The position numbers and the translations under genes were made by a program. The notes below the pieces were generated by a model. The model saw only the letters and a program-made list of their open reading frames with translations. It did not search any database and had not been told where the DNA came from. This document shows, in pieces, positions 1 through 64,000 of a stretch of 64,000 bases of DNA. The DNA comes from Olsenella timonensis (lineage in GTDB: Bacteria > Actinomycetota > Coriobacteriia > Coriobacteriales > Atopobiaceae), in contig NZ_LT635455.1 in the NCBI RefSeq assembly GCF_900119915.1, forward strand, positions 372,001 through 436,000. The letters run 5' to 3'. Position 1 is the stretch's first letter, and every line of letters begins with the position of its first letter.

Positions 1-1
1 G

Positions 2-178
2 ATCCTCGGCGAGCCCGATACCGAGTTCCACGTGGTCAAGCCGGCCACGGTCGAGCACACCTGCGCCACGATCGTGAATCGCATCCCGCAGCTGCTGGCG
101 GCGCCGTGCGGATACGTCACGGCGGACCAGCTCGAGCCGAACGCCTACCTCACGTACCCGATGGAGTTCTACTGCTAG
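2..178 (+). CDS. C-terminal fragment of an NAD(P)-dependent oxidoreductase-like protein
   Basis: Only the last 58 codons are present; the gene enters from the left edge and ends at TAG 176-178. The visible tail contains [20 protein letters not shown], which resembles the C-terminal segment of the diaminopentanoate-dehydrogenase/dihydrodipicolinate-reductase-like oxidoreductases (pattern VNxIPxxxAAPxGxxT). That is pattern recall and not a search result. It is followed by a strong hairpin and then by the xylulokinase gene, so a link to sugar metabolism is possible but cannot be shown from this fragment. Confidence 0.45.
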
Positions 179-202
179 GGCCCCTCGCGCATGCTTCGAC
201 CC

Positions 203-234
203 CGGGCCCCGGGACCTCGCGGTCCCGGGGCCCG
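203..234 (+). terminator. Strong GC-rich hairpin after the first gene
   Basis: A perfect 14-bp inverted repeat (CGGGCCCCGGGACC / GGTCCCGGGGCCCG) encloses a TCGC loop, 24 bp after the stop codon of the preceding gene. There is no T-run, so it could be an L-shaped terminator or an mRNA 3' stabiliser. Confidence 0.6.
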
Positions 235-304
235 CGCGGTCCCGCGCGCCTTGCCTCTGCGCTAGAGTTACGGACACGGAGCACGTCTTGACGGGAGGGG
301 CATC

Positions 305-1789
305 ATGTACTTCATCGGGATCGACCTGGGGACGTCTGCCTGCAAGCTGCTGCTCATGGATGAGCGCGGCGAGATCGCCGGCGTCGTGAGCAAGTCGTAC
401 GGGGTCGAGTACCCGCGGCCGGGATGGAGCCAGCAGGACCCCGACCAGTGGTGGCGGGCCGTGCGAGAGGGCGTGCCGGAGCTGATAGCGGGCATCGACG
501 CCGGGCAGGTCGCAGGCATCGGCTGCGGCGGCCAGATGCACGGGCTGGTCGTCCTGGACGAGAGGGACGAGGTCATCCGCCCCGCCATCCTCTGGAACGA
601 CGGGCGCACGGCCGAGCAGGTGCGCTACCTCAACGAGACCGTCGGCATCCCCCGGCTGCTGCGCCTCACCGGAAACATCGCCTACGCCGGCTTCACGGCG
701 CCCAAGGTGCTGTGGATGCGCGACGAGGAGCCCGAGCTCTTCGATCGCGTCGCGCACGTCATGTTGCCGAAGGACTACGTGAACCACCTGCTCACGGGCG
801 TCTATGCGACCGACGTCTCCGACGCGTCGGGCACGCTGCTCTTCGACGTGGCGAGGCGCGCGTGGAGCGAGGAGATGCTCGGGCTCTGCGGGCTCGTCCC
901 CGCCCAGATGCCCCAGGTCCACGAGAGCTACGAGCCCATCGGCACGCTGCTGCCGGACGTGGCCGCCGAGCTGGGACTGCCCGAGGGGGTGGTCGTCGCC
1001 GCCGGCGCCGGGGACAACGCCGCCGCGGCGGTGGGCACGGGCGCCGTGGGCGCGGGCACGATGAACATCAGCCTCGGCACGTCCGGCACCGTCTTCATCC
1101 CCACGGGCGCCTTCGCCGACGGGGTGGGAGACCGCATCCACTCGTTCTGCCACGCCGACGGCGCCTGGCACCTCATGGGCTGCATCCTCTCTGCCGCGAG
1201 CTGCAACGCCTGGTGGGTGGGAGACGTCCTGGGATCCGATGACATGGCGGCGGAGCAGGCGGGCATCGACGCGGGGTCTGCGGACGCCAGCCTCCCGTAC
1301 TTCCTGCCCTACCTCATGGGCGAGCGCACCCCGCACAACGACGTCTCCGCCCGGGGCGCCTTCGTGGGCATGAGCATGTCGACCACGCGCTCGGACATGA
1401 CGCGCGCCGTGCTCGAGGGCGTCGCCTTCGCCGTGCGGGACTCGGTGGAGATCGCCCGGTCGCTGGGGGTGCGCGTCTCGTCCTCGACGGTCTGCGGCGG
1501 TGGGGCGAGAAGCGCGACATGGTTGCAGATGCTCGCCGACGTCCTCGGCATCGAGCTCGTCCTGCCCGCGACGGAGCAGGGGCCTGGCTACGGCGGGGCG
1601 ATGCTGGCGGCCGTGGCCGCGGGCGCGCACGAGTCCGTCGCGGCGTGCGCGGGCGCGATCGTCTCCCGGCGCGGGCGCGTCGTCCCCAATCCCGGGCTCG
1701 CCGACGCATACGACCGTCGCTACCAGGTCTGGCGCGGGCTCTATCCCGCGCTTCGCGAGAGCTTCCGCACCGTCACCGAAGAGCGGTGA
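305..1789 (+). CDS. xylB: Xylulokinase (FGGY family)
   Basis: Phosphorylates D-xylulose (or a related ketopentose) with ATP to feed the pentose phosphate pathway in the cytoplasm. The 494-aa length is normal for XylB. Visible motifs are the N-terminal phosphate-binding IGIDLGTSACK (4-14), GCGGQMHG (73-80), ILWNDGR (95-101), the probable catalytic Asp237 in GAGDNAA, NISLGTSGTVF (about 254-264) and the C-terminal ATP-site CGGGARS. The start is an ATG with GGGAGGGG just upstream; TAGAGT at about 264 could be a -10. The downstream neighbour is an isomerase-family gene, which fits an isomerase/kinase pentose module. The exact sugar is inferred; xylulose is likeliest. Confidence 0.9.
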   Translation: MYFIGIDLGTSACKLLLMDERGEIAGVVSKSYGVEYPRPGWSQQDPDQWWRAVREGVPELIAGIDAGQVAGIGCGGQMHGLVVLDERDEVIRPAILWNDGRTAEQVRYLNETVGIPRLLRLTGNIAYAGFTAPKVLWMRDEEPELFDRVAHVMLPKDYVNHLLTGVYATDVSDASGTLLFDVARRAWSEEMLGLCGLVPAQMPQVHESYEPIGTLLPDVAAELGLPEGVVVAAGAGDNAAAAVGTGAVGAGTMNISLGTSGTVFIPTGAFADGVGDRIHSFCHADGAWHLMGCILSAASCNAWWVGDVLGSDDMAAEQAGIDAGSADASLPYFLPYLMGERTPHNDVSARGAFVGMSMSTTRSDMTRAVLEGVAFAVRDSVEIARSLGVRVSSSTVCGGGARSATWLQMLADVLGIELVLPATEQGPGYGGAMLAAVAAGAHESVAACAGAIVSRRGRVVPNPGLADAYDRRYQVWRGLYPALRESFRTVTEER

Positions 1790-1837
1790 CCTCGCGTTCT
1801 TCTCGCCTGTGCGACGCCTGTGTTTGGCACATGTTTA

Positions 1838-1847
1838 TAAACGTTTA
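1838..1847. promoter_or_regulatory. Candidate LacI-type operator TAAACGTTTA
   Basis: TAAACGTTTA is a perfect 10-bp palindrome with the central CpG typical of LacI/GalR-family operators. It lies between xylB and the isomerase gene. The rest of the gap is AT-rich for this genome (for example a run ending TTTAAAAAA at 1921-1930), consistent with a promoter region. The cognate repressor is not identified. Confidence 0.45.
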
Positions 1848-2006
1848 GATTCGCAATCTCCCCGGTTCGTGCCGTCACCGTGAGAATAACTACCGTTCAC
1901 AGAATTGCATGCGCCTAAACATTTAAAAAACGCCGTGCCATACTAGCGTATGTACCAGAGGAACCATGGGGCGCGGGCGTTCCGCGCCCTGAGGAGAGGA
2001 GCAAGC

Positions 2007-3509
2007 ATGGCACTGAAGTCCAGCAACATCCCTGACGTCAAGGTCGGCATCGTCGCGGTCTCGCGCGACTGCTTCCCGATTCAGCTCTCCGAGCGTCGTC
2101 GCGCCGCAGTGGCCGCCGCCGTCTCCGAGCTCGGCGTGGACGCGGTCGAGGTGACCAAGACCGTCGAGTCCGAGGCCGACGTCGACCCCGCGCTCGCCGA
2201 GGCCGTCGCCGCGGGCGCCAACGCGCTCGTCGTGTTCCTCGGCAACTTCGGCCCCGAGACGCCGGAGACCCTGCTCGTCAAGAAGTTCGACGGCCCCGCG
2301 ATGTGCGTCGCGGCCGCCGAGGGCGACGGCGACCTGGTCGACGGTCGCGGCGACGCCTACTGCGGCATGCTCAACTGCAGCTACAACCTCGGGATGCGCC
2401 ACCTCACCGCGCACATCCCGCCCTATCCGGTCGGCACCGCCGCCGAGGTCGCCCAGATGGTCAAGGACTTCGTGCCCGTGGCGCGTGCCGTCATCGGCGT
2501 CCGCAACCTCAAGATCATCACCTTCGGTCCGCGCCCGCAGGACTTCTTCGCCTGCAACGCCCCGATCAAGGGCCTCTACCAGATCGGCGTAGAGATCGAG
2601 GAGAACTCCGAGCTCGACCTGCTCGTCTCCTACAAGGACCACGCGGGTGACCCGCGCATCGCCGACGTCTGCGCCGACATGGCCGCCGAGATGGGCGAGG
2701 GCAAGTACTACCCCGACCTCCTCGAGCGCATGGCGCAGTTCGAGCTCACCCTGCTCGACTGGGCCGAGCAGCACAAGGGCGACCGCAAGTACGTGGCCTT
2801 CGCCGACAAGTGCTGGCCCGCGTTCCCGAAGGAGTTTGGCTTCGAGCCGTGCTTCGTCAACTCCCGCCTCGTCTCCCGCGGCATCCCCGTGGCGTGCGAG
2901 GTGGACGTCTACGGCGCCCTCTCCGAGTACATCGGCATGTGCGCGTCCGACGACACGGTGACCCTGCTCGACATCAACAACTCCGTGCCCGCCTCCCTCT
3001 ACGAGGAGAAGATCGCCGGCAAGTTCGACCACGACTGGAAGCTCACCGACACCTTCATGGGCTTCCACTGCGGCAACACCCCGAGCTGCAAGATGTGCGC
3101 CGACCGCGCGATCAAGTACCAGATCATCCAGCACCGCGTGCTCGAGCCGGCCGACGCCGACCCCGACTTCACCCGCGGCACCCTCGAGGCCGACATCGCC
3201 CCGAGCGAGATTACGTTCTACCGCCTGCAGTGCGATTCCGACGGCGTGCTGCGCAGCTACGTCGCCGAGGGCGAGGTCCTGCCGGTGGAGACCTGCTCCT
3301 TCGGCGGTCGCGGCGTCTTCGCCATCCCGGAGATGGGCCGCTTCTATCGTCACATCCTGATCCAGAAGCGCTACCCGCACCACGGCGCCGTCGCCTTCAA
3401 CCACTGCGGCCGCGTCCTCTTTGACGTCCTGCGCTTCCTGGGCGTCGAGGACATCGCCTACAACCAGCCGGCGAGCCTGCCCTATCCCACGGAGAACCCC
3501 TTCGCGTAG
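2007..3509 (+). CDS. L-fucose/L-arabinose isomerase family protein
   Basis: Probable cytoplasmic aldose-ketose isomerase producing a ketose for the neighbouring kinase. It is 500 aa from the ATG at 2007, which has GAGGAGAGGAG in front; a longer in-frame reading from 1950 lacks such a site. Candidate metal-site residues, by analogy with FucI, are Glu298 (CEVDVYGALSEY), Asp322 (LLDINNSVP), the GFHCGNTPSC segment near 355 and a histidine near 465 (FNHCGR). The family acts on L-fucose, D-arabinose or L-arabinose; the xylB neighbour favours a pentose, but the substrate is open. The gene ends in a long hairpin. Confidence 0.75.
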   Translation: MALKSSNIPDVKVGIVAVSRDCFPIQLSERRRAAVAAAVSELGVDAVEVTKTVESEADVDPALAEAVAAGANALVVFLGNFGPETPETLLVKKFDGPAMCVAAAEGDGDLVDGRGDAYCGMLNCSYNLGMRHLTAHIPPYPVGTAAEVAQMVKDFVPVARAVIGVRNLKIITFGPRPQDFFACNAPIKGLYQIGVEIEENSELDLLVSYKDHAGDPRIADVCADMAAEMGEGKYYPDLLERMAQFELTLLDWAEQHKGDRKYVAFADKCWPAFPKEFGFEPCFVNSRLVSRGIPVACEVDVYGALSEYIGMCASDDTVTLLDINNSVPASLYEEKIAGKFDHDWKLTDTFMGFHCGNTPSCKMCADRAIKYQIIQHRVLEPADADPDFTRGTLEADIAPSEITFYRLQCDSDGVLRSYVAEGEVLPVETCSFGGRGVFAIPEMGRFYRHILIQKRYPHHGAVAFNHCGRVLFDVLRFLGVEDIAYNQPASLPYPTENPFA

Positions 3510-3539
3510 GCTGATCGCCCACAGATAGAGGCCTGTCCC

Positions 3540-3600
3540 GGGGACGGGTTCCTCGAGCGAGACGCGTTCCGTTTCAGCTCGAAGAACCCGTCCCCCTTTC
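3540..3600 (+). terminator. Long hairpin after the isomerase gene
   Basis: Arms 3540-3558 and 3577-3595 pair over 19 bp with one mismatch (GGGGACGGGTTC ... GAACCCGTCCCC), followed by CTTTCC. It lies 30 bp after the isomerase stop and before the leuD promoter region (possible -10 TAGAAT at about 3626). It resembles the other dispersed GGGAC/GTCCC palindromes in this window. Confidence 0.6.
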
Positions 3601-3693
3601 CGCGAGAGCCCCCCGGTCCCGACGCTAGAATGGCGCCAGCAGAAGCGACCGGTGGAGGCTTTGCGATCCGGCCACCCGGCAGAAAGGACAACG

Positions 3694-4200
3694 ATGCAGT
3701 TCAAGGGAACCGTCTTTCGCTACGGGCGAGACATCGACACCGACGTCATCATCCCGGCGCGCTACCTTAACACGTCGGACCCGGCCGAGCTCGCCAGGCA
3801 CTGCCTCGAGGACCTCGATCCCACGTTCGTGAGCCGCGTCCAGCCCGGCGACATCGTGGTGGCGGACGAGAACTTCGGCTGCGGCTCGTCGCGCGAGCAC
3901 GCCCCCGTTGCCATCAAGGCCGCCGGCGTCTCCTGCGTGATCGCCAAGAGCTTCGCGCGCATCTTCTATCGCAACTCCATCAACATGGGCCTTCCCATCC
4001 TGGAGTGCCCGGAGGCTGCTGACGCCATCTCCGAGGGGGACGTCGTCTCCGTCGACGCCGACACCGGCACCATCACCGACGAGACCACGGGCGCGACGTT
4101 CCACGCCCAGCCGTTCCCGCCGTTCATCCAGGAGATCATCAACGACGGAGGTCTCGTCGCGCGCACCAAGCGCGTCATGGCCGAGAAGGGCGGGAACTAG
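3694..4200 (+). CDS. leuD: 3-isopropylmalate dehydratase small subunit
   Basis: Small (swivel-domain) subunit of isopropylmalate isomerase, which with LeuC interconverts 2- and 3-isopropylmalate in leucine synthesis. It is 168 aa from the ATG at 3694 with AGAAAGGA ahead; an in-frame upstream ATG at 3652 would add a 14-residue tail unlike the family. The hallmark [20 protein letters not shown] (about 60-79) is intact, as are YLNT and the [15 protein letters not shown] segment. It is two bases from leuB, so they are co-transcribed. No leuC lies in the window, which is unusual since leuC normally adjoins leuD. Confidence 0.93.
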
Positions 4201-4202
4201 CC

Positions 4203-5333
4203 ATGGCCTCTGCAACCTATCGCATCTGCACCCTTCCGGGTGACGGCATCGGGCCGGAGATCATCGCCGAGGCCAAGAAGGTCCTCTCGGCGCTGGGCGA
4301 GAAGCATGACGTCGAGTTCGTCTGCGAGGACCACCTAATCGGCGGCGCCGCGATCGACGCGACCGAGGCGGCCGGCGGTACCGTCAGCGCGCTCCCGTCC
4401 GAGACGCTCGAGGCGGCCCGTGCCGCGGATGCCGTCCTGCTCGCCGCGGTGGGAGGTCCCAAGTGGACCGACACCCGCGTGGGCGCGGTGCGCCCCGAGC
4501 AGGGCCTGCTTGCCATCCGCAAGGAGCTGGGGCTCTATCTCAACCTGCGCCCGGTGCGCATGTTCGACGCGCTGGTCGGCGCCTCCACGCTCAGGCCCGA
4601 GGTGCTCAGCGGGGTCGATCTCATCATCGTCCGCGAGCTCACGGGCGGTCTCTACTTCGGCGGCCACGAGCGCATGATGGGCGTCGAGGGCGCTGGCGTG
4701 GGCGGCGCTCGCGGCGAGTACGCGCGCGACATCCTCGAGTACTCCGAGTACGAGGTCGACCGCGTGGTGCGCTGGGCCTTTGACGCGGCGCGCCGCCGCC
4801 GGGGCGTGGTGCACTCGGTGGACAAGGCCAACGTGCTCGACACCTCGCGCATGTGGCGCGAGGTCGCGCACAACATCGCCGCCGAGTACCCCGACGTCAC
4901 GCTCGAGGACATGTACGTGGACAACGCCGCGATGCAGCTCATCGCCAACCCGGCGCAGTTCGACGTGCTGGTGACCGAGAACACCTTCGGTGACATCCTC
5001 TCCGACGAGGCCTCGATGCTCACGGGCTCGCTCGGCATGCTCGCCTCCGCGAGTCTGGGGGACGGCACGGCGCTCTACGAGCCGAGCCATGGCTCGGCGC
5101 CCGACATCGCCGGGCAGGGGATCGCTAACCCGATCGCGCAGATCCTCTCCGTCGAGCTCATGCTGCGCTACAGCTTTGGCATGGACGACGCGGCCGACGA
5201 GCTCGCCGCCGCGGTCACGCGCGTGCTCGACGAGGGCTGGCGCACCGTGGACATCGCCGACGAGGGCGCGCCGGCCGAGCGCGTGCTCGGCACCGCCGCG
5301 ATGGGCGACAGAATCGTGGAGGCCCTGGGCTAG
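4203..5333 (+). CDS. leuB: 3-isopropylmalate dehydrogenase
   Basis: Oxidatively decarboxylates 3-isopropylmalate to 2-oxoisocaproate with NAD+ in leucine biosynthesis. It is 376 aa, usual length. It shows LPGDGIGPEI (11-20) at the N-terminus, the substrate-binding arginine region NLRPVRMF, the RELTGGLYFG loop, the metal-site region VDNAAMQLIANPAQFDV, and the C-terminal GSLGMLASASLGDG and EPSHGSAPDIAGQGIANP motifs. It starts two bases after leuD, forming a leuDB operon; no leucine leader peptide or T-box was recognised upstream. Confidence 0.95.
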   Translation: MASATYRICTLPGDGIGPEIIAEAKKVLSALGEKHDVEFVCEDHLIGGAAIDATEAAGGTVSALPSETLEAARAADAVLLAAVGGPKWTDTRVGAVRPEQGLLAIRKELGLYLNLRPVRMFDALVGASTLRPEVLSGVDLIIVRELTGGLYFGGHERMMGVEGAGVGGARGEYARDILEYSEYEVDRVVRWAFDAARRRRGVVHSVDKANVLDTSRMWREVAHNIAAEYPDVTLEDMYVDNAAMQLIANPAQFDVLVTENTFGDILSDEASMLTGSLGMLASASLGDGTALYEPSHGSAPDIAGQGIANPIAQILSVELMLRYSFGMDDAADELAAAVTRVLDEGWRTVDIADEGAPAERVLGTAAMGDRIVEALG

Positions 5334-5400
5334 GCGCGATCCCGACCCGGTTGCCCTCCTGATTGGGTGACGAAGGCCTGCATCGTAGAGATTGGTGTGC

Positions 5401-5585
5401 AAAGCTGCCGTTCGTGCGATGAAAAGGGACGTTACGGCACAAAACTGCCGTTCGTGTGATGCCTGTTTCGGGTCCTTTCGGACCGGACTGTCCTCCCCGA
5501 GAGCGTTTCTGCAGGAAAAGATATAAAACTCATAATCAAAATGCGATTTGTCGGGAAAAAGGCATCACACGAGCGGAGGTTTTGT
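5401..5585. repeat. Direct and inverted repeats in the leuB-patB gap
   Basis: The 347-bp gap holds two direct copies of AAARCTGCCGTTCGTGYGATG, at 5401-5421 and 5441-5461, exactly 40 bp apart. The second copy (5439-5463) is also the left arm of an imperfect 25-bp inverted repeat whose right arm is 5561-5585 (22 or so of 25 positions pair). The roughly 100 bp between the arms is AT-rich for this genome. It may be a dispersed repeat or a large leader structure for the downstream gene. Confidence 0.6.
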
Positions 5586-5680
5586 CCCTCGGAGAGGCAA
5601 AATGTCTCACGAGCATCGATTCTGCACCGTCGTCGGGCCGTCTCGCCCGCGACGTGCGGCCGTCCGCTGAGGGAGCGCCC

Positions 5681-6883
5681 ATGACCTACGACTTCACCAC
5701 CATTCTGGATCGTGCCGGACACGACGCGCTGGCGCTCGACGCCATCGGCACGCCCGACTCCGGCTATCCCGCGCCCGACGAGGGCTTCGACCCCATCCCG
5801 ATGTGGGTGGCCGACATGAGCTTCCCCGTGGCTCCGTCCATAACGCGGGCGATTGAGGCGCGCCTGGCGTACCCGACCTTTGGGTACTTCTCACCGAGCG
5901 ACGCATATTACCAGGCGATCATTGACTGGCACCGAGACCGCAAGGGCGTCGGCGACCTTCGCCCAGAGCACATCGGCTACGAGAATGGCGTGCTCGGTGG
6001 CGTGGTCTCGACGCTCAGGGCCTTCGCCGCCCCTGGCGAGGGCGTGCTCGTGCACAGCCCCACGTACGTGGGCTTCACGCACGCGCTCGAGGACAACGGC
6101 TACAAGATCGTGCACTCGCCGCTCGTGCGCGACGAGGCGGGCGTCTGGCGGATGGACTTCGACGACATGGAGCGTAGGCTCGCCGAGGAGCGCATCCACG
6201 TTGCGATCTTCTGCTCGCCGCACAACCCCTGCGGGCGCGTCTGGGAGCGCGGCGAGGTCGAGTGCGCGATGGAGCTCTTCGCTCGCCACGACTGCGTCGT
6301 CATCTCGGACGAGATATGGTCGGACATCGTGCGCCCGGGCGTGACCCACACCTCCACGCAGTCCGTCTCGGAGGACGCGCGCGAGCGCACGGTGGCGCTC
6401 TATGCGCCCTCCAAGACGTTCAACCTCGCCGGCCTCATCGGCAGCTATCACGTCATCTACAGCGACTACCTGCGCGACCGCGTCTCGTCGGTCGGCGCCA
6501 GGACCCACTACAACTCCATGAACGTGCTCTCCCAGCACGCGCTCGTCGGCGCGTACGGACCGGAGGGCCGCGCCTGGGCGGACGAGCTCAACCAGGTGAT
6601 CGCCGGCAACGTGGACTGGGCCTGCGACTTCATCGAGCGCCGTCTGCCCGGCGTGAGCGTCTTCCGCCCCCAGGGCACCTACATGCTCTTCCTCGACTGC
6701 TCGCAGTGGTGCGCCGAGCACGGGCGCACCATAGACGAGCTGCTGCGCGCGGGGCATCGCGTGGGCGTCTACTGGCAGGACGGGCGTGCCTTCAACGGGG
6801 CCTGTCACCTCCGCTTGAACCTGGCGCTGCCGCTCTCCCGCGTGCAGGAGGCGTTCCGGCGCCTGGCCGGGCACGTGTTCTAG
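5681..6883 (+). CDS. patB: PatB/MalY-type C-S lyase (cystathionine beta-lyase-like aminotransferase fold)
   Basis: PLP enzyme that probably cleaves cysteine/cystathionine C-S bonds, giving pyruvate, ammonia and a thiol or H2S. It is 400 aa from the ATG at 5681 (GAGGGAG upstream). Family marks are the PMWVADMSFP segment near residue 45, YGYF-like TFGYFSP, the HNPCGRVW loop, SDEIWSDI and the PLP lysine Lys245 in APSKTFNLAGL. The in-frame extension back to 5456 crosses the repeat region and is not credible. It stands alone between leuB and a reverse-strand gene. Substrate preference cannot be read from sequence. Confidence 0.88.
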   Translation: MTYDFTTILDRAGHDALALDAIGTPDSGYPAPDEGFDPIPMWVADMSFPVAPSITRAIEARLAYPTFGYFSPSDAYYQAIIDWHRDRKGVGDLRPEHIGYENGVLGGVVSTLRAFAAPGEGVLVHSPTYVGFTHALEDNGYKIVHSPLVRDEAGVWRMDFDDMERRLAEERIHVAIFCSPHNPCGRVWERGEVECAMELFARHDCVVISDEIWSDIVRPGVTHTSTQSVSEDARERTVALYAPSKTFNLAGLIGSYHVIYSDYLRDRVSSVGARTHYNSMNVLSQHALVGAYGPEGRAWADELNQVIAGNVDWACDFIERRLPGVSVFRPQGTYMLFLDCSQWCAEHGRTIDELLRAGHRVGVYWQDGRAFNGACHLRLNLALPLSRVQEAFRRLAGHVF

Positions 6884-6908
6884 ACCCGCCCTCGCTCTCG
6901 TTCCGATC

Positions 6909-7607
6909 TCATGCGAGCTCGCCGCTGGCGAAGGCGCGCTCGACGGTGCGTCGGAACCGCTCGGTGAGGCGGTCCTCGTCGTCGGGGATCTCGCTCGTGT
7001 AGGAGAGGAGCTGGCGCGCGCTCGACACGGGACGACGATCTGCGAGCTCCGCCACTCGCTCGGCGATCATGGGAACCGCCCAGGTGGCCGGCCTCGGCGA
7101 GAGGTGCAGGGTCTTGCCGTCCGTCACGATGCCCCCCTTGAACGGCAGCAGGGTGAGGAGCATGAGCGAGGGGATGTGGTGTACGTGCGCGTCAGCGGGG
7201 TCCTGCATCGCCCCGACAACGAAGAGTCGGTCGCGGTTCATGTAGATGGAGCGGTCCTCGCTGGCGTCCACCGCGGTGAACATGTCGCGCAGGGCGTGGC
7301 GCCAGGGCCGTGCGACCTCGATCTGGCGCTCGTGGAGCCCGAACGGGTTGTCCCGAACGAAGTCGTCGACCAGCCAGCGATGGCGCCAGAGGGCGTCCGA
7401 CACCTGACCGCCGTGCTCGTAGAGCATGTCTGGGTTCTCGGGGCGCTCCCTCAGGCGCTCGGGGGCGACTACGTGCAGCCGTTCGTTCGCATAGACGAGC
7501 AGCGCGTTCATAGTCGAGTAGAACAGGCGGGCGTCCTCGTCGTCCATGTGGGAATAGGGGGCTCGCGCGCTTCTGAACACGTCGCCAACGGTTCTGGGCC
7601 TGGCCAT
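6909..7607 (-). CDS. Hypothetical protein, unrecognised family
   Basis: A 232-aa cytoplasmic-looking protein with no signal peptide, no clear membrane segment and no motif I recognise. It is rich in Arg, Asp and Glu, with a short hydrophobic stretch near the middle (SLMLLTLLPF). The start ATG (complement of 7605-7607) is preceded by AGGAGGA on the reverse strand. Codon use matches the neighbours and the frame is open end to end, so it is probably a real gene. It faces patB convergently and lies downstream of nrdG, but a functional link to the reductase is only a possibility. Confidence 0.7.
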   Translation of the reverse strand: MARPRTVGDVFRSARAPYSHMDDEDARLFYSTMNALLVYANERLHVVAPERLRERPENPDMLYEHGGQVSDALWRHRWLVDDFVRDNPFGLHERQIEVARPWRHALRDMFTAVDASEDRSIYMNRDRLFVVGAMQDPADAHVHHIPSLMLLTLLPFKGGIVTDGKTLHLSPRPATWAVPMIAERVAELADRRPVSSARQLLSYTSEIPDDEDRLTERFRRTVERAFASGELA

Positions 7608-7795
7608 GTCTCCTCCTTCGGTCGTCGTGCGAAGGAGGCTATCAGGACGGCCTGTTAGCTGGTTGCCCGTTGGCTTGCACGAGTCTGCGGGCCGAGCTCC
7701 GAGGCGGTGCGCTCACTTGGGCGGGGCGCGACGGACTCGTGGGCGGTCCGTTCTCGCCCGCGAGCGGTCGGCGGGACCCACGTGCGCGCGCGGCG

Positions 7796-8356
7796 CTACA
7801 CCATGGCGTGCGTCGAGAAGATGGGCTCGTCCTCCCACCAGACGACGTCGTCGCCGGGGGCCGTGAGCGTCGCGGGGACGTCGATGAGGCGCTGGTTGGA
7901 CGATCCGCGGAAGCGCAGCGTGATATCGTGCTTCTCCTGCACGAAGGGCCCGTCTACGAGCACGTCCAACGTGTCCAGCAGACGGTCGGTGACCTCTCCG
8001 AGATTCCACGCGCCGCCGGGGCAGAGCTGTTCCCAGGTGTGGCCCGAGAAGAGCCAGATCGACTTTGTGTCCCCAAAGCGCTCGCGCACCGCCTCGAGAA
8101 ACCCGACGAGCCCCTGCTGGTTCTCCGGCTCCATCGGCTCGCCGCCGAGTATGGTGAGCCCGTCCACGTAGGGGACGTCCATCGAGTCCATGATCCTCTC
8201 GGCGACCTCGTCGGTGAAGGGCTCGCCGGCGTCAAAGTCCCAGGCCTCCTCGTTGAAGCAGTTGGGGCAGTGCAGCCGGCATCCCGAGACGAAGAGCGTG
8301 GTGCGCACCCCCACGCCGTTGGCGATGTCACAGTACTTGATGTTCGCGTAGTTCAT
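7796..8356 (-). CDS. nrdG: Anaerobic ribonucleoside-triphosphate reductase activating protein
   Basis: Radical SAM activase that installs the glycyl radical on NrdD. It is 186 aa from MNYANIKY; an upstream in-frame ATG at 8386 is less likely because AGGGGACA sits just before the 8356 ATG. The radical-SAM cluster motif CRLHCPNC supplies Cys26, Cys30 and Cys33 (CX3CX2C), followed by LGGEPM, the SAM-binding GGE motif. It lies downstream of nrdD on the same strand, but a 269-bp gap containing two palindromic repeats separates them. Confidence 0.92.
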   Translation of the reverse strand: MNYANIKYCDIANGVGVRTTLFVSGCRLHCPNCFNEEAWDFDAGEPFTDEVAERIMDSMDVPYVDGLTILGGEPMEPENQQGLVGFLEAVRERFGDTKSIWLFSGHTWEQLCPGGAWNLGEVTDRLLDTLDVLVDGPFVQEKHDITLRFRGSSNQRLIDVPATLTAPGDDVVWWEDEPIFSTHAMV

Positions 8357-8399
8357 GGGTGTCCCCTGCGGTTGGTGGTCGTGCATCCCCTCCGTCTCG

Positions 8400-8467
8400 C
8401 CGAGACGGAGGAATTACGTAAAACCCGCCCGATTTTACCTCCGTTTTCCGTAGTTCCTCCGCCTCGG
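8400..8467. repeat. Palindromic repeat, family A, copy 1
   Basis: Arms at 8400-8423 and 8444-8467 form an imperfect 24-bp inverted repeat beginning CCGAGACGGAGGAATTACGT. The same sequence, as a perfect 24-bp inverted repeat, recurs at 47890-47957. A nested hairpin CCTCCGTCTCG/CGAGACGGAGG (8390-8412) overlaps the left arm. Located in the nrdD-nrdG gap. Confidence 0.8.
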
Positions 8468-8522
8468 TGAGGCGGGTCGGTCAAAGGCGGGCGAGAAGTA
8501 CGTCGGACAGAGAAGACTCGCG

Positions 8523-8615
8523 GCAGACCCCGGGAACGAGGTCCGCCGCGAGTTCTGCAGCCGCGCGCAGCGCGGCGAAGCTGTCTGAGCGCCGGACCTC
8601 GTTCCCGGGGTCCGC
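8523..8615. repeat. Palindromic repeat, family C, copy 1
   Basis: Outer arms 8523-8545 and 8593-8615 pair over 23 bp with one mismatch (GACCCCGGGAACGAGGTCCG and complement). The loop contains CCGCGAGTTCTGCAGCCGCG, nearly identical to the loop of the copy at 52502-52592. It ends 10 bp after the nrdD stop codon (reverse strand), so it may also terminate nrdD transcription. Confidence 0.75.
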
Positions 8616-8625
8616 CCGGAAAGCC

Positions 8626-10848
8626 CTACAGGTGCAGCACGCGGTCGCGAATCTCCTCGGTGCGGCCCTGGTTCCAGAACTGGGTGCCGATGTAGCCGCA
8701 GGTGCGCCGGGCGACGTTCATCTTGGACTGGTCGCGGTTGCCGCAGTGCGGGCACTCCCAGACGAGCTTGCCGTCGTCCTCCACGATCTTGATCTCACCG
8801 TCGTAGCCGCACACCTGGCAGTAGTCGCTCTTGGTGTTGAGCTCGGCGTACATGATGTGGTCGTAGATGTACTGCATGACGGAGATGACGGCCTCGAGGT
8901 TGTCCTGCATGTTGGGGACCTCGACGTAGGAGATGGCCCCGCCGGGGGAGAGGCGCTGGAACTCGGACTCAAAGCGCAGCTTGGTGAAGGCGTCGATCTC
9001 CTCGGTCACGTGGACGTGGTAGCTGTTGGTGATGTAGCCCTTGTCGGTGATGCCCGGGATGATGCCAAAGCGGCGCTGCAGGCACTTGGCGAACTTGTAG
9101 GTGGTGGACTCGAGCGGCGTGCCGTAGAGCGAGTAGTCGATGTTCTCGGCGGCCTTCCACTCGGCGCACTTGTCGTTCATGCGCTGCATGACGGCGAGCG
9201 CGAACGGCGTGGCCTCCTCGTCGGTGTGGCTGTGGCCGGTCATGGCCTTGACGCACTCGTAGAGGCCGGCGTAGCCCAGGGAGATCGTGGAGTAGCCGCC
9301 GTAGAGCAGCTTGTCGATCTTCTCGCCCTTCTTGAGGCGGGCGAGGGCGCCGTACTGCCAGAGGATCGGCGCAGCGTCCGAGGTGGTGCCGAGCAGGCGC
9401 TCGTGGCGGCAGCGCAGGGCGCGGTGGCACAGCTCCAGGCGCTCGTCGAAGATCTTCCAGAACTCGTCCATGTCGCGGTGGGCGGAGAGCGCCACGTCGA
9501 CGAGGTTGATGGTCACGACGCCCTGGTTGAAGCGGCCGTAGTACTTGGGCTTGCCCGGCTCGTAGTTGCCGGCGTTGGCCACGTTGTCAAAGCCGTTGCC
9601 CGAGCGGTCCGGCGTGAGGAAGGAGCGGCAGCCCATGCAGGTGTAGCAGTCGCCGTTGCCCTCGGTCTCGCCCTTGGAGAGCTTGTACTCCCTCATCTTC
9701 TTCTCGGAGATGTAGTCCGGCACCATGCGCTTGGCCGTGCACTTGGCGGCGAGCTTGGTGAGGTAGAAGTACGGGGTGCCCTCGCGGACGTTGTCCTCCT
9801 CGAGCACGTAGATCAGCTTCGGGAACGCCGGCGTGATCCAGACGCCCTCCTCGTTCTTGACGCCCTCGTAGCGCTGCTTGAGCATCTCCTCGATGCACAT
9901 GGCCAGGTCGGCCTTCTCGCGCTCGTTCTTGGCCTCGTTGAGGTACATGAAGACCGTGATGAACGGCGCCTGGCCGTTGGTGGTCATGAGGGTGACGACC
10001 TGGTACTGGATGGTCTGGACGCCGCGGGCGATCTCCTCGCGCACGCGCCTCTCCACGATCTGGGAGATCTTCTCCTCGCCGGGGTGGGCGTCGATGGCCT
10101 CCATCTCGGCCTCCACCTGGCGGCGGATCTTCTGGCGCGAGACGTCCACGAACGGGGCGAGGTGCGTGAGCGAGATGGACTGGCCGCCGTACTGGCAGGA
10201 GGCCACCTGGGCGATGATCTGCGTGGCGATGTTGCAGGCGGTGGAGAAGCTGTGCGGGCGCTCGATCAGCGTGCCGGAGATCACGGTGCCGTTCTGCAGC
10301 ATGTCCTCGAGGTTCACGAGGTCGCAGTTGTGCATGTGCTGGGCGAAGTAGTCCGAGTCGTGGAAGTGGATGATGCCCTCGTTGTGGGCCTCCACGACCT
10401 CGGCCGGGAGCAGCTCGCGCATCGTGAGGTCCTTGGAGACCTCGCCGGCCATGTAGTCGCGCTGGACGGAGACGACCGTGGGGTTCTTGTTGGAGTTCTC
10501 CTGCTTGACCTCCTCGTTGTTGCACTCGATCAGCGCGAGGATCTTGTCGTCGGTCGTGTTCTTGTGGCGCTTCTGGTTCTGAACGTAGCGGTAGATGATG
10601 TACTTGCGGGCCACCTCGAAGTGGTGCAGACCCATGAGCTGGTCCTCGACGAGGTCCTGGACCTCCTCGACCGTGACGGTGTGGCCGGCCTCCATGCACT
10701 CGTCGGTGACGTTCAGGGAGGCGAACTTGACCTCGCGCTCGGTGAGGCGCTCCTTGGCGGGAACCTCGGCGTTGGCGGCGCGGATGGCGTTCTCGATCTT
10801 GGAGATGTCGAAGGCGACCTCCGAGCCGTTTCGCTTGATGATCTTCAT
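8626..10848 (-). CDS. nrdD: Anaerobic (class III) ribonucleoside-triphosphate reductase
   Basis: Oxygen-sensitive glycyl-radical enzyme that makes dNTPs from NTPs under anaerobiosis. It is 740 aa from MKIIKRNGSEVAFD (GAAAGG upstream of the ATG at 10848). An N-terminal ATP-cone occupies about residues 1-90. The C-terminus carries the zinc site (Cys677, Cys680, Cys699, Cys702) and the glycyl-radical loop TCGYIGTQFWNQGRTEEI, with the radical glycine probably Gly718. The neighbour nrdG is its activase. Two candidate NrdR boxes lie 75-122 bp upstream of the start codon. Confidence 0.96.
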   Translation of the reverse strand: MKIIKRNGSEVAFDISKIENAIRAANAEVPAKERLTEREVKFASLNVTDECMEAGHTVTVEEVQDLVEDQLMGLHHFEVARKYIIYRYVQNQKRHKNTTDDKILALIECNNEEVKQENSNKNPTVVSVQRDYMAGEVSKDLTMRELLPAEVVEAHNEGIIHFHDSDYFAQHMHNCDLVNLEDMLQNGTVISGTLIERPHSFSTACNIATQIIAQVASCQYGGQSISLTHLAPFVDVSRQKIRRQVEAEMEAIDAHPGEEKISQIVERRVREEIARGVQTIQYQVVTLMTTNGQAPFITVFMYLNEAKNEREKADLAMCIEEMLKQRYEGVKNEEGVWITPAFPKLIYVLEEDNVREGTPYFYLTKLAAKCTAKRMVPDYISEKKMREYKLSKGETEGNGDCYTCMGCRSFLTPDRSGNGFDNVANAGNYEPGKPKYYGRFNQGVVTINLVDVALSAHRDMDEFWKIFDERLELCHRALRCRHERLLGTTSDAAPILWQYGALARLKKGEKIDKLLYGGYSTISLGYAGLYECVKAMTGHSHTDEEATPFALAVMQRMNDKCAEWKAAENIDYSLYGTPLESTTYKFAKCLQRRFGIIPGITDKGYITNSYHVHVTEEIDAFTKLRFESEFQRLSPGGAISYVEVPNMQDNLEAVISVMQYIYDHIMYAELNTKSDYCQVCGYDGEIKIVEDDGKLVWECPHCGNRDQSKMNVARRTCGYIGTQFWNQGRTEEIRDRVLHL

Positions 10849-10922
10849 GTTGTGCCGACCTTTCGCCTCAGGGGCGCGCCTCGGGGCGCGCGTTGCTCCG
10901 TGGTGTGTGCCCATCAACTATG

Positions 10923-10970
10923 CCACAACGAGTAGTGGGTGGGAGGGACAAAAAGCACAAGATATTGTTG
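10923..10970 (-). promoter_or_regulatory. Paired candidate NrdR boxes upstream of nrdD
   Basis: Box 1 is GCACAAGATATTGTTG (10955-10970) and box 2 CCACAACGAGTAGTGG (10923-10938). Both approximate the NrdR consensus acaCwAtATaTwGtgt (about 12 and 10 matches of 16). Their centres are 32 bp apart, the helical phasing known for NrdR tandem boxes. They lie in the 310-bp gap between nrdD and the divergent aminotransferase; I see nothing else in that gap beyond an AT-rich stretch near 11020-11090. Confidence 0.6.
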
Positions 10971-11158
10971 ACAACTGGTCGAAAACGAGTGGCTTGCTGT
11001 CGATAAGCCCCATCACCGCAGGTAGTAAAAAGGGCGGGCAAAAAAGCTTTCTCCAAATCCCCCTCAAATGGTCTTTGATGTTTCCGCGGACGGTTCGGCG
11101 AGCGGTCGGGTGGGCGCATGGTCTAGAGTGGGACGAGAAGGACGACGAGAGGGGATGC

Positions 11159-12319
11159 ATGGAGTTCTCCAAGAGGCTTGACCTGTTCGGCGACGAGGTG
11201 TTCGCGGCGCTCAACGCGCGTCGGCGCGAGCTGGAGGCGGCCGGTCGGCGGGTCTTCGACCTGTCGGTGGGCACGCCCGACTTCCGTCCGCCCGAGCACG
11301 TGGTCGAGGCGCTGCGCGCGAGCGCGGCGGACCCCGAGATGTGGAAGTACTCGCTGCACGACACCGACGAGCTGCTCGACGCCGTGTGCGCCTACTACGA
11401 GCGGCGCTACGGCGTGGCGGGCATCACGCCCGACATGGTGATGAGCTGCCGCGGCACCCAGGAGGGCCTGGTGCACGTGTGCGCGGCGCTCTCCGACCCC
11501 GGCGACGTGGCCCTGGTGCCCGACCCGTGCTACCCGGTGTTCCAGAACGCCACCCTGCTCGCCGGCGCGCGCCCCGCCTACTACCGGCTCACGGCCGAGC
11601 ACGACTTCCTGCCGCACCTGGCCGACGTGCCGGCGGAGGTGGCCGACGCCGCTCGCTACCTCATCGTGTCGCTGCCCGCCAACCCCGTGGGCTCGGTCGG
11701 CACGCCGGAGGTCTACGACGAGGTCATCGAGTTCGCGCGCGAGCACGACCTCGTCGTCATCCACGACAACGCCTACTCCGACATCGTCTTCGACGGGCCC
11801 GCCGGCGGGTCGTTCCTCGCGCGCCCCGGGGCGCTCGAGGTGGGCGTGGAGTTCCTCTCGCTCTCCAAGTCCTTCAACGTGACGGGCGCGCGCCTGTCGT
11901 TTCTCGTGGGCAGGCCGGACGTGGTGGCGGCAGCGCGCAAGCTGCGGTCGCAGATCGACTTCGGGATGTTCTACCCCGAGCAGGCGGCCGCCGTCGCGGC
12001 GCTCACCGGCCCGCGCGACTCGGTCGAGCGCCAGCGACTGCTCTACCAGGAGCGCCGCGACGCCCTCTGCGACGGCCTGGAGTCGATCGGCTGGGAGCGC
12101 CCCAACGCGCACGGGTCGATGTTCGTGTGGGCCAGGCTGCCCGGCGGGCGCACGGACTCGGCGGCGTTCGTGCTCGAGCTCATGGAGCGCGCGGGCGTGA
12201 TCGTGACGCCGGGGTCGAGCTTCGGCCCGTCGGGGGAGGGATACGTCCGCATGGCGCTCGTCCTGCCTCCCGAGCAGCTGCGAGAGGTCGTCGCGGCGAT
12301 CGCCGCGGCCGGGATCTAG
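11159..12319 (+). CDS. Class I/II aminotransferase
   Basis: PLP-dependent aminotransferase, 386 aa, resembling the LL-diaminopimelate/aspartate aminotransferase branch. It starts at the ATG in GAGAGGGGATGCATG (11159). Motifs are LSVGTPDFRPP (about 38-48), the SLPANPVGS substrate loop, HDNAYSDIVFD and the PLP lysine Lys237 in SLSKSFNVTGAR; a conserved C-terminal region ends in GEGYVRMAL. A nitroreductase gene follows nine bases later and they are probably co-transcribed. The in-frame reading from 10595 crosses the nrdD upstream region and is not real. The exact amino acid is not determined. Confidence 0.85.
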   Translation: MEFSKRLDLFGDEVFAALNARRRELEAAGRRVFDLSVGTPDFRPPEHVVEALRASAADPEMWKYSLHDTDELLDAVCAYYERRYGVAGITPDMVMSCRGTQEGLVHVCAALSDPGDVALVPDPCYPVFQNATLLAGARPAYYRLTAEHDFLPHLADVPAEVADAARYLIVSLPANPVGSVGTPEVYDEVIEFAREHDLVVIHDNAYSDIVFDGPAGGSFLARPGALEVGVEFLSLSKSFNVTGARLSFLVGRPDVVAAARKLRSQIDFGMFYPEQAAAVAALTGPRDSVERQRLLYQERRDALCDGLESIGWERPNAHGSMFVWARLPGGRTDSAAFVLELMERAGVIVTPGSSFGPSGEGYVRMALVLPPEQLREVVAAIAAAGI

Positions 12320-12328
12320 GGGGTCGCC

Positions 12329-12919
12329 ATGGATCAGAGGGGATTCGTCGAGCTGGTCGCCGCGTCGCGGACCTACCGGCGCTTCGACGAGGGCAGGCCG
12401 GTTTCCGAGGAGGCGCTGCGCTCGCTCGTGGGGGCCGCGCGCCTGGCGCCGACCGCCAACAACACGCAGCTGCTGCGCTTCCACCTGAGCACGGGTGCCG
12501 AGGCGCTCGAGGTCGAGGCGCACCATCGCTGGGCCGGCCTGCTCAAGGAGTGGGACGGCCCCGTGGCGGGCGAGCGCCCGACGGCCTACGTCACTATCGC
12601 GGGGCCGACGGGCTCGCGCACGAACGCCCTGCGCAACCAGGACGCGGGCATCGCGGCACAGACGATCATGCTCGCCGCGCGGTCCGCGGGCCTCGTGGGC
12701 TGCATGGTGGCGAGCTTCGACGCGGCTCTCGCCGGGCTTCTCGGCCTGGGCGAGAAGGGCCTGGAGCCGCTGCTCCTCTGCGCGCTCGGCTGCCCTGCGG
12801 ACGACGAGGTCGTGGTCGTGGAGGAGGCGGGCGCCGAGCACGGCGTGGCCTACTGGCGCGACTTCGAGACGAACACCCACCACGTGCCCAAGCTGGGGGT
12901 CGACGACCTTCTCATCTAG
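12329..12919 (+). CDS. Nitroreductase family protein
   Basis: FMN-dependent NAD(P)H oxidoreductase of the nitroreductase fold, 196 aa, a usual length. Family features are the N-terminal SRTYRRF (FMN-phosphate contacts), PTANNTQLLRF near residue 45, an AQTIMLAARSAGLVGCMVAS helix segment near 113-132, and the typical C-terminal LGCPADDE region. It follows the aminotransferase after nine bases (GGGGGTC before the ATG). The natural electron acceptor is unknown. Confidence 0.85.
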   Translation: MDQRGFVELVAASRTYRRFDEGRPVSEEALRSLVGAARLAPTANNTQLLRFHLSTGAEALEVEAHHRWAGLLKEWDGPVAGERPTAYVTIAGPTGSRTNALRNQDAGIAAQTIMLAARSAGLVGCMVASFDAALAGLLGLGEKGLEPLLLCALGCPADDEVVVVEEAGAEHGVAYWRDFETNTHHVPKLGVDDLLI

Positions 12920-12936
12920 CGCTTGCGCGCAGCCGC

Positions 12937-12957
12937 GGACGCCGGGAGCCGGCGTCC
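12937..12957. terminator. Bidirectional terminator hairpin
   Basis: GGACGCCG / CGGCGTCC pair around a GGAGC loop, between the convergent nitroreductase and M16 peptidase genes; its last base overlaps the peptidase stop codon. No T-run is present. Confidence 0.5.
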
Positions 12958-15884
12958 TAGCAGAGCTCGGTCACCGAGTCGAAGGCAACGCCGCTGGCCT
13001 CGATCGCGTCGCGCCCGCCGAAGACGCACACGCCCTCAGGCGCGTTTTCGTCGGCGAGCGCGGGGGCGAGGGAGCGCACGTCGGCGGCCGTCGCGGAGAG
13101 CTCCTGGGCGCGCACCTCGTCGCGCCAGCCGTCCGGGCGGGCGCAGAAGCGGGCCAGGTCCTGGCGACGTGCGAGCTGGCGGGGCTTGACGGGCGCGTCG
13201 TGGGCGGCGACCGTGGCCACGACGTAGCCGTCGAGCTCCCCCTCGGTCGGCCGCCACCCCTCGAGCCACGCCGCCGCGCCGTCGTAGCGCGCGAGCGTGG
13301 CGTCCACGGACGGGTCGCGGTACGACCAGAACTGCCGCAGGCCCTCGGTCGTGCGCTTGAAGCCGACGCCGTAGGCCCCGCCCTTCACGCGGACCTCGTT
13401 CCAGAGGTAGTCGTAGGAGAGGACGCGCGTGGCGACCTGCCAGGCGCCGACGCTTCCGGCGTCGGCCGTCGACGGCGCGCCCGCGCGGGCCACGTAGGCC
13501 ACGTCGGACGGGATGACGAATGCCTCGCGGCGCGGTCCCGGCGCGGGGACGACGAGGCGCCCGGGACCCTCGACCGCGGGCGGCAGGCCGAGCGTCCCCC
13601 CGCGCTCCCAGAAGAGCTCGCGGTCGGCGGCGGGGCCGGTGAAGCTCACGGTCACGTTGCCCGCCGTGAAGATGCGGCGCGCGAGGTCCGCGAGGATCCC
13701 CGGCAGCCCCGCGGCCCGCTCGTCCCAGTGCTCGAGCACGTCGCGCAGGAAGAGGTAGTAGTCGAGCCCGCCCATCGCGCCCGAGGCCCGAGCCGCGGAC
13801 GAGAAGTACGTGCTCGTGCGGCCGAGCGCGGCCGCGTGGCCGGAGCTCAGGTAGTACTGCTCGAGCGCGACGCGGCGCTGCGTCAGGATGTCCCGGATGC
13901 GGGCGAGGTCGCCGAAGTCGGTCTCGCCCCAGACCTCGCGGGGCAGCTCGGAGAGCGCCGCGGCCTTCTCCGAGAGCGCCGAGGCGCCCACGACGAGCGT
14001 GGGGGCGGCGAAGGAGAGGTCGTCGTCGCGGGTGTAGGCCTCGACGAAGAAGTCGAGGCCGCCGAGGTTGGTCTCGACGAGCGTGTCGAGGTCGGAGGCG
14101 CTGTGGCGCGCCGTGGCGAGCCTGCCCAGAAGCTCGCTCAGCACGCCCGCGTAGGGCAGCTCGCCAAAATCGAGGTGGCGCAGGTCGAAGTAGTGGTAGA
14201 CGTAGTCGATGCCATGCGTGTCCAGCTCGTGCGCCACGCAGGGCAGCGGCGCCCCCACCTCGAGCGGCCCGGGCTCCGCGGGCGCGGGCCCGATGTCCGC
14301 GACCGTGAGCTGGGGGAGCGTCGCGAGGGCCTCGGGCTGGTCCGGCGCCTCCTGCTCCGCCCGCAGTGCGTCGACCTCGGCGCGCACCGCCTCGAGGTCC
14401 CCCTCGTCCATGGCGGCGCGCAGGCGTGCGAGCTCGAGCGCCTCCTCGTCGGCGTCACCGGCCTCGACCGGCACGAGCTCCACCTCGGCGCAGTGCGCGC
14501 TCTCGCAGACGAGCTCGGCGAGCAGCCGCTCGAAGAGCCCCTCGTCGAGGCCGCGCTTGAGCTCGTCCAGGGCGTCCTCGTAGCGCAGGTAGTCGGTCGC
14601 GCGGTCGTCGTCGTAGAGCCAGCCCGACATCGCCTGCATGGCGAGCGCCACGCCGTCGGGGTAGCCGCCCCAGTCCCCCTCGCGCAGGTTGAACTCCGCC
14701 TGGGCGAGCGAGGCCTCGAGCTTGTCACGCGGGATGCCGCCCTCGGCGAGCTCGGCGCAGGAGGACTCCACGAGCGCGCGGAACCTCTCGCCGGCGCCGG
14801 GGCGCAGGCCGCGCAGCGTGAACATGACCTGCGGCTGGAGCACGCCGTCGACGAGCGCCGCCGAGAAGTCGTCGGCCAGGTCGGCGTCGAGCACGCGACG
14901 CTTGAGGGGCGCCTCGTTGGAGCCGCAGAGGGCGTCGAGCAGCACGTCGGCGGCAAGCACGCGCGTGCGGTCCGCGGCCGTGCCGACCACGTAGGAGAGG
15001 CCGACCTCGGAGTTGCTCGGCGCCGTGGCCATGCGAACCTCCTGGCGCGCGGCGCGCACGGGGGGCTGGAGGGCGAGCGGGTTCGGCGCCCCCGCGCGGC
15101 GCCCGCCCGCCCCGCGCAGCGCCTCGTCCACGAGGGCGAGCTCGCGGTCGGCGTCCAGGTTCCCGTAGAGGAAGACGTAGGCGTTGGACGGCGCGTAGTG
15201 GCGCGCGTGGCTGTCCAGGAAGGCCTCGTAGGTGAGGGTGGGGATGGCGCGCGGGTTGCCGCCCGACTCGAAGCGGTAGCAGGTGTCGGGGAAGAGGGCG
15301 CGCGTGAGGGCCTGGTAGAGCACGTCGTCCGGGTCGGAGAGCGCACCCTTCATCTCGTTGAGGACCACGCCGTTGTAGCTGAGCGCCCCGTCGGCGTCGG
15401 CCTCGAGGTGCCAGCCCTCCTGCTCGAAGATGCGCCGCCGGTGCCAGATGGCGGGGTGCAGCACGGCGTCCAGGTAGACGCTCATCAGGTTCTCGAGGTC
15501 GGCGGTGTTGGTGGAGGCCACCGGGTACATGGTCTTGTCGGGGAAGGTGAGGGCGTTCAGAAACGTCTGCATGCTCGTCTTGAGCAGGTTGACGAAGGGC
15601 TCCTTCACCGGGTAGCGGTCGGAGCCGCACAGGACCGAGTGCTCCAGGATGTGGAAGACCCCCGTGTCGTCGGCGGGCGGGGTCTTGAAGCTGATGGCGA
15701 ACGCCTTGTTGACGTCGTCGCAGGCAAGCCACAGGGCCCGCGCCCCGGTGGCGTCGTGGCGCATGAGGTAGGCGACGCCCGTGAGCTCGGGGACCGGCTC
15801 GACGGACGTGACGGTGAAGCCGGCGTGGCGCGTGCCCACGGCAAGCTCGGCGTGCGGCTCGGCAAAGGGGTTCTTCTCGGCCAT
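12957..15884 (-). CDS. M16C family zinc metallopeptidase (presequence-protease-like)
   Basis: Large insulinase-type peptidase, 975 aa from MAEKNPFAEPH at 15884; the in-frame ORF back to 16088 runs through the divergent transporter promoter and is rejected. The inverted zinc motif HILEH (His78, Glu81, His82) lies in GVFHILEHSVLCGS, and the downstream Glu ligand is probably in the NTADLENLMSVYLD segment. The length and four-part architecture fit the PreP/Cym1/HypA branch, which degrades peptides in the cytosol. It stands alone, convergent with the nitroreductase. There is no signal peptide. Confidence 0.92.
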   Translation of the reverse strand: MAEKNPFAEPHAELAVGTRHAGFTVTSVEPVPELTGVAYLMRHDATGARALWLACDDVNKAFAISFKTPPADDTGVFHILEHSVLCGSDRYPVKEPFVNLLKTSMQTFLNALTFPDKTMYPVASTNTADLENLMSVYLDAVLHPAIWHRRRIFEQEGWHLEADADGALSYNGVVLNEMKGALSDPDDVLYQALTRALFPDTCYRFESGGNPRAIPTLTYEAFLDSHARHYAPSNAYVFLYGNLDADRELALVDEALRGAGGRRAGAPNPLALQPPVRAARQEVRMATAPSNSEVGLSYVVGTAADRTRVLAADVLLDALCGSNEAPLKRRVLDADLADDFSAALVDGVLQPQVMFTLRGLRPGAGERFRALVESSCAELAEGGIPRDKLEASLAQAEFNLREGDWGGYPDGVALAMQAMSGWLYDDDRATDYLRYEDALDELKRGLDEGLFERLLAELVCESAHCAEVELVPVEAGDADEEALELARLRAAMDEGDLEAVRAEVDALRAEQEAPDQPEALATLPQLTVADIGPAPAEPGPLEVGAPLPCVAHELDTHGIDYVYHYFDLRHLDFGELPYAGVLSELLGRLATARHSASDLDTLVETNLGGLDFFVEAYTRDDDLSFAAPTLVVGASALSEKAAALSELPREVWGETDFGDLARIRDILTQRRVALEQYYLSSGHAAALGRTSTYFSSAARASGAMGGLDYYLFLRDVLEHWDERAAGLPGILADLARRIFTAGNVTVSFTGPAADRELFWERGGTLGLPPAVEGPGRLVVPAPGPRREAFVIPSDVAYVARAGAPSTADAGSVGAWQVATRVLSYDYLWNEVRVKGGAYGVGFKRTTEGLRQFWSYRDPSVDATLARYDGAAAWLEGWRPTEGELDGYVVATVAAHDAPVKPRQLARRQDLARFCARPDGWRDEVRAQELSATAADVRSLAPALADENAPEGVCVFGGRDAIEASGVAFDSVTELC

Positions 15885-15972
15885 TGTCTTCTCCCTGACG
15901 ACTGTTTTCACAGCGTCGAGGATACAGCAGAAGCGTCGTGGTAGGCTAACGACCGTTGTGGAAGGGAGGCGC

Positions 15973-16878
15973 ATGGGCGAGAAGGACACCGAGCGGCGGC
16001 GCATCGTCCGCCGGGGCATCGTGGCGACGCTCGTGGGCGGCACGTTCTGGGGCCTCAACGGCACCGTGTCGAAGTGGCTCATGGACACCTACGCGATCGA
16101 CCCGCTCTGGCTCGTGTGCGTGCGCGAGCTGACGGCATGCTGGCTGTTCATCGCCGCGGCGGCGATGACCGCGAAGGGGCGAGGCCAGCTGTCCGGCGTG
16201 CTGAGAAGCCCGCGCGACCTCGCGCAGATCGCCGGCGTGAGCCTGGCCGCCATCCTGTTCTCGCAGATCGCCTACCTCGAGGCGATTGACTGGACCAACT
16301 CCGCGACGGCCACGATCATGCAGAGCCTGGGCATGGTGCTCGTGCTGGCGTACGTGTGCATCAAGGTGCGCCGGCGTCCCCGTCGCCGCGAGCTCGTCGG
16401 CGTCGCGCTCGCGCTCGTGGGCACCTATCTCGTGGCGACGGGCGGAAACCCCGGTCAGCTCAGCCTCCCGGCGGAGGGCCTGGCGTGGGGCCTGGCGTGC
16501 GCGACGGCCGCGGCGTGCCTCTCGATTCTGCCGGCGGCCCCGATGGCGCGCTGGGGCAACTTCACGGTGAACGGCCTGGCGTTCCTCTTCTCGGGCGCCC
16601 TGCTCGCGGCGTGGTATCGTCCCTGGGAGCACATGCCCGCGCTCGACGGCGTGGCGGTCGCGGTGCTCGCCCTGTGCGTGGTGGTGGGGACCTTCGGCGC
16701 CTATGCGCTCTACCTGCAGGGCGTGAAGGACGCGGGGTCGATGCGCGCGAGCCTGCTCGGCACGATCGAGCCGGTCACGGCGACCATCGCCACCGTCGTC
16801 TGGCTCGCCACGCCCTTCTCCGCCGCGGAGATCGTGGGCTTTGCCCTCATCATCGTGATGGTCTACCTCACGGCGTAG
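15973..16878 (+). CDS. EamA/DMT-superfamily transporter
   Basis: Integral membrane protein of 301 aa with about ten hydrophobic segments in two EamA repeats; the first includes GIVATLVGGTFWGLNG and the second the AGSMRASLLGTIEPVTATI segment, a hallmark of the family. It probably exports or imports a small metabolite; DMT substrates cannot be predicted from sequence. The ATG at 15973 has GGGAGG upstream. It diverges from the M16 peptidase and shares an 88-bp promoter gap with it. Confidence 0.87.
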   Translation: MGEKDTERRRIVRRGIVATLVGGTFWGLNGTVSKWLMDTYAIDPLWLVCVRELTACWLFIAAAAMTAKGRGQLSGVLRSPRDLAQIAGVSLAAILFSQIAYLEAIDWTNSATATIMQSLGMVLVLAYVCIKVRRRPRRRELVGVALALVGTYLVATGGNPGQLSLPAEGLAWGLACATAAACLSILPAAPMARWGNFTVNGLAFLFSGALLAAWYRPWEHMPALDGVAVAVLALCVVVGTFGAYALYLQGVKDAGSMRASLLGTIEPVTATIATVVWLATPFSAAEIVGFALIIVMVYLTA

Positions 16879-16900
16879 CCGGGGGACAGGCGCCGCGCCG

Positions 16901-17980
16901 CTAGATGCGCTGCATGTTGGCGAGGACGCTCGAGTACCAGTGGTCGGCGTTGGGCGGGCAGTACTTGAGGGCGCCGGCGTAGGTGAGCTGGCCGCCGTAG
17001 CCCGAGGCGAGGCCGGCCACGTGGTCCCAGATGGCCTCCTCCCAGCTGCTCCAGCTCACGTTGCCCCAGCCCCAGGCGTTGTACGGCCGGAAGCAGTAGC
17101 GCCCCTGGGAGCTCTCCACCATGGAGATCGCGGGCGAGAAGCGCGGATCGACGCCGTACTCCCACGCCGCCTCGGCGAAGGTGCGGCCCTGCCCGGCGAG
17201 CGGCGAGCCCGCGAGGTAGCTGTCGATGCGGGCCGCCCAGTTGGATATGAAGGTCTCCCTGTCGACGTTCCAGTCGACGCTGCCGGCGTCGGGCGACGAG
17301 GGGACCTCCACGGGCGCCTGGTTGCCGGACTCGGTGGTGAAGGAGTTGCCGGAGTCCTTCTTAGCGGCCTCGATGGCCGCCTGGCGCTCGGCGGCCTCGG
17401 CTGCCGCCTGCGCCTCGATCTGCGCCTGGAGCTCGGAGCGGGCGGCGTTGGCGTCGGCGAGCGCCGCCTCGGCCTCCTCCTGCTGCCTGCGCGCCTCGTC
17501 CATCTGGGAGCTGAGGCTGGCGCGCGTCATCTCGAGCTCGCCCTCGAGGGCGACGAGCTCGTCGAGGGCGTCGGTGCTGTGCTCCTGGATGACGTCAAGG
17601 TACTGGATGGTGGAGATGAGGTCGTAGAAGTCGTCGGCGGAGAGCAGGAGCTCGACGAGGCCCCCGGAGCTCTGCTGCATCTTGTAGAGGGTCCGCATGG
17701 AGGAGGAGGCGCGCTCCTGCGCGTCGGGCAGCTCGGCCTCGATCTGGGCGATGCGCTCCTCGTTCTCGTCGATTTGCTCCTGGAGCTGGTTCACCTGCTC
17801 GGTGGCGGCCTCGTAGTCGGCGTTGCTCTGGTTGATGCGCTCCTGGATGTCCTGGAGCTCGCTGATCGGGTCCGCCGCTGCGATGGTCGGCTGGGCGGCG
17901 AGGGGGCTCACGGCGCAGGCGAGAAGCCCGGCGAGAAGGGCGCCGGCGGCTCTCGAGGTGATGCGTCTGGCTGGCGTCAC
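16901..17980 (-). CDS. Secreted coiled-coil protein with C-terminal lysozyme-like domain
   Basis: Probably a cell-wall remodelling protein. The 359-aa product has a signal peptide (about 1-30, ...AVSPLAAQ), a long Glu/Gln/Ala-rich coiled coil from about 38 to 205 of the kind found at the N-terminus of PcsB/CwlO/EnvC-type proteins, a linker, and a C-terminal domain from about 245. That domain contains YGVDPRFSPAISMVESSQG followed by a Trp-rich NAWGWGNVSWSSW stretch, resembling a transglycosylase/lysozyme fold with Glu in SMVESSQG as candidate catalytic acid. It lies close to uppP and a D,D-carboxypeptidase, fitting a wall role. Confidence 0.8.
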   Translation of the reverse strand: MTPARRITSRAAGALLAGLLACAVSPLAAQPTIAAADPISELQDIQERINQSNADYEAATEQVNQLQEQIDENEERIAQIEAELPDAQERASSSMRTLYKMQQSSGGLVELLLSADDFYDLISTIQYLDVIQEHSTDALDELVALEGELEMTRASLSSQMDEARRQQEEAEAALADANAARSELQAQIEAQAAAEAAERQAAIEAAKKDSGNSFTTESGNQAPVEVPSSPDAGSVDWNVDRETFISNWAARIDSYLAGSPLAGQGRTFAEAAWEYGVDPRFSPAISMVESSQGRYCFRPYNAWGWGNVSWSSWEEAIWDHVAGLASGYGGQLTYAGALKYCPPNADHWYSSVLANMQRI

Positions 17981-18144
17981 GTCGGAATTCCTCCAGGAAG
18001 CGGTGACCGGTGGGCCCGGCCGGGAACATGTGCGAACCCGACCATTTTACCGGCCATGCGACCCGCTCATCGTTTCTGCACGACTCGGCCCCGCCGCGCG
18101 CCTGCGACGGGGCCGACGGGAGGGTGCGCGTCCGGGCGCCGCCG

Positions 18145-18606
18145 CTACTTGATGACGAGCGTGTCGCAGTCGGCGTTGCGCGTGAGGAACGTGGAGATGG
18201 ACCCGAGGATCGCGTACTTGATCGAGGAGAGTCCCCGCGCCCCGCAGATCACGAGGTCGGGCTCTATGACGTCGAGCATCTCGTCCTTGATGGTCTCGCG
18301 GATGCGCCCGGCGCGGACGAGCACCTCGACCTTCCTGATGCCCGGCATGGACTCGGCCACGCGGACCTTCTCGGCGATCGAGTCGCGGAAGTTCTGCTCG
18401 AGCGTGGGCACGATGTCCACCGGGAAGGTCCCGGCGGCCTCGAGCGCCGTGGAGTCGATCACGTGCCCGATGTAGAGCTCGGCGTTGTCGTTCGCCGCCA
18501 TGACGATGGCGCGGTCGAGCACCTTGTCCTGCTCGTCCGATCCGTCGAGGGAGACGAAGATCCTGTCGTAGCCGAGGTCTTGATAGGAGGTTGTGGTTTC
18601 GGCCAT
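18145..18606 (-). CDS. Universal stress protein (UspA family)
   Basis: Small cytoplasmic UspA-fold protein, 153 aa from MAETTTSYQDLGYDR at 18606 with AAGGGAG upstream; the ORF extension to 18732 lacks a ribosome site and overlaps the divergent promoter. It has RIFVSLDGSDEQDKVLDRAI near the N-terminus and the ATP-binding GARGLSSIKYAILGSIS (G-2x-G-9x-G-S) near the C-terminus, so it probably binds ATP. It is divergent from uppP. The role in stress survival is inferred from the family. Confidence 0.88.
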   Translation of the reverse strand: MAETTTSYQDLGYDRIFVSLDGSDEQDKVLDRAIVMAANDNAELYIGHVIDSTALEAAGTFPVDIVPTLEQNFRDSIAEKVRVAESMPGIRKVEVLVRAGRIRETIKDEMLDVIEPDLVICGARGLSSIKYAILGSISTFLTRNADCDTLVIK

Positions 18607-18771
18607 GGTGGCTCCCTTCCGCCGCTCTGTTCCACATGCTGCGCTTCTTATTCCCTGCGGCGGGAGAGCGCGTCGGCCGACTCGACAAACGGCGTAGAAT
18701 TTCGGTGGCGGGGCGCCGACGGCGCGCCGCATGCGCGACTATAGGGGCGCTGTCGGCTGAAAGAGGGGGCA

Positions 18772-19689
18772 ATGAATCCCATAGAGCTCGTCAAGGCGGC
18801 CGTGTACGGCGTCGTCGAGGGTGTCACGGAGTGGCTCCCCATCTCGTCGACCGGGCACATGCTGCTGCTGAACCAGTTCCTGAGCATGGACGTGTCGGAG
18901 GACTTCTGGAACATGTTCCTCGTCGTCATCCAGCTCGGCGCGATTCTCGCGGTCTGCGTGATGTTCTTCCACCGGCTCAACCCGTTCTCCCCGAGCAAGA
19001 GCGCGGACGAGAGGCGCGGCACCTGGTCGCTGTGGGGCAAGACGGTCGTCGCCTGCATCCCCGCCGCGGTCATCGGCATCCCCATCGACGACTGGATGGA
19101 GGCCAACCTCGGCAGCCCCTTCGTGATCGCCGCCGCGCTCATCGTCTACGGCGTCGCCTTCATCGTGATCGAGACCGTGCGCGAGCGCCGCGCCGCCGCC
19201 ACCGTCGCGACCGGCCGGCACTTCTCGACCCCCGACCTCGGCGACGCGCCGACGCGCTCCGAGCTCGCCGACGCCGGGGCCCGCGTGCGGACGCTCGAGG
19301 AGCTCGACTGGAGGACGGCGATCGGCATCGGCCTGTTCCAGGTGCTCTCGATCGTGCCCGGCACCTCGCGCTCCGGCTCGACGATCATCGGCGGCCTGCT
19401 GCTCGGCTGCAGGCGCACCGTGGTCGCCGAGTTCACGTTCTTCCTCGCGATTCCCGTGATGTTCGGCGCGAGCGGGCTCCGCCTGGCCAAGTACTTCCTC
19501 GACGGCAACGTCTTCAGCGGGACCGAGGCGGCCGTCCTCGCGGTCGGGTGCGCGGTGGCGTTCCTCGTCTCGCTCGCGGTCATCCGCTTCCTCATGGCGT
19601 TCGTCCGCCGTCACGACTTCAAGCCGTTCGGGTGGTATCGCATCGTGCTGGGCGTCCTCGTGATCGCCTGGTTCGCGCTCGTTGGATAG
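18772..19689 (+). CDS. uppP: Undecaprenyl-diphosphatase
   Basis: Membrane enzyme (BacA/UppP) that dephosphorylates undecaprenyl pyrophosphate to recycle the lipid carrier for peptidoglycan and other wall polymers; it also gives bacitracin tolerance. The 305 aa include motif 1 [14 protein letters not shown] (16-29) and motif 2 [13 protein letters not shown], with many hydrophobic helices. A charged insertion at about 135-175 ([11 protein letters not shown]...) lies between helices. The D,D-carboxypeptidase gene starts 10 bp after its stop codon, so they form a wall-synthesis operon. Confidence 0.95.
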
Positions 19690-19699
19690 GGGGCCTCTC

Positions 19700-21145
19700 G
19701 TGAGGGTCGTCTCTCGCCGCCGCCGGGCCCTGCCCGCGCTGCTCGCCGTCCTGCTCGCCCTCGTCTGCGGCGTGGCGTGCGCCCCGGCGCCCGTGCTGGC
19801 CGAGGAGGGCGACCAGGCCGCCTACTCCGCCGACGAGCCGCCGGCGCTCTCGGCGCGCTACGCCCTGCTGATCGATCGGGAGACGGGCACGGTCCTGCTC
19901 GACCAGGGCTCCGACGAGCGCTGGTATCCCGCCTCGGTCACCAAGGTGATGACGGCGCTGCTCACGATAGAGAACGTCGACCTCGACGAGACGGTGACGG
20001 TCACGGAGGAGGACCTCGCCGAGGTGACCTGGGACAGCTCGATCGCCGGGCTCGTGCCGGGCGACACGCTGACGGTGCGCGACCTCCTTGCCGGCCTCAT
20101 GATCCCCTCGGGAAACGACGCGTCCTACGTGCTGGCGCGCTACGTGGGGGGCGGGGACTGGCACGCCTTCGTGGACATGATGAACGAGCGCGCCGCCGAG
20201 CTCGGCTGCACCGACACGCACTTCGTCAACCCGTGCGGGCTGCATGACGACGACCACTACTCCACGTGCGCCGACCTCGCGCTCATCTTCGAGGAGGCGC
20301 TCAAGCACCCCGAGTTCGTCGAGGTCAGCAGCGCCGCCACCTGGGAGCTGCCCGAGACCTCGGTCGCCCCCGCGCGCGAGCTCAAGAACACGGACGTCCT
20401 CATCGACCCCGAGAGCCCCGTCTACATGGGCGACACCATCGTCTCGAGCAAGACCGGCTCGACCGTGGAGGGCGGGAAGAGTCTCATTGTCCTCGCCGAG
20501 CGCGACGGCCGCTCGCTGATCGGCGTGGTGATGGGGGCGCCGCTGGAGGCCGACGCCGCCGGGGTCGCCCCCAATTTCTACGACATGCGCAGCCTCCTCG
20601 AGTGGGGGTTCGGCGCGTGGCAGACCGGGGAGGTCGTGAGCGTGGGGGACGTGGTGGGCTCGGCGGAGGTGAGCCTCTCGAGCGACGGCGACGCGGTCGA
20701 CGCGCTTGCCACGACGTCGGTGGTGGCGACGGTCCCGGTCGGGACCACGCTCGAGGACCTCACGTTCGCGCCCTCGTGGTCGGGGGCGCTCCAGGCCCCG
20801 CTCGAGGACGGCGCGGCGCTCGGCGAGGTGAACGTGTCGCTGGGCGAGCGGGAGCTGGGCACGGTGAGCGCGGGCGCCGCGCGCGCGATGGGGCTCTCGA
20901 TTCCCGCCTTCCTGGTCTGGTGGCTTACCTCCGACCCGGTCCACGTCGTTCTCGCCGTGGTGGGCGTCGTCACGGTGCTCGTGGTCGTCGGCGTCGTCGC
21001 GAGCTCCTCGTCGCGCGCACGCCGCAGGAGGCGCGCCGCGTCGTCCCCGCACCGGCGGGCCGTCGCGCGCAGCGTCGAGCCGGTCCGCCTGCGGCCGCCC
21101 TCCCGGTCGCGCGGCGGCAGGGGTGGCAGCCACCTGCGCCGCTAG
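19700..21145 (+). CDS. dacA: D-alanyl-D-alanine carboxypeptidase (penicillin-binding protein 5 type)
   Basis: Trims terminal D-Ala from peptidoglycan pentapeptides at the outer membrane face. I chose GTG 19700 because AGGGGG sits 6 nt before it; a TTG at 19682 would also be in frame. The 481 aa have a signal peptide (hydrophobic core about 11-30), the catalytic SVTK (Ser79, Lys82), SGN at 137-139 and KTG at 251-253. After a C-terminal beta domain comes a transmembrane helix (WWLTSDPVHVVLAVVGVVTV region) and a highly basic Arg-rich cytoplasmic tail. It is coupled to uppP. Confidence 0.9.
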   Translation: MRVVSRRRRALPALLAVLLALVCGVACAPAPVLAEEGDQAAYSADEPPALSARYALLIDRETGTVLLDQGSDERWYPASVTKVMTALLTIENVDLDETVTVTEEDLAEVTWDSSIAGLVPGDTLTVRDLLAGLMIPSGNDASYVLARYVGGGDWHAFVDMMNERAAELGCTDTHFVNPCGLHDDDHYSTCADLALIFEEALKHPEFVEVSSAATWELPETSVAPARELKNTDVLIDPESPVYMGDTIVSSKTGSTVEGGKSLIVLAERDGRSLIGVVMGAPLEADAAGVAPNFYDMRSLLEWGFGAWQTGEVVSVGDVVGSAEVSLSSDGDAVDALATTSVVATVPVGTTLEDLTFAPSWSGALQAPLEDGAALGEVNVSLGERELGTVSAGAARAMGLSIPAFLVWWLTSDPVHVVLAVVGVVTVLVVVGVVASSSSRARRRRRAASSPHRRAVARSVEPVRLRPPSRSRGGRGGSHLRR

Positions 21146-21194
21146 TCGCGCCCGGGCCGGGCTCGCGATAAGAACGTCGACTCGAGGAGCACCG

Positions 21195-21641
21195 ATGAAG
21201 CGCATCCTGTTCGTCTGTCACGGCAACATCTGCCGGTCGACGATGGCCCAGTTCGTGTTCGAGGACCTCGCGCGCCGAGCCGGGCGCGCGGGGGAGTTCG
21301 TCGTCGACTCGGCGGCGACGAGCCGCGAGGAGATCGGCAACCCTCCCCATCGCGGTGTCGTGGACGCGCTCCGGCGCAGGGGGGTGCCGGTGGGGCGCCA
21401 CCGCGCCCGTCAGCTCCGGCGCGACGAGTACGACAGCTGGGACCACATCGTGTACATGGACGCCGAGAACGCCCGCGGGGTGGCGCGCATCCTGGGCGCC
21501 GACCCGCAGGGCAAGGTGAGCCGCCTGCTCGACTGGGCCGGCAGCTCGCGCGACGTGGCCGACCCCTGGTACACCGGCGACTTCGACGCGACGTATCGCG
21601 ACGTGCTGGCGGGGTGCACGGCCCTGCTCGCCGCGCTGTAG
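21195..21641 (+). CDS. Low-molecular-weight protein tyrosine phosphatase
   Basis: Cytoplasmic phosphatase of 148 aa starting MKRILFVCHGNICRS, with GAGGAGC before the ATG at 21195. The P-loop CHGNICRS gives nucleophile Cys8 and Arg14; the general acid is the Asp in VADPWYTGDF near residue 120. In Gram-positives these enzymes often pair with tyrosine kinases for polysaccharide export, but no such kinase is in the window. It lies between the carboxypeptidase and a hydrolase on the same strand. Confidence 0.92.
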   Translation: MKRILFVCHGNICRSTMAQFVFEDLARRAGRAGEFVVDSAATSREEIGNPPHRGVVDALRRRGVPVGRHRARQLRRDEYDSWDHIVYMDAENARGVARILGADPQGKVSRLLDWAGSSRDVADPWYTGDFDATYRDVLAGCTALLAAL

Positions 21642-21707
21642 GGTGCGGCGGCGCCGCGTTTGTCGCTATACTCGTGCGCGTATGATGACGCGACGGGAGG
21701 GTGGCTC

Positions 21708-22958
21708 ATGGCGCAGGACGGCAGGAAGAGCAGGGGCGCACGGTTCTTCTCGTACTTCGAGGGGCGCAAGACGCGCGAGGGCGTGCCGACCCCCCACCTC
21801 ATGGAGGAGCTGAGCTCGCGCAAGCGCGACGTCCCGCGCTGGTCGCAGGCGTTCGGCCCGCTCGGCTTCACGCTCGTCATGGTCGCCATGGGCGCGGGCA
21901 GCATCTACTTTGGCGCGACGGTGGCAGGCGTCCTCTTCTGCCTGATCGGCGTGGTGCCGGTGGCAGCCGTGACGCTGCTCGTCGCACGCGCGCTGCCGCG
22001 CGTCTTTGGCGCGCAGCGCGGCGGCGGCGAGGAGGAGCTCGGCCCGTACCTCGGCGGCGGGGGGGACGGGCGCGTGCGCGCCATGTGCCCGGGCCTCTTC
22101 GAGCAGGAGCGCGAGAAGATCGAGTGGAACCGCGCCGAGGAGGCGGACCGCACCTGGCGCTGGCTCCAGGCGCTCCCCTGCGGCGTCGAGCGCGTCGAGA
22201 CGACCTCCGACGACGGCTGCCGTCTCGTGGGCCGCGCGATCGCGTGCCGGCCTGAGTCGCGGCGCTGGCTCGTCTTTGCCCACGGCTACGCCGACAACTG
22301 GCGCGCCGGGCTCACCTACGCCCGCCGCTACGCCGAGCTCGGCTGCAACCTGCTGCTCGTGGACCTGCGCGCGCACGGCGAGAGCGAGGGCGACTGGGTG
22401 GGTGCCGGCTGGCTCGACCGACGCGACCTCGTGGCGTGGTGCCGCTGGGTCGCTGACCGGGCCGGCGAGGACGCGCGCGTCGTGCTCGCCGGCATCTCGA
22501 TGGGCGCCGCCTCCGCGATCATGGCCTGCGGCGAGGACGACCTTCCCGAGCAGGTGCGCGCCTGCGTGGCAGACTGCGCCTACGACGACTTCTGGGACAC
22601 GGCCGTCGGCGTCGTGAGCTCCGGCTCGCTCGGCACGCCGCCGATGCCGGCGCATCCCGTCCTCGACATCGCCCGCCTGCTGCTGAGGCTGCGCCGGGGC
22701 GGCTACGACGTGGCCAGCGCCAAGCCCCTCGACGCGATCGCGCGCTCCGGCGCGCCCGTCCTGCTGGTCCAGGGGGAGGACGACCGGGTCGTGCCGGCGC
22801 ACATGGCCGACGCGCTCGCCGCCGCCGCGGGCGGCGCCGCGGCGGGCGAGGGGCACGAGCTCGTGAAGGTGCCGTCCGCGGGCCACTGCTGCGCGGTCTT
22901 CGCCGACCCCGACCTCTACTGGGAGGTCGTCGGCGCGTTCGTGGGGGCGCACAGCTAG
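21708..22958 (+). CDS. Membrane-anchored alpha/beta hydrolase
   Basis: A 416-aa protein starting MAQDGRKSRGARFF (GGGAGG upstream of 21708; the in-frame start at 21660 includes a promoter-like TATACT). Two hydrophobic helices lie at about 50-95, then a soluble alpha/beta-hydrolase domain with the oxyanion region VFAHGYADNW, the nucleophile elbow GISMGAAS, a catalytic Asp in VQGEDDRVVPAHM and His in SAGHCCAV. It resembles the YqkD/BEM46-like membrane-linked hydrolases. Substrate unknown. Confidence 0.83.
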   Translation: MAQDGRKSRGARFFSYFEGRKTREGVPTPHLMEELSSRKRDVPRWSQAFGPLGFTLVMVAMGAGSIYFGATVAGVLFCLIGVVPVAAVTLLVARALPRVFGAQRGGGEEELGPYLGGGGDGRVRAMCPGLFEQEREKIEWNRAEEADRTWRWLQALPCGVERVETTSDDGCRLVGRAIACRPESRRWLVFAHGYADNWRAGLTYARRYAELGCNLLLVDLRAHGESEGDWVGAGWLDRRDLVAWCRWVADRAGEDARVVLAGISMGAASAIMACGEDDLPEQVRACVADCAYDDFWDTAVGVVSSGSLGTPPMPAHPVLDIARLLLRLRRGGYDVASAKPLDAIARSGAPVLLVQGEDDRVVPAHMADALAAAAGGAAAGEGHELVKVPSAGHCCAVFADPDLYWEVVGAFVGAHS

Positions 22959-23000
22959 CATCCAACGCAACAAAACACCAGCTAAAATGTCTTGTCTTCT

Positions 23001-23031
23001 GCCCGCCGCCTCACGCTTCGAGGCGGCGGGC
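23001..23031 (+). terminator. Rho-independent-like terminator
   Basis: GCCCGCCGCCTC / GAGGCGGCGGGC form a perfect 12-bp stem, followed by AGTAATTTCT. It lies 42 bp downstream of the hydrolase stop and upstream of the PTS promoter region. Confidence 0.75.
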
Positions 23032-23052
23032 AGTAATTTCTCTATGAAATAA

Positions 23053-23130
23053 TTGCTACCGTTAACCGATGAATAGTTACCGCTGACAACTATTCGGTTG
23101 CTCCGTTAATAGTTAATAGCAACAATCAAA
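23053..23130 (+). promoter_or_regulatory. PTS operon regulatory region with repeated TTGCTACCGTTAACC motif
   Basis: An AT-rich stretch contains TTGCTACCGTTAACC (23053-23067), a variant TTGCTCCGTTAATAG (23098-23112), the dyad AATAGTT/AACTATT around 23072-23094, and a facing half TTAATAGCAAC. The first motif recurs as TTGCTACCATTAACC in front of the marR gene at 27241-27255, so it is a candidate operator for that regulator. Confidence 0.5.
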
Positions 23131-23190
23131 ATCACTGAAAGAGACATGAAAGAGCATGTCTCGATGACGGGACGGGGAGAGGACAAGAGA

Positions 23191-23619
23191 ATGAGGTATC
23201 TGCTTCTGGTCAGCCACGGAACGTTCGCGCCGGGCCTGCACAGCGTGCTCGACATGCTCGTGGGCAAGCGCGAGGACATCCTGAGCTGCAGCCTGCGCGA
23301 CGGCGAGGGCGCTGACGAGTACGTGGCCGAGCTCGAGAAGGTCGTCGCGCCCATCGGTGGGGGAGACGAGGTCATCGTCATGGGTGACATCATCGGTGGC
23401 TCGCCCCTCACCAACGCGCTCAACGTGCTGGCTGGCCACGGGCTCCTCGCCCGCACGCGCGCCTTCGGCGGCGTGAGCCTGCCGATGGCGCTCACGGCGG
23501 CCTTCGACCTTCAGACGGACGACCCCATGGCCCTGTGCTCCTCGGCGCTCTCCGAGGGGCAGGCCGCCATGCGCGAGGTCGAGCTCGACCTCGGCGAGGA
23601 TGAGGACGAGGATCTCTAG
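23191..23619 (+). CDS. PTS system mannose-family EIIA component
   Basis: Phosphocarrier of a mannose/fructose/sorbose-type phosphotransferase system, 142 aa from ATG 23191 (GAGAGGAC upstream). The phosphorylated residue is probably His9 in LVSHGTFAPGL; GDIIGGSPLTNAL is the conserved dimer/active-site loop. The Asp/Glu-rich C-terminus (GEDEDEDL) is family-typical. It is first in a IIA-IIB-IIC-IID operon, and phosphate passes from HPr to this protein, then to IIB. Confidence 0.9.
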   Translation: MRYLLLVSHGTFAPGLHSVLDMLVGKREDILSCSLRDGEGADEYVAELEKVVAPIGGGDEVIVMGDIIGGSPLTNALNVLAGHGLLARTRAFGGVSLPMALTAAFDLQTDDPMALCSSALSEGQAAMREVELDLGEDEDEDL

Positions 23620-23679
23620 GCACCTTCACGGGAATAGCCCGTGCGCAGTATCGGAACGAGAACAGACAAGGAGAAGGAC

Positions 23680-24177
23680 ATGGCAGTTTCGTTCGTTCGC
23701 ATCGACGACCGCATGATTCACGGCCAGACCGTCACCCGCTGGGCGGTCGAGTACCCCTGCGACGGCATCATCGCCGTCAACGACGCCGCGGCGTCCAACC
23801 CGGTGCTCAAGAGCGCCTACAAGAGCGCCGCGCCGGACAAGAAGACCTTCGTGTGGACGATGGACCACTTCAAGGAGAAGGCCCAGACCGTCCTGGACAG
23901 CGACACCCGCTACTTCCTGATCACCAAGAACCCGCTCGACATGGCTGAGATTCTCGTGAACTTCGGGTTCGTGCCGGGCGACGTCAAGACCGTCATCGTG
24001 GGCCCCTGCAACGACCGTCCCGGCACCACCAAGCTGGGCAACAACCAGTCCATCACGCAGGAGGAGGCACAGGCCTTCGAGGACATCTCCAAGGCCGGCT
24101 ACACCGTCGACTTCCGCCTGATCCCCGACAAGGGCATCGGCACCTGGGACAAGTTCCGCGGGCAGTTCGGCTTCTAG
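23680..24177 (+). CDS. PTS system mannose-family EIIB component
   Basis: Receives phosphate from EIIA and passes it to the sugar bound by IIC/IID. It is 165 aa from the ATG at 23680, preceded by AAGGAGAAGG. The hallmark VRIDDRMIHGQTVTRW (6-21) holds the phospho-histidine His14. The IIC gene follows 90 bp later. Substrate could be mannose, glucose, fructose, sorbose or an amino sugar; sequence alone does not decide. Confidence 0.92.
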   Translation: MAVSFVRIDDRMIHGQTVTRWAVEYPCDGIIAVNDAAASNPVLKSAYKSAAPDKKTFVWTMDHFKEKAQTVLDSDTRYFLITKNPLDMAEILVNFGFVPGDVKTVIVGPCNDRPGTTKLGNNQSITQEEAQAFEDISKAGYTVDFRLIPDKGIGTWDKFRGQFGF

Positions 24178-24267
24178 TTCGTTGCACTGCGGGGCGGGCC
24201 GTCCGGGGGCCCGCCGCGAGAAACGCAAGTGCCCCGCAAGGGGCCTAGCATTGGAAAGGTGGTTCAT

Positions 24268-25140
24268 ATGGAAATCAACGTGTTCCAGGCAGCGCTGCTG
24301 GGACTGTTTGCCTGCCTGGCGTCCATGCCCGGCCTCGGCGGCACGTCCATCGGCAACTACACGCTCGGACGCCCGCTCGTCGCCGGTCTGGTGGTCGGCA
24401 TCATCTTGGGCGACATCACCCTCGGCATCATCGTCGGCATGGCCATCCAGGTGGTCTACATCGCCCTCGTAACCCCCGGCGGCACCGTCTCCGCCGACGT
24501 CCGTGCGGCCTGCTACATCGGCATCCCCTTGGCCATGATTGCGATCAAGGGCAACCCGGCGCTCGCCGCCGACCCCTCCGGCGCAGACGCGGCGGCTCTT
24601 GCCACGACGCTCGGCGCCACCTGCGGCACCCTTGGCGCCATTCTCTTCTACGGCACCGCGACCATCAACCTGGCCTGGCAGGCCATGGGCTGGAAGTGGC
24701 TCGAGAAGGGCGACACCCACAAGCTCTACCTCGTGGACATGGTCCTGCCGTGGATCTCCCACATCGTCTGCTCCTTCATCCCCACGTTCGTGATCGTCTA
24801 CTTCGGCGGCGACATGGTCACCACGCTGCTCAACAGCATGCCCATGGACGGCATCCCCATGAAGACGCTCTTCGCCGTGGGCTCGCTGCTTCCCTGCGTC
24901 GGTATCGCCATCCTGCTCAAGCAGGTCATCACCAAGGCCACCGACTTCCTGCCGTTCTTCTTCGGCTTCACGCTCGCCGCGGTCATGGGCTGCAACCTCA
25001 TCGCCTGCTCCGCCATCGCCTGCTTCTTCGCGCTCATCAAGTTCGAGCTCTCTAAGATCGAGTCCAAGCTCGAGAAGGTCGGCACCGCGGGCGCCATCAC
25101 CGCTTCTGTTGACGACGACGAGGAAGAGGAGGACATCTAA
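24268..25140 (+). CDS. PTS system mannose-family EIIC component
   Basis: Membrane channel subunit, 290 aa starting MEINVFQAALLGLF; an in-frame start at 24229 lacks an equally good context (GGAAAGG lies before 24268). Multiple hydrophobic helices and the family signature LVTPGGTVSADVRAACYIGIP are visible. The C-terminal cytoplasmic tail is acidic (DDDEEEEDI). Its TAA stop overlaps the ATG of the IID gene by one base (TAATG), so the two are translationally coupled. Confidence 0.92.
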   Translation: MEINVFQAALLGLFACLASMPGLGGTSIGNYTLGRPLVAGLVVGIILGDITLGIIVGMAIQVVYIALVTPGGTVSADVRAACYIGIPLAMIAIKGNPALAADPSGADAAALATTLGATCGTLGAILFYGTATINLAWQAMGWKWLEKGDTHKLYLVDMVLPWISHIVCSFIPTFVIVYFGGDMVTTLLNSMPMDGIPMKTLFAVGSLLPCVGIAILLKQVITKATDFLPFFFGFTLAAVMGCNLIACSAIACFFALIKFELSKIESKLEKVGTAGAITASVDDDEEEEDI

Positions 25141-25991
25141 TGGCTGACAACACCGTCGAGCAGAAGGGCGGCCGCAAGGTCTCCAAGAAGGCCCTCGCCA
25201 AGTCCTTCCACAACTGGTACTACGGCAACCTCACGTGCTTCTCGCAGGAGCACATGCAGACCTTCGGCTACCTGGTCTCCATGCTGCCGATCGTCGAGGA
25301 CCTGTACGACAAGAAGGAGGACCAGCAGAAGGCCCTCACCACCTACTCCGCATTCTTCAACACCGAGCCGCAGATAGGCTCCATGATCGTCGGCGTGACC
25401 GTCGGTCTCGAGGAGGCGCGCGCCAACGGCGAGGCCATCGACGACGACACGATCAACGGCATCCGTGCCGGTCTCATGGGCCCGCTCGCGGGCATCGGCG
25501 ACTCCCTGATCGTGGGCACGCTGATCCCGATTCTGCTCGGCATCGGCATGGGCCTCTCCGAGGGCGGCAGCCCGCTCGGCGCGATCTTCTACATCGTGGT
25601 CTGGAACCTGCTCGCCTACTTCGGCATGCGCTTCGCCTACTATCGCGGCTACAAGCTTGGCGGCGACGCGGTCGAGGCCCTCGTCGGCCCCGACGCCACG
25701 GCTCTGCGCGAGGCGATCGTCCTGGTGGGCACCATGGTCATCGGTGCCGTTGCCGCGACCTGGGTCTCCATCTCCACGGCGCTCACGCTCCCGGGCGGCG
25801 GCACCCTGCAGGGCACCTTCGACGGCATCTACCCGAAGCTGCTCCCGCTGATTTTCACGATCTTCTGCTGGTGGCTCATGTCCAAGAAGAAGGTCAGCCC
25901 GATCGTCACGATGCTCATCCTGCTCGCCATCGCCTTCGTCGGTGCGTGCGTCGGCTTCTTCGGTGCTGCCACGATCGCCACGGCGGCCTAG
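25140..25991 (+). CDS. PTS system mannose-family EIID component
   Basis: Second membrane subunit of the permease, 283 aa, diagnostic of the mannose PTS superfamily. Seen are the N-terminal amphipathic segment SFHNWYYGNLTCFSQEHMQT, the GIRAGLMGPLAGIGDSLIVG loop, the MRFAYYRGYKLG motif and C-terminal hydrophobic helices. It starts inside the IIC stop codon. A strong hairpin follows, so expression of the downstream small gene may be reduced relative to the PTS genes. Confidence 0.93.
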   Translation: MADNTVEQKGGRKVSKKALAKSFHNWYYGNLTCFSQEHMQTFGYLVSMLPIVEDLYDKKEDQQKALTTYSAFFNTEPQIGSMIVGVTVGLEEARANGEAIDDDTINGIRAGLMGPLAGIGDSLIVGTLIPILLGIGMGLSEGGSPLGAIFYIVVWNLLAYFGMRFAYYRGYKLGGDAVEALVGPDATALREAIVLVGTMVIGAVAATWVSISTALTLPGGGTLQGTFDGIYPKLLPLIFTIFCWWLMSKKKVSPIVTMLILLAIAFVGACVGFFGAATIATAA

Positions 25992-26023
25992 GGTTACCGA
26001 CCTTTCGGAACCGACCCCATCCA

Positions 26024-26057
26024 GCCCGGGCCGCAGCGCATCCCCTGCGGCCCGGGC
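26024..26057 (+). terminator. Hairpin after the PTS genes
   Basis: GCCCGGGCCGCAG / CTGCGGCCCGGGC form a perfect 13-bp stem with an 8-nt loop, 32 bp after EIID. There is no clear T-run, so partial termination or mRNA 3' protection within a longer operon is plausible. Confidence 0.6.
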
Positions 26058-26079
26058 ATACCCCTAGAGAAGAGGAACC

Positions 26080-26400
26080 ATGGCACTCGACACCTCAAAC
26101 TGGACGCGCGATGACCTCGTCAAGGAGGCCAAGCTCCAGACCGACGCCATCCAGCGTCTGAACGTGTGGCTGCGGATCGGCTACTCGCTTGTCGCGCTGG
26201 GGTTCATCCTGGGTTACTGGGGCTTTTACGGCGGAGGCGGAACCGGCTTCGGCATTGCCGGCGTGGTCCTGCTCCTCGTGGGCGCGCTCGTTTCGGTGGT
26301 CCTCAAGGTGGGGACGACCAACGCAAAGAGAAACGTCAGGAACATCCTCGCCGCCGCAGGCGTCGACTTAGACGAGAGGAACGAGGGGACGGACGACTGA
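26080..26400 (+). CDS. Small membrane protein of unknown function
   Basis: A 106-aa protein with an amphipathic N-terminus and two transmembrane helices (about 28-47 and 53-74) separated by a GGGGTG turn; the soluble ends suggest both termini are cytoplasmic. AAGAGGAACC precedes the ATG. It sits between EIID and a HAD phosphatase and overlaps the latter by one base (TGATG). I do not recognise the family; by position it may be an accessory to the PTS. Confidence 0.7.
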   Translation: MALDTSNWTRDDLVKEAKLQTDAIQRLNVWLRIGYSLVALGFILGYWGFYGGGGTGFGIAGVVLLLVGALVSVVLKVGTTNAKRNVRNILAAAGVDLDERNEGTDD

Positions 26401-27215
26401 TGGCAGGAGAGCTTCCCGCCGCGGTGTTCTCCGACGTCGACGGCACGCTGCTCGACGGAGACCACCGCGTGAGCCCACGCACGGCCGCCGCCGCTCGCTT
26501 CCTCTCCGAACAGGGCGTTCCCCTGGTGCTGGTGTCGGCGCGCATGCCCGAGGCGCTTGTCGCCATACGACGGGCCCTCGGCAACGAGGGGCCCGTCGTA
26601 TGCTACGGCGGGGCCTATGTGCTCGACGGTAAAGGCTCCGAGCTCCTGAGCCGTACCATCGGTCTTGGCTGCGTCCTCGAGGTGCGCGATTTCGTGGCGT
26701 GTGACGTGCCCGACGTCTGCTGCATGGCGTATGGCTACCACTCTTGGGTGGTCTCCGACCGCTCCGACCCGCGCGTCCGACGCGAGGAGAAGATCGTGGG
26801 CGTGACGTCCACGGAGGGTGCCCTCGAGGACCACTTCTCGGAACGCGGGCTCCACAAGTTCCTGCTCGTGGGGGAACCGGAGTCCATCGAGCGTGCCGAG
26901 CGAGAGGTCGCGGCGGCCTTCCCGAGTCTCTCGGTGGTTCGTTCCTCTCCCATCCTCTGCGAGGTCATGGACGGACGTGTGAGCAAGGCCGAGGGCATCG
27001 AGGCTGTATGCCGGTACCTGGGCGTCGACGCCGCGGATGCGGTTGCCTTTGGTGATGGACAAAACGACGTGGACATGTTCTGCGCGGTGGGGGAGAGCTG
27101 GGCGATGGCCAATGCGCCTGCCGAGGTGCGGGCGGCAGCCGCGCGGGTCACCTGGCTCGACAACGTGCATGACGGACTTGCGGAGGCGATTTTCTCGCTC
27201 ATCGGGGAGGCGTGA
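26400..27215 (+). CDS. HAD-superfamily hydrolase, Cof type
   Basis: Probable sugar-phosphate or related phosphatase, 271 aa from ATG 26400. The DVDGTLLDGD motif supplies Asp12 (nucleophile) and Asp14; motif II is LVSARMPEA; the Cof-subfamily C-terminal motif appears as AVAFGDGQNDVDMF followed by AMANAPAEVRAAA. Its place at the end of the PTS operon suggests it dephosphorylates an imported sugar phosphate to prevent phospho-sugar stress (inference). It overlaps the small membrane gene by one base. Confidence 0.88.
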   Translation: MAGELPAAVFSDVDGTLLDGDHRVSPRTAAAARFLSEQGVPLVLVSARMPEALVAIRRALGNEGPVVCYGGAYVLDGKGSELLSRTIGLGCVLEVRDFVACDVPDVCCMAYGYHSWVVSDRSDPRVRREEKIVGVTSTEGALEDHFSERGLHKFLLVGEPESIERAEREVAAAFPSLSVVRSSPILCEVMDGRVSKAEGIEAVCRYLGVDAADAVAFGDGQNDVDMFCAVGESWAMANAPAEVRAAAARVTWLDNVHDGLAEAIFSLIGEA

Positions 27216-27240
27216 GAGAGCGTGCAGAGCGTGACGAAAG

Positions 27241-27255
27241 TTGCTACCATTAACC
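27241..27255 (+). promoter_or_regulatory. TTGCTACCATTAACC motif upstream of marR
   Basis: Matches 14 of 15 bases of the motif at 23053-23067 in front of the PTS operon. It precedes the regulator gene by about 65 bp, consistent with autoregulation plus PTS control. Confidence 0.5.
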
Positions 27256-27320
27256 AGTCGAATGTGGGTGTGGGGACGATGTGCCCGTCGCGTTCTGAAG
27301 GGGAGGTGCTCAGCGGGAAG

Positions 27321-27770
27321 ATGGACTACGAGGACGCCGCCAGAAAGCTCATCATGTATTCGCGTGGTGTTGCAAAGGGTGCCATCGGAACGGCCTATGG
27401 CATGTCAATGGGCGAAGATCCCGTCCTCGAGTACCTCTCTCGTCACGAGGATGGCATGAGCCCGTCTGACCTGGCGGAGAAGCTCGGCTACACGCGTCCG
27501 CGCATGACTCGCATCATCGATTCCCTGGAGTCGAAGGGGTACGTCGAGCGCATTCCTGACGCGCACGATCGTCGACGCGTGATCGTGCACTGCACCGATG
27601 AGGGGTGCGCCCACGCTCAGCATCGCCAGTCCGATGGCGTCTCGAGCCTTGCCGCGACGCTGAGCAAGATGGGCGAGCATGACGCCCGCGAGCTGCTCAA
27701 GGGCCTGGAGACTGCCTACAGCATCACCTACAACAAAGACGACATATTTGGTGGCTCCACGAAGCGCTAG
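27321..27770 (+). CDS. MarR-family transcriptional regulator
   Basis: Winged-helix DNA-binding protein, 149 aa if started at ATG 27321; starts at ATG 27279 or GTG 27306 are possible and the ribosome site (GGGGAGG) does not decide clearly. The HTH is MSPSDLAEKLGYTRPRMTRI, followed by the wing DRRRVIVHCTDEG. The N-terminal Cys-poor helix and C-terminal dimer helix look complete. It lies just after the PTS/HAD genes and shares an upstream 15-bp motif with the PTS promoter, so it probably controls that operon. Confidence 0.83.
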   Translation: MDYEDAARKLIMYSRGVAKGAIGTAYGMSMGEDPVLEYLSRHEDGMSPSDLAEKLGYTRPRMTRIIDSLESKGYVERIPDAHDRRRVIVHCTDEGCAHAQHRQSDGVSSLAATLSKMGEHDARELLKGLETAYSITYNKDDIFGGSTKR

Positions 27771-27905
27771 GTGTTCCCGGGACGCGTGCGAGGGTCGCGT
27801 CGCCACGGCCGCCGCGCCCCGATGTTCTTCTCGCCCGCGCCTGTTTTGCGTCCGGGCTTGCCGCTACACTCGTAGGGCAGACGACGACGAGAGGAACCCC
27901 GAGGC

Positions 27906-30380
27906 ATGACGAGCGACCAGCAGTCCCTGTTCAGCCAGACGCCCACCGTTGACCTGGAGGGCCTTAACCCCGCCCAACGCGAGGCCGTGGAGTGCACGCG
28001 CGGCCCCCTGCTCGTGCTCGCGGGCGCGGGCTCGGGCAAGACGCGCGTCCTCACGTACCGCATCGCCCACATGATCGCCGACGAGGGCGTGAGGCCCTGG
28101 CAGGTCCTGGCCATTACGTTCACCAACAAGGCTGCCGCCGAGATGCGCGAGCGCCTGGGGGCCCTGCTCCCGTACGGCACGCGCGGCATGTGGGTCTGCA
28201 CCTTCCACGCCATGTGCGTGCGCATCCTGCGCGAGGATGGCGAGCTCGTGGGCTATCGGCCCAACTTCACGATCTACGATGACGACGACTCGCGCCGTCT
28301 GGTGAAGGCGATCATGTCCGACCTGGACATCGACCAGAAGTCCTACCCGCTCAACTCCGTCCGCGCCAAGATCTCCGCGGCCAAGAACGCCCTGGTGGGT
28401 CCCGACGAGATGGCGAGCTCCGCCAGCCCCGCGGACCGCGCCGCCGCGCGCGTCTACCGCGAGCTGGACCGCCGTCTCGCCCGCGCCAACGCGATGGACT
28501 TCGACGACCTGCTGGTCAAGACCTTCGAGCTGCTCTCCAGGCGCCCCGAGGTCCTGGAGCGCTACCAGGACCGCTTCCGCCAGATCAGCGTGGACGAGTA
28601 CCAGGACACCAACCACGTCCAGTACGCGATCACCAACCTGCTGGCCGCGCGCTACCGCAACCTCATGGTCGTGGGCGACGACGACCAGTCGATCTACAGC
28701 TGGCGCGGCGCCGACATCCAGAACATCCTGGACTTCGAGAAGGACTACCCGGACGCCCGCGTGGTGCGCCTCGAGCAGAACTACCGCTCCACGGGCCACA
28801 TCCTGGCCGCCGCCAACGCCGTGGTGGCCAACAACTCCCGCCGCAAGCCCAAGCGTCTGTTCACCGACGCCGGGGACGGCGAGAAGATCAAGGTGTTCCA
28901 GGCGGCCGACGAGCGTGACGAGGGGCGCTGGATCGGCTCGGAGATTGAGAAGCTCCACGACGGCGGCACGAGCTACGACGACATGGCCGTCTTCTACCGC
29001 ACCAACGCTCAGTCGCGCGTGCTCGAGGACATGTTCCTGCGCGCGGGCGTCCCGTACAAGATCGTGGGCGGCACGCGCTTCTTCGACCGCGCCGAGGTCC
29101 GCGACGTCATGGCCTATCTCAAGCTCGTGGTGAACCCGGACGACGACGTCTCGGCGCTGCGCGTGGTCAACACCCCGCGTCGCGGCATCGGCACCACGTC
29201 CATCGCCAAGATCCGCGAGCTGGCGGCGGGGGAGGGCATCTCGTTCTTCTCGGCATGCGAGATGGCGATCGCCGAGGAGGGGCTGCTCGGTGCCAAGGTG
29301 CGCTCGGCGCTCGCGGAGTTCACCGGCACGATCGAGGCCGCGCGCCACTTCACCGGCGAACTCGTCGACGTCGTGGATGCGATCGTGGACCGCTCCGGTC
29401 TCGTCCGCGCCCTCGAGGCCGAGCACAGCGTGGAGGCCGACGGCCGCATCGAGAACATCAAGGAGTTCCTGGGCGTCGCCGCCGAGTTCGACGAGACGCA
29501 CGATGCCGTTGAGACGCTCGAGAGCCTGGAGCAGCTACGCCGCGCCGGGGCGATCGATGAAGCGGGGTCCGGGGAGACGTCCCCAGCGGGCGACTTCGCG
29601 CAGCGAGCGAGCGAAGCGAGCGCTGAGCCCGTCGGGGACGTCTCCCCGGGTGCGGCGGCGAGTGTCAGGCCCCCCGTCGCCTCGGAGAAGCTGCCGGCGC
29701 TCATCGAGTGGCTGGCGCTGAGGTCCGACCTCGACTCGCTCGGCGGTCAGACCCATGCCGTCACGATGATGACGATCCACTCGGCAAAGGGCCTCGAGTT
29801 CCCGGTGGTGTTCGTCGCGGGCATGGAGGAGGGCATCTTCCCGCACGCCTCCTACGACGGCGACGAGGCGAGCGTGGAGGAGGAGCGGCGCCTGGCCTAC
29901 GTTGCCATCACGCGCGCGCGCAGACGGCTCTACCTCACGCACGCCACGACGCGGCGCACCTACGGGTCGGTGCAGGCGAACGCCCCGAGCCGCTTTCTGC
30001 GAGAGATTCCCGAGAGGGACGTGGAGCGCGTGGGCGTGGGGTCGTCGGGCTTTGCCGGCGTGGGCTGGGAGAAGCGCGGAGACCGCCACGGCACGTTCGG
30101 CAGCGGGCGAGGCTCGGAGGTCTACGGCGGGCACGTCTTCGGCTCCCGGACGCGCTCGACGGGAGGCGGCGCCGTGCGCCCCGCCGCCCCGAGCGGCCTC
30201 AAGCCGGACGCCGCGCGCGCCGCGGCGTCCTTCGCGCCCGGCGACCACGTCTCGCACAAGACCTTTGGGCCGGGCGTGGTCCTGTCCTCCTCCGGGGACA
30301 CGATCGAGGTCAGGTTCACGCGCACGGGCAAGACGAAGAAGCTGCTCAAGGGCTTTGCTCCCATCGTCAAGATCGAGTAG
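27906..30380 (+). CDS. pcrA: UvrD/PcrA-type ATP-dependent DNA helicase
   Basis: SF1A 3'-5' helicase for repair and conflict resolution, 824 aa. Motif I GAGSGKT (40-46), motif II DEYQDTNH, QDRFRQISVDEYQD region, VVGDDDQSIYSWRGA, motif IV QNYRST, motif V MTIHSAKGLEFPVVFVAG and VI VAITRARRRLYL are all present. The C-terminal VSHKTFGPGVV...VRFTRTGKTKKL segment is the PcrA Tudor-like domain. Residues about 555-581 are encoded by an inserted palindrome (see repeat at 29569-29649) in a region between the helicase motifs. It is monocistronic (possible -10 TACACT near 27865). Confidence 0.94.
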   Translation: MTSDQQSLFSQTPTVDLEGLNPAQREAVECTRGPLLVLAGAGSGKTRVLTYRIAHMIADEGVRPWQVLAITFTNKAAAEMRERLGALLPYGTRGMWVCTFHAMCVRILREDGELVGYRPNFTIYDDDDSRRLVKAIMSDLDIDQKSYPLNSVRAKISAAKNALVGPDEMASSASPADRAAARVYRELDRRLARANAMDFDDLLVKTFELLSRRPEVLERYQDRFRQISVDEYQDTNHVQYAITNLLAARYRNLMVVGDDDQSIYSWRGADIQNILDFEKDYPDARVVRLEQNYRSTGHILAAANAVVANNSRRKPKRLFTDAGDGEKIKVFQAADERDEGRWIGSEIEKLHDGGTSYDDMAVFYRTNAQSRVLEDMFLRAGVPYKIVGGTRFFDRAEVRDVMAYLKLVVNPDDDVSALRVVNTPRRGIGTTSIAKIRELAAGEGISFFSACEMAIAEEGLLGAKVRSALAEFTGTIEAARHFTGELVDVVDAIVDRSGLVRALEAEHSVEADGRIENIKEFLGVAAEFDETHDAVETLESLEQLRRAGAIDEAGSGETSPAGDFAQRASEASAEPVGDVSPGAAASVRPPVASEKLPALIEWLALRSDLDSLGGQTHAVTMMTIHSAKGLEFPVVFVAGMEEGIFPHASYDGDEASVEEERRLAYVAITRARRRLYLTHATTRRTYGSVQANAPSRFLREIPERDVERVGVGSSGFAGVGWEKRGDRHGTFGSGRGSEVYGGHVFGSRTRSTGGGAVRPAAPSGLKPDAARAAASFAPGDHVSHKTFGPGVVLSSSGDTIEVRFTRTGKTKKLLKGFAPIVKIE
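29569..29649. repeat. Palindromic repeat inside pcrA
   Basis: Arms around 29569-29591 and 29627-29649 form an imperfect inverted repeat whose ends are GGGGAGACGTCCCC and GGGGACGTCTCCCC. The 81 bp equal 27 codons, keeping the frame; the loop has repeated GCGAGC/GCGAAG units. The encoded residues are Gly/Ser/Ala/Glu rich, unlike the flanks. Confidence 0.7.
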
Positions 30381-30524
30381 CGGACACGCCGGGCAATCAG
30401 GATCCGAGTGTATTCGAGAGGGGCGTCATGCAATCCGTGGCGTCTTGCCCCAGTGTCGGCTGACGGCCACCGGGGAAACTCTACCGTCTGTGGAGGACGC
30501 GTACGCTGGGCTGGCGGCGTGAAG

Positions 30525-30556
30525 TATTATGAGTTTGCAAGGAAAACGTTTTCCTT
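30525..30556 (+). promoter_or_regulatory. -10 element and 18-bp LacI-type operator
   Basis: TATTAT (30525-30530) is a plausible -10. It is followed by AAGGAAAACGTTTTCCTT (30539-30556), a perfect 18-bp palindrome with the central CpG of LacI/GalR-family operators, covering the expected transcription start. It sits just upstream of a lacI-family gene, indicating autorepression and control of the ribose-type operon. Confidence 0.75.
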
Positions 30557-30616
30557 AAGCTTTCCCCGGAATTCAACCATCGGCTGATCCGGGTGTCTCG
30601 AGGGGAGCTGACAGCG

Positions 30617-31600
30617 GTGGCCGTAACAATTAAGGACATCGCCGCGGAGGCCAACGTTGCCATCTCGACCGTGTCGAAGGTACTGAACGGTCATGACGCA
30701 TCCATTAGCCAGGCCACCAGAGAGCGCGTCCTGGCCACGGTGGAGCGCCTTGGCTACCGTCCGAACATGGTGGCTCGAGGGCTGCGTGCCAAGTCCACCA
30801 AGACGATCGGATTCGTGCTCCCCGACATCACCAACCCCTTCTTCCCGGCAATTGCCCGAGGGATAGAGGATTATGCGCAGACAGCTGGGTTCACCGTGGT
30901 CTTCTGTGACACCGACGATGACATCGATCGTCAGAGGGACAGTATCCGCTCCCTCAACTCCAACATGGTCGACGGCATGATCCTGACCGGCGCGCTTGGC
31001 GCCGAGCTGGTCAGTCTCGAGGACCGCGCCGTTCCCACCGTGGTGGTCGACCGTTGTTGGGAGGGTGAGTTCAGCGGCGTCGGCTCTGTCTACTGCGACC
31101 TGAGGGCGGCGGTCGCGATAGCCACCGGGCACCTTCTCTCGCATGGCTGTTCTCGCGTGGCGTTCATTTCCGTCTCGCCCACGCTTGCTCCCGATCGCTA
31201 TCAGGGGTATCTGGACGCCCTTGAGAAGGCGGGCGTTGCCTTCGACCCGGCCCTCGTGGTGGAAGGGTCCTACTCGGTCGACACCGGCGATGCCGGTGTG
31301 GCGGAGTTGCTCTCGCGAACGACCTTCGACGGAATCGTATGTGGCAACGACCTTATCGCCATCGGCGCCCTGCGTGCGCTGAAATGTGCCGGCCTGTCTG
31401 TCCCCGACGATGTCCGCGTGGTCGGTCTCGACGACATCTACCTCTCCAAATACGTCGACCCGGCCCTGACGACGATTCATCAGCCGGGCTACGAGATGGG
31501 CCGCGCCGCTGCGCAAATGCTCATAGAGGCCCTAACGCAAGGGGGGCGGCTGCGTGGCTGCGAGCTTCCCTTCGAGCTGGTGGTGCGACAGTCTGCCTGA
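30617..31600 (+). CDS. LacI-family transcriptional regulator (RbsR-like)
   Basis: Sugar-responsive repressor of 327 aa. I chose GTG 30617 because AGGGGAG lies 9 nt ahead; an in-frame GTG at 30593 is the alternative. The N-terminal HTH is VTIKDIAAEANVAISTVSKV, followed by the hinge-helix region YRPNMVARGLRAKSTKTIG, then a periplasmic-binding-protein-like effector domain (FVLPDITNPFFPAIARGIED ... VVGLDDIYLSKYVDPALTTI). It heads an operon of esterase, ABC transporter, RbsD and ribokinase, so the effector is probably ribose or a derivative. Confidence 0.9.
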   Translation: MAVTIKDIAAEANVAISTVSKVLNGHDASISQATRERVLATVERLGYRPNMVARGLRAKSTKTIGFVLPDITNPFFPAIARGIEDYAQTAGFTVVFCDTDDDIDRQRDSIRSLNSNMVDGMILTGALGAELVSLEDRAVPTVVVDRCWEGEFSGVGSVYCDLRAAVAIATGHLLSHGCSRVAFISVSPTLAPDRYQGYLDALEKAGVAFDPALVVEGSYSVDTGDAGVAELLSRTTFDGIVCGNDLIAIGALRALKCAGLSVPDDVRVVGLDDIYLSKYVDPALTTIHQPGYEMGRAAAQMLIEALTQGGRLRGCELPFELVVRQSA

Positions 31601-31657
31601 CGGCGTTCGCCGATTGCCTGCGGAGGCTTTCACGACAAAGAGAGGAGTCGGTTCAAC

Positions 31658-32668
31658 ATGGTGGACACAGCGTCTCTGAGGCCATATCGGGAGATAGCCT
31701 ATGGCCCCCTTGACCCCAAGGTGAGCCTCGAGCCCGACTTCTTCACGGACTTCGTTCCAGAGCGACGGGAGGAGATCGTCGGGAGAGAGGCGGCGTTTTA
31801 CCGTGAGTTGACCGCACCCTTTTCTGTGGACGACCGTATCGAGAAGAGCTGGCTCTCCTTCGAGGCCCCTGATGGAGCGGATATTCGGGTGCGGATGTAT
31901 CGTCCCCGTAAAGCCGACGGGCGCTCCCATACCCCGCTGATGTTTTTTCATGGAGGAGGGTGGAAGACCTGCAGCGTGCAGACTCACGACTTTGTGCCCT
32001 CCTACCTTTGCGCAAACGCAGGGGTCACCTGCTTCAGCGTAGAGTATCGTCTGGCACCAGAGCACAAGTTTCCCGTCGGCCTCGAAGACTGCTATGCTGC
32101 TTGCGCCTGGGTGTCTTCACATGCGGTGGACTTTGGGGTCGATTCGTCGAAGATGGTCGTGTGCGGAGACTCGAGCGGTGGCAACTTCGCCGCTGTGGTG
32201 GCGCTTCTCGCGCGAGACCGGCGGGACCTGATGCTGGCTGGACAGCTGCTCATCTACCCTGTTACCGACATGGAGGACTTGGTTCCGGGCAAACGGTCCC
32301 CTGCCGTCTATGGTCCTATGCGCGGTCTCGAACCGGGGCCATGTCCCCTGTCTCGGGAGTATCTTTCCGATCCAGAGCGGGAGATTTACGACTGGCGCTA
32401 TGCGCCCCTGCTCGCCGATGACGTCTCGGGACTGCCTCCCGCCCTGTTCGTCTTGGCGGAGTGTGACTCTCTCGTTGACGATGGGCTCTTCTACGCCAGA
32501 CGACTTTCGGATGCGGGCGTGAGCGTCGAGGTCAGGGTATACAAGGGGATGCCACATGCCTTCGTGCTGCGCACCTATCCGGAGACGTTTGCCGCCCTCG
32601 ACGCGATGGTGGGCTGGCTTGAGGCACTTTCGTCCGATGAGGCCGTGATGCGGGGGTCGGTCGGCTAG
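31658..32668 (+). CDS. HSL-family alpha/beta hydrolase (acetyl-esterase-like)
   Basis: Carboxylesterase/deacylase of 336 aa. The hormone-sensitive-lipase family oxyanion motif HGGGW begins at His98, the nucleophile elbow is GDSSGG with Ser172, the acid Asp is in LAECDSLVDDG and the catalytic His in YKGMPHAFVL. No signal peptide, so it acts in the cytoplasm. It is placed between the LacI regulator and the ribose-type ABC transporter, which suggests it removes acyl groups from an imported sugar ester or glycoside; this is inferred from context only. Confidence 0.87.
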   Translation: MVDTASLRPYREIAYGPLDPKVSLEPDFFTDFVPERREEIVGREAAFYRELTAPFSVDDRIEKSWLSFEAPDGADIRVRMYRPRKADGRSHTPLMFFHGGGWKTCSVQTHDFVPSYLCANAGVTCFSVEYRLAPEHKFPVGLEDCYAACAWVSSHAVDFGVDSSKMVVCGDSSGGNFAAVVALLARDRRDLMLAGQLLIYPVTDMEDLVPGKRSPAVYGPMRGLEPGPCPLSREYLSDPEREIYDWRYAPLLADDVSGLPPALFVLAECDSLVDDGLFYARRLSDAGVSVEVRVYKGMPHAFVLRTYPETFAALDAMVGWLEALSSDEAVMRGSVG

Positions 32669-32725
32669 ATCTCGAGGAATCGACCTTTTTGAAGGAGGTG
32701 TTTCCCCAGGCAGTGTCCTCGAGAT
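32669..32725 (+). other. Intercistronic hairpin with ribosome-site-like loop
   Basis: ATCTCGAGGA (32669-32678) and TCCTCGAGAT (32716-32725) form a perfect 10-bp stem just after the esterase stop. The loop holds GAAGGAGGTG, an excellent Shine-Dalgarno sequence with no obvious ORF behind it. The following 33 bp are very AT-rich. Confidence 0.5.
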
Positions 32726-32767
32726 AAATTAATTAAATAATTGATAAACGGGTGAGGAGTGAGAAGA

Positions 32768-33757
32768 ATGAGGTTTTCGCTGGGGTCAACGAAGGTGACG
32801 AGAAGAGGGGCTCTGCAGGGAGCCGCTGGCGCCTTGTCGGTGCTTGCTCTTGCCGGATGCAATGGAGCAGCGGGTGATGGCGCTGACGGTGAGAACGGTG
32901 GACCCAAGCTGGGGCTCGCCATGCACAACCAAAGCGAGACCTGGGCAGTGCAGTTTGCCGACTCTTTCAAGGCGGCAGCGGAGGAGGCCGGGGCGACCGT
33001 GACGGTCACTGATGCCAACACCGTCGCCGCGAGCCAGGTCTCCCAGATCGAAGACCTCGTCTCGCAGGGCATCGATGCGCTCGTCGTGCTTCCGGCGGAT
33101 TACACCGCGCTCGGCCAGGCGCTCAAGACTGCTCATGACGCGGGCGTGAAAGTCGTCAACGCGGATTCGAAGGTGACGGAGGAGGACCAGGACCTGGTGG
33201 ACTGCTTCGTGACGGCTGACGCCTATCAGGGCGGCGTCACCTGTGGCGAGTACCTCGCGGAGGTCCTGCCCGAGAACGCTCAGCTGGGAACCCTAAACTA
33301 CTCCGTCCTCTCGGTGATTGCCGACCGGTTCACAGGCTTGCGTGACGCGCTCGACGAGCAGGGCCGCACTGACGTCTCGATTGTCGAGAAGGACTGCACG
33401 GACCTTTCCGCCATCGCCTCCTATACCGAGGACCTGCTGACCGCAAACCCGGACCTCGTCGGCTTTGTGTGTCTCAATGACAACTCCGCACTAGCCTGCT
33501 ATGGCATGTGCAAGCAGATGGATCGCTCCGACGCCATCGTTATCGGGTTCGACGGCTCGCCTGCTGGCAAGCAGTCCATTGCCGCAAACGAGATGACGGG
33601 GACCATGGTGTACTCGCCCGTGGACCTCGCCAAGGCGTCTTGCGAGGCTGCTCTCGCCCTTGCCGGCGGTCAAGAGGTCGAGCGCGACACCATGATTGAG
33701 ATGTGGATGATCAACCGAGACAACATCGACGAGCAGGATCTGGAGAACTGGACGTAG
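32768..33757 (+). CDS. Sugar ABC transporter substrate-binding lipoprotein (RbsB-like)
   Basis: Captures the sugar outside the membrane for the RbsAC transporter. It is 329 aa from ATG 32768 (an in-frame GTG at 32759 is less well placed). The signal has a TRRGALQ twin-arginine-like start, hydrophobic core and lipobox LALAGC with lipidated Cys31. The mature part is a type I periplasmic-binding fold (LGLAMHNQSETWAVQFADSF ... VIGFDGSPAGKQSIAANEMT), related to ribose/galactose binders. A hairpin separates it from the ATPase gene, consistent with higher expression of the binder. Confidence 0.9.
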   Translation: MRFSLGSTKVTRRGALQGAAGALSVLALAGCNGAAGDGADGENGGPKLGLAMHNQSETWAVQFADSFKAAAEEAGATVTVTDANTVAASQVSQIEDLVSQGIDALVVLPADYTALGQALKTAHDAGVKVVNADSKVTEEDQDLVDCFVTADAYQGGVTCGEYLAEVLPENAQLGTLNYSVLSVIADRFTGLRDALDEQGRTDVSIVEKDCTDLSAIASYTEDLLTANPDLVGFVCLNDNSALACYGMCKQMDRSDAIVIGFDGSPAGKQSIAANEMTGTMVYSPVDLAKASCEAALALAGGQEVERDTMIEMWMINRDNIDEQDLENWT

Positions 33758-33772
33758 AGACCGATTGAGAGC

Positions 33773-33802
33773 CGCCCCGTCGGCGGTTTCGTCGACGGGG
33801 CG
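33773..33802 (+). terminator. Intercistronic hairpin between binding protein and ATPase genes
   Basis: CGCCCCGTCG / CGACGGGGCG form a perfect 10-bp stem 16 bp after the lipoprotein stop. Such hairpins commonly leave binding-protein mRNA more abundant than distal transporter mRNA. Confidence 0.6.
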
Positions 33803-33820
33803 ACGGGGGCGGTGATTGGA

Positions 33821-35311
33821 TTGTCCGAGTACCTGCTGGAGATGAGGGAAATCTGCAAGAGCTTCCCAGGTGTGCGTGCACTCACCGGGGCGAGCCTCAG
33901 CCTGAAGGCGGGCGAGGTCATGGCGCTGGTTGGGGAGAACGGTGCGGGAAAGTCCACACTCATCAACATATTGGGCGGCATCTACTCCAAGGACTCAGGG
34001 GAGATACTCATTGGAGGGGAGCCGGTCGAGATATCTGGCGTACTAGCTGCCCGTCAACTGGGAGTGAGCATCATTCACCAGGAGCTCGTTCTGGTCCCCT
34101 CCCTCAGTGTCGCTGAGAATATCTTCATTAATCGTGAGCCGGTGAGCGCCGGGTTTGTGAGCTTCGAAGAGATGCGGCGGCGGGCACAAGAGTCCATCGA
34201 TGACCTCGGCCTCGATTTGTGCGCGGACGACAAGGTCTCTTCGCTGACGGTGGCACAGCAGCAGATGGTCGAGATAGTCAAGGCAGTGTCGTTTGACGCA
34301 CGGATCATCGTGATGGATGAGCCGACATCATCTCTCTCCGAGCGAGAGATCGAAGCTCTCTTCGAAAGCGTCCGGAGACTTAAGAGTCGAGGAATCGGCA
34401 TCATCTACATCTCGCATCGCCTCAGCGAGCTCGACGAGATAGCAGACAGGATGACAGTGTTCCGTGACGGTAGGACGGTCGAGGTATACCGCGTTGGCGA
34501 GGTGTCGCGTGACGAGCTCGTGCATGCCATGGTGGGACGCGAAGTGGTGAACTACTACACCAAGACCTCCGCTCCACGGGAACGCGTGCTGCTCGAGGCG
34601 AAAGGGCTGACCTCATCCTCGGTGAAGGACGTGAGCTTCAAGTTGCACGAGGGCGAAATCCTGGGGTTCTCCGGACTGGTCGGAGCAGGACGAACCGAGG
34701 TGGTCAAGGCTCTGCTCGGATTTGACGCCATCGAGTCGGGCGAGGTCATCGTCGACGGAAAGCCGGTGCGCTTTAGGCGCCCGGCGGACGCATACGAGTG
34801 CGGGTTCGGATACATTCCTGAAAGTCGGCGAGAGGAAGCCCTCTTCTCGTTGATGAGCACGCGTTTCAACCTCACCATTCGAGTGCTGGGGGAGTTTATT
34901 CGGGGAGCATTCGTAGACGCTGCCAAGGAGGAGTCGATCACGGCTCGCTATATCAACGAGCTGCATGTGAAGACGCCCTCCTCGGATGCTCTCATACAGA
35001 ATCTGTCCGGCGGCAATCAGCAGAAGGTCGTCATTGCCCGCTGGCTGGCTGCGGGGCCACGCGTCCTCATCATGGATGAGCCCACGAGGGGCATTGACGT
35101 GGGCGCGAAGGCGGAGATCTACGAGCTGATGAATCAGCTGGCCGAGCAGGGCATGGGCATCATCATGATTTCGTCCGAACTGCCCGAGATCCTGAACATG
35201 AGCGACAGGGTCGTGGTCATGCGAGAGGGGCGTGTCACCGCGACCCTCTCCGGCAGAGCGGAAATCACCCAAGACACGATAATGCAGTACGCAACTCGCG
35301 AGGAGGACTGA
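33821..35311 (+). CDS. rbsA: Ribose-type sugar ABC transporter ATP-binding protein
   Basis: Energises sugar import; 496 aa with two fused nucleotide-binding domains as in RbsA/MglA. I prefer TTG 33821 (MSEYLLEMREICKSFPG) with GGTGA ahead; GTG 33812 is possible. Domain 1 has Walker A GENGAGKS (38-45) and VMDEPTSSLSE; domain 2 has the degenerate Walker A GLVGAGRT and LSGGNQQKVVIARWL followed by LIMDEPTRGIDVGAK, as is normal for the family. It is 2 bases from the permease gene. Confidence 0.92.
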   Translation: MSEYLLEMREICKSFPGVRALTGASLSLKAGEVMALVGENGAGKSTLINILGGIYSKDSGEILIGGEPVEISGVLAARQLGVSIIHQELVLVPSLSVAENIFINREPVSAGFVSFEEMRRRAQESIDDLGLDLCADDKVSSLTVAQQQMVEIVKAVSFDARIIVMDEPTSSLSEREIEALFESVRRLKSRGIGIIYISHRLSELDEIADRMTVFRDGRTVEVYRVGEVSRDELVHAMVGREVVNYYTKTSAPRERVLLEAKGLTSSSVKDVSFKLHEGEILGFSGLVGAGRTEVVKALLGFDAIESGEVIVDGKPVRFRRPADAYECGFGYIPESRREEALFSLMSTRFNLTIRVLGEFIRGAFVDAAKEESITARYINELHVKTPSSDALIQNLSGGNQQKVVIARWLAAGPRVLIMDEPTRGIDVGAKAEIYELMNQLAEQGMGIIMISSELPEILNMSDRVVVMREGRVTATLSGRAEITQDTIMQYATREED

Positions 35312-35312
35312 G

Positions 35313-36329
35313 ATGACCAAGGACTCATCTAGAACCGTCACGGACGGGCAGAGGCCCCGGGAGTCGGCCTTGCGGGCGAGATTTGTACGATGGGTGACCC
35401 AGTACCTCGGGCAGATAGCCTTTCTCGTCGTTCTTCTCGTGTTCCTTTTCGTCTCGTCGCCGATGTTCGGAACGACGAGCAACCTACTGAACGTTGCCCG
35501 CCAGGTCTCCATCAACATGATCTTGTCATGCGGCATGACCATGGTGCTCATCATCGGCGGGATTGACTTGTCAGTGGGCGCGGTAATGGCGCTCTCGGGG
35601 ATGGTGTCGGCCTATCTCTCGCTCTCGGGCGTCCCATTTCTGCTGTGCGCTCTGGCCGGTGTCCTCTCGGGAGTCGTTGCCGGTCTCGTGAACGGCGTTA
35701 TCCTCGCCAACACCAACCTCCCGCCGTTTATCGTCACATATGCGATACAGAACATCATACGAGGCACGGTCTACGTCATCACAGGTGCAGGGACGATCAG
35801 ACTGACGAGCGCGGCCTATCTCGAGTTTGGCGGAGGGTCGCTCGGTCCGGTCCCATTGCCGATCATCTACATGGTCATCATCGTTGCCCTTTCGATTGTC
35901 CTGCTGGCCCGGACCCGCTTCGGACGCCACATGTATGCCTTGGGCGGCAACGCGAAGGCGGCGAAGTTCGCAGGCATCAACACGGTTCGGCTGACCTTGC
36001 TCATCTACACGATTTCGGGAGCGCTTGCCGGCTTTGCGGGCCTCGTTCTCACGAGCCGAAACAGTTCCATGCAGCCTGCCGTGGGAAATGGAGCTGAGAT
36101 GGACGCGATTGCCGCCGTGGTGCTCGGCGGGACCTCGATGCTGGGCGGGCGAGGGGCAATCTTCGGCACCATTCTCGGGGCGTTCATCATCGGGTTTATC
36201 AACAACGGTCTCAATATGCTCGGGATGGATAGCTTCTACCAGTACATAGCCAAGGGAATCGTGATTCTGATTGCGGTGTATATGGACTACATCAAAAACC
36301 GGAGCCTCGTAAAGGGCGCCAAAGAGTAG
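35313..36329 (+). CDS. rbsC: Ribose-type sugar ABC transporter permease
   Basis: Membrane-spanning subunit of the sugar importer, 338 aa with about 8-10 helices. Family marks are LLNVARQVSINMILSCGMT, the GGIDLSVGAVMALSG motif and the cytoplasmic coupling segment LGGNAKAAKFAGINTVR, plus AVVLGGTSMLGGRGA. The N-terminus is hydrophilic for about 30 residues. It begins two bases after rbsA (GGAGG upstream) and is followed by rbsD after 10 bp, so the operon is tight. Confidence 0.92.
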   Translation: MTKDSSRTVTDGQRPRESALRARFVRWVTQYLGQIAFLVVLLVFLFVSSPMFGTTSNLLNVARQVSINMILSCGMTMVLIIGGIDLSVGAVMALSGMVSAYLSLSGVPFLLCALAGVLSGVVAGLVNGVILANTNLPPFIVTYAIQNIIRGTVYVITGAGTIRLTSAAYLEFGGGSLGPVPLPIIYMVIIVALSIVLLARTRFGRHMYALGGNAKAAKFAGINTVRLTLLIYTISGALAGFAGLVLTSRNSSMQPAVGNGAEMDAIAAVVLGGTSMLGGRGAIFGTILGAFIIGFINNGLNMLGMDSFYQYIAKGIVILIAVYMDYIKNRSLVKGAKE

Positions 36330-36339
36330 GGAGACGCTC

Positions 36340-36738
36340 ATGAAGAAGGCACTGCTGCTCAACTCGTCGGTCTCCGCAGCAATCTCTCGCATGGGACATA
36401 CCGACTGGATAACCATTGCCGATTGCGGCTTGCCCGTTCGCGGGTCTGCGGAAAGGATCGACCTGGCATTGCACAAGGGGGTCCCCGGCTTTCTCGACGT
36501 GCTCAGCACCGTTCTCTCGGAGTTGTGCGTGGAACGAGCCATCCTGGCGGAGGAGATCAAGGAGACGTCCCCCGAGATGCTGCGCGCCGTGCTCTCCGAG
36601 CTCGGAGAGGGAGTGAGCGTGGAGTACGTCCCGCATGAGGAGTTTAAGCGCCTGACCCAGGACAGTGTTGCCGTCGTTCGGACGGGGGAATGCACTTCCT
36701 ACGCGAACGTCATCCTCCAGTCCGGGGTCACGTTCTGA
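36340..36738 (+). CDS. rbsD: D-ribose pyranase (RbsD/FucU family)
   Basis: Interconverts pyranose and furanose forms of the imported sugar so the kinase can use it. It is 132 aa, normal length. MGHTDWITIADCGLPV holds the catalytic His (His20) and Asp; the C-terminal GECTSYANVILQSGVTF is the family-conserved end, including the Tyr-Ala-Asn segment. It lies between the permease and ribokinase genes. Its presence points to ribose, or a close analogue, as the operon's sugar. Confidence 0.9.
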   Translation: MKKALLLNSSVSAAISRMGHTDWITIADCGLPVRGSAERIDLALHKGVPGFLDVLSTVLSELCVERAILAEEIKETSPEMLRAVLSELGEGVSVEYVPHEEFKRLTQDSVAVVRTGECTSYANVILQSGVTF

Positions 36739-36748
36739 GGGAGGGGAT

Positions 36749-37645
36749 ATGCGCCTGCTTAGTGTGGGATCGCTCAACATCGACCGGTTCTACGATGTGG
36801 CTGCATTTGTCCGACCGGGGGAGACCCGTCGCGTCGATCGTGTCAGGACGAGCAGCGGTGGCAAGGGGCTGAACCAGTCTATATCCTCCGCCCGCGCGGG
36901 CCTTGAGGTGCTTCACGTCGGACGAGTCGGCAGAGATGGAGAGTTTCTTCTCGACGAGCTGCGTGGCGCTGGGGTTGACACCTCACGTGTGCGCGTGGGA
37001 GACGAGGAGAGCGGCAGCACGGCGATTCAGGTTGATCCGACCGGCCAAAACTGCATTCTAGTCTATGGCGGGGCCAACCAGAGGCTTGAGAGGGGGGACA
37101 TCCTTTCGGCCCTGGACGACCTGAAAGCTGGCGATGTGGTGCTGCTCCAGAACGAGACCAACCTGGTCCCTGAGACGATACGATGGTCTGCTGAGCGTGG
37201 GCTGAGAGTCGCCTTCAACGCGTCTCCGCTCGACTCCGACGCGGGTGGCCTTCCGCTTGAGCTCTTGAGTTGGCTGTTCGTGAATGAAGTTGAGGGCGAG
37301 CAGCTGACGGGGGAGTCGGACACGGAACGAATGGTAGACGCTTTGACACATAGGCTGCCCGGCGTAGAGGTCGTACTTACGCTGGGGGATCAGGGTAGCG
37401 TTTGGGCGTGTGGCTCCAACCGTCGATTCCAGCGCGCTTTCGAGACGGCTGTCGTGGACACAACGGCTGCCGGGGACACGTTTACGGGCTACTTTCTGCG
37501 CGGTGCCCTCTCTGCGCTGGAGGGCATATCTCCGCTGGAGCTGGCATCGGCCGCGAGCGCTCTCGCCATCTCTCGCAGGGGTGCCTCGTCGTCGATTCCC
37601 GCCCTCGACGAGGTCTTGGCGAGTCCGTTCCTGGATAAGGTGTAG
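36749..37645 (+). CDS. rbsK: Ribokinase (PfkB family)
   Basis: Phosphorylates ribose (or a related sugar) at O5 in the cytoplasm. It is 298 aa from ATG 36749 with GAGGGAGGGG just upstream. PfkB signature 1 is visible as SSGGKGLNQSISSARAG near residue 36, and signature 2 as DTTAAGDTFTGYF, with catalytic Asp about 243 in AAGD. It is the last gene of the operon, 10 bp after rbsD, and a strong terminator follows. Confidence 0.9.
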   Translation: MRLLSVGSLNIDRFYDVAAFVRPGETRRVDRVRTSSGGKGLNQSISSARAGLEVLHVGRVGRDGEFLLDELRGAGVDTSRVRVGDEESGSTAIQVDPTGQNCILVYGGANQRLERGDILSALDDLKAGDVVLLQNETNLVPETIRWSAERGLRVAFNASPLDSDAGGLPLELLSWLFVNEVEGEQLTGESDTERMVDALTHRLPGVEVVLTLGDQGSVWACGSNRRFQRAFETAVVDTTAAGDTFTGYFLRGALSALEGISPLELASAASALAISRRGASSSIPALDEVLASPFLDKV

Positions 37646-37701
37646 TCGCACCCCAATCTGGCTCTCGCGTCGTCTTTCCCCTTTCCCGACGAGGGGGCCG
37701 C

Positions 37702-37747
37702 CGTCCCGAGCGACGCACCAAAATGCGCGTCGCTCGGGACGCTTTGT
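37702..37747 (+). terminator. Terminator of the ribose-type operon
   Basis: A perfect 15-bp stem (CGTCCCGAGCGACGC / GCGTCGCTCGGGACG) with a 10-nt ACCAAAATGC loop is followed by CTTTGTG, 57 bp after the ribokinase stop. Confidence 0.75.
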
Positions 37748-37838
37748 GCGCGCCTGCGCCTGCGGGCTCCCCCGTCCTTCTCGTCCGTGTTTGGGAATAA
37801 TGGTTGCTGGTTCCGTTGGCAGACAAGAGGGGTAGGAC

Positions 37839-38603
37839 ATGGAGCATCTTCTGGGCATCGATCTGGGCGGGTGGCTCGACAAGGGCGTGACGCTCGTCGT
37901 GGCGGTCATCATCGCGCTCGTGATTCAGCGCGTCGTGGTGCGTCTCATGCACCGCGTGCTCGATGCCTCCAACCTGCCGAGCGCCTCGATCTTCATCAAC
38001 ATCGTGCGCGCGCTCATCTGGGCGATCGCGCTGCTCAGCGTCATGCAGCCGGTCTTCGGGGTGGACCCGGCCGGCTTCGTCGCCGCTCTCGGCGTGGTGT
38101 CGCTCGCCGTCTCGCTGGGCATGCAGGACACGATCTCCAACCTCGTGAGCGGCATCAGCCTCATGGTGAGCAAGTCCGTGCAGCCCGGGGACCATGTCAG
38201 CGTGGGCGGCGTCGCCGGCGAGGTGACCGACGTCACGTGGCGCTCCACGACGGTGCGCATGCGCGGGGGAGCCGAGGAGGTCATCCCCAACTCGGTGCTC
38301 TCCAAGACGGCGCTCACGCGCATCACCGACTGGAGCGCGGGCTACTGCGGCGTGCCGATCGCGGTGGTGCCCGGGGCGGACCTCGATGCCGTGGCGCGGG
38401 AGTGCCGCGAGGCCGCCGCACGCGAGCTCGCCGACCTTCTCGATCCCGCCCTCGCGACCGACGTGGTCTTCTCGGCCCTCACCGCCTACGGCACGCAGGG
38501 CGAGGTGCGCCTGCACGTCCTGCCCGACGTGGTCTTCTCGACGGCTCAGGACCGCCTCGTGCGCGCTCTCTCCGGCAGGCCCTGGCTCGCGAGCGCCCTG
38601 TAG
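37839..38603 (+). CDS. mscS: Small-conductance mechanosensitive channel (MscS family)
   Basis: Tension-gated channel that releases solutes during osmotic downshock. It is 254 aa with three N-terminal hydrophobic segments; the third (pore-lining TM3) is the FVAALGVVSLAVSLGMQDTI region rich in Gly/Ala, followed by the MscS beta domain (VQPGDHVSVGGVAGEVTDV and VIPNSVLSKTALTRIT). The C-terminal mixed domain is short. It is monocistronic, between the ribose operon and the convergent anti-sigma gene (8-bp gap). Confidence 0.92.
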   Translation: MEHLLGIDLGGWLDKGVTLVVAVIIALVIQRVVVRLMHRVLDASNLPSASIFINIVRALIWAIALLSVMQPVFGVDPAGFVAALGVVSLAVSLGMQDTISNLVSGISLMVSKSVQPGDHVSVGGVAGEVTDVTWRSTTVRMRGGAEEVIPNSVLSKTALTRITDWSAGYCGVPIAVVPGADLDAVARECREAAARELADLLDPALATDVVFSALTAYGTQGEVRLHVLPDVVFSTAQDRLVRALSGRPWLASAL

Positions 38604-38610
38604 CGGCGGC

Positions 38611-39768
38611 CTACGCCCCCGTCACGTCCTCGATCTGGAAGATCGGCTCCGAGAGGCGCGGGTCGGCGGCGATCTGGCCCTCGGTGGGCGTGGGGTAGCG
38701 ATGCCAGGGAAGCTCCTCCTCCAGGCACTGGGAGAAGTCGTCGTCGATGGCGAGCAGAGCGTCGAAGCGCTCGGAGAGCACCAGCTCGTATCCGTCCACC
38801 AGGGTGATGCGATAGCGCCGCGCCTGAGTGTCCCCGCCCGCGAAGGCTGCGGTCGCCTCGAGCCTTGCCTGCTCGAAGGCACCCTCCGCGCAGGTGAAGG
38901 AGTTCAGGTAGAGCGAGCGCTCCCACTCGACGAAGCTCTCCGTCGTGGCGGCGCGCGCGCGGAAGCTGGCGAGGTACGCCTCGTGCGCTGCGTCGACCTG
39001 GGGCTGCAGGGCCGCGCGGTCTTGCTCCGCCCGCTCGTCGAGCTCCTCGATGCGTCTGAGGTGCTGCTCGTCCGTCTCGCCCTCGCGCTGCGCGTACTCA
39101 TCGTTGGAGGGGACCCACGAGCTCTCGAGGTCGAGCCACGTCTTGAGCAGCGTCAGCGTCTCGTCTGCCGCCCAGTAGGCGTCCTCGTTGTTGATCGTGA
39201 GGTAGGCTGCGCCGTTGTCCGCGCCGGGCGCGCAGTCGACCTCGATTGAATCGACGTCTCCCTCCTCGTCGGTGTGAAGCGAGACGATGGGGTACTCGTG
39301 GACCGGATCGTGAACGCTCGGTCGGTCGACCTTGACGACGGGGCTGTCAGTCACGCGATACGTCACGGACCCAAGGTCCTCGCCGCTTGCGCTGAGGTTG
39401 AGGGAGAGCACGAGATAGCTTCCGTACGTGCCGTCCTGCGGCATGAGGCCGTCGGGTGTCGCCTCCACGGCGACGGTCTCTCCGGTCTCGGCCGCCCGGG
39501 CGATGACCATGCCGAAGGTACTCTCGGCGCCGTTGCCCTTCGGGCGCAGAATCGCCGGCAGCCCCAGCGCAAGCCCGGCCGTGACGGCGCAGCCCGCGGC
39601 CCCCACGAGCGCGGCTCGGCGGGTGACGAGGGCGCGGCGCGTCGGCTCGGCCTCGCGCCCCCGCAGCTCGTGCACGCGATCGAGCACGGCGTTGTCGAGC
39701 GCGTCGCCTGGGCGCACCTCGCCAAACAGTCCGCTCAGCCGCTTCTCCAGGTGGTCCTTCTCGCTCAT
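38611..39768 (-). CDS. Putative anti-sigma factor, membrane-anchored
   Basis: A 385-aa protein starting MSEKDHLEKRLSGLFGEV with GGGAGGTACGTC before the ATG at 39768. A roughly 50-residue cytoplasmic N-terminus, where a sigma-binding domain would be, is followed by one transmembrane segment (ALVGAAGCAVTAGLALGLPA) and a large extracytoplasmic region. The latter has beta-rich sequence and a long Glu/Arg-rich helical stretch at about 240-310. Its start overlaps the ECF sigma stop codon by 4 bp (ATGA), the classic sigma/anti-sigma layout. The extracellular signal it senses is unknown. Confidence 0.72.
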   Translation of the reverse strand: MSEKDHLEKRLSGLFGEVRPGDALDNAVLDRVHELRGREAEPTRRALVTRRAALVGAAGCAVTAGLALGLPAILRPKGNGAESTFGMVIARAAETGETVAVEATPDGLMPQDGTYGSYLVLSLNLSASGEDLGSVTYRVTDSPVVKVDRPSVHDPVHEYPIVSLHTDEEGDVDSIEVDCAPGADNGAAYLTINNEDAYWAADETLTLLKTWLDLESSWVPSNDEYAQREGETDEQHLRRIEELDERAEQDRAALQPQVDAAHEAYLASFRARAATTESFVEWERSLYLNSFTCAEGAFEQARLEATAAFAGGDTQARRYRITLVDGYELVLSERFDALLAIDDDFSQCLEEELPWHRYPTPTEGQIAADPRLSEPIFQIEDVTGA

Positions 39769-40271
39769 GACGTACCTCCCAGGTAGACCCTCAGCTTCTG
39801 CATGGCGCGCGAGAGGCGCGTGCGCACCGCCGACTCCGAGACGCCGCACGCCGAGGCGATGGCGTCCGCGGGCATCTGCTCCACGTAGCGCAGGTGGACG
39901 ACCGCGCGGTAGCGCTCGGGGAGCCTCTGGACGGCCTCCCAGAGCTGGGCGTCGGTCCAGGGCGTGTCGTCCTGCTCCCCCTGCGCGACCTCGATGCCCA
40001 GCGTGTCGAACGACTGCGTGTGTCGTCTCCACCACGATCTCGCGAGGTCCCGGCAGCGGTTGAGCGTGGTGCGCAGCAGCCAGGCGCGCAGGTGCTCGGC
40101 GCTCGCGAAGACCGTGTCGCAGCACGCCAGCGCCATGAAGACGTCCTGGTAGACGTCCTCGGCGTCGGCGCGGGTCCCGGTCTGCGAGAGCGCCAGCCGC
40201 AGCACGCTCGCTCCGTGGTCGCGCATCGCCGCGCTCAGGAACGCGTCATCCCTCACTACCCGTCGCGGCAC
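39765..40271 (-). CDS. ECF-type RNA polymerase sigma-70 factor
   Basis: Alternative sigma factor, 168 aa. I chose the GTG at 40271 because AGGAG lies 6 nt ahead; ATG (MRDHGASV) further in is the alternative. Region 2 is seen in ADAEDVYQDVFMALACCD and LRAWLLRTTLNRCRDLARSW; region 4 is LPERYRAVVHLRYVEQMPAD followed by IASACGVSESAVRTRLSRAM. There is no region 3, as in ECF factors. It overlaps the downstream membrane protein gene by 4 bp. The target regulon is not visible here. Confidence 0.9.
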   Translation of the reverse strand: MPRRVVRDDAFLSAAMRDHGASVLRLALSQTGTRADAEDVYQDVFMALACCDTVFASAEHLRAWLLRTTLNRCRDLARSWWRRHTQSFDTLGIEVAQGEQDDTPWTDAQLWEAVQRLPERYRAVVHLRYVEQMPADAIASACGVSESAVRTRLSRAMQKLRVYLGGTS

Positions 40272-40382
40272 GTCCCGCTCCTCTCGTCTCCGTCCTCTGC
40301 CTAGAACACGGGCCTGTGGGTAGTTTGTCCCAATCTTTTTTCGTGGGGCGGCCCAAGGCCGTGCGCCGAGGTCCCGCTCCCC

Positions 40383-40410
40383 TTGAGGGTTTGGGTTCGT
40401 GGGGTACACT
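40383..40410 (+). promoter_or_regulatory. luxS promoter
   Basis: TTGAGG (40383-40388) and TACACT (40405-40410) with a 16-bp spacer, 32 bp before the luxS start codon. Confidence 0.6.
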
Positions 40411-40442
40411 GGGGCGATAAGAGCCGCGTCGCAGGGAGCCCC

Positions 40443-40934
40443 ATGGACAAGATCGCCAGCTTCACCGTCGACCACCTCGTGCTCGAGCCGGGCGTCTACG
40501 TGAGCCGCGTGGACGCAGACCCGGCCACGGGCGCTGTGGTCACCACCTTTGACCTGCGTCTCACCGCGCCCAACCGAGAACCGGTCATGGACACGGCCGC
40601 CGTCCACGCCATCGAGCACCTGGGCGCCACGTATCTGCGCAACGACCCCGCCTGGCGCGACCGCGTGGTCTACTTCGGTCCCATGGGCTGTCGCACGGGC
40701 TTCTACCTCATCCTCTTTGGCGAGCACACGTCGGCGGAGGTGGCGCCGCTCGTGCGTGAGACCTTCGAGTTCGTCCGCGACTTCGAGGGGGAGATTCCCG
40801 GCGCGCGCCCGGAGGAGTGCGGCAACTGGCACGACGCGGACCTCGCGCAGGCCCGCTGGTGGGCGCGCCGGTACCTGGAGGGCACGCTGGAGAGCATCGA
40901 CGAGGCGCACCTCGTCTACCCGACGAAGGACTAG
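40443..40934 (+). CDS. luxS: S-ribosylhomocysteine lyase (AI-2 synthase)
   Basis: Cleaves S-ribosylhomocysteine to homocysteine and DPD, the precursor of autoinducer-2, in the activated-methyl cycle. The 163 aa include the metal-site HAIEH (His55, His59; Glu58), catalytic Cys83 in GPMGCRTGFYL and Cys126 in EECGNWHD as third metal ligand. The N-terminus (SFTVDHLVLEPGVYVSR) is family-typical. The mtnN gene, the previous step, follows after 145 bp containing two palindromes, so the two form a methyl-cycle unit. Confidence 0.97.
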   Translation: MDKIASFTVDHLVLEPGVYVSRVDADPATGAVVTTFDLRLTAPNREPVMDTAAVHAIEHLGATYLRNDPAWRDRVVYFGPMGCRTGFYLILFGEHTSAEVAPLVRETFEFVRDFEGEIPGARPEECGNWHDADLAQARWWARRYLEGTLESIDEAHLVYPTKD

Positions 40935-40941
40935 GAACGGA

Positions 40942-41066
40942 CCGCGGGCCGCTGTTGGACGAAATGACGGACAAAACCGTCCGTCTGCGGCCCGCGGCGG
41001 AAGAGCTCGGACGAGACGGGCCGCAGATGGACGGTTTCCAACGTGAAATCGTCCATCTGTGGCCCG
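40942..41066. repeat. Two tandem palindromic elements between luxS and mtnN
   Basis: Element 1 (40942-40997) has 11-bp arms CCGCGGGCCGC / GCGGCCCGCGG and an inner hairpin ACGGAC/GTCCGT. Element 2 (41017-41066) pairs 22 bp with two mismatches (CGGGCCGCAGATGGACGGTT region). The two share a core close to CGGGCCGCAGAYGGACG. They may attenuate mtnN or be copies of a dispersed repeat. Confidence 0.7.
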
Positions 41067-41079
41067 CGAAGGAGGGAAC

Positions 41080-41781
41080 ATGAGGGTCGGCATCATCGGG
41101 GCCATGGACGTGGAGGTCGAGCTCCTGCGCGAGCGACTGCTCGACCAGGAGGTCACCTCGGCCCTGGGCATGGACTTCGTCGAGGGGCGCCTGGGCGAGA
41201 AGAACGTGGTGGTCGTCAAGTGCGGCGTCGGCAAGGTCAACGCCGCCGTCTGCGCGCAGGCGCTCGTGGACCGCTTCGGCGTGACGCACCTGGTCAACAC
41301 CGGCATCGCCGGATCGCTCGACCCCGAGGGCCTCGACGTCGGCGACCTCGTCGTCGCCACCGACTGCGTGCAGCACGACTTCTCCGTCGCCCCGCTCGGC
41401 TATGCGCCGGGCCTCGTTCCCGGCCGCGAGCGCGTGGAGTTCGTCGCCGACGCGCGCATGCGCGAGGTCGCGCTCGCCACGGCGGCCGAGGTTGCGTCCG
41501 ATGTGCGCGTCGTTGCCGGCCGCGTGGCGTCGGGTGACCAGTTCGTCTCCGCCGAGGCCGATCGCGCGCGCATCGTCTCCATGTTCGGGGCCGTGTGCTG
41601 CGAGATGGAGGGTGCCGCGATTGCGCAGGTCGCGACGCTCAACGGCGTCCCCTTCGCCGTGGTGCGCGCCATCTCCGACAAGCCCGGCGCGCAGGACCAG
41701 ACCGTGACCTACGCCCAGTTCGAGCAGGCCGCCGCCCACCACTGCGCCCGGATCGTCGCCCACATGGTCGCCGCACTGTAG
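41080..41781 (+). CDS. mtnN: 5'-methylthioadenosine/S-adenosylhomocysteine nucleosidase
   Basis: Hydrolyses SAH to S-ribosylhomocysteine plus adenine (and MTA likewise), supplying LuxS. It is 233 aa from ATG 41080 (GGAGGGAAC upstream). Typical features are MRVGIIGAMDVEVELL with the catalytic-site Glu12 region, VNTGIAGSLDP, SGDQFVS, CEMEGAAIAQVA with the ribose-binding Met-Glu, and the RAISDKPG Asp motif. A 21-bp copy of its 3' end recurs 74 bp downstream, flanking an inserted palindrome. Confidence 0.95.
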   Translation: MRVGIIGAMDVEVELLRERLLDQEVTSALGMDFVEGRLGEKNVVVVKCGVGKVNAAVCAQALVDRFGVTHLVNTGIAGSLDPEGLDVGDLVVATDCVQHDFSVAPLGYAPGLVPGRERVEFVADARMREVALATAAEVASDVRVVAGRVASGDQFVSAEADRARIVSMFGAVCCEMEGAAIAQVATLNGVPFAVVRAISDKPGAQDQTVTYAQFEQAAAHHCARIVAHMVAAL

Positions 41782-41862
41782 CGACGGGACAGGGCCTGCC
41801 AAAGGGGCCTGCCAAAGGGGTCGGGTCCATTTTGGCAGAACTCGCCGCGCTGTAGCGACGGG
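41768..41862. repeat. Palindromic repeat, family B, with duplicated mtnN end
   Basis: The hairpin CTGCCAAA...TTTGGCAG (41809-41838) surrounds GGGGTCGGGTCC. It is flanked by direct copies of TCGCCGCRCTGTAGCGACGG at 41768-41788 and 41842-41862 (21 bp, one mismatch), the first being the real mtnN 3' end. A second GCCTGCCAAAGGGG lies in tandem just before the hairpin. Confidence 0.75.
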
Positions 41863-41903
41863 GTGGGGGCGGACGTAGGCCCCGTCCGCCCGGACAGGTG
41901 GGG

Positions 41904-42764
41904 CTACATGCCCATGACGGCCATGCCCACGAGCGTGGGGCCCGTGTGGACGAGCAGGTCGGCAGAGATGCCGCAGCTGATGAGCTCGACGGCGTTGCCC
42001 ACGCGCTCGCGCAGCCGACCCTCGAGCTCGGCGCGCAGCCCCGGGTCGTGCGCGCACACGGCAAGGCGCACCTGCCCCCAGCGCGCAGCCTGCTCGGCGA
42101 CGAGGTCGAGCTGGGTCCGCAGGGCCTTCTGCCAGCCGCGCGGCTTCTTCTCGATCACGTACTTGCCCTCGGCCTCGTCGCAGGTGAGCACCGGCTTGAT
42201 GTTGAGGACGGACCCCACGCGGTAGACCGCCTCGCTGATGCGCCCGCCCTTGCGCAGGAAGTCGAGCTTCTGGACGGAGAAGTACACGCGCACCCGCTCG
42301 CTCACGGCGGCGAGCACGCTGCCGAGGCGCTCGAGCGGCATGCCCGCGTCCACCTGGCGCACCGCCTCCATGACGACCATGCCCGCCGCGACGCCGATGC
42401 TCTTGGTGTCCACCACGACGACGGGGAAGTCCTCCATCTGGCGCGCGACCATGGACACCGTCTCGTAGGTTGCGGAGAGGCCCGACGAGATGGTCACCAC
42501 GACGGCGCCCGCGTAGCCGTCGCGACGCGCCTGCTCGAGGGTCTCGTGAATCCGCATGGGGGAGGGCAGCGAGGTGGTGGGCACCTCCTCGGCAAAGCGC
42601 CGCACGACCTCCTCGACGGTGATCTGGACGCCGTCGTTCTCAAAGCTCGAGCCGTCCGAGTAGTTGATGCGCAGCGGGATGACGCGCACGTCGTGGGCGG
42701 CGACAAAGTCGGCGGGCGTGTCGGTCCCCGAGTCGGTGATGACGGCGATGCGCTGCTCGTTCAT
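41904..42764 (-). CDS. DegV family protein (fatty-acid-binding fold)
   Basis: A 286-aa cytoplasmic DegV-fold protein. IAVITDSGTDTPADFV at the N-terminus, PTTSLPSPMRI, a central TISSGLSATYETV and VVDTKSIGVAAGM are characteristic. DegV proteins bind a fatty acid and members called FakB present it to a fatty-acid kinase; whether this one does so is unknown because no fakA is in the window. It is divergent from the DUF1836 gene across a 114-bp gap with an operator-like dyad. Confidence 0.9.
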   Translation of the reverse strand: MNEQRIAVITDSGTDTPADFVAAHDVRVIPLRINYSDGSSFENDGVQITVEEVVRRFAEEVPTTSLPSPMRIHETLEQARRDGYAGAVVVTISSGLSATYETVSMVARQMEDFPVVVVDTKSIGVAAGMVVMEAVRQVDAGMPLERLGSVLAAVSERVRVYFSVQKLDFLRKGGRISEAVYRVGSVLNIKPVLTCDEAEGKYVIEKKPRGWQKALRTQLDLVAEQAARWGQVRLAVCAHDPGLRAELEGRLRERVGNAVELISCGISADLLVHTGPTLVGMAVMGM

Positions 42765-42823
42765 GGCTCCCCCAAGAAGGTCGGGCTTCTCGATTGGCTA
42801 TGATGGGAGCGTAGTGCCCCGCA

Positions 42824-42834
42824 ATACGGTATTC
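42824..42834. promoter_or_regulatory. Operator-like dyad AATACGGTATT
   Basis: AATAC-G-GTATT is perfectly symmetric, and the overlapping GGTATTCAATACT adds a second partial dyad. It lies between the divergent degV-like and DUF1836 genes and could be bound by the DUF1836 protein. Confidence 0.35.
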
Positions 42835-42878
42835 AATACTAGATTCACCGTTTTTCGGTAACTGCACAGGAGTGGCAC

Positions 42879-43478
42879 ATGGGCGAGAAGGACAAGATCA
42901 TCGCGGTCCCGCACGTCGACGCAGCCGCGCGCGGCGCGCTCGCCGAGCGCATGCGGTCCGTGCACGTCTCCCGCATCCGGGAGATGCCCCGGATCGAGCT
43001 CTACCTCGACCAGCTCATCACGCTCGTCTCGCAGGAGCTCGAGTTCATGAAGGTCCCCGGGGAGACGCCCGTGACCGGCTCGATGGTCAACAACTACGTC
43101 AAGCAGGGCGTCATCCCGGCGCCGCGCAAGAAGCGCTACACCCGTCGCCACGTCGCGTCGCTGCTGCTGGTGTGCGCCTTCAAGCGCGTGTTTACGATCT
43201 CCCAGGTGAAGCAGATCATGGAGCGCGTCTACGCGTCCGACTCCGACCTCGCCTGGCTCTACGACGAGACGTGCGCCCTGCTCGAGCGCTCGCTCGCCGC
43301 GTGCTTCTCGCCCGACGGCGCTGACGCGGGGCGGTGCTGCGGCATCGAGCCGCCCTCGGGCGAGAAGAGCCTCGACCCCGAGCTCGAGCGCCTCATCGTC
43401 GCCGCGGCCTCCTCGCTCGCCACGAAGGTCTACGTCGAGCAGACGCTGCTGCTCGCCGAGGGGGTCGGACCGCGGTGA
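42879..43478 (+). CDS. DUF1836 domain protein, MerR-like HTH regulator
   Basis: A 199-aa protein with a DUF1836-type helix-turn-helix: MVNNYVKQGVIPAPRKKRYT (about 63-82) resembles the first helix-turn-helix and wing of MerR-like regulators, followed by RRHVASLLLVCAFKRVFTIS. It is probably a transcription factor. It lies divergent from degV, and its TGA stop overlaps the GTG start of nhaA (GTGA), so it is translationally coupled to the antiporter. Confidence 0.75.
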   Translation: MGEKDKIIAVPHVDAAARGALAERMRSVHVSRIREMPRIELYLDQLITLVSQELEFMKVPGETPVTGSMVNNYVKQGVIPAPRKKRYTRRHVASLLLVCAFKRVFTISQVKQIMERVYASDSDLAWLYDETCALLERSLAACFSPDGADAGRCCGIEPPSGEKSLDPELERLIVAAASSLATKVYVEQTLLLAEGVGPR

Positions 43479-44842
43479 CGCGCCCCGGCTCCATCTACGG
43501 CGAGCCCGCGGTCGTGCGGCGCCTCGAGCGCCGCGGCTCGGTCAGGCTCCTCACGTCAAACGGGACGGTCGCCGCCGCGGTGATGGTCGGCGCCGCCCTC
43601 CTCGCCCTCCTGGTGGCTAACTCGCCGCTCTACGAGGGCGTCGAATACCTGCTCGCGCTGCCGCTGTCGGTCGGCGTGGGGCGGCTCTCGGTGGCGCTCA
43701 CCGTCGAGCAGTTCGTCAACGACTTCCTCATGGCGGTGTTCTTCCTGCTCGTGGGCATCGAGCTCAAGTACGAGATGACGGTCGGCCAGCTGCGGCGCCC
43801 CCGCCAGGCCGCCCTCCCCATGCTCGCAGCGGTCGGCGGCGTCGTGGTGCCCGCTGTTCTCTACCTCGCGACCAACGTGCTCGCCGGCGGAGAGCCGCGG
43901 GGCTGGGCCGTTCCCATCGCCACCGACATCGCCTTCGCGCTCGGCGTGGTGTCGCTCCTGGGCGACCGGGTCTCTCCCGAGACCAGGGTCTTCTTCCAGA
44001 CGCTCGCCATAGCCGACGACATCCTCGCCATCATCGTGATCGCGCTCTTCTACGGCCAGGCGCCCGACCCCGCCTGGTGCGCCGCCGCCCTCGCGTTCGT
44101 GCTCGCGCTCGTCGCGCTCAACCGGGCGCGCGTCTACGCGATCGCGCCGTATGCGGTCGTCGGGCTCGTGCTGTGGGCGTGCATGTTCAACTCGGGCGTC
44201 CATGCCACCCTCGCCGGCGTGATCGTCGCCTTCGCGCTGCCGAGCCGCTCCGACGTGCGACTCGCCGACCTCGGGGGCTGGCTTGCCGCGCGGGCCGTCG
44301 ACCTCGATGACACCTACGACGACGAGGACCACGTCCTCGGCCAGCACGACTTCACCGACGGCGCCTGGCGGGTGGAGCGCGTCATGCACCACGTGACGCC
44401 GCCGCTGCAGCGCATGGAGCGCTACGTCTCCGTCTTCGTCAACTTCGTCGTGCTGCCGCTCTTCGCCTTCGTGAACGCCGAGCTGCACCTCGTCGGGGCC
44501 AGCATCGCGTCGGTGCTCACGAGCCCCGTCGCGCACGGCGTCTTCCTCGGAGCCGTCGTGGGCAAGCCGGCGGGCATCATCGGGACGACCGCTCTGCTCG
44601 TGCGCCTGGGCTTCGCCCGCCTGCCACGGGGCATGGACTGGGCGCAGGTCGTCACCGTCGGCCTCATGGGCGGCGTGGGCTTCACGATGTCGATCCTCAT
44701 CACCGGCCTCGCCTTCGCCGGCCCCGCCGACGCCATCGCCGCCAAGTGCGCGATACTTCTCGGCTCGGTGGCCTCCGGCCTTCTTGGCGTCGCCTTCGGG
44801 CGCCTGTTCATCGGCCGCGGCAGAGGGCGGCGCCCTCGCTAG
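43475..44842 (+). CDS. nhaA: Na+/H+ antiporter NhaA
   Basis: Exchanges sodium for protons across the cytoplasmic membrane. It is 455 aa if started at GTG 43475, which overlaps the preceding stop. Conserved segments are LLVGIELKYEM, the ATDIAFALGVVSLLGDRV motif and FFQTLAIADDILAIIVIA with the paired transport aspartates, and MGGVGFTMSILITGLAF near the C-terminus. An acidic loop near 285-300 (DLDDTYDDEDHV) is an addition between helices. pH and Na+ homeostasis is the inferred role. Confidence 0.92.
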   Translation: MTRPGSIYGEPAVVRRLERRGSVRLLTSNGTVAAAVMVGAALLALLVANSPLYEGVEYLLALPLSVGVGRLSVALTVEQFVNDFLMAVFFLLVGIELKYEMTVGQLRRPRQAALPMLAAVGGVVVPAVLYLATNVLAGGEPRGWAVPIATDIAFALGVVSLLGDRVSPETRVFFQTLAIADDILAIIVIALFYGQAPDPAWCAAALAFVLALVALNRARVYAIAPYAVVGLVLWACMFNSGVHATLAGVIVAFALPSRSDVRLADLGGWLAARAVDLDDTYDDEDHVLGQHDFTDGAWRVERVMHHVTPPLQRMERYVSVFVNFVVLPLFAFVNAELHLVGASIASVLTSPVAHGVFLGAVVGKPAGIIGTTALLVRLGFARLPRGMDWAQVVTVGLMGGVGFTMSILITGLAFAGPADAIAAKCAILLGSVASGLLGVAFGRLFIGRGRGRRPR

Positions 44843-44947
44843 CACTGCCTCGCCGCGCTCCCGTTCGCTCGCAATGGCGTCCGCGGCTTGGGGTATCCTA
44901 GGGAAAAGGCACGGCGCCGCCCGGACGGCGCCCGATTGGAGGCTCAC

Positions 44948-45595
44948 ATGCGCGGACTCAAGCGTCTCTGCACGGTCGTCTTCGTGCTCGCAGACGCCTT
45001 CGTCCTGGCCGCCCTCGCGCTCACGTGGTACGGGCCGTGGACGGATGCGGCGATGGCCCTGCTCTACCTCGAGCCGTACGCCCTCGCGGTGCTCGCGTGC
45101 CTCGTCGTGAGCGGCGTCGGGCTGCTCGTCCTTCTCGTCCGCGCGCTCTTTGGCGGCAGGCGCGTGCGCACGGTCGAGGTCGCCACGGTGGACGGCGGCG
45201 TCATCTCGGTGACGCGCGACGCCATCGCCGCGCAGGCCTCCCACATCGTGGAGGCGGACGGCACCTGCGCCGCCGCGCGCGTCCACGTCGACGCCAAGCC
45301 GCGCGGCCACGTGCGCGTCCACGTGCGCGTGCTGCCCCGCCAGACGGTTGACGTGGTCGCAAAGGGCGCCGAGCTGCACACCGAGCTGGTTGACGGCCTC
45401 GCCGCCGTCTGCGGGGACACGGTGGAGAACGTGAGCCTGGAGTTCGTGGAGCCCGAGTCCGTGACGCTCGCCGCCCCGGGCGAGGGCGAGCAGCCCCCGT
45501 CCGAGCCGGGTGCGGCCGCGCCGTCCCCGGAGGACGCCACGAGCGAGATCACCGTCTCCATGGGACCCGCGCGCGACGCAGAGAGGGAGGCGTAA
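44948..45595 (+). CDS. amaP: AmaP-like alkaline-shock membrane protein
   Basis: A 215-aa protein with two N-terminal transmembrane helices (about 6-30 and 38-65) and a soluble domain resembling Asp23 (ISVTRDAIAAQASHIVEADG ... LVDGLAAVCGDTVENVSLEF), as in AmaP, which anchors Asp23 to the membrane. The C-terminal 45 residues are low-complexity Pro/Glu/Ala. GGAGGCTCAC precedes the ATG. It is first of three genes with a DUF2273 and an Asp23 protein, a known envelope-stress cluster in Gram-positives. Confidence 0.78.
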   Translation: MRGLKRLCTVVFVLADAFVLAALALTWYGPWTDAAMALLYLEPYALAVLACLVVSGVGLLVLLVRALFGGRRVRTVEVATVDGGVISVTRDAIAAQASHIVEADGTCAAARVHVDAKPRGHVRVHVRVLPRQTVDVVAKGAELHTELVDGLAAVCGDTVENVSLEFVEPESVTLAAPGEGEQPPSEPGAAAPSPEDATSEITVSMGPARDAEREA

Positions 45596-45598
45596 GGC

Positions 45599-45958
45599 AT
45601 GGCGGACGAGAAGACCCCCCGTCCCAAGATCGAGCTTAACAGCAGGGGCGAGAGCCCCGAGCGTCCCGCGTCGGGTGCCGCGGGCCAGGCCGACGACGGC
45701 TCCTATACCGTCGGGGAGGCCGTGCGCGACGGCTCGGCGCGCCTCACCGCCTGGGTGCGCCGGACGTTCCCGGGGCACGAGCACGCCTTCTGGGGCGGCG
45801 TCCTCGGATTTCTCGCGGCGATCCTGTTCCTGGTGCTCGGGCTGTTCAGGGCCCTCGTGATCATCGCCCTGGTGGTCGTGGGCGTGGCCATTGGCCAGGC
45901 GCTCGACGGCGACTCCAAGATCATGGACCTGTTCCGACGACTGTTCTCTGGTAACTAG
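45599..45958 (+). CDS. DUF2273 small membrane protein
   Basis: A 119-aa protein with a charged N-terminal half and one long hydrophobic region (WGGVLGFLAAILFLVLGLF, about 66-98, probably two helices) ending DGDSKIMDLFRRLFSGN, typical of DUF2273 proteins that accompany Asp23. It begins four bases after the amaP-like gene. The N-terminal extension of about 60 residues is longer than the usual short DUF2273 protein. Confidence 0.8.
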   Translation: MADEKTPRPKIELNSRGESPERPASGAAGQADDGSYTVGEAVRDGSARLTAWVRRTFPGHEHAFWGGVLGFLAAILFLVLGLFRALVIIALVVVGVAIGQALDGDSKIMDLFRRLFSGN

Positions 45959-46008
45959 CGGCTGCGACTGGCCCTCGGGCGCGAGCCCGGGCAGCGAGGA
46001 GAGAGACG

Positions 46009-46548
46009 ATGGGCAAGACGGAAGACACGAAGACACGCGCCGAGGCACCCGACAAGGGCGCCACGACCGCCGCGGGCGCCGACGAGCCCACCATGCTCGC
46101 CACCGCGGCCGAGGAGGGGGCGGACATCGAGGCCGTCGCCGACGAGGAGGACGTGGACTCCGAGGACTCGCTGACCTTCTCCAACGGCGTCATCGAGAAG
46201 ATCGCCGCCATCGCCATGCGCGAGGTGCCCGGCGTCGTCGGCATGAAGGGCAACTGGTTCAACCGCGTGCAGGACGCCTTTGGCGCGAGCGACTCCACCG
46301 CCGGCGTGACGGTCGAGGTCACCCCCGAGAGCGCGGTGCGCGTGAACATCTCCGTGCTGATCGAGTACGGCGCCTATGCCCCCCAGGTATTCGAGGACGT
46401 CAAGCGCGCCGTGGTGAAGCAGGTCACGGGCATGACGGGCCTCGAGGTCGCCGGCGTCAACCTGCGCATCGAGGACGTGCTCACCGAGGAGGAGGTCGAG
46501 CAGCGCTCGCATCGCCCCAAGCGGGACGAGCCGGAGGACGACGAGTAG
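46009..46548 (+). CDS. Asp23/Gls24 family envelope stress response protein
   Basis: A 179-aa soluble protein with an acidic 50-residue N-terminus and an Asp23 domain: FSNGVIEKIAAIAMREVPGV (about 60-79), TAGVTVEVTPESAVRVNISV, EDVKRAVVKQVTGMTGLEV and VAGVNLRIEDVLTEEEVEQ. In Staphylococcus Asp23 is membrane-associated through AmaP and its loss triggers cell-wall stress; the same function is inferred here. It is third in the cluster, 50 bp after the DUF2273 gene. Confidence 0.9.
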   Translation: MGKTEDTKTRAEAPDKGATTAAGADEPTMLATAAEEGADIEAVADEEDVDSEDSLTFSNGVIEKIAAIAMREVPGVVGMKGNWFNRVQDAFGASDSTAGVTVEVTPESAVRVNISVLIEYGAYAPQVFEDVKRAVVKQVTGMTGLEVAGVNLRIEDVLTEEEVEQRSHRPKRDEPEDDE

Positions 46549-46576
46549 CCTTCCGCGCGACGGGCGGGACGTCCCG

Positions 46577-47173
46577 TCATGCGAGCGCGCGCCAGAGCGC
46601 GACGGCCGCCACCGCGAGTGCGGCGACGAGCACGCACGAGTCAGCGACGCCGCCCGTGCGGCACAGTCCGAGGGCGGCGCCGTCGCGCAGCGGCCAGAGC
46701 AGGCGGACCGCGCGGTGGTTGAGCGTGTCGAGCGCGAGATGCGAGGCAAAGCCGAGCGCCACGGACGGCGCGATCGGGGCGGCGACCAGCCAGACGGCCG
46801 CGGCATAGCCGACGAGCGCCAGGAGCGAGTGGGAGAAGGCGCGGTGCGACGAGAGGCGCGTGGCGCACAGGAGTCCGGCGAGGGCAAGCGCGCCGAGCGC
46901 GAGCGGGGCCGCCCCGGCCGCGGTCGCCGCGCGCAGGAGCGTCCCGCCGGTCGCCGCGTCGGCGCCGATCCCCGCGACGAGCAGGGCTGCCGCGGCGACG
47001 CGCGCCAGGCGGTCTCGATGCGGGTGCGCGGGGTCGCGCACGTCGAGGTCGGGGAGGGTTGCCCCGACGGCCCCGCCCCCGGCGGCGAGCGCGAGCGCGG
47101 GCAGGCCCGCCTCGGGGCCGGCCGCGACGAGCGCCGCGGCGACGCCCACGGCCACGTGCGTCCTTCCGGTCAT
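46577..47173 (-). CDS. Membrane metal-dependent hydrolase-like protein (DUF457/YdjM family)
   Basis: A 198-aa, very Ala-rich integral membrane protein with about five hydrophobic segments. The family's His-rich motifs are recognisable: MTGRTHVAVGVAAAL at the start, SHRAFSHSLLAL near the middle and ASHLALDTLNHRAV near the C-terminus, giving candidate metal ligands. Function within the family is poorly defined. It is monocistronic and convergent with the Asp23 gene (28-bp gap). Confidence 0.8.
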   Translation of the reverse strand: MTGRTHVAVGVAAALVAAGPEAGLPALALAAGGGAVGATLPDLDVRDPAHPHRDRLARVAAAALLVAGIGADAATGGTLLRAATAAGAAPLALGALALAGLLCATRLSSHRAFSHSLLALVGYAAAVWLVAAPIAPSVALGFASHLALDTLNHRAVRLLWPLRDGAALGLCRTGGVADSCVLVAALAVAAVALWRALA

Positions 47174-47348
47174 GGGACCTCCCTCCGGCGCTCGGCGACG
47201 CTACCGAGCCCCGTCTCGTTGGGGCTGCGGACACTAGGGTAGCGCGCCCGCGCCCTCGGGGCGCGCATGGAGCCCCGGTCGGGCTATCCTATGCTGGACG
47301 TGACGAGGAGGACCGTCACACGAGAGCCACGCGAGGGGAAGGGGTCAC

Positions 47349-47807
47349 ATGAACGACGGCGTGAGCGTATCCGCGGTTGCCGCCGCGGCGAGCGAGTTCA
47401 ACGGCAGGCAGGGCGACGCGCACATGAACTGCGGCGAGTCGGTGATCGCGGCGCTGTGGGACGCCTTCCGCCCGGACTTCCCGCGCGAGCTGGCGGTGGC
47501 GGCCGGCGCCGGCATGGGTCGCGGCATCGGCGGCTCCGGCTGCGTGTGCGGCGCGCTCAACGGCGGCGTTGCCTTCATCGGCCTCGTGACGGCCGACAAG
47601 GCCCGTGCCAAGCCGCTCGTCTCCGAGCTGCACGACGCCTTCCGGGACGGAACCGGCAGGGGCGTCACCTGCTGCCGCGCGCTCACCCGCGGCATGGAGT
47701 GGGGAAGCGCCGAGCGTCGCGCCCAGTGCCAGCGCTTCTGCGCCCTGGCCGCCGGCGAGGCCGCCCGCATCCTGGCCGGTGCGCTCGGCGTCGCCGTGGA
47801 GGACTAG
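47349..47807 (+). CDS. C_GCAxxG_C_C family redox-type protein
   Basis: A 152-aa protein of the small Cys-motif family often found in anaerobes, sometimes beside flavin oxidoreductases. Cysteine-containing segments are HMNCGESVIAAL, GGSGCVCGALNGGVAF, GVTCCRALTRGM and RAQCQRFCALAA; the pattern of C, GCxxG-like, CC and CxxxxC is the family signature. It may bind a redox centre, but no cofactor is proven. It has GAGGGGAAGGGG before its ATG and faces the old-yellow-enzyme-type gene convergently. Confidence 0.78.
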   Translation: MNDGVSVSAVAAAASEFNGRQGDAHMNCGESVIAALWDAFRPDFPRELAVAAGAGMGRGIGGSGCVCGALNGGVAFIGLVTADKARAKPLVSELHDAFRDGTGRGVTCCRALTRGMEWGSAERRAQCQRFCALAAGEAARILAGALGVAVED

Positions 47808-47812
47808 CCGAC

Positions 47813-48056
47813 GCCCGAGCTCACGTCCTTCTCGCCTTACAGCAACCAAAGGGGTCGGGTCCCTTTGGTTGGCCCCCTCTGGTCAGACACCGAGACGGAG
47901 GAACTACGGAAAAGAGGCGCCCTCAGGGTCCGATTTTCCGTAGTTCCTCCGTCTCGGCGAAAGGTCGCTTGACCGAGCGCCCAGCCGACGCCGCGCATGG
48001 GCCCGGGTCGCGCGCGGCGGCCCGGGCCCGAGCTCACGTCCTTCTCGCCTTACAGC
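47813..48056. repeat. Insertion-like region: family B and family A palindromes between 31-bp direct repeats
   Basis: The 242-bp gap holds a family B hairpin (CAACCAAAGGG/CCCTTTGGTTG, 47843-47871) and a perfect 24-bp family A inverted repeat (arms 47890-47913 and 47934-47957). It is bounded by direct 31-bp copies (start GCCCGAGCTCACGTCCTTCT) at 47813-47843 and 48026-48056. The right copy covers the 3' end of the flavoenzyme gene, so the left copy looks like a duplication made during insertion. Confidence 0.78.
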
Positions 48057-50032
48057 GTGTGCGCCACCTCGTAGGCGTCCCAGATGGACGTCATGATGTT
48101 GCCCACCTGGCGGCCGTCGCCGACCTCGTAGACCTCGTAGCCGCGGCCCTTGAGCGCCTCGGCTATCGACGGCTGCGGGCGGAAGCCCACGGCGATGACC
48201 ACGGAGTCGGCCGGCAGCGTCTCGCGCTCTCCGGTCGTGACGTCCTCGACTACGGCGCCCTCGTCGGTCACGGCGGCGATGCGCCTGCCCACGTGCAGCG
48301 GCGTGCCATGGTGGGCGAAGGCGTCGCGCAGGTACATCGCGTTGGGCAGCGGCACCGCGATCCCGCTGGACAGGATGTCGCCGAGCGCCTCCACGATCTC
48401 TACCTCGTGACCCTTGTTGATGAGGTCGAGCGCCATCTCGCAGCCCACGAGCCCGCCGCCGACGATGACCACGTGGTGCCCGAGCGCGCCCTCGTTGCGC
48501 AGCGCCTCGATGCAGCCCACGCACTTCTCGCCGTCGGCGCCCTCGATGGCCGGCATCACGGCCGTCGAGCCCACCGCGAGCACCACCGCGTCGGGCGCGA
48601 GCGCGTCCAGCGCCTCCGGCGTGGCCTCGACGCCCATCCGCACGTCCACGCCGAGGTCTGCCAGCTCGCGCTGGTACCAGGCGTTGAGCTCGCGGACCTC
48701 GACCTTGAAGTCGTGCATGCCGCCCGAGATGAGGTGCCCGCCGAGCTCGTCGGTGCGCTCGAGCAGCGTGACGTCGTGGCCGCGACGCGCCGCCGTGCGC
48801 GCGGCCTCCATGCCGGCCACGCCGCCGCCCACCACCGCGACGTGCCGACGCGTGGTCGCAGGGGTCACGGCGTAGGAGGCGTCGCGCCCGACCTCGGGGT
48901 TGACCGCGCAGCCCACGGGCAGCTGCGCGAAGAGGCGGCCCAGGCAGCCCTGGTTGCAGGCGATGCACGGACGGATTCTCTCGGGGCGCCCGGCCTCGAC
49001 CTTGATCGGGAGGTCCGGGTCGGCGAACATCGGCCGCCCGATCGCCACGGCGTCGAACTTGCCCTCTGCGACGCCCTGCTCGTCGACGCGCACGTCGCCC
49101 ATGCGCGACCCCACGATGATCGGCACGCTCACGGCCTCCTTGGCCCTCTCGGCCAGCTCGACCATGTAGCCGCGCTTGAGGTACATCGGCGGGCATGCGT
49201 AGTAGAACGAGTCGTAGGTGCCGGTGTCCACGTCGAGCGCGTCGTAGCCCGCCTGCTCGAGCAGCTGGCAGATGCGCACGCCCTCCTCGAGGGTGCGGTA
49301 GGCCTCGTCCGAGCCGTCGAAGCTCGCCTGCATGAAGCCCCTGGCGTAGGACTTGAGCCCCAGGCGCATGGTCACGGGGAAGTCCTCGCCGCAGGTCTGC
49401 TTGATGCCCTCGCAGATCTCGCGGCTCACGCGCAGGCGGTTCTCGAGGGTGCCGCCGTACTCGTCGGTGCGGCGGTTGGTGAGCGAGGACGCGAACTGGT
49501 CGAGCAGGTAGCCCCAGTGGATCGAGTGGACCTCGACGCCGTCGAAGCCCGCCCTCTGGGCGATGGCCGCCGCCTCGACGAGCTGGTCCACCTTGCGGTG
49601 GATCTGGTCGACGGTGAGCTCGGGCGACGTCTGGTCGGGCGCGCCGAAGACGGGGTTCTCCGACGGGCCGTAGAGGCCGGGGTAGTTGCGGCCGAGTCCC
49701 AGCGTCAGCTGCACGAAGAAGCGGGCGCCGTAGGCGCGGGTGCGCGTGAGCATGGCGTCGGAGGTGGCGAGGAACGCGTCGGGCGCGGTGCGGAAGGCGC
49801 CGCCGAGCGCGGAGTAGGGGTCGACCTCGGTGTCGGTGTTGAGCGCGCCGGTCTGCAGGAGGCCCATGCCGCCCTGGGCGCGCCGGACAAAGTACTCGAT
49901 GCCCGACGGCGAGAAGGACCCGTCGGGGTTGAGGTAGGTGCCCGTGGTGACCGGCGCCATCACGAAGCGGTTCTTGATGGTGACCTTGCCGATGGAAAAC
50001 GGGCTGCTGAGTGCCGGGAACTTCTCGGGCAT
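48050..50032 (-). CDS. NADH:flavin oxidoreductase, 2,4-dienoyl-CoA reductase-like (FMN, 4Fe-4S, FAD)
   Basis: A 660-aa modular reductase starting MPEKFPALSSPFSIGK at 50032 (GGGAGAGGAGACC upstream). Residues about 1-340 are an old-yellow-enzyme TIM barrel (IKNRFVMAPVTTGTY; GFDGVEVHSIHWGYLLDQFA). CIACNQGCLGRLF supplies Cys356, Cys359 and Cys363, plus Cys near 375, for a 4Fe-4S cluster. The C-terminal half is an FAD/NAD(P) domain (VAVVGGGVAGMEAART; HHVVIVGGGLVGCEMALDL). It resembles FadH, BaiCD-type and enoate reductases of anaerobes; the substrate (enoate, bile acid or other alkene) is undetermined. Its 3' end is duplicated across the repeat cluster downstream. Confidence 0.88.
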   Translation of the reverse strand: MPEKFPALSSPFSIGKVTIKNRFVMAPVTTGTYLNPDGSFSPSGIEYFVRRAQGGMGLLQTGALNTDTEVDPYSALGGAFRTAPDAFLATSDAMLTRTRAYGARFFVQLTLGLGRNYPGLYGPSENPVFGAPDQTSPELTVDQIHRKVDQLVEAAAIAQRAGFDGVEVHSIHWGYLLDQFASSLTNRRTDEYGGTLENRLRVSREICEGIKQTCGEDFPVTMRLGLKSYARGFMQASFDGSDEAYRTLEEGVRICQLLEQAGYDALDVDTGTYDSFYYACPPMYLKRGYMVELAERAKEAVSVPIIVGSRMGDVRVDEQGVAEGKFDAVAIGRPMFADPDLPIKVEAGRPERIRPCIACNQGCLGRLFAQLPVGCAVNPEVGRDASYAVTPATTRRHVAVVGGGVAGMEAARTAARRGHDVTLLERTDELGGHLISGGMHDFKVEVRELNAWYQRELADLGVDVRMGVEATPEALDALAPDAVVLAVGSTAVMPAIEGADGEKCVGCIEALRNEGALGHHVVIVGGGLVGCEMALDLINKGHEVEIVEALGDILSSGIAVPLPNAMYLRDAFAHHGTPLHVGRRIAAVTDEGAVVEDVTTGERETLPADSVVIAVGFRPQPSIAEALKGRGYEVYEVGDGRQVGNIMTSIWDAYEVAHTL

Positions 50033-50167
50033 GCGGGTCTCCTCTCCCTGGGTGACGCGCGGGCGCGCTTTCGTCCATTGTCTTGGGAAGTGACGTAACG
50101 TTGCGTATCCCGTCGACGAACGGCCGCCCCTTCTCGCCGATGGCGTGCTACACTGTCCCCCGACAGC

Positions 50168-50256
50168 GGGGGGCTGGCGCACGCCGGCTGAGATTGGGCC
50201 CAGGATCGCGGCCCTGACCCGAGAACCTGATCCGGGTAATGCCGGCGTAGGGATGA
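50168..50256 (+). promoter_or_regulatory. TPP riboswitch (THI element)
   Basis: The conserved THI-box landmarks are present in order: CTGAGA at 50188-50193, then ACCTGATCCGGGTAATGCC starting at 50225 and GGCGTAGGGATGA closing the structure. A TACACT -10 lies at 50149-50154. Downstream, GGGTGCC/GGCACCC (50295-50311) makes a hairpin directly before the GGAAAGGAGG ribosome site of the first gene, suitable as an expression platform. It reports thiamine pyrophosphate level to the following transporter operon. Confidence 0.93.
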
Positions 50257-50325
50257 GCGTCGCGCGCAGCGCAGCGGGGCACCTACGGGAGACGGGGTGC
50301 CTCGGGCACCCGGAAAGGAGGGCGC

Positions 50326-50664
50326 GTGAACTGCTCGGTTGCCATCCAGTTCCTGCCCATGGACGCCACCACCGACGACGCGACGTGCGACGCGGTGGAT
50401 GCCGTCATCGCCTACATCGACTCGACGGGGATCGACTACTTCGTCGGCCCGTTCGAGACGGCGATCGAGGGCGACTACGAGACCTGCATGGAGATTCTCA
50501 AGAACTGCCAGCTCGTGGGCGCCAAGGCGGGGTGCAAGCACATGATGTGCTACGCCAAGATCAACTACCGACCCGACGGCGACGTCATGTCCACCGACCG
50601 CAAGGTCGGCAAGTACCACCCCGGCGACCCCGAGTTCGCCGAGAAGAGCGTCGAGGCGGCGTAG
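50326..50664 (+). CDS. Thiamine-binding protein (YqgV/MTH1187 family, DUF77)
   Basis: A 112-aa small protein of the ferredoxin-like DUF77 fold; members bind thiamine. It uses a GTG start with AAAGGAGGGCGC ahead. The N-terminus VAIQFLPMDATTDD and the segment VGPFETAIEGDYETCMEIL match the family pattern. It is the first gene under the TPP riboswitch and is one base from the permease gene. It may buffer or deliver thiamine or its precursor; that is inferred. Four cysteines lie in the second half. Confidence 0.82.
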   Translation: MNCSVAIQFLPMDATTDDATCDAVDAVIAYIDSTGIDYFVGPFETAIEGDYETCMEILKNCQLVGAKAGCKHMMCYAKINYRPDGDVMSTDRKVGKYHPGDPEFAEKSVEAA

Positions 50665-50665
50665 C

Positions 50666-51439
50666 ATGCCCGCGCCGAGCAAGGCCCGTCGCATAGGGGT
50701 GCCGCTCGCGGCCCTCGCCGCCCTGCTCGTGGTCTGGGAGCTCCTCGTGGACCTGGGCGTCGTGCCCAACTTCCTGCTGCCCACGCCGGTGCAGGTGGCG
50801 GCCGCCCTCGTCGAGGACGCGCCGCTCATCGCCGGGCACTGCGTGGTCACGCTGGGGGAGGCCGCGGCCGGCCTCGCGCTGGGCGTGGCCTTGGGCTTCG
50901 TCTTCGCGGTGCTGATGGATCGCTTTGAGACGTTCTACCTGGCCTTCGAGCCGCTCATGACCGTCTCCCAGACCATCCCGACCGTTGCCATCGCGCCGCT
51001 TCTGGTGCTCTGGCTCGGCTACGGGGCCCTACCCAAGATCGTGCTCGTGGTCCTCTCGACGTTCTTCCCGATCACGGTCTCGCTCGTCTCGGGCTTCCGC
51101 TCGGTCGACCCCGACGCAATCGACCTCATGCGCACGATGAACGCCTCGCGCTGGCAGATCTTCTGGTACGCCAAGCTGCCCGCCGCCGCCGACCAGTTCT
51201 TCAGCGGCCTGCGCATATCGGCGACCTACGCCATCGTCGGCGCCGTCATCGCCGAGTGGCTCGGCGGCAACGTCGGCCTCGGCGTCTACATGACGCGCGT
51301 GCGCAAGTCCTTCTCCTACGACCGGCTCTTTGCCTCGATCATCGTCATCACCGCGCTGTCGCTTGCGCTCATGAAGCTCGTGGAGCTCGCGCAGCGCGCA
51401 TGCATGCCCTGGAAGAGGGCAGAAGGGAAGCAGAAATGA
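50666..51439 (+). CDS. thiX: ABC transporter permease, thiamine-precursor type (ThiX/SsuC-like)
   Basis: Membrane subunit of an importer, 257 aa with about six helices. The binding-protein-dependent permease motif is visible as LMRTMNASRWQIFWYAKLPA (EAA loop). The N-terminal AALLVVWELLVDLGVVPNFLLPTP is typical of the SsuC/TauC/ThiX family. Its position between a DUF77 protein and an NMT1-like binding protein under a TPP riboswitch indicates hydroxymethylpyrimidine/thiamine-precursor uptake. Its TGA overlaps the next ATG. Confidence 0.88.
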   Translation: MPAPSKARRIGVPLAALAALLVVWELLVDLGVVPNFLLPTPVQVAAALVEDAPLIAGHCVVTLGEAAAGLALGVALGFVFAVLMDRFETFYLAFEPLMTVSQTIPTVAIAPLLVLWLGYGALPKIVLVVLSTFFPITVSLVSGFRSVDPDAIDLMRTMNASRWQIFWYAKLPAAADQFFSGLRISATYAIVGAVIAEWLGGNVGLGVYMTRVRKSFSYDRLFASIIVITALSLALMKLVELAQRACMPWKRAEGKQK

Positions 51440-52467
51440 CCGACATGAACCTCAACCGTCGCCAGTTCCTCGCCGCCTGCGGCGGCATCTCCGCCACCGC
51501 GGCCCTCGCCGCCTGCGGCGGCCAGACGGGCGCCGAGGACGACGCCTCCGGCGACGCCGCGGACCTCACGCACGTCTCGTTCGTGCTCGACTACACGCCC
51601 AACACCAACCACACGGGCCTCTACGTTGCCCTCGACCAGGGCTACTTCGCCGACGAGGGTCTCGAGGTCGAGGTCGTCCAGCCGCCCGAGGACGGCGCAG
51701 ACGCGCTGATCGGCGCCGGCGGGGCGGACATGGGCATCTCCTACCAGGACTACATCGCCAACAACCTCGCCTCCGACCAGCCGATGCCCTACTCCGCGGT
51801 GGCGGCCGTGATCCAGCACAACACCTCCGGCATCATGAGCCGCGCCGAGGACGGCATCACGCACCCCGCCGCCATGGAGGGCCACACCTACGCCACCTGG
51901 AACATGCCGGTCGAGCAGGCCACGGTTCGCCAGTGCGTCGAGAAGGACGGCGGAAGCTGGGACAACGTCGAGCTCGTCCCCTATGAGACCGACGACGACG
52001 TTGCGGGCCTGCGCGCCAACATGTACGACACCGTCTGGGTCTACGAGGCCTGGGCCGTCCAGAGCGCGATCGTGCAGGGCGTTGACGTCAACTACTTCTC
52101 GTTCATCTCGGTCGACCCGGTCTTTGACTACTACACGCCGGTCATCGCCGCCAACGACGACTTCGCCAAGGAGAACCCCGACGTCGTGAGGGCCTTCCTG
52201 CGCGCGGTCAAGAGGGGCTACGAGTACGCCGTCGAGAACCCCGACGAGGCCGCCGACATCCTCTGCGCCGCGGTGCCCGAGCTCGACGCCGATCTCGTCC
52301 GCCAGAGCCAGACCTATCTCGCCGACCAGTACGTCGCCGATGCCGAGAGCTGGGGGGTCATCGACCCGGACCGCTGGGCCGCCTTCTACGGCTGGCTGAA
52401 CGACAACCAGCTTCTCGAGAACCAGATCGACGTCAACGCCGGCTACGACCTCTCCTACCTGGAGTAG
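51436..52467 (+). CDS. thiY: NMT1/THI5-like substrate-binding lipoprotein (ThiY)
   Basis: Extracellular binder for a pyrimidine thiamine precursor, 343 aa. The N-terminus NLNRRQFLAACGGISATAAL shows a twin-arginine-like motif followed by LAACGG, giving a probable lipidated cysteine near 30. The mature part starts TLDYTPNTNH-like (VSFVLDYTPNTNHTGLYVAL), the signature of NMT1/ThiY proteins. It overlaps the permease gene by 4 bp (ATGA) and the ATPase gene follows after three bases. Pyrimidine specificity is inferred from family and riboswitch. Confidence 0.9.
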   Translation: MTDMNLNRRQFLAACGGISATAALAACGGQTGAEDDASGDAADLTHVSFVLDYTPNTNHTGLYVALDQGYFADEGLEVEVVQPPEDGADALIGAGGADMGISYQDYIANNLASDQPMPYSAVAAVIQHNTSGIMSRAEDGITHPAAMEGHTYATWNMPVEQATVRQCVEKDGGSWDNVELVPYETDDDVAGLRANMYDTVWVYEAWAVQSAIVQGVDVNYFSFISVDPVFDYYTPVIAANDDFAKENPDVVRAFLRAVKRGYEYAVENPDEAADILCAAVPELDADLVRQSQTYLADQYVADAESWGVIDPDRWAAFYGWLNDNQLLENQIDVNAGYDLSYLE

Positions 52468-52470
52468 CGC

Positions 52471-53349
52471 ATGGCGCAGGGCGAGAAGAACGCGAGGGCA
52501 GTCCGCGGGACGAGGGGTCCCGCCGCGAGTTCCGCAGCCGCGCCCTTTGCGGCGAGGACTGTTCGAAGCGCCGGGGCCCCTCGTCCCGCGGGCGGGCAGG
52601 TGGCGGCGCTCGAGGCGCAGGCCCTCACGCTCTCCTGGGACGGCGAGCACGTCGTCGTCCGGGACGTTGACGTGACCGTGGCCCCCGGTGAGGTCTGCTG
52701 CCTCGTCGGGCGCTCAGGCTGCGGCAAGACCACGATCCTGCACGCCCTCGCCGGCCTCACGACGCCGCTGTCCGGTCGCGTCCTCCTGCATGGGGAGGAC
52801 GTGACCGGGAGCCCGGGGCGCGTGAGCTACATGCTTCAGAAGGACCTGCTGCTGCCGAGCCGCCGCATCATCGACAACGTGTGCCTGCCGCTCGTGCTCG
52901 CGGGCATGAGGAAGGCCGACGCCCGCGCCAAGGCGGCCCCGCTCTTCGAGCGCTTCGGCCTCGCGGGGTGCGAGCTCAAGTGGCCGGGCGAGCTCTCCGG
53001 CGGCATGCGCCAGCGCGCCGCCTTCCTGCGCACCTACCTCATGGGTGCGGACGTGACACTGCTCGACGAGCCCTTCTCGGCACTCGACGCGCTCACGCGC
53101 ACCGACGTGCGCCGCTGGTTCGTGGACGTGGCGGCGGAGCTCGGGCTCTCCGCGCTCGTGATCACCCATGACGTTGACGAGGCCGTCTCCATGGCGAGTC
53201 GCATCTACGTGCTCGCGGGCGCGCCGGCGGCGGGGGAGCCCAGCCATGTGGCGGGCATCGTCCGCGTGAGGCGCGTCGCAAGCGAGAGCTTCGAGCTCAC
53301 CGACGAGTACCTTGCCGCAAAGCGCGAGGTCATGGCGCTGCTGGGGTAG
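52471..53349 (+). CDS. thiZ: ABC transporter ATP-binding protein, thiamine-precursor type (ThiZ)
   Basis: Energises the importer; 292 aa. Walker A GRSGCGKTT, signature LSGGMRQRAAF and Walker B VTLLDEPFSALD are intact, with the H-loop in VITHDVDEA. The first 43 residues are an abnormal Ala/Arg/Pro-rich extension: residues about 11-41 are encoded by a palindromic repeat (52502-52592) also found at 8523-8615. The conserved fold begins near VAALEAQALTLSW. Either the extension is translated, or translation starts at a GTG after the repeat. Confidence 0.9.
   Translation: MAQGEKNARAVRGTRGPAASSAAAPFAARTVRSAGAPRPAGGQVAALEAQALTLSWDGEHVVVRDVDVTVAPGEVCCLVGRSGCGKTTILHALAGLTTPLSGRVLLHGEDVTGSPGRVSYMLQKDLLLPSRRIIDNVCLPLVLAGMRKADARAKAAPLFERFGLAGCELKWPGELSGGMRQRAAFLRTYLMGADVTLLDEPFSALDALTRTDVRRWFVDVAAELGLSALVITHDVDEAVSMASRIYVLAGAPAAGEPSHVAGIVRVRRVASESFELTDEYLAAKREVMALLG
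52502..52592. repeat. Palindromic repeat, family C, copy 2, inside thiZ
   Basis: Arms 52502-52521 and 52573-52592 pair (TCCGCGGGACGAGGGGTCCC and complement, a few mismatches). The interior contains CCGCGAGTTCCGCAGCCGCG, matching the family C copy at 8523-8615 at 19 of 20 positions, while the outer arm sequence differs between copies but stays self-complementary. Confidence 0.75.
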
Positions 53350-53395
53350 GCCGTCGCGGGTTGTGCCCCCGCTGACCCGTAGACTTGCACCAAGA

Positions 53396-53465
53396 GGCCG
53401 CCCCACGACCTTCTAAGCAGGGTCTTCCGCGAAGCGCAGTCCTGCGTGAAGGTCGTGGGGCGGCC
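53396..53465. terminator. Large palindrome between convergent thiZ and aminopeptidase
   Basis: A perfect 18-bp inverted repeat (GGCCGCCCCACGACCTTC at 53396-53413; complement at 53448-53465) encloses a 34-nt loop with a smaller GCAGG/CCTGC hairpin. It probably terminates both genes but is longer than usual and looks like the other dispersed palindromes. Confidence 0.6.
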
Positions 53466-53487
53466 GTCAGTGCGGTCAGGCCGTGCC

Positions 53488-54897
53488 CTACGCCAGCTTG
53501 AGGAACTCCTTGTAGCCGCGGTAGGCCTCGTAGACGTCGGCCTTGCTCGTGGCCTCCCACGGCGCGTGCATGGAGAGCACCGGCACGCCGCAGTCGATCA
53601 CGTTCATGCCGTAGGTGGCCAGGATGTAGGCGATCGTGCCGCCGCCGCCCGCGTCGACCTTGCCGAGCTCGGCGGTCTGGAAGTGCACCCCGCCCTCGTC
53701 CATCACGCGACGGATGGTGGCCACGTACTCGGCGTCCGCGTCGTTGGACCCGGACTTGCCGCGGCTTCCCGTGTACTTGTTGAACGCGAGGCCGTGGCCC
53801 AGGTACGCCGAGTTCTTCGGCTCAAAGACGCTCGCGAACGTGGGGTCGAAGCCCGCGGAGACGTCACTCGAGAGCATGTTGGACGCGGCGAGGCAGCGGC
53901 GCAGCGCGAGCGGGCCGCCCTGGCCGGCGAGCTCGAGCACCTCCGCCATGGTGTCCTCGAAGAAGTGGCTCGTCATGCCGGTTGCGCCCACCGAGCCGAT
54001 CTCCTCCTTGTCGACGAGCAGGGTGACGGCCGTGCGCGCGGGCGCCTCGGCGTCGAGCTGCGCCACGAGGCTCGTGTAGGCGCAGGAGCGGTCGTCCTGG
54101 CCGTAGCCGAGGATCATCGAGCGGTCCAGGCCCAGGTCGCGGGCAGCGCCGGCGGGCACGACCTCCAGCTCGGCGGAGAGCAGGTCCTCCTCCTCGATGC
54201 CGAGGGTCTCGCGCAGGATGGCGAGCACGCCCGTCTTGACCGGGCTCTTCTCGGCGTCCTCGTCCTTCTCGGCCGCGGCCTCGTCGACCACGACCGGGCG
54301 GTTGCCGATCAGGACGTCGAGCATCTCCCCGTCGATGACCTCGGAGGCCTTCTTGCCCATCTGCTGCGACCCGAGGTGGGGGAGCAGGTCGGTCACACAG
54401 AAGACCGGGTCGTCCTCGTCCTCGCCGATCACGACGGGGACGACGGAGCCGTCCTTCAGTGCCACGACGCCGTGGATGGCGAGCGGCATGGTGACCCACT
54501 GGTACTTCTTGATGCCGCCGTAGTAGTGCGTGTCGAGCGTGGCGAGCTCGTTCTTCTCCTCGAGCGGATCCTGCTTGACGTCGAGGCGCGGCGAGTCGAT
54601 GTGCGCGCCGAGGATGTTGACGCCGCGCTCGAGCGGCTCGGTCCCCAGCTGCAGCAGCATGAGGCTCTTGCCGCGGTTGACGGCGTAGACCTTGTCGCCG
54701 GGCACGAGGGGCTCGCCGGACTCGATGCGGCTCGCCAGGCTCGCGTAGCCGGCCTCCTCGGCCATGGTCACGGCGGCGGCGCAGCACTCGCGCTCGGTCT
54801 TGTTGTCGGAGATGAAGGCCTTGTAGCCCTCGCAGAGGTAGTGCAGCTCGTCAAGCTGCTCGGGGGTGTAGTCCTTCCAGGCGTTCGGACGCTCCAT
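53488..54897 (-). CDS. M18 family aspartyl aminopeptidase
   Basis: Dinuclear-zinc aminopeptidase preferring N-terminal Asp/Glu, cytoplasmic. It is 469 aa from MERPNAWKDYTPEQL at 54897; the extension to 54942 has no ribosome site. Metal and catalytic motifs are GAHIDSPRLD (His), GYGQDDRSCAY (bridging Asp region), DKEEIGSVGATG (Glu-Glu) and LSMHAPWEATSK (C-terminal His). A Glu/Asp/Lys-rich insert (EAAAEKDEDAEKSP) lies near residue 200. It stands alone. Confidence 0.93.
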   Translation of the reverse strand: MERPNAWKDYTPEQLDELHYLCEGYKAFISDNKTERECCAAAVTMAEEAGYASLASRIESGEPLVPGDKVYAVNRGKSLMLLQLGTEPLERGVNILGAHIDSPRLDVKQDPLEEKNELATLDTHYYGGIKKYQWVTMPLAIHGVVALKDGSVVPVVIGEDEDDPVFCVTDLLPHLGSQQMGKKASEVIDGEMLDVLIGNRPVVVDEAAAEKDEDAEKSPVKTGVLAILRETLGIEEEDLLSAELEVVPAGAARDLGLDRSMILGYGQDDRSCAYTSLVAQLDAEAPARTAVTLLVDKEEIGSVGATGMTSHFFEDTMAEVLELAGQGGPLALRRCLAASNMLSSDVSAGFDPTFASVFEPKNSAYLGHGLAFNKYTGSRGKSGSNDADAEYVATIRRVMDEGGVHFQTAELGKVDAGGGGTIAYILATYGMNVIDCGVPVLSMHAPWEATSKADVYEAYRGYKEFLKLA

Positions 54898-54977
54898 GCG
54901 GCTCCCTTCTCGTGCGGCTGTGTCGCAGAAGATTCTACCCACTCGCGTGGCGGGCGAGAAGGACGAGCGGCAGCGGG

Positions 54978-55781
54978 CTAGCTCGTGGGCGCGGCGTCGG
55001 CGCCCGGGTCGGACGGGGCGGCGCCGTCGTCGGTCGTGGGCGGGGTCGTGGTGGTCGAGTCGCCGGCGTCCGGAGAGGTGGCGTCCCCCTGCGCGTCAGA
55101 GGCGTCGTCGGTCGGAGAGGACGCGTCGTCGTCCTCGCTGGGGGTCGTCGGCGCTTGCGTCGCGTCGTCTGCGGAGTCGCCCTGCTGCGCGTCCCCGTCG
55201 TCGGTCGTGCCCGAGGGCTCCGCCTCCGGCTTGGCCGGCTGCGTGTCCGAGGACCCCTGCCCCGCCGACGAGTCCGCCCCCTGCTCCTCGACGGCCGGCG
55301 TGCTCGTCTGCGGCTTGGTGCCGATGCCCGCGCCCTGCGTCGCCAGGCTCACCACGAGCGCGGAGGCCAGGACGGCAGCGACGCCGACGCCCAGGGCGAC
55401 GAGCGCCACGCGCCTGCGGAGGCGTGCCTGCGCCCGCTCGTGGGCGGCGTCGCGCACCTCGGGCGGGGCGATCGGCGTTCCGGACGCGGCGACCTCCTCG
55501 ACGCGGGCCCGGCCCGAGACCGAGCCGACGGCACGGGTCTGGTCCGCGGCGTCCTCCCCGAGGCCGCGGATCTTCTCGGCGGAGCGGGAGAGCAGGTTGC
55601 GATAGAGCTGCGTGGCGACCGTCGACGCCACGGCGCCGACGACGGCGCCGATGATCGATCCCGCGACGCCGATCTGCGACGAGAGCGCGAAGGACGTGGC
55701 GGCGGCGAGCGCCGTCGCGAGTATCTGAGAGACGGAGATGTCCCCGAGGACGCCTGCGGACGCCCCGCTTTTCTCGGCCAT
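54978..55781 (-). CDS. Hypothetical membrane protein with acidic low-complexity tail
   Basis: A 267-aa protein starting MAEKSGASAGVLGDIS (AAGGGAG upstream of 55781). It has a weakly hydrophobic Gly/Ala-rich segment near residues 20-55 (VAGSIIGAVVGAVASTVATQ), a basic region, one clear transmembrane helix (VALVALGVGVAAVLASALVV, about 130-150) and then about 115 residues rich in Asp, Ser, Thr, Pro and Glu, probably outside the cell. I do not recognise the family; it may be an envelope-exposed protein. Confidence 0.7.
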   Translation of the reverse strand: MAEKSGASAGVLGDISVSQILATALAAATSFALSSQIGVAGSIIGAVVGAVASTVATQLYRNLLSRSAEKIRGLGEDAADQTRAVGSVSGRARVEEVAASGTPIAPPEVRDAAHERAQARLRRRVALVALGVGVAAVLASALVVSLATQGAGIGTKPQTSTPAVEEQGADSSAGQGSSDTQPAKPEAEPSGTTDDGDAQQGDSADDATQAPTTPSEDDDASSPTDDASDAQGDATSPDAGDSTTTTPPTTDDGAAPSDPGADAAPTS

Positions 55782-55977
55782 GTCGCTCCCTTCCTGAACG
55801 TCCCTGCCCCTCAACCGTACCCGTCGCGGGCGCGTGCGCGCGCAGCGGCGCCAAAGGACACGAAGACCTTACAACCTGCCCGAAAAAGCCGGTCGCGCGC
55901 ACGGCAGACGGGCGGTCGACGGGGTAGAATAGGGGCGGTTCTGTCCTTTACGTGTTTATCAACGTATGGAGGTCAAC

Positions 55978-56850
55978 ATGCTCGTCAACGCTACTGCCAT
56001 GCTCAGGGCCGCCGAGAAGGGCCACTATGCCGTCGGCGCGTTCAACACCAACAACCTCGAGTGGGCGTCCTCGATCCTCGACGCCGCCGAGGAGCTGCAG
56101 TCCCCGGTCATCATCCAGTGCACCTCCGGCGCCGCCAAGTGGCAGATCAGCTACAAGGTCGTCGCCGACATCGTGAAGCAGCTCGTCGAGGACAAGAACA
56201 TCACCGTGCCCGTGGCGCTGCACCTCGACCACGGCACCTACGAGGACGTCTTCAAGTGCATCGAGGCCGGCTTCACCTCCGTCATGTACGACGGCTCCCA
56301 CGAGGAGACCTTCGACCTCAACCTCAAGCGCACCGAGGAGGTCGTCAAGGCCGCGCACGCCAAGGGCATCTCCGTCGAGGCCGAGGTGGGCGGCATCGGC
56401 GGCGTCGAGGACGGCGTCGCCTCCAACGGCGAGCTCGCCGACCCCGAGCAGTGCAAGGCCATCGCCGACCTGGGCGTCGACTTCCTCGCCTGCGGCATCG
56501 GCAACATCCACGGCATCTACCCCGAGAACTGGGCCGGCCTCTCCTTCGAGCGCCTCGGTGAGATCAAGGCCCTGACCGGCGATCTGCCGCTCGTCCTGCA
56601 CGGCGGCACCGGCATCCCCGTCGAGCAGATCCAGAAGGCCATCTCCCTGGGCATCTCCAAGATCAACGTCAACACCGACCTCCAGGTCGTCTTTGCCGAG
56701 GCCACCCGCGCCTACATCGAGGCCGGCAAGGACCAGCAGGGCAAGGGCTACGACCCGCGCAAGCTCCTCAAGCCCGGCCGCGACGCCATCGTCGACCGCA
56801 CCAAGGAGCTCATCGTCGAGTTTGGCTCCGAGGGCAAGGGCTGGGCGTAG
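55978..56850 (+). CDS. fba: Class II fructose-bisphosphate aldolase
   Basis: Zinc-dependent aldolase of glycolysis/gluconeogenesis, splitting fructose-1,6-bisphosphate. It is 290 aa from ATG 55978, which has GGAGGTCAAC in front; an ATG at 55966 is in frame but precedes that ribosome site. VALHLDHGTYEDV supplies catalytic Asp84 and zinc His85; AEVGGIGGVEDG, GNIHGIYP (His) and VLHGGTGIP (His) are the other metal/phosphate motifs. The length is that of the Gram-positive FbaA/GatY-type subclass, so a tagatose-bisphosphate preference is possible. Highly biased codons suggest strong expression. Confidence 0.92.
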   Translation: MLVNATAMLRAAEKGHYAVGAFNTNNLEWASSILDAAEELQSPVIIQCTSGAAKWQISYKVVADIVKQLVEDKNITVPVALHLDHGTYEDVFKCIEAGFTSVMYDGSHEETFDLNLKRTEEVVKAAHAKGISVEAEVGGIGGVEDGVASNGELADPEQCKAIADLGVDFLACGIGNIHGIYPENWAGLSFERLGEIKALTGDLPLVLHGGTGIPVEQIQKAISLGISKINVNTDLQVVFAEATRAYIEAGKDQQGKGYDPRKLLKPGRDAIVDRTKELIVEFGSEGKGWA

Positions 56851-56879
56851 GCTCGCACCCGGCGCATCGCCGCACGACG

Positions 56880-56918
56880 ACGCCCGGTCCCGCAGCGCGC
56901 GGGGCCGGGCGTTTTTTT
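56880..56918 (+). terminator. Rho-independent terminator of fba
   Basis: ACGCCCGGTCCCGC / GCGGGGCCGGGCGT hairpin followed immediately by TTTTTTT, 30 bp after the aldolase stop. The most canonical terminator in the window. Confidence 0.92.
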
Positions 56919-56990
56919 GGCGTGGCATCGCACTCGAGTGGAGCAGGAAGGCGGGGCGGGCGAGAAGAACCGCCCGCCCGCGGCACGGCG

Positions 56991-57440
56991 CTACATCGGC
57001 CTGGCGGCGCACGGGGCGTCGTCGCCCGAGGCTGGGTCGCGCACGAGGTCGGCGAGGGTCTTGGAGTCCAGGTAGCCGGCCGTCACGCGACCGAGGTCGC
57101 GCCAGACGCCCACGGTGGGGCAGGTCCCCACCTGCGGGCAGATCTCCTCGTTGGTGCAGTCGAGGCAGCTCACCGGCGCGAGCGACCCCTCCGCGGCGCG
57201 CAGCAGCTCCCCGAGCGTGTAGTCCTCGGGCGCGCGCGTGAGCTTGTATCCGCCGCCCTTGCCGCGCTGGCTCTCCACGTACCCTGCCCTGTGCATGAGG
57301 GAGATGACCTGCTCGAGGTACTTGCGCGAGATGTGCTGGCGGCGCGCCACGTCGCCGAGCGAGACCCAGCCGTCGTGCGCGGCGAGGTCGGCCATCGCCC
57401 GCAGCGCGTACATCCCCTTGGTCGAGAACATCCCCGCCAT
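56991..57440 (-). CDS. Rrf2-family regulator (IscR-like)
   Basis: Winged-helix regulator of 149 aa at the end of the suf operon. MFSTKGMYALRAMADLAAH and the recognition region ISRKYLEQVISLMHRAGYV followed by SQRGKGGGYKL are Rrf2 signatures. Cys92, Cys95, Cys101 and Cys107 (CLDCTNEEICPQVGTC) are positioned like IscR's [2Fe-2S] ligands, so it probably senses Fe-S status and regulates the suf promoter. It begins four bases after sufU. Confidence 0.9.
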   Translation of the reverse strand: MAGMFSTKGMYALRAMADLAAHDGWVSLGDVARRQHISRKYLEQVISLMHRAGYVESQRGKGGGYKLTRAPEDYTLGELLRAAEGSLAPVSCLDCTNEEICPQVGTCPTVGVWRDLGRVTAGYLDSKTLADLVRDPASGDDAPCAARPM

Positions 57441-57444
57441 CGTG

Positions 57445-57879
57445 CTACTCCCTGGCCTCGAGCATCTCGTCGAGGGTGCGCCAGGCGAGCTCGGCGCACT
57501 TCACGCGTGCCGGCATGTGCGCTATGTCCCGCAGCAGCGTGCCGTCCTCGAGCGCCTCGAGCGCGGCCTCGTCGGTCTCCTCGCCGCGCACCATGCGCAT
57601 GAAGAGGGCGCAGAGCTCGCGTGCCTCCTCAGGCGTCTTGTCGATCATGAGGTCGCTCATGATGTCGGCGCTCGCCTGCGAGATGGCGCAGCCGTGCCCG
57701 GTGAAGGCGGCCTCCTCGATGGTGCCGTCGTCGGCGAAGCGCACGGAGAACGTGAGCTCGTCGCCGCAGGAGGGGTTGACGCCCTCGTGGCTGCAGTCGG
57801 CGTCCTCCATCTGGTACTTGTAGTCGGGGTGGGACACGTGGTCCATGAAGGCCGCGTTGTAGAGGTCAGTTGCTGCCAT
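57445..57879 (-). CDS. sufU: SufU, zinc-dependent sulfur-transfer partner of SufS
   Basis: A 144-aa SufU/IscU-fold protein. Ligand residues are Cys38 and Asp40 (NPSCGDEL), Cys64 (GHGCAISQAS) and Cys128 (KCAELAW), and the spacing between the second and third cysteines has the insertion typical of SufU as opposed to IscU. It accepts persulfide from SufS. Its start overlaps the sufS 3' end by 14 bp, so they are coupled. Confidence 0.94.
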   Translation of the reverse strand: MAATDLYNAAFMDHVSHPDYKYQMEDADCSHEGVNPSCGDELTFSVRFADDGTIEEAAFTGHGCAISQASADIMSDLMIDKTPEEARELCALFMRMVRGEETDEAALEALEDGTLLRDIAHMPARVKCAELAWRTLDEMLEARE

Positions 57880-59101
57880 GGAAGATCCCCCAGACCTGGG
57901 TCAGGCCGTCGACCAGGCGGTCGACGTCGCTCTTGTCGTTGTAGAAGGCCAGGCTCGCGCGACAGCAGGCGAGGTTCTCCACGCCGAGCCAGGCGAGCAG
58001 CGGCTGCGCGCAGTGATGGCCGGCGCGGATGCACACCCCGGAGGTGTCGAGGATGCTCGCCACGTCGTGCGGGTGGACGCCCCGCACGTTGAAGCTGATG
58101 ACGCCGTGGTGGCGGGCGGGGTCCTCGGGGCCGATGAGGTCGACGAAGCCCAGGTCCGCCATGCGCTCCATCGCGTACGCCACGAGCGCGCCCTCGCGCT
58201 CGGCCACGGCCTCGTAGCCCACGGCCTCGGTGAGGTAGGCGAGCCCCACGCCGGTGGCGTAGATTCCGGCGGCGTCCTGTGTGCCCGCCTCGAACTTCTC
58301 GGGCACGGGCGCCCAGGTGGCGTCCTGCTCGCGGACGGAGTCGATCATCTCGCCGCCGGTGAGCATCGGCGGCATCTGGTCCAGGAGCTCGCGGCGGCCC
58401 CAGAGTACGCCCACGCCCATCGGGCCGAGCGCCTTGTGGCCGGAGAACGCGAGGAAGTCTGCGCCCAGCTCGTCCACGCTCACGGGCAGGTGCGGGACGG
58501 ACTGCGCGGCGTCCACGACCATTACGGCGCCCACGGCGTGCGCGGCGTCCGCCAGCCTGCGGACGGGCAGCTCGCAGCCCATGACGTTGGAGACGTGCGC
58601 CGCCGCCACGATGCGCGTGTGCGGCCCGACCTTCTTGGCGATCTCCGCGTCGGTGAGGGTGCCGTCCTTCTCGGGATAGAGATAGACGAGGCGTGCGCCC
58701 GCAGCGCGGCAGGCCTCCTGCCACGGGATGAGGTTGGAGTGGTGCTCCATGATCGTGATCGCCACCTCGTCGCCGGGCCCGAGGACGAGGGGCGAGAAGG
58801 ACTTGGCCACGAGGTTCAGGCTCTCGCTCGTGTTGCGCGTGAAGACGACGTCGCGCGGGTCGGGGGCCGCGATCAGGCGGGCGGCGAGCTCGCGCGCGTG
58901 CCCCACGGCGGCCGTGGCCTCCACCGACAGGCCGTAGAGGCCGCGCAGCGGGTTGGCGTTCATCGTCTCGTAGAAGTGACGCTGCGCGTCGAGGACGCAC
59001 GCCGGGCGCTGCGCGGTAGCGGCGCTGTCAAGGAACGCGATGTCAGGGTGCGAGGCGAGCAGCGGGAAGTCGGCCTTGTACGGGTTCTGCCGGATGTCCA
59101 T
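57866..59101 (-). CDS. sufS: Cysteine desulfurase SufS
   Basis: PLP enzyme that removes sulfur from cysteine for Fe-S assembly, 411 aa. ITIMEHHSNLIPWQ, VDAAQSVPH and SGHKALGPMGVG (PLP Lys223) are group II desulfurase signatures; the persulfide cysteine is in ICIRAGHHCAQPLLA near the C-terminus. It starts three bases after the sufD stop and overlaps sufU. Order sufC-B-D-S-U is the Gram-positive arrangement. Confidence 0.95.
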   Translation of the reverse strand: MDIRQNPYKADFPLLASHPDIAFLDSAATAQRPACVLDAQRHFYETMNANPLRGLYGLSVEATAAVGHARELAARLIAAPDPRDVVFTRNTSESLNLVAKSFSPLVLGPGDEVAITIMEHHSNLIPWQEACRAAGARLVYLYPEKDGTLTDAEIAKKVGPHTRIVAAAHVSNVMGCELPVRRLADAAHAVGAVMVVDAAQSVPHLPVSVDELGADFLAFSGHKALGPMGVGVLWGRRELLDQMPPMLTGGEMIDSVREQDATWAPVPEKFEAGTQDAAGIYATGVGLAYLTEAVGYEAVAEREGALVAYAMERMADLGFVDLIGPEDPARHHGVISFNVRGVHPHDVASILDTSGVCIRAGHHCAQPLLAWLGVENLACCRASLAFYNDKSDVDRLVDGLTQVWGIFHGSN

Positions 59102-59104
59102 CTC

Positions 59105-60214
59105 CTAGGCCTCCTCATGGGTCAAAAGGGGACTGTCCCCAATTGACCCATCAAAAGTTTCTGCAAAAAGGGACCCGACCCCTTTGGCCTCCTCGCAGGG
59201 GGCGTGCATCAGGGCGTCCTCGTAGACGGCCTGCACGAAGAGCCGCTCGGCGTCCGCGCGTGAGAGGCCGCGGCTGGCGAGAAACGCCAGCTGCTCTGAG
59301 CTCACCGAGCCGATCGTGGCCCCGTGGTTGCCGGCGACGTCGTCCTCGTCGCACAGGATCGTGGGCAGCGTCTTGTTGACCACGTCGTCGCCCAGCACGA
59401 GCACGGTCTCGGCCTCGTTGCCCTGCGCCCCCTTGGCGCCGTGGACCAGGTCGATCGTGGTGCGCAGGCCCTTCTTGGCGGCATCCTCGAGGACGCCGTT
59501 GTAGGAGAGCTCGGAGCGCGTGTCGCGGCCGCGCTGGCGCACGACCTCGTTGACGTCGAGGACCTCCGTGCCGCCGGCGTGGTAGCGGCAGCCGAGGTCG
59601 ATGCGCGCGCGGTCGCCGGCGAGGTCGCAGGCGAGGCCCAGCGCGACGGTTCCGCCGCCGAGCAGGTACTGGTGCACGTCCGCACGGGCGTCGCGCCCGC
59701 AGGAGATGCCCACGCTCTCGAGGTGCTGTCGCTCGGTGCCGACGCCCACGTACTCGTGCAGGTGGACGCGGGCGCCGTGCTCGGCGATCACGCGCAGGAG
59801 CGAGGCGGAGGTGCCGGCGTCGCCGCCGCCCTCGCCGGCGCCCGCCGCCACGACGATGGTGCACTCGGCGCCGGCGCGGACCATCACGCCGGTGTCCGCA
59901 ACGTCACCCGCGCCCACGGTAACCACGATTGGCTCCTCGCGCCTCTCGCCGCGCGGGACCTCCACGTAGCGGGCGTCCTTCGCCTGGGACTCGACCCAGT
60001 CGGTGACGTCGGGCCCCATGCCGCACTCCACGCCCTCGAACAGGCGCGGCAGCGAGAAGCGCACATCGCCCGCGCGCCCGCGCGCGGGCACCGTGAGGGT
60101 GACGTCGTTCGTGCGCAGGCGGTTCCAGGTCTGCGCGGGGGCGACGTTGACGCGCTCGAGGGTGAGCTCGGGCGCCGTGGCGGCAGCGGGCGCGGGGTTC
60201 TTCTCGGCCATCAT
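59105..60214 (-). CDS. sufD: SufD, Fe-S cluster scaffold subunit, with repeat-encoded C-terminal extension
   Basis: Partner of SufB in the SufBC2D scaffold, 369 aa from ATG 60214, which overlaps the sufB stop (ATGATGG; the second ATG at 60211 is also possible). The core has the beta-helix and the C-terminal SufBD motif (NHGATIGSVSSEQLAFLASR). The last 26 residues (KGVGSLFAETFDGSIGDSPL and six more) are encoded by an inserted palindromic repeat flanked by direct GGCCTCCTC copies; without it the protein would end ...HAPCEEA. The extension preserves the original stop codon. Confidence 0.93.
   Translation of the reverse strand: MMAEKNPAPAAATAPELTLERVNVAPAQTWNRLRTNDVTLTVPARGRAGDVRFSLPRLFEGVECGMGPDVTDWVESQAKDARYVEVPRGERREEPIVVTVGAGDVADTGVMVRAGAECTIVVAAGAGEGGGDAGTSASLLRVIAEHGARVHLHEYVGVGTERQHLESVGISCGRDARADVHQYLLGGGTVALGLACDLAGDRARIDLGCRYHAGGTEVLDVNEVVRQRGRDTRSELSYNGVLEDAAKKGLRTTIDLVHGAKGAQGNEAETVLVLGDDVVNKTLPTILCDEDDVAGNHGATIGSVSSEQLAFLASRGLSRADAERLFVQAVYEDALMHAPCEEAKGVGSLFAETFDGSIGDSPLLTHEEA
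59108..59194. repeat. Family B repeat inserted at the 3' end of sufD, with 9-bp direct repeats
   Basis: Direct copies of GGCCTCCTC lie at 59108-59116 and 59186-59194, 78 bp (26 codons) apart. Between them are a hairpin TGGGTCAA...TTGACCCA around GGGGACTGTCCCC and a second segment AAAGGGACCCGACCCCTTTGG, the reverse complement of the family B core seen at 41809 and 47843. Confidence 0.85.
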
Positions 60215-61632
60215 CCGATCGCCCCTTCCATCTCGAGCTTGATCAGGTTGTTCATCTCCACGGCGTACTCCATCGGGAGCTCCTTGGAGACGGGGTTGGC
60301 AAAGCCGTTGACCACGAGGGTGCGGGCCTCGGCCTCCGAGCAGCCGCGGCTCATGAGGTAGAGGACCGTGTCGTCGGAGATGCGGCCGATCGTGGCCTCG
60401 TGGCCCACCTGCGCGGTGGCGTTGCGCACGTCCATCGCCGGGATCGTGTCGGAGCGGGAGATGTCGTCGAGCATGAGGCTCTGGCAGCTCACCGTGCAGC
60501 GTGCGCGGTCGGCGCGGCGGCCGACCACCACGGAGCTGCGGAACGTGTTGACGCCGCCGTCCTTGGAGATGGACTTGGTGGAGACGGACGCCGTGGTGTC
60601 GGCGCCGTTCATGATCACCTTGCAGCCGGTGTCCAGGTCCTGCGTGGCGCCGGCGAAGGTGATGCCGGTGAACTCGCAGGAGCTGCGGTCGCCCGCCATG
60701 ATGGTGGTGGGGTAGAGGTAGCTCACGTGGCTGCCGAAGCTGCCGGAGACCCACTCCATCCTCGCGTCCGCGCCGATGGTGGCCCGCTTGGTGTTGAGGT
60801 TGTACATGTTCTTGGACCAGTTCTCGATCGTGGAGTAGCGCAGGCGAGCGCCGTCCTTCACGAAGAGCTCCACGGCGCCGGCGTGGAGGTTGGCCTCGTA
60901 GTACTTGGGCGCGGAGCAGCCCTCGATGAAGTGCAGGTCGGCGCCGGGCTCGACGATGATGAGCGTGTGCTCGAACTGGCCCGCGCCCGCGGCGTTGAGG
61001 CGGAAGTAGCTCTGCAGCGGGTAGGGGAGCGTCACGCCGGCGGGCACGTAGACGAAGGACCCGCCCGACCAGACGGCGTAGTGCAGCGCCGCGAACTTGT
61101 GGTCGGTGGGCGGGATCAGCGTGCCGAAGTACTCGCGCACCACCGGCTCCCACTGCGGGTCGTGCAGGGCGTCCTCGATCGTGGTGTAGACCACGCCCTC
61201 GCGGGCCACGTCCTCGCGCATGTTGTGGTAGACGATCTCGGAGTCGTACTGCGCCCCCACTCCGGCGAGGCTCTCGCGCTCCGCCTCGGGGATGCCCAGC
61301 CGCTCGAAGGTGTCCTTGATGTCGGCGGGCACGTCGTCCCAGCTCTTGGCCTGCTTGGTCCTGGGCGAGACGTAGGTGGAGATGTGGTCCAGGTCGAGGC
61401 CATCGATGCTCGGGCCCCAGTTGGGCGCCATCGGCCGCGCATGGTAGGTGTCGAGCGCGGAGAGGCGCATCTCGAGCATCCACTCCGGCTCGTCCTTCTT
61501 CTCGGAGATCGCGCGGACGATCTCGGGCGTTAGTCCGTCGTCGTAGCGCTCGTAGCCCTCCTCGGACTTGGTGAAGTCGTAGAGGGAGCGGTCGACGTCG
61601 GCGACCTGCGTGCGGCGGCGCTGATCGCTCAC
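60211..61632 (-). CDS. sufB: SufB, Fe-S cluster scaffold subunit
   Basis: Main scaffold protein of the SUF system, 473 aa, normal length. FVYVPAGVTLPYPLQSYFRL, ADLHFIEGCSAPKYYEANLH and the C-terminal HEATIGRISDDTVLYLMSRG (SufBD core motif) are diagnostic; candidate cluster ligands include Cys in IEGCSAP. It overlaps sufC and sufD at both ends by ATGA/TGATG junctions, so sufCBD are tightly coupled. Confidence 0.96.
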   Translation of the reverse strand: MSDQRRRTQVADVDRSLYDFTKSEEGYERYDDGLTPEIVRAISEKKDEPEWMLEMRLSALDTYHARPMAPNWGPSIDGLDLDHISTYVSPRTKQAKSWDDVPADIKDTFERLGIPEAERESLAGVGAQYDSEIVYHNMREDVAREGVVYTTIEDALHDPQWEPVVREYFGTLIPPTDHKFAALHYAVWSGGSFVYVPAGVTLPYPLQSYFRLNAAGAGQFEHTLIIVEPGADLHFIEGCSAPKYYEANLHAGAVELFVKDGARLRYSTIENWSKNMYNLNTKRATIGADARMEWVSGSFGSHVSYLYPTTIMAGDRSSCEFTGITFAGATQDLDTGCKVIMNGADTTASVSTKSISKDGGVNTFRSSVVVGRRADRARCTVSCQSLMLDDISRSDTIPAMDVRNATAQVGHEATIGRISDDTVLYLMSRGCSEAEARTLVVNGFANPVSKELPMEYAVEMNNLIKLEMEGAIG

Positions 61633-62435
61633 TCGGCATCACCGGCCTTGGGGCAGCCCGGACACTCGGCGCACGCCTCGTCCTTCTCGCCCGCGCGCTC
61701 GAAGCGCTCGAAGCCGTTGGCGTCGATGTCGGCGATGAGCTCGGCGGGGCCCTCGGCGACCATGCGGCCGCGGACCATGACGTGCGTGCGGTCAACCGCC
61801 AGGCGCTCGAGGATGCGGGTGTTGTGGGTGATCACGACGAGCGCGCCGCCCACCTGCTCGCGGTAGGCCTGGATGCCGCGCGAGACGATGCCCAGCGCGT
61901 CGACGTCCAGGCCGGAGTCGGTCTCGTCGAGGATGGCCAGCTTGGGCTGGAGCAGCAGCAGCTGCAGCATCTCGATCTTCTTCTTCTCGCCGCCCGAGAA
62001 GCCCACGTTGAGCTCGCGCATGAGGAAGCCCTGGTCGAGCTCGAGCTGGTCGGCGATGGCGCCGACGCGCTCGCGGAACTTGCGCGCGGTGGTCTTGAGC
62101 TCCGGGCGCATCTGGCAGATCGTGCGCAGGAAGCTGTAGAGCGGCACGCCGGGCACCTCGACGGGCGCCTGGTAGGAGAGGAAGATGCCGGCGAGCGAGC
62201 GCTTGTCGGCGGAGAGCTCGGTCACGTCCGCGCCGTCGAACTCGATGCGGCCCGAGGTCACGCGATAGGCCGGGTCGCCCATGATGACGTGGCCGAGCGT
62301 GGACTTGCCGGCGCCGTTGGGACCCATGAGGACGTGGCACTCGCCCGCCCCGACGGCGAGGTCGACGCCGTGAAGGATGGGCTTGTCGTCAGTGCCTGCG
62401 GAGAGGGCGCTCACGTTGAGCAGCGTGTCTGCCAT
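61629..62435 (-). CDS. sufC: SufC, Fe-S assembly ATPase, with C-terminal Cys cluster
   Basis: ABC-type cytosolic ATPase that drives SufBD conformational change, 268 aa. Walker A GPNGAGKST (38-46), the SufC signature LNVGFSGGEKKKIEM, Walker B LAILDETDSGLD and the H-loop VITHNTRIL are all present. The C-terminus carries an unusual tail, CAECPGCPK, placing Cys255, Cys258 and Cys261 as CX2CX2C; typical SufC ends near residue 250 without it. It is first in the suf operon. Confidence 0.95.
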   Translation of the reverse strand: MADTLLNVSALSAGTDDKPILHGVDLAVGAGECHVLMGPNGAGKSTLGHVIMGDPAYRVTSGRIEFDGADVTELSADKRSLAGIFLSYQAPVEVPGVPLYSFLRTICQMRPELKTTARKFRERVGAIADQLELDQGFLMRELNVGFSGGEKKKIEMLQLLLLQPKLAILDETDSGLDVDALGIVSRGIQAYREQVGGALVVITHNTRILERLAVDRTHVMVRGRMVAEGPAELIADIDANGFERFERAGEKDEACAECPGCPKAGDAE

Positions 62436-62488
62436 TGGTCGCTCCTTGTGCTCGGCGCGACGTGCTGCCGCCGCGCGGTGGTTTCGCG

Positions 62489-62522
62489 TAATTCATAGTA
62501 ATGAGTGGGGAATTAAAGGCAA
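62489..62522 (-). promoter_or_regulatory. suf operon promoter with operator-like dyad
   Basis: On the reverse strand TTGCCT (62517-62522) and TACTAT (62495-62500) are separated by 16 bp. The dyad TAATTC (62489-62494)...GAATTA (62510-62515) brackets the -10 and spacer, the right place for a repressor such as the operon's own Rrf2 protein. It lies 60 bp upstream of sufC. Confidence 0.6.
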
Positions 62523-62532
62523 GCGCCGGGCG

Positions 62533-62553
62533 AGAAAAACGTCGCTTCGCGAC
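62533..62553 (-). terminator. Rho-independent terminator of the HAD hydrolase gene
   Basis: Read on the reverse strand, GTCGC-GAA-GCGAC is followed by GTTTTTC. It lies 70 bp after the HAD gene stop and just upstream of the suf promoter, insulating the two units. Confidence 0.75.
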
Positions 62554-62623
62554 AAATCCTACTAAAATGGGGGCATTTACGGAGACGAGACGGGTTCCGT
62601 GGATCGCTCGGGCATGCCGGGGG

Positions 62624-63436
62624 CTATCCCAGGAGTCGGCGCTCCACGAAGTCGGCGAAGCCGTCCTCGGCGTTGGTGGGGGCAACCTCGTCGGCCGCCG
62701 CGAGTGCCTCGGGGATTGCGTTGCCCATGGCCACGCCGAGCCCGGCCTCGCGCAGCATCGCGGCGTCGTTGCCGCCGTCGCCGATCGCGCACACCTGCGC
62801 CAGGGGGATTCCCAGCTTCGAGCAGAGCGTCGCGAGCCCGCTCGCCTTGGAGGCCCCTGCCGGCGCGATCTCGATGTTGCCCGCCTCCGATGCCGCGTGC
62901 CAGAGCCCGAGGCCCTCGGCGACCGTCGCGAGGTCCTCGTAGCGACAGGGCTCGCGGAAGTGGGCGCCCACCTTGAGCGCCGGGGCGCCGAGGAGCTCGA
63001 TTCGCTCGGCGGCGTCCGGCACGACGCCCTCCTCCCAGCGAGCGCCGGCGCGCACGCGCTCGTACTCCTCCCGGCTCACGCACGATCCCAGGCGCGTTGC
63101 CCCCGCGTCATCAAGGCAGGCATAGGAGACGACCCCGGGGCGGGCCAGCTCCCGTACGAGCTGCGCCGCGACCGGCGCCTCGATGCCCCGGCGTCGCAGG
63201 AACCGCCCGCCCTCCACGTCGAGGACCACGGCACCGTTGGCGGCGATCGCGTAGCGGAACCCGTCCATCCCGAGCACGCGGTCGAAGAGCGTCTGGTACA
63301 CGCGACCCGTCGTGGGGACCGGCTCGATGCCCCGCTCACGCAGCAGCTCGACGGCCCTTCTCGCCCGCGGCGTGACGGACTTGTCCGGCGCGAGGAAGGT
63401 CCCGTCGAGGTCAAACGCGAGCAGGTGGACGTCCAT
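62624..63436 (-). CDS. HAD-superfamily hydrolase, Cof/SupH type
   Basis: Phosphatase-type protein of 270 aa from MDVHLLAFDLDGTF at 63436. DLDGTF supplies Asp9 and Asp11, TTGRVYQ is motif II, and CAIGDGGNDAAMLREAGLGV followed by AMGNAIPEALAAADEV is the C2-cap Cof signature. Such proteins dephosphorylate sugar phosphates, pyridoxal phosphate or similar. It is monocistronic; 166 bp separate it from a divergent regulator gene, with nothing else recognised in that gap. Confidence 0.88.
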   Translation of the reverse strand: MDVHLLAFDLDGTFLAPDKSVTPRARRAVELLRERGIEPVPTTGRVYQTLFDRVLGMDGFRYAIAANGAVVLDVEGGRFLRRRGIEAPVAAQLVRELARPGVVSYACLDDAGATRLGSCVSREEYERVRAGARWEEGVVPDAAERIELLGAPALKVGAHFREPCRYEDLATVAEGLGLWHAASEAGNIEIAPAGASKASGLATLCSKLGIPLAQVCAIGDGGNDAAMLREAGLGVAMGNAIPEALAAADEVAPTNAEDGFADFVERRLLG

Positions 63437-63602
63437 GTGCCCCCTCCCGAGGATCCGTTGGTGTCGCTTCCCCCAGCTTAGCCGTCCTCGCGGTGCCACG
63501 CCCGCGGCGGCGATGCACATTTCTCGGGATGCGTCGGCAAACGGAAGTGGGTATCTGACCTACGGCGCCTGTGCCTACAGTTTCGTTGAGAGGAGCATGC
63601 GA

Positions 63603-64000
63603 ATGCCAACGAGCGCACTACATAGCTTTGTGCTGAGCTATCTCGCGGACCATGACCGAGTCGACCTTGCCGAGCTGGCCGACCTGAGTGGCGTGACGCA
63701 GCAGACGCTTCGCTCGGAGCTGGCGGCGGTCGAGGCGGAGGTCAACTCGAGCGCACGCTGTCTCGTGGAGCTGTCGAGCCGCTACGTCGAGGTGGCGGAC
63801 AGGACGGCGCTCACACGGTTCCTCGCCTCCCGCCGGTCGCGAGACGAGATGTCCGCAGAGGATCGTATCGTTCTGGCGCTGGTGCTCTCTCCTGATTACG
63901 TTCCCATGCGACGTCTCGCCGAGGCCCTGTTCATGAGTCGGTCGGCGGTCGAGAAACACCTCTCTCGCATCGTACGGGAGGGGCGGCTGAAGGTGGCGAC
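63603..64000 (+). CDS. N-terminal part of a helix-turn-helix regulator (BglG/PRD-regulator-like)
   Basis: The gene runs off the right edge; 132 codons are visible from ATG 63603 (AGGAG 7 nt upstream; ATG 63597 is too close to it). Two helix-turn-helix segments can be seen: VDLAELADLSGVTQQTLRSE (about 21-40) and YVPMRRLAEALFMSRSAVEK (about 100-119). A tandem HTH at the N-terminus is typical of BglG/MtlR-type PTS-linked regulators (HTH_11 plus Mga-like), but the regulatory domains that would prove this are outside the window. Confidence 0.65.
   Translation, partial: MPTSALHSFVLSYLADHDRVDLAELADLSGVTQQTLRSELAAVEAEVNSSARCLVELSSRYVEVADRTALTRFLASRRSRDEMSAEDRIVLALVLSPDYVPMRRLAEALFMSRSAVEKHLSRIVREGRLKVA

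Follow-up and report, generated by a model that had tools for sequence, protein, structure and literature searches.

To our knowledge, wherever a partner protein is known for a family of intergenic palindromes in bacteria, the family is tied to a Y1 transposase. REPINs, in the portion of the report available, have conserved inverted ends, a spacer whose length is constrained, and compensatory changes (PMC3116915), and the TIR repeats of TIRYT genes carry the motif GGGGWSAS, according to the accessible part of their description (PMC3733652). Paired inverted repeats are also bound by AbiE proteins. In the sections of the source at hand, AbiEi binds two 23-bp inverted repeats placed 3 bp apart; the repeat pairs of Rv2827c are 13 bp apart, a wider gap that the authors link to a larger C-terminal domain (PMC7319586).

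The locus compared here with these systems lies in a window of 64,000 nucleotides, positions 372001-436000 of a genome assembled as a single contig of 2,176,737 bp (the own genome, G000). Its source, Olsenella timonensis, is a gut bacterium. A home-made codon-usage caller, which also supplied the genes outside the window, gives 60 genes within it. An insert between two convergent genes of the window joins a REP-type hairpin to a perfect palindrome that we call LIP. The LIP looks like one half of a repeat/protein partnership, and the novelty of the locus sits in this element.

The composite insert and its surroundings

The original prediction had recognized, between exact 31-bp direct repeats, a hairpin of family B (the CCAAAGGG hairpin, our REP-type hairpin) and a perfect 24-bp inverted repeat of family A (our LIP), and the positions of all of these were confirmed. 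The features, in window coordinates, are as follows.

47349-47807, plus strand: C_GCAxxG_C_C family redox gene, convergent neighbour of the insert
47806-47843: flanking repeat on the left, 38 nt (AGCCGACGCC + 28 nt), containing the 31-bp repeat 47813-47843
47828-47835, minus strand: GCGAGAAG octamer inside the left flanking copy
47844-47979: composite unit of 136 bp (REP-type hairpin, LIP and small hairpin), delimited from the second locus in G028 and G030
47843-47871: REP-type hairpin with core GGGGTCGGGTCCC, arms 47843-47853 and 47861-47871
47890-47957: LIP, perfect, with 24-nt arms 47890-47913 and 47934-47957
47914-47933: LIP centre, 20 nt, inverted relative to the copies in G028 and G030
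47963-47974: third, small hairpin, GGTC-GCTT-GACC, conserved in all three copies of the unit
47983-48056: flanking repeat on the right, interrupted by 36 nt, containing the 31-bp copy 48026-48056
47999-48011 and 48017-48029: arms of a GC-rich stem-loop in the 36-nt interruption of the right copy
48050-50032, minus strand: FMN/FAD flavoenzyme gene (Oxidored_FMN + Pyr_redox_2), convergent neighbour, start taken from the home-made gene caller
8398-8469 (own genome 380398-380469): second LIP of the window

The two direct repeats agree at 31 of 31 nt, with their starts 213 nt apart, and the full flanking repeat reaches 38 nt once the 36-nt interruption in the right copy is allowed. At 1000 random positions of the window, direct repeats of at least 30 nt between 110-nt flanks were never met, and those of at least 16 nt were met at 0.1%, the gap of the control element being shorter than that of the insert in both cases. 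The repeats had been described as copies of the 3' end of the flavoenzyme gene. On the minus strand the flavoenzyme reading frame stops at 48050, so this description holds for 7 of the 31 repeated bases (the stop codon and 4 nt) and fails for the other 24, which lie downstream of the gene. The insert is flanked by duplicated local sequence, flavoenzyme stop codon included. The fold of 47800-48060 exceeded all 200 shuffles in stability (z -6.86); a pattern search of the insert found no intrinsic terminator or promoter, and no T-run terminator at the right stem-loop.

When the window locus was searched against the 31 genomes of the genus, the insert was recovered in two of the 30 others, G028 (158 query bases, 89%) and G030 (149, 91%). 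In both, the unit is located after a LysR-type gene, with hairpin, LIP and third hairpin in unchanged order, and the window unit agrees with it at 127/136 positions in G028 and 126/136 in G030; the block ends are sharp and the flanks unrelated. In the own genome the LysR gene lacks the unit, which is single-copy there. The insert is therefore one 136-bp block, present at a different locus in two related genomes. Its LIP centre has been turned around relative to those copies, as 18/20 bases agree with G028 and G030 if the centre is inverted vs. 8/20 if it is read directly; G028 and G030 share one orientation, from which the window copy departs. Intermediates carrying one element alone, which the original prediction had proposed to look for, were not seen among the copies of the block. 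The joint recurrence of all three elements at another locus in 2 of 30 other genomes makes a composite unit, taken alone, highly probable. The composite reading offered at the outset was right in substance, and the original interpretation as a whole was partly borne out.

Within the unit, the REP-type hairpin (11-nt arms, 7 nt between) has an identifiable kin group. The own genome contains two Y1_Tnp genes, and one of them, a RAYT-like gene of 250 aa (L035:1614-2366; own genome 1175113-1175865), has inverted REP-type repeats at both ends that the window hairpin resembles. Its protein matches Pfam Y1_Tnp with 41.4 bits (cut-off 23) and NCBIfam REP_Tyr_transpos with 44.9, under the cut-off of 80. 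Related own-genome REP copies read GGGGTCAG or GGGGACAG, both of which fit GGGGWSAS. As in TIRYT genes, to the extent covered by the available text, the own-genome relatives of the hairpin are inverted copies flanking Y1 transposase genes; unlike the TIRs described there, the window copy, GGGGTCGG, is one base off the consensus and fused to a LIP (PMC3733652). The second Y1 transposase gene (1730085; L244, 1727668-1730561) has CAAAAGGGGACAGACCCCTTTTG repeats at 1729652 and 1730539. A Y1 transposase of the kind that the original prediction had advised to look for exists elsewhere in the genome, in the form of the RAYT-like gene with its inverted REP-type repeats, but it fails to explain the LIPs. 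The long target duplication at the insert is contrary to RAYT action, which predicts none. The idea that REP insertion is generally marked by long flanking repeats was rejected: of 13 further distinct REP clusters (copies of identical sequence counted once), one has such a repeat. In this case, near 529.99 kb of the own genome (L034 4956-5040), an exact 16-bp direct repeat surrounds a single REP-type repeat.

The neighbouring genes have a history of their own. The flavoenzyme protein is nearest to that of Olsenella sp. An188 (89%), followed by Thermophilibacter provencensis (81%). Both neighbour genes are present in An188 without the insert, with a stop-to-stop distance of 57 bp vs. 242 in the window, and in T. 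provencensis different repeats occupy the gap between the two genes. In a one-gene tree of 15 genomes, drawn without support values, G000 groups with G025, G030, G028, and G016, and An188 is placed elsewhere; over the C_GCAxxG stretch, identity is 92% to An188 and 77% to G030. The gene pair 47349-50032 is much nearer to An188 than the neighbourhood tree predicts. Judged from these comparisons, the pair was likely acquired horizontally, and the composite unit probably arrived later.

The octamer GCGAGAAG lies within both flanking repeats, at 47828-47835 and 48041-48048. The window has 34 copies (19 plus, 15 minus; 10 intergenic) vs. 5.0 expected, and the octamer exceeded its third-order Markov expectation in 14 of 14 genomes sampled, the samples being small. 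It is a candidate Chi-like or uptake-sequence-like element; a literature search with all terms combined found no paper on actinobacterial uptake sequences.

Form and distribution of LIPs

A LIP covariance model was built from 19 own-genome copies. At E ≤ 0.01 it matched 23 of the 31 genus genomes, including G012 with three weak matches, and with stricter filters applied to the whole family (140 genomes) it matched 21 of the 31 and none of the 109 others. Among the matches listed, at least 80 sites in 11 genomes were studied, and their centres measured 20 nt in 66 of 80, 21 nt in 13 and 19 nt in one. The arms covary: 92.2% of cells are paired, and 173 were changed on both sides vs. 63 ± 6.6 after shuffling (0/500), with all slid controls far lower. 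The two arms of one LIP differ by 2.78 mismatches, as compared with 3.98 against other elements of the same genome, a likeness absent in G006 alone and weak in the first 19 G000 copies (p 0.034). The centres are themselves self-complementary beyond shuffles (0.352 vs. 0.277). Between genomes, 82 LIP pairs occupy orthologous sites, and their arm type sometimes differs. In the 51 orthologous pairs of the same type (no more than 9/48 arm differences), divergence was 11% for arms, 30% for centres and 31% for flanks, with arms below flanks in 51/51 pairs and below centres in 48/51, a comparison biased toward conserved arms by the selection of pairs and the arm-based search. LIPs are genus-restricted 68-bp palindromes whose arms are conserved and compensate one another and whose centre hardly varies in length.

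All of these elements are intergenic, in that none of 80 sites among the matches listed falls inside a called gene. The same 80 comprise 51 tandem, 20 convergent and 6 divergent sites and 3 at contig edges; for comparison, the window gaps of at least 80 bp (n = 35) comprise 23 tandem, 4 convergent and 8 divergent. At least one gene 3' end adjoins 71 of the 77 listed LIPs with both neighbours called, in keeping with the earlier proposal of a preference for gene 3' ends. Taken by itself, LIP clustering within the own genome fell short of significance (2 intervals <3 kb, p 0.09), and the two lone exact arm tips found there are both inside genes.

A conserved structured RNA shared by many genera would have been a different account of the locus. 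Rfam returned eight matches at E ≤ 5 on 47300-48600, all to eukaryotic microRNA families and far below gathering scores, and nothing on L186; no bacterial Rfam family was found and the LIPs belong to one genus. No description of palindromes of this kind in Coriobacteriia, Olsenella, or Atopobiaceae was found by a literature search conducted mostly without full texts. A blind scan for 24-(18..22)-24 palindromes revealed more arm types in G022, G004, and G016. A LIP family of the G016 type was rejected, since the G016 palindrome occurs once in that genome and G004 holds one half-match to it. The intergenic stretches L053 and L250 hold other palindromes, of the ATTTGAG/CTCAAAT type (T. provencensis) and the CCGTTTTAGGACGG type (G007).

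An AbiEi-like gene bracketed by palindromes

AbiEi is a DNA-binding type of antitoxin. In the own genome, LIPs at 867,657 and 868,953 enclose a gene for a 352-aa AbiEi-like protein (region 867781-868839; L186:11781-12839), and in G002 and others the two sides of the enclosing stretch meet directly, with no such gene between them. The assignment comes from a weak PADLOC AbiEi match (27 bits, E 5.7e-7, residues 68-186); Pfam (E ≤ 0.1), NCBIfam, and PDB gave no match. We take the protein to have a putative winged helix and a putative nuclease-like C-terminus. A DUF1814 nucleotidyltransferase toxin gene is absent beside it in the own genome, where the genes around it encode ABC transporters, a zinc-ribbon protein and a fusion of HAD and thiamine diphosphokinase.

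Ten copies of the gene were found in the stretches analysed, six of them in one common chromosomal neighbourhood. A gene counted as bracketed if each of its sides had, no farther than 400 nt away, a 24-(19..22)-24 palindrome with no more than 5 mismatches. By this measure nine of the ten copies are strongly bracketed (1-5 mismatches in 24, both sides), an association biased for the seven that came from stretches fetched for LIPs. The tenth, in G029, has weak brackets of 9 and 7 mismatches with the CGAGTGACAG motif on both sides, so that all 10 copies are bracketed by palindromes of LIP geometry. None of 58 window genes used as controls passed on both sides at 5 or 7 mismatches, and 6/58 passed on one side at 5. 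Three copies (G022 C2, G022 C18, and G029 C64) were found independently of LIPs, through a DNA-level search that used the gene region as query. The proteins of G022 C18 and G029 C64 share 46 and 42% identity with the first AbiEi-like protein, and the arms of their palindromes are unlike those of the LIP model; the G022 C18 copy is interrupted by stop codons. Arm types around the ten copies are CCGAGACGGAGC, CCGAAACGGAGC, CCGAGTAAGAG, CCGAGAAAGAC, CCGAGTGTGCA, TTCATCATGTTTC, and CGAGTGACAG, and they differ between genomes and between paralogues. The same DNA search, which distant copies would escape, gave no match in 7/7 genomes that are LIP-negative by the model (G002, G007, G009, G010, G016, G021, and G026; G016 has one divergent palindrome) and none in G012; G014, G015, G003, and G027 were left out of it.

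The distances between arms and between proteins are correlated over 7 genomes, with kinship ignored (Mantel): r was 0.72 for the whole protein (p 0.014), 0.73 for residues 1-70 (exact p 0.001), 0.68 for residues 68-190, the part matching AbiEi (p 0.055), and 0.57 for residues 190-320 (p 0.037). The binding of paired inverted repeats by AbiEi and Rv2827c, as presented in the available sections, suggests by analogy that the AbiEi-like protein may bind LIPs (PMC7319586). The arrangement resembles the operators in that account in joining an AbiEi-type protein to paired repeats of fixed spacing, here 24-nt arms 20 apart, and the AbiEi-like protein is larger than its AbiE and Rv2827c counterparts; unlike AbiE as described there, no AbiEii partner gene was found beside it, and the repeats both flank the gene on either side and occur genome-wide (PMC7319586). 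A literature search, mostly without full texts, found no report of AbiEi with dispersed palindromes.

We propose that LIPs are the binding sites of the AbiEi-like protein, each a pair of inverted half-sites, and that the gene for this protein may form a unit with the flanking palindromes. Solo LIPs, the window's included, would then be scattered copies of the protein's site, and the window LIP may have been carried along by the REP part as a block; RAYT action, template switching during replication and recombination are candidate copying steps. The explanation as a whole, that is, a composite block, a LIP family and a bracketed AbiEi-like gene with LIPs as its putative binding sites, has in our estimation slightly better than an even chance of being correct. 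Going further, LIPs and the AbiEi-like protein might constitute a new mobile or selfish system, in which a putative non-HUH and possibly nuclease-bearing binder has its gene framed by its own palindromes, seeds solo LIPs after genes and co-diverges with them; this we put forward tentatively, as a possibility with the odds somewhat against it. If palindromes are indeed tied to an AbiEi-like protein, they would represent a second, independent solution beside the Y1 transposases, and many orphan "AbiEi-like" genes would gain a concrete DNA target. The ten gene/palindrome pairs offer a natural series for following the joint change of protein and site.

Alternative origins of the insert and of LIPs

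The two elements of the insert could have arrived separately, the LIP or the REP first and the other landing beside it at a hot spot, in which case the likeness to G028 and G030 would stem from an ancient double insertion that was later rearranged. Both kinds of element are intergenic and near gene ends, and a related REP lies ~45 nt from another LIP of the own genome (1166.7 kb). That identity between two loci with unrelated flanks stops at both ends of a single 136-bp block, non-palindromic spacer included, makes sequential insertion improbable in our view. A still less probable account is that LIPs are true REPINs spread by RAYT, with the AbiEi-like gene only a frequent neighbour or passenger. 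The design is the same, with two inverted conserved ends, a spacer conserved in length beyond sequence and compensatory changes, and, as in the REPIN/RAYT system, LIPs are intergenic, form genome-specific populations and flank a gene with its own palindromes, so far as the accessible text describes these features (PMC3116915). RAYT-like (Y1_Tnp) genes, moreover, occur in 28/31 genus genomes. LIPs differ from the elements of that account in their 24-nt arms without a GTAG foot, in being tied to no Y1 transposase and in bracketing an AbiEi-like gene (PMC3116915). Read from the alignment, the foot (CGCCGAG/CTCGGCG) has no unpaired GTAG or CGTC tag. Different repeats border the RAYT-like genes at 1175 kb (L035) and, per the listed sites, 1730 kb, whereas the AbiEi-like gene is bracketed every time by arms of its own type. 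Above all, G014 (98% completeness) has 25 LIP matches with both strands counted and no Y1_Tnp match, so a RAYT-like transposase cannot account for LIPs. With the tie to Y1 broken, we place LIPs beside the REP/RAYT systems, as a variation on their way of life, and not among them.

A role at the RNA level, with LIPs as terminators or mRNA stabilizers whose palindrome is kept for RNA folding, is equally unlikely. It would accord with the strong fold of the locus, the arm covariation and the position of tandem LIPs, 36/51 of which are nearer to the upstream stop (median 66 nt). An RNA hairpin needs no fixed centre length, however, and on the sense strand of the 51 tandem sites G-U mismatches were about as frequent as A-C (38 vs. 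41, p 0.82; modest power). Only 6/51 tandem LIPs have a T-rich tail, and terminator-like hairpins lie between the stop and the LIP in 19/51 and beyond the LIP in 5/51. Near-equal G-U and A-C counts, few T-tails and hairpins mostly ahead of the LIP argue, with modest power, against an RNA hairpin. LIPs might instead be site-specific recombination sites bounding gene cassettes, with the AbiEi-like gene as one cargo among others, a reading to which we assign about the same low probability as sequential insertion. In the available part of their description, the dif/pdif modules of Acinetobacter similarly place single accessory genes, some of them toxin-antitoxin-like, between short inverted-arm sites in arrays, but LIP arms are longer and genome-variable (PMC12907356). 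LIPs <3 kb apart enclose mostly single genes (AbiEi-like, AAA_21 ATPase, a DUF3990/HTH pair, NlpC/P60, alcohol dehydrogenase, zinc-ribbon and membrane protein genes). The centres of neighbouring LIPs are sisters (at least 70%, direct or inverted) in 13/17 pairs vs. 5% of 444 other same-genome pairs, although several pairs are mutual orthologues, so that 17 pairs are not 17 events. The toxin-antitoxin-like DUF3990 + HTH pair lies between two LIPs in G030 (L189 2021-3643), and G025 has a solo LIP at that site (L206 2071). Against cassettes, no recombinase was found in a search confined to the Y1 type, the G028 L200 pair looks like a gene duplicated in tandem, and in the G000 5094/7254 pair the upstream flank is shared too; plain duplication explains some pairs. 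With at least one pair attributable to tandem duplication, the cassette-end reading is kept as a rival only.

At L256 (94-5008) in G022, a four-LIP array has centres that are identical or nearly so, in direct or inverted orientation, and surrounds NlpC/P60, AbiEi-like and alcohol dehydrogenase genes.
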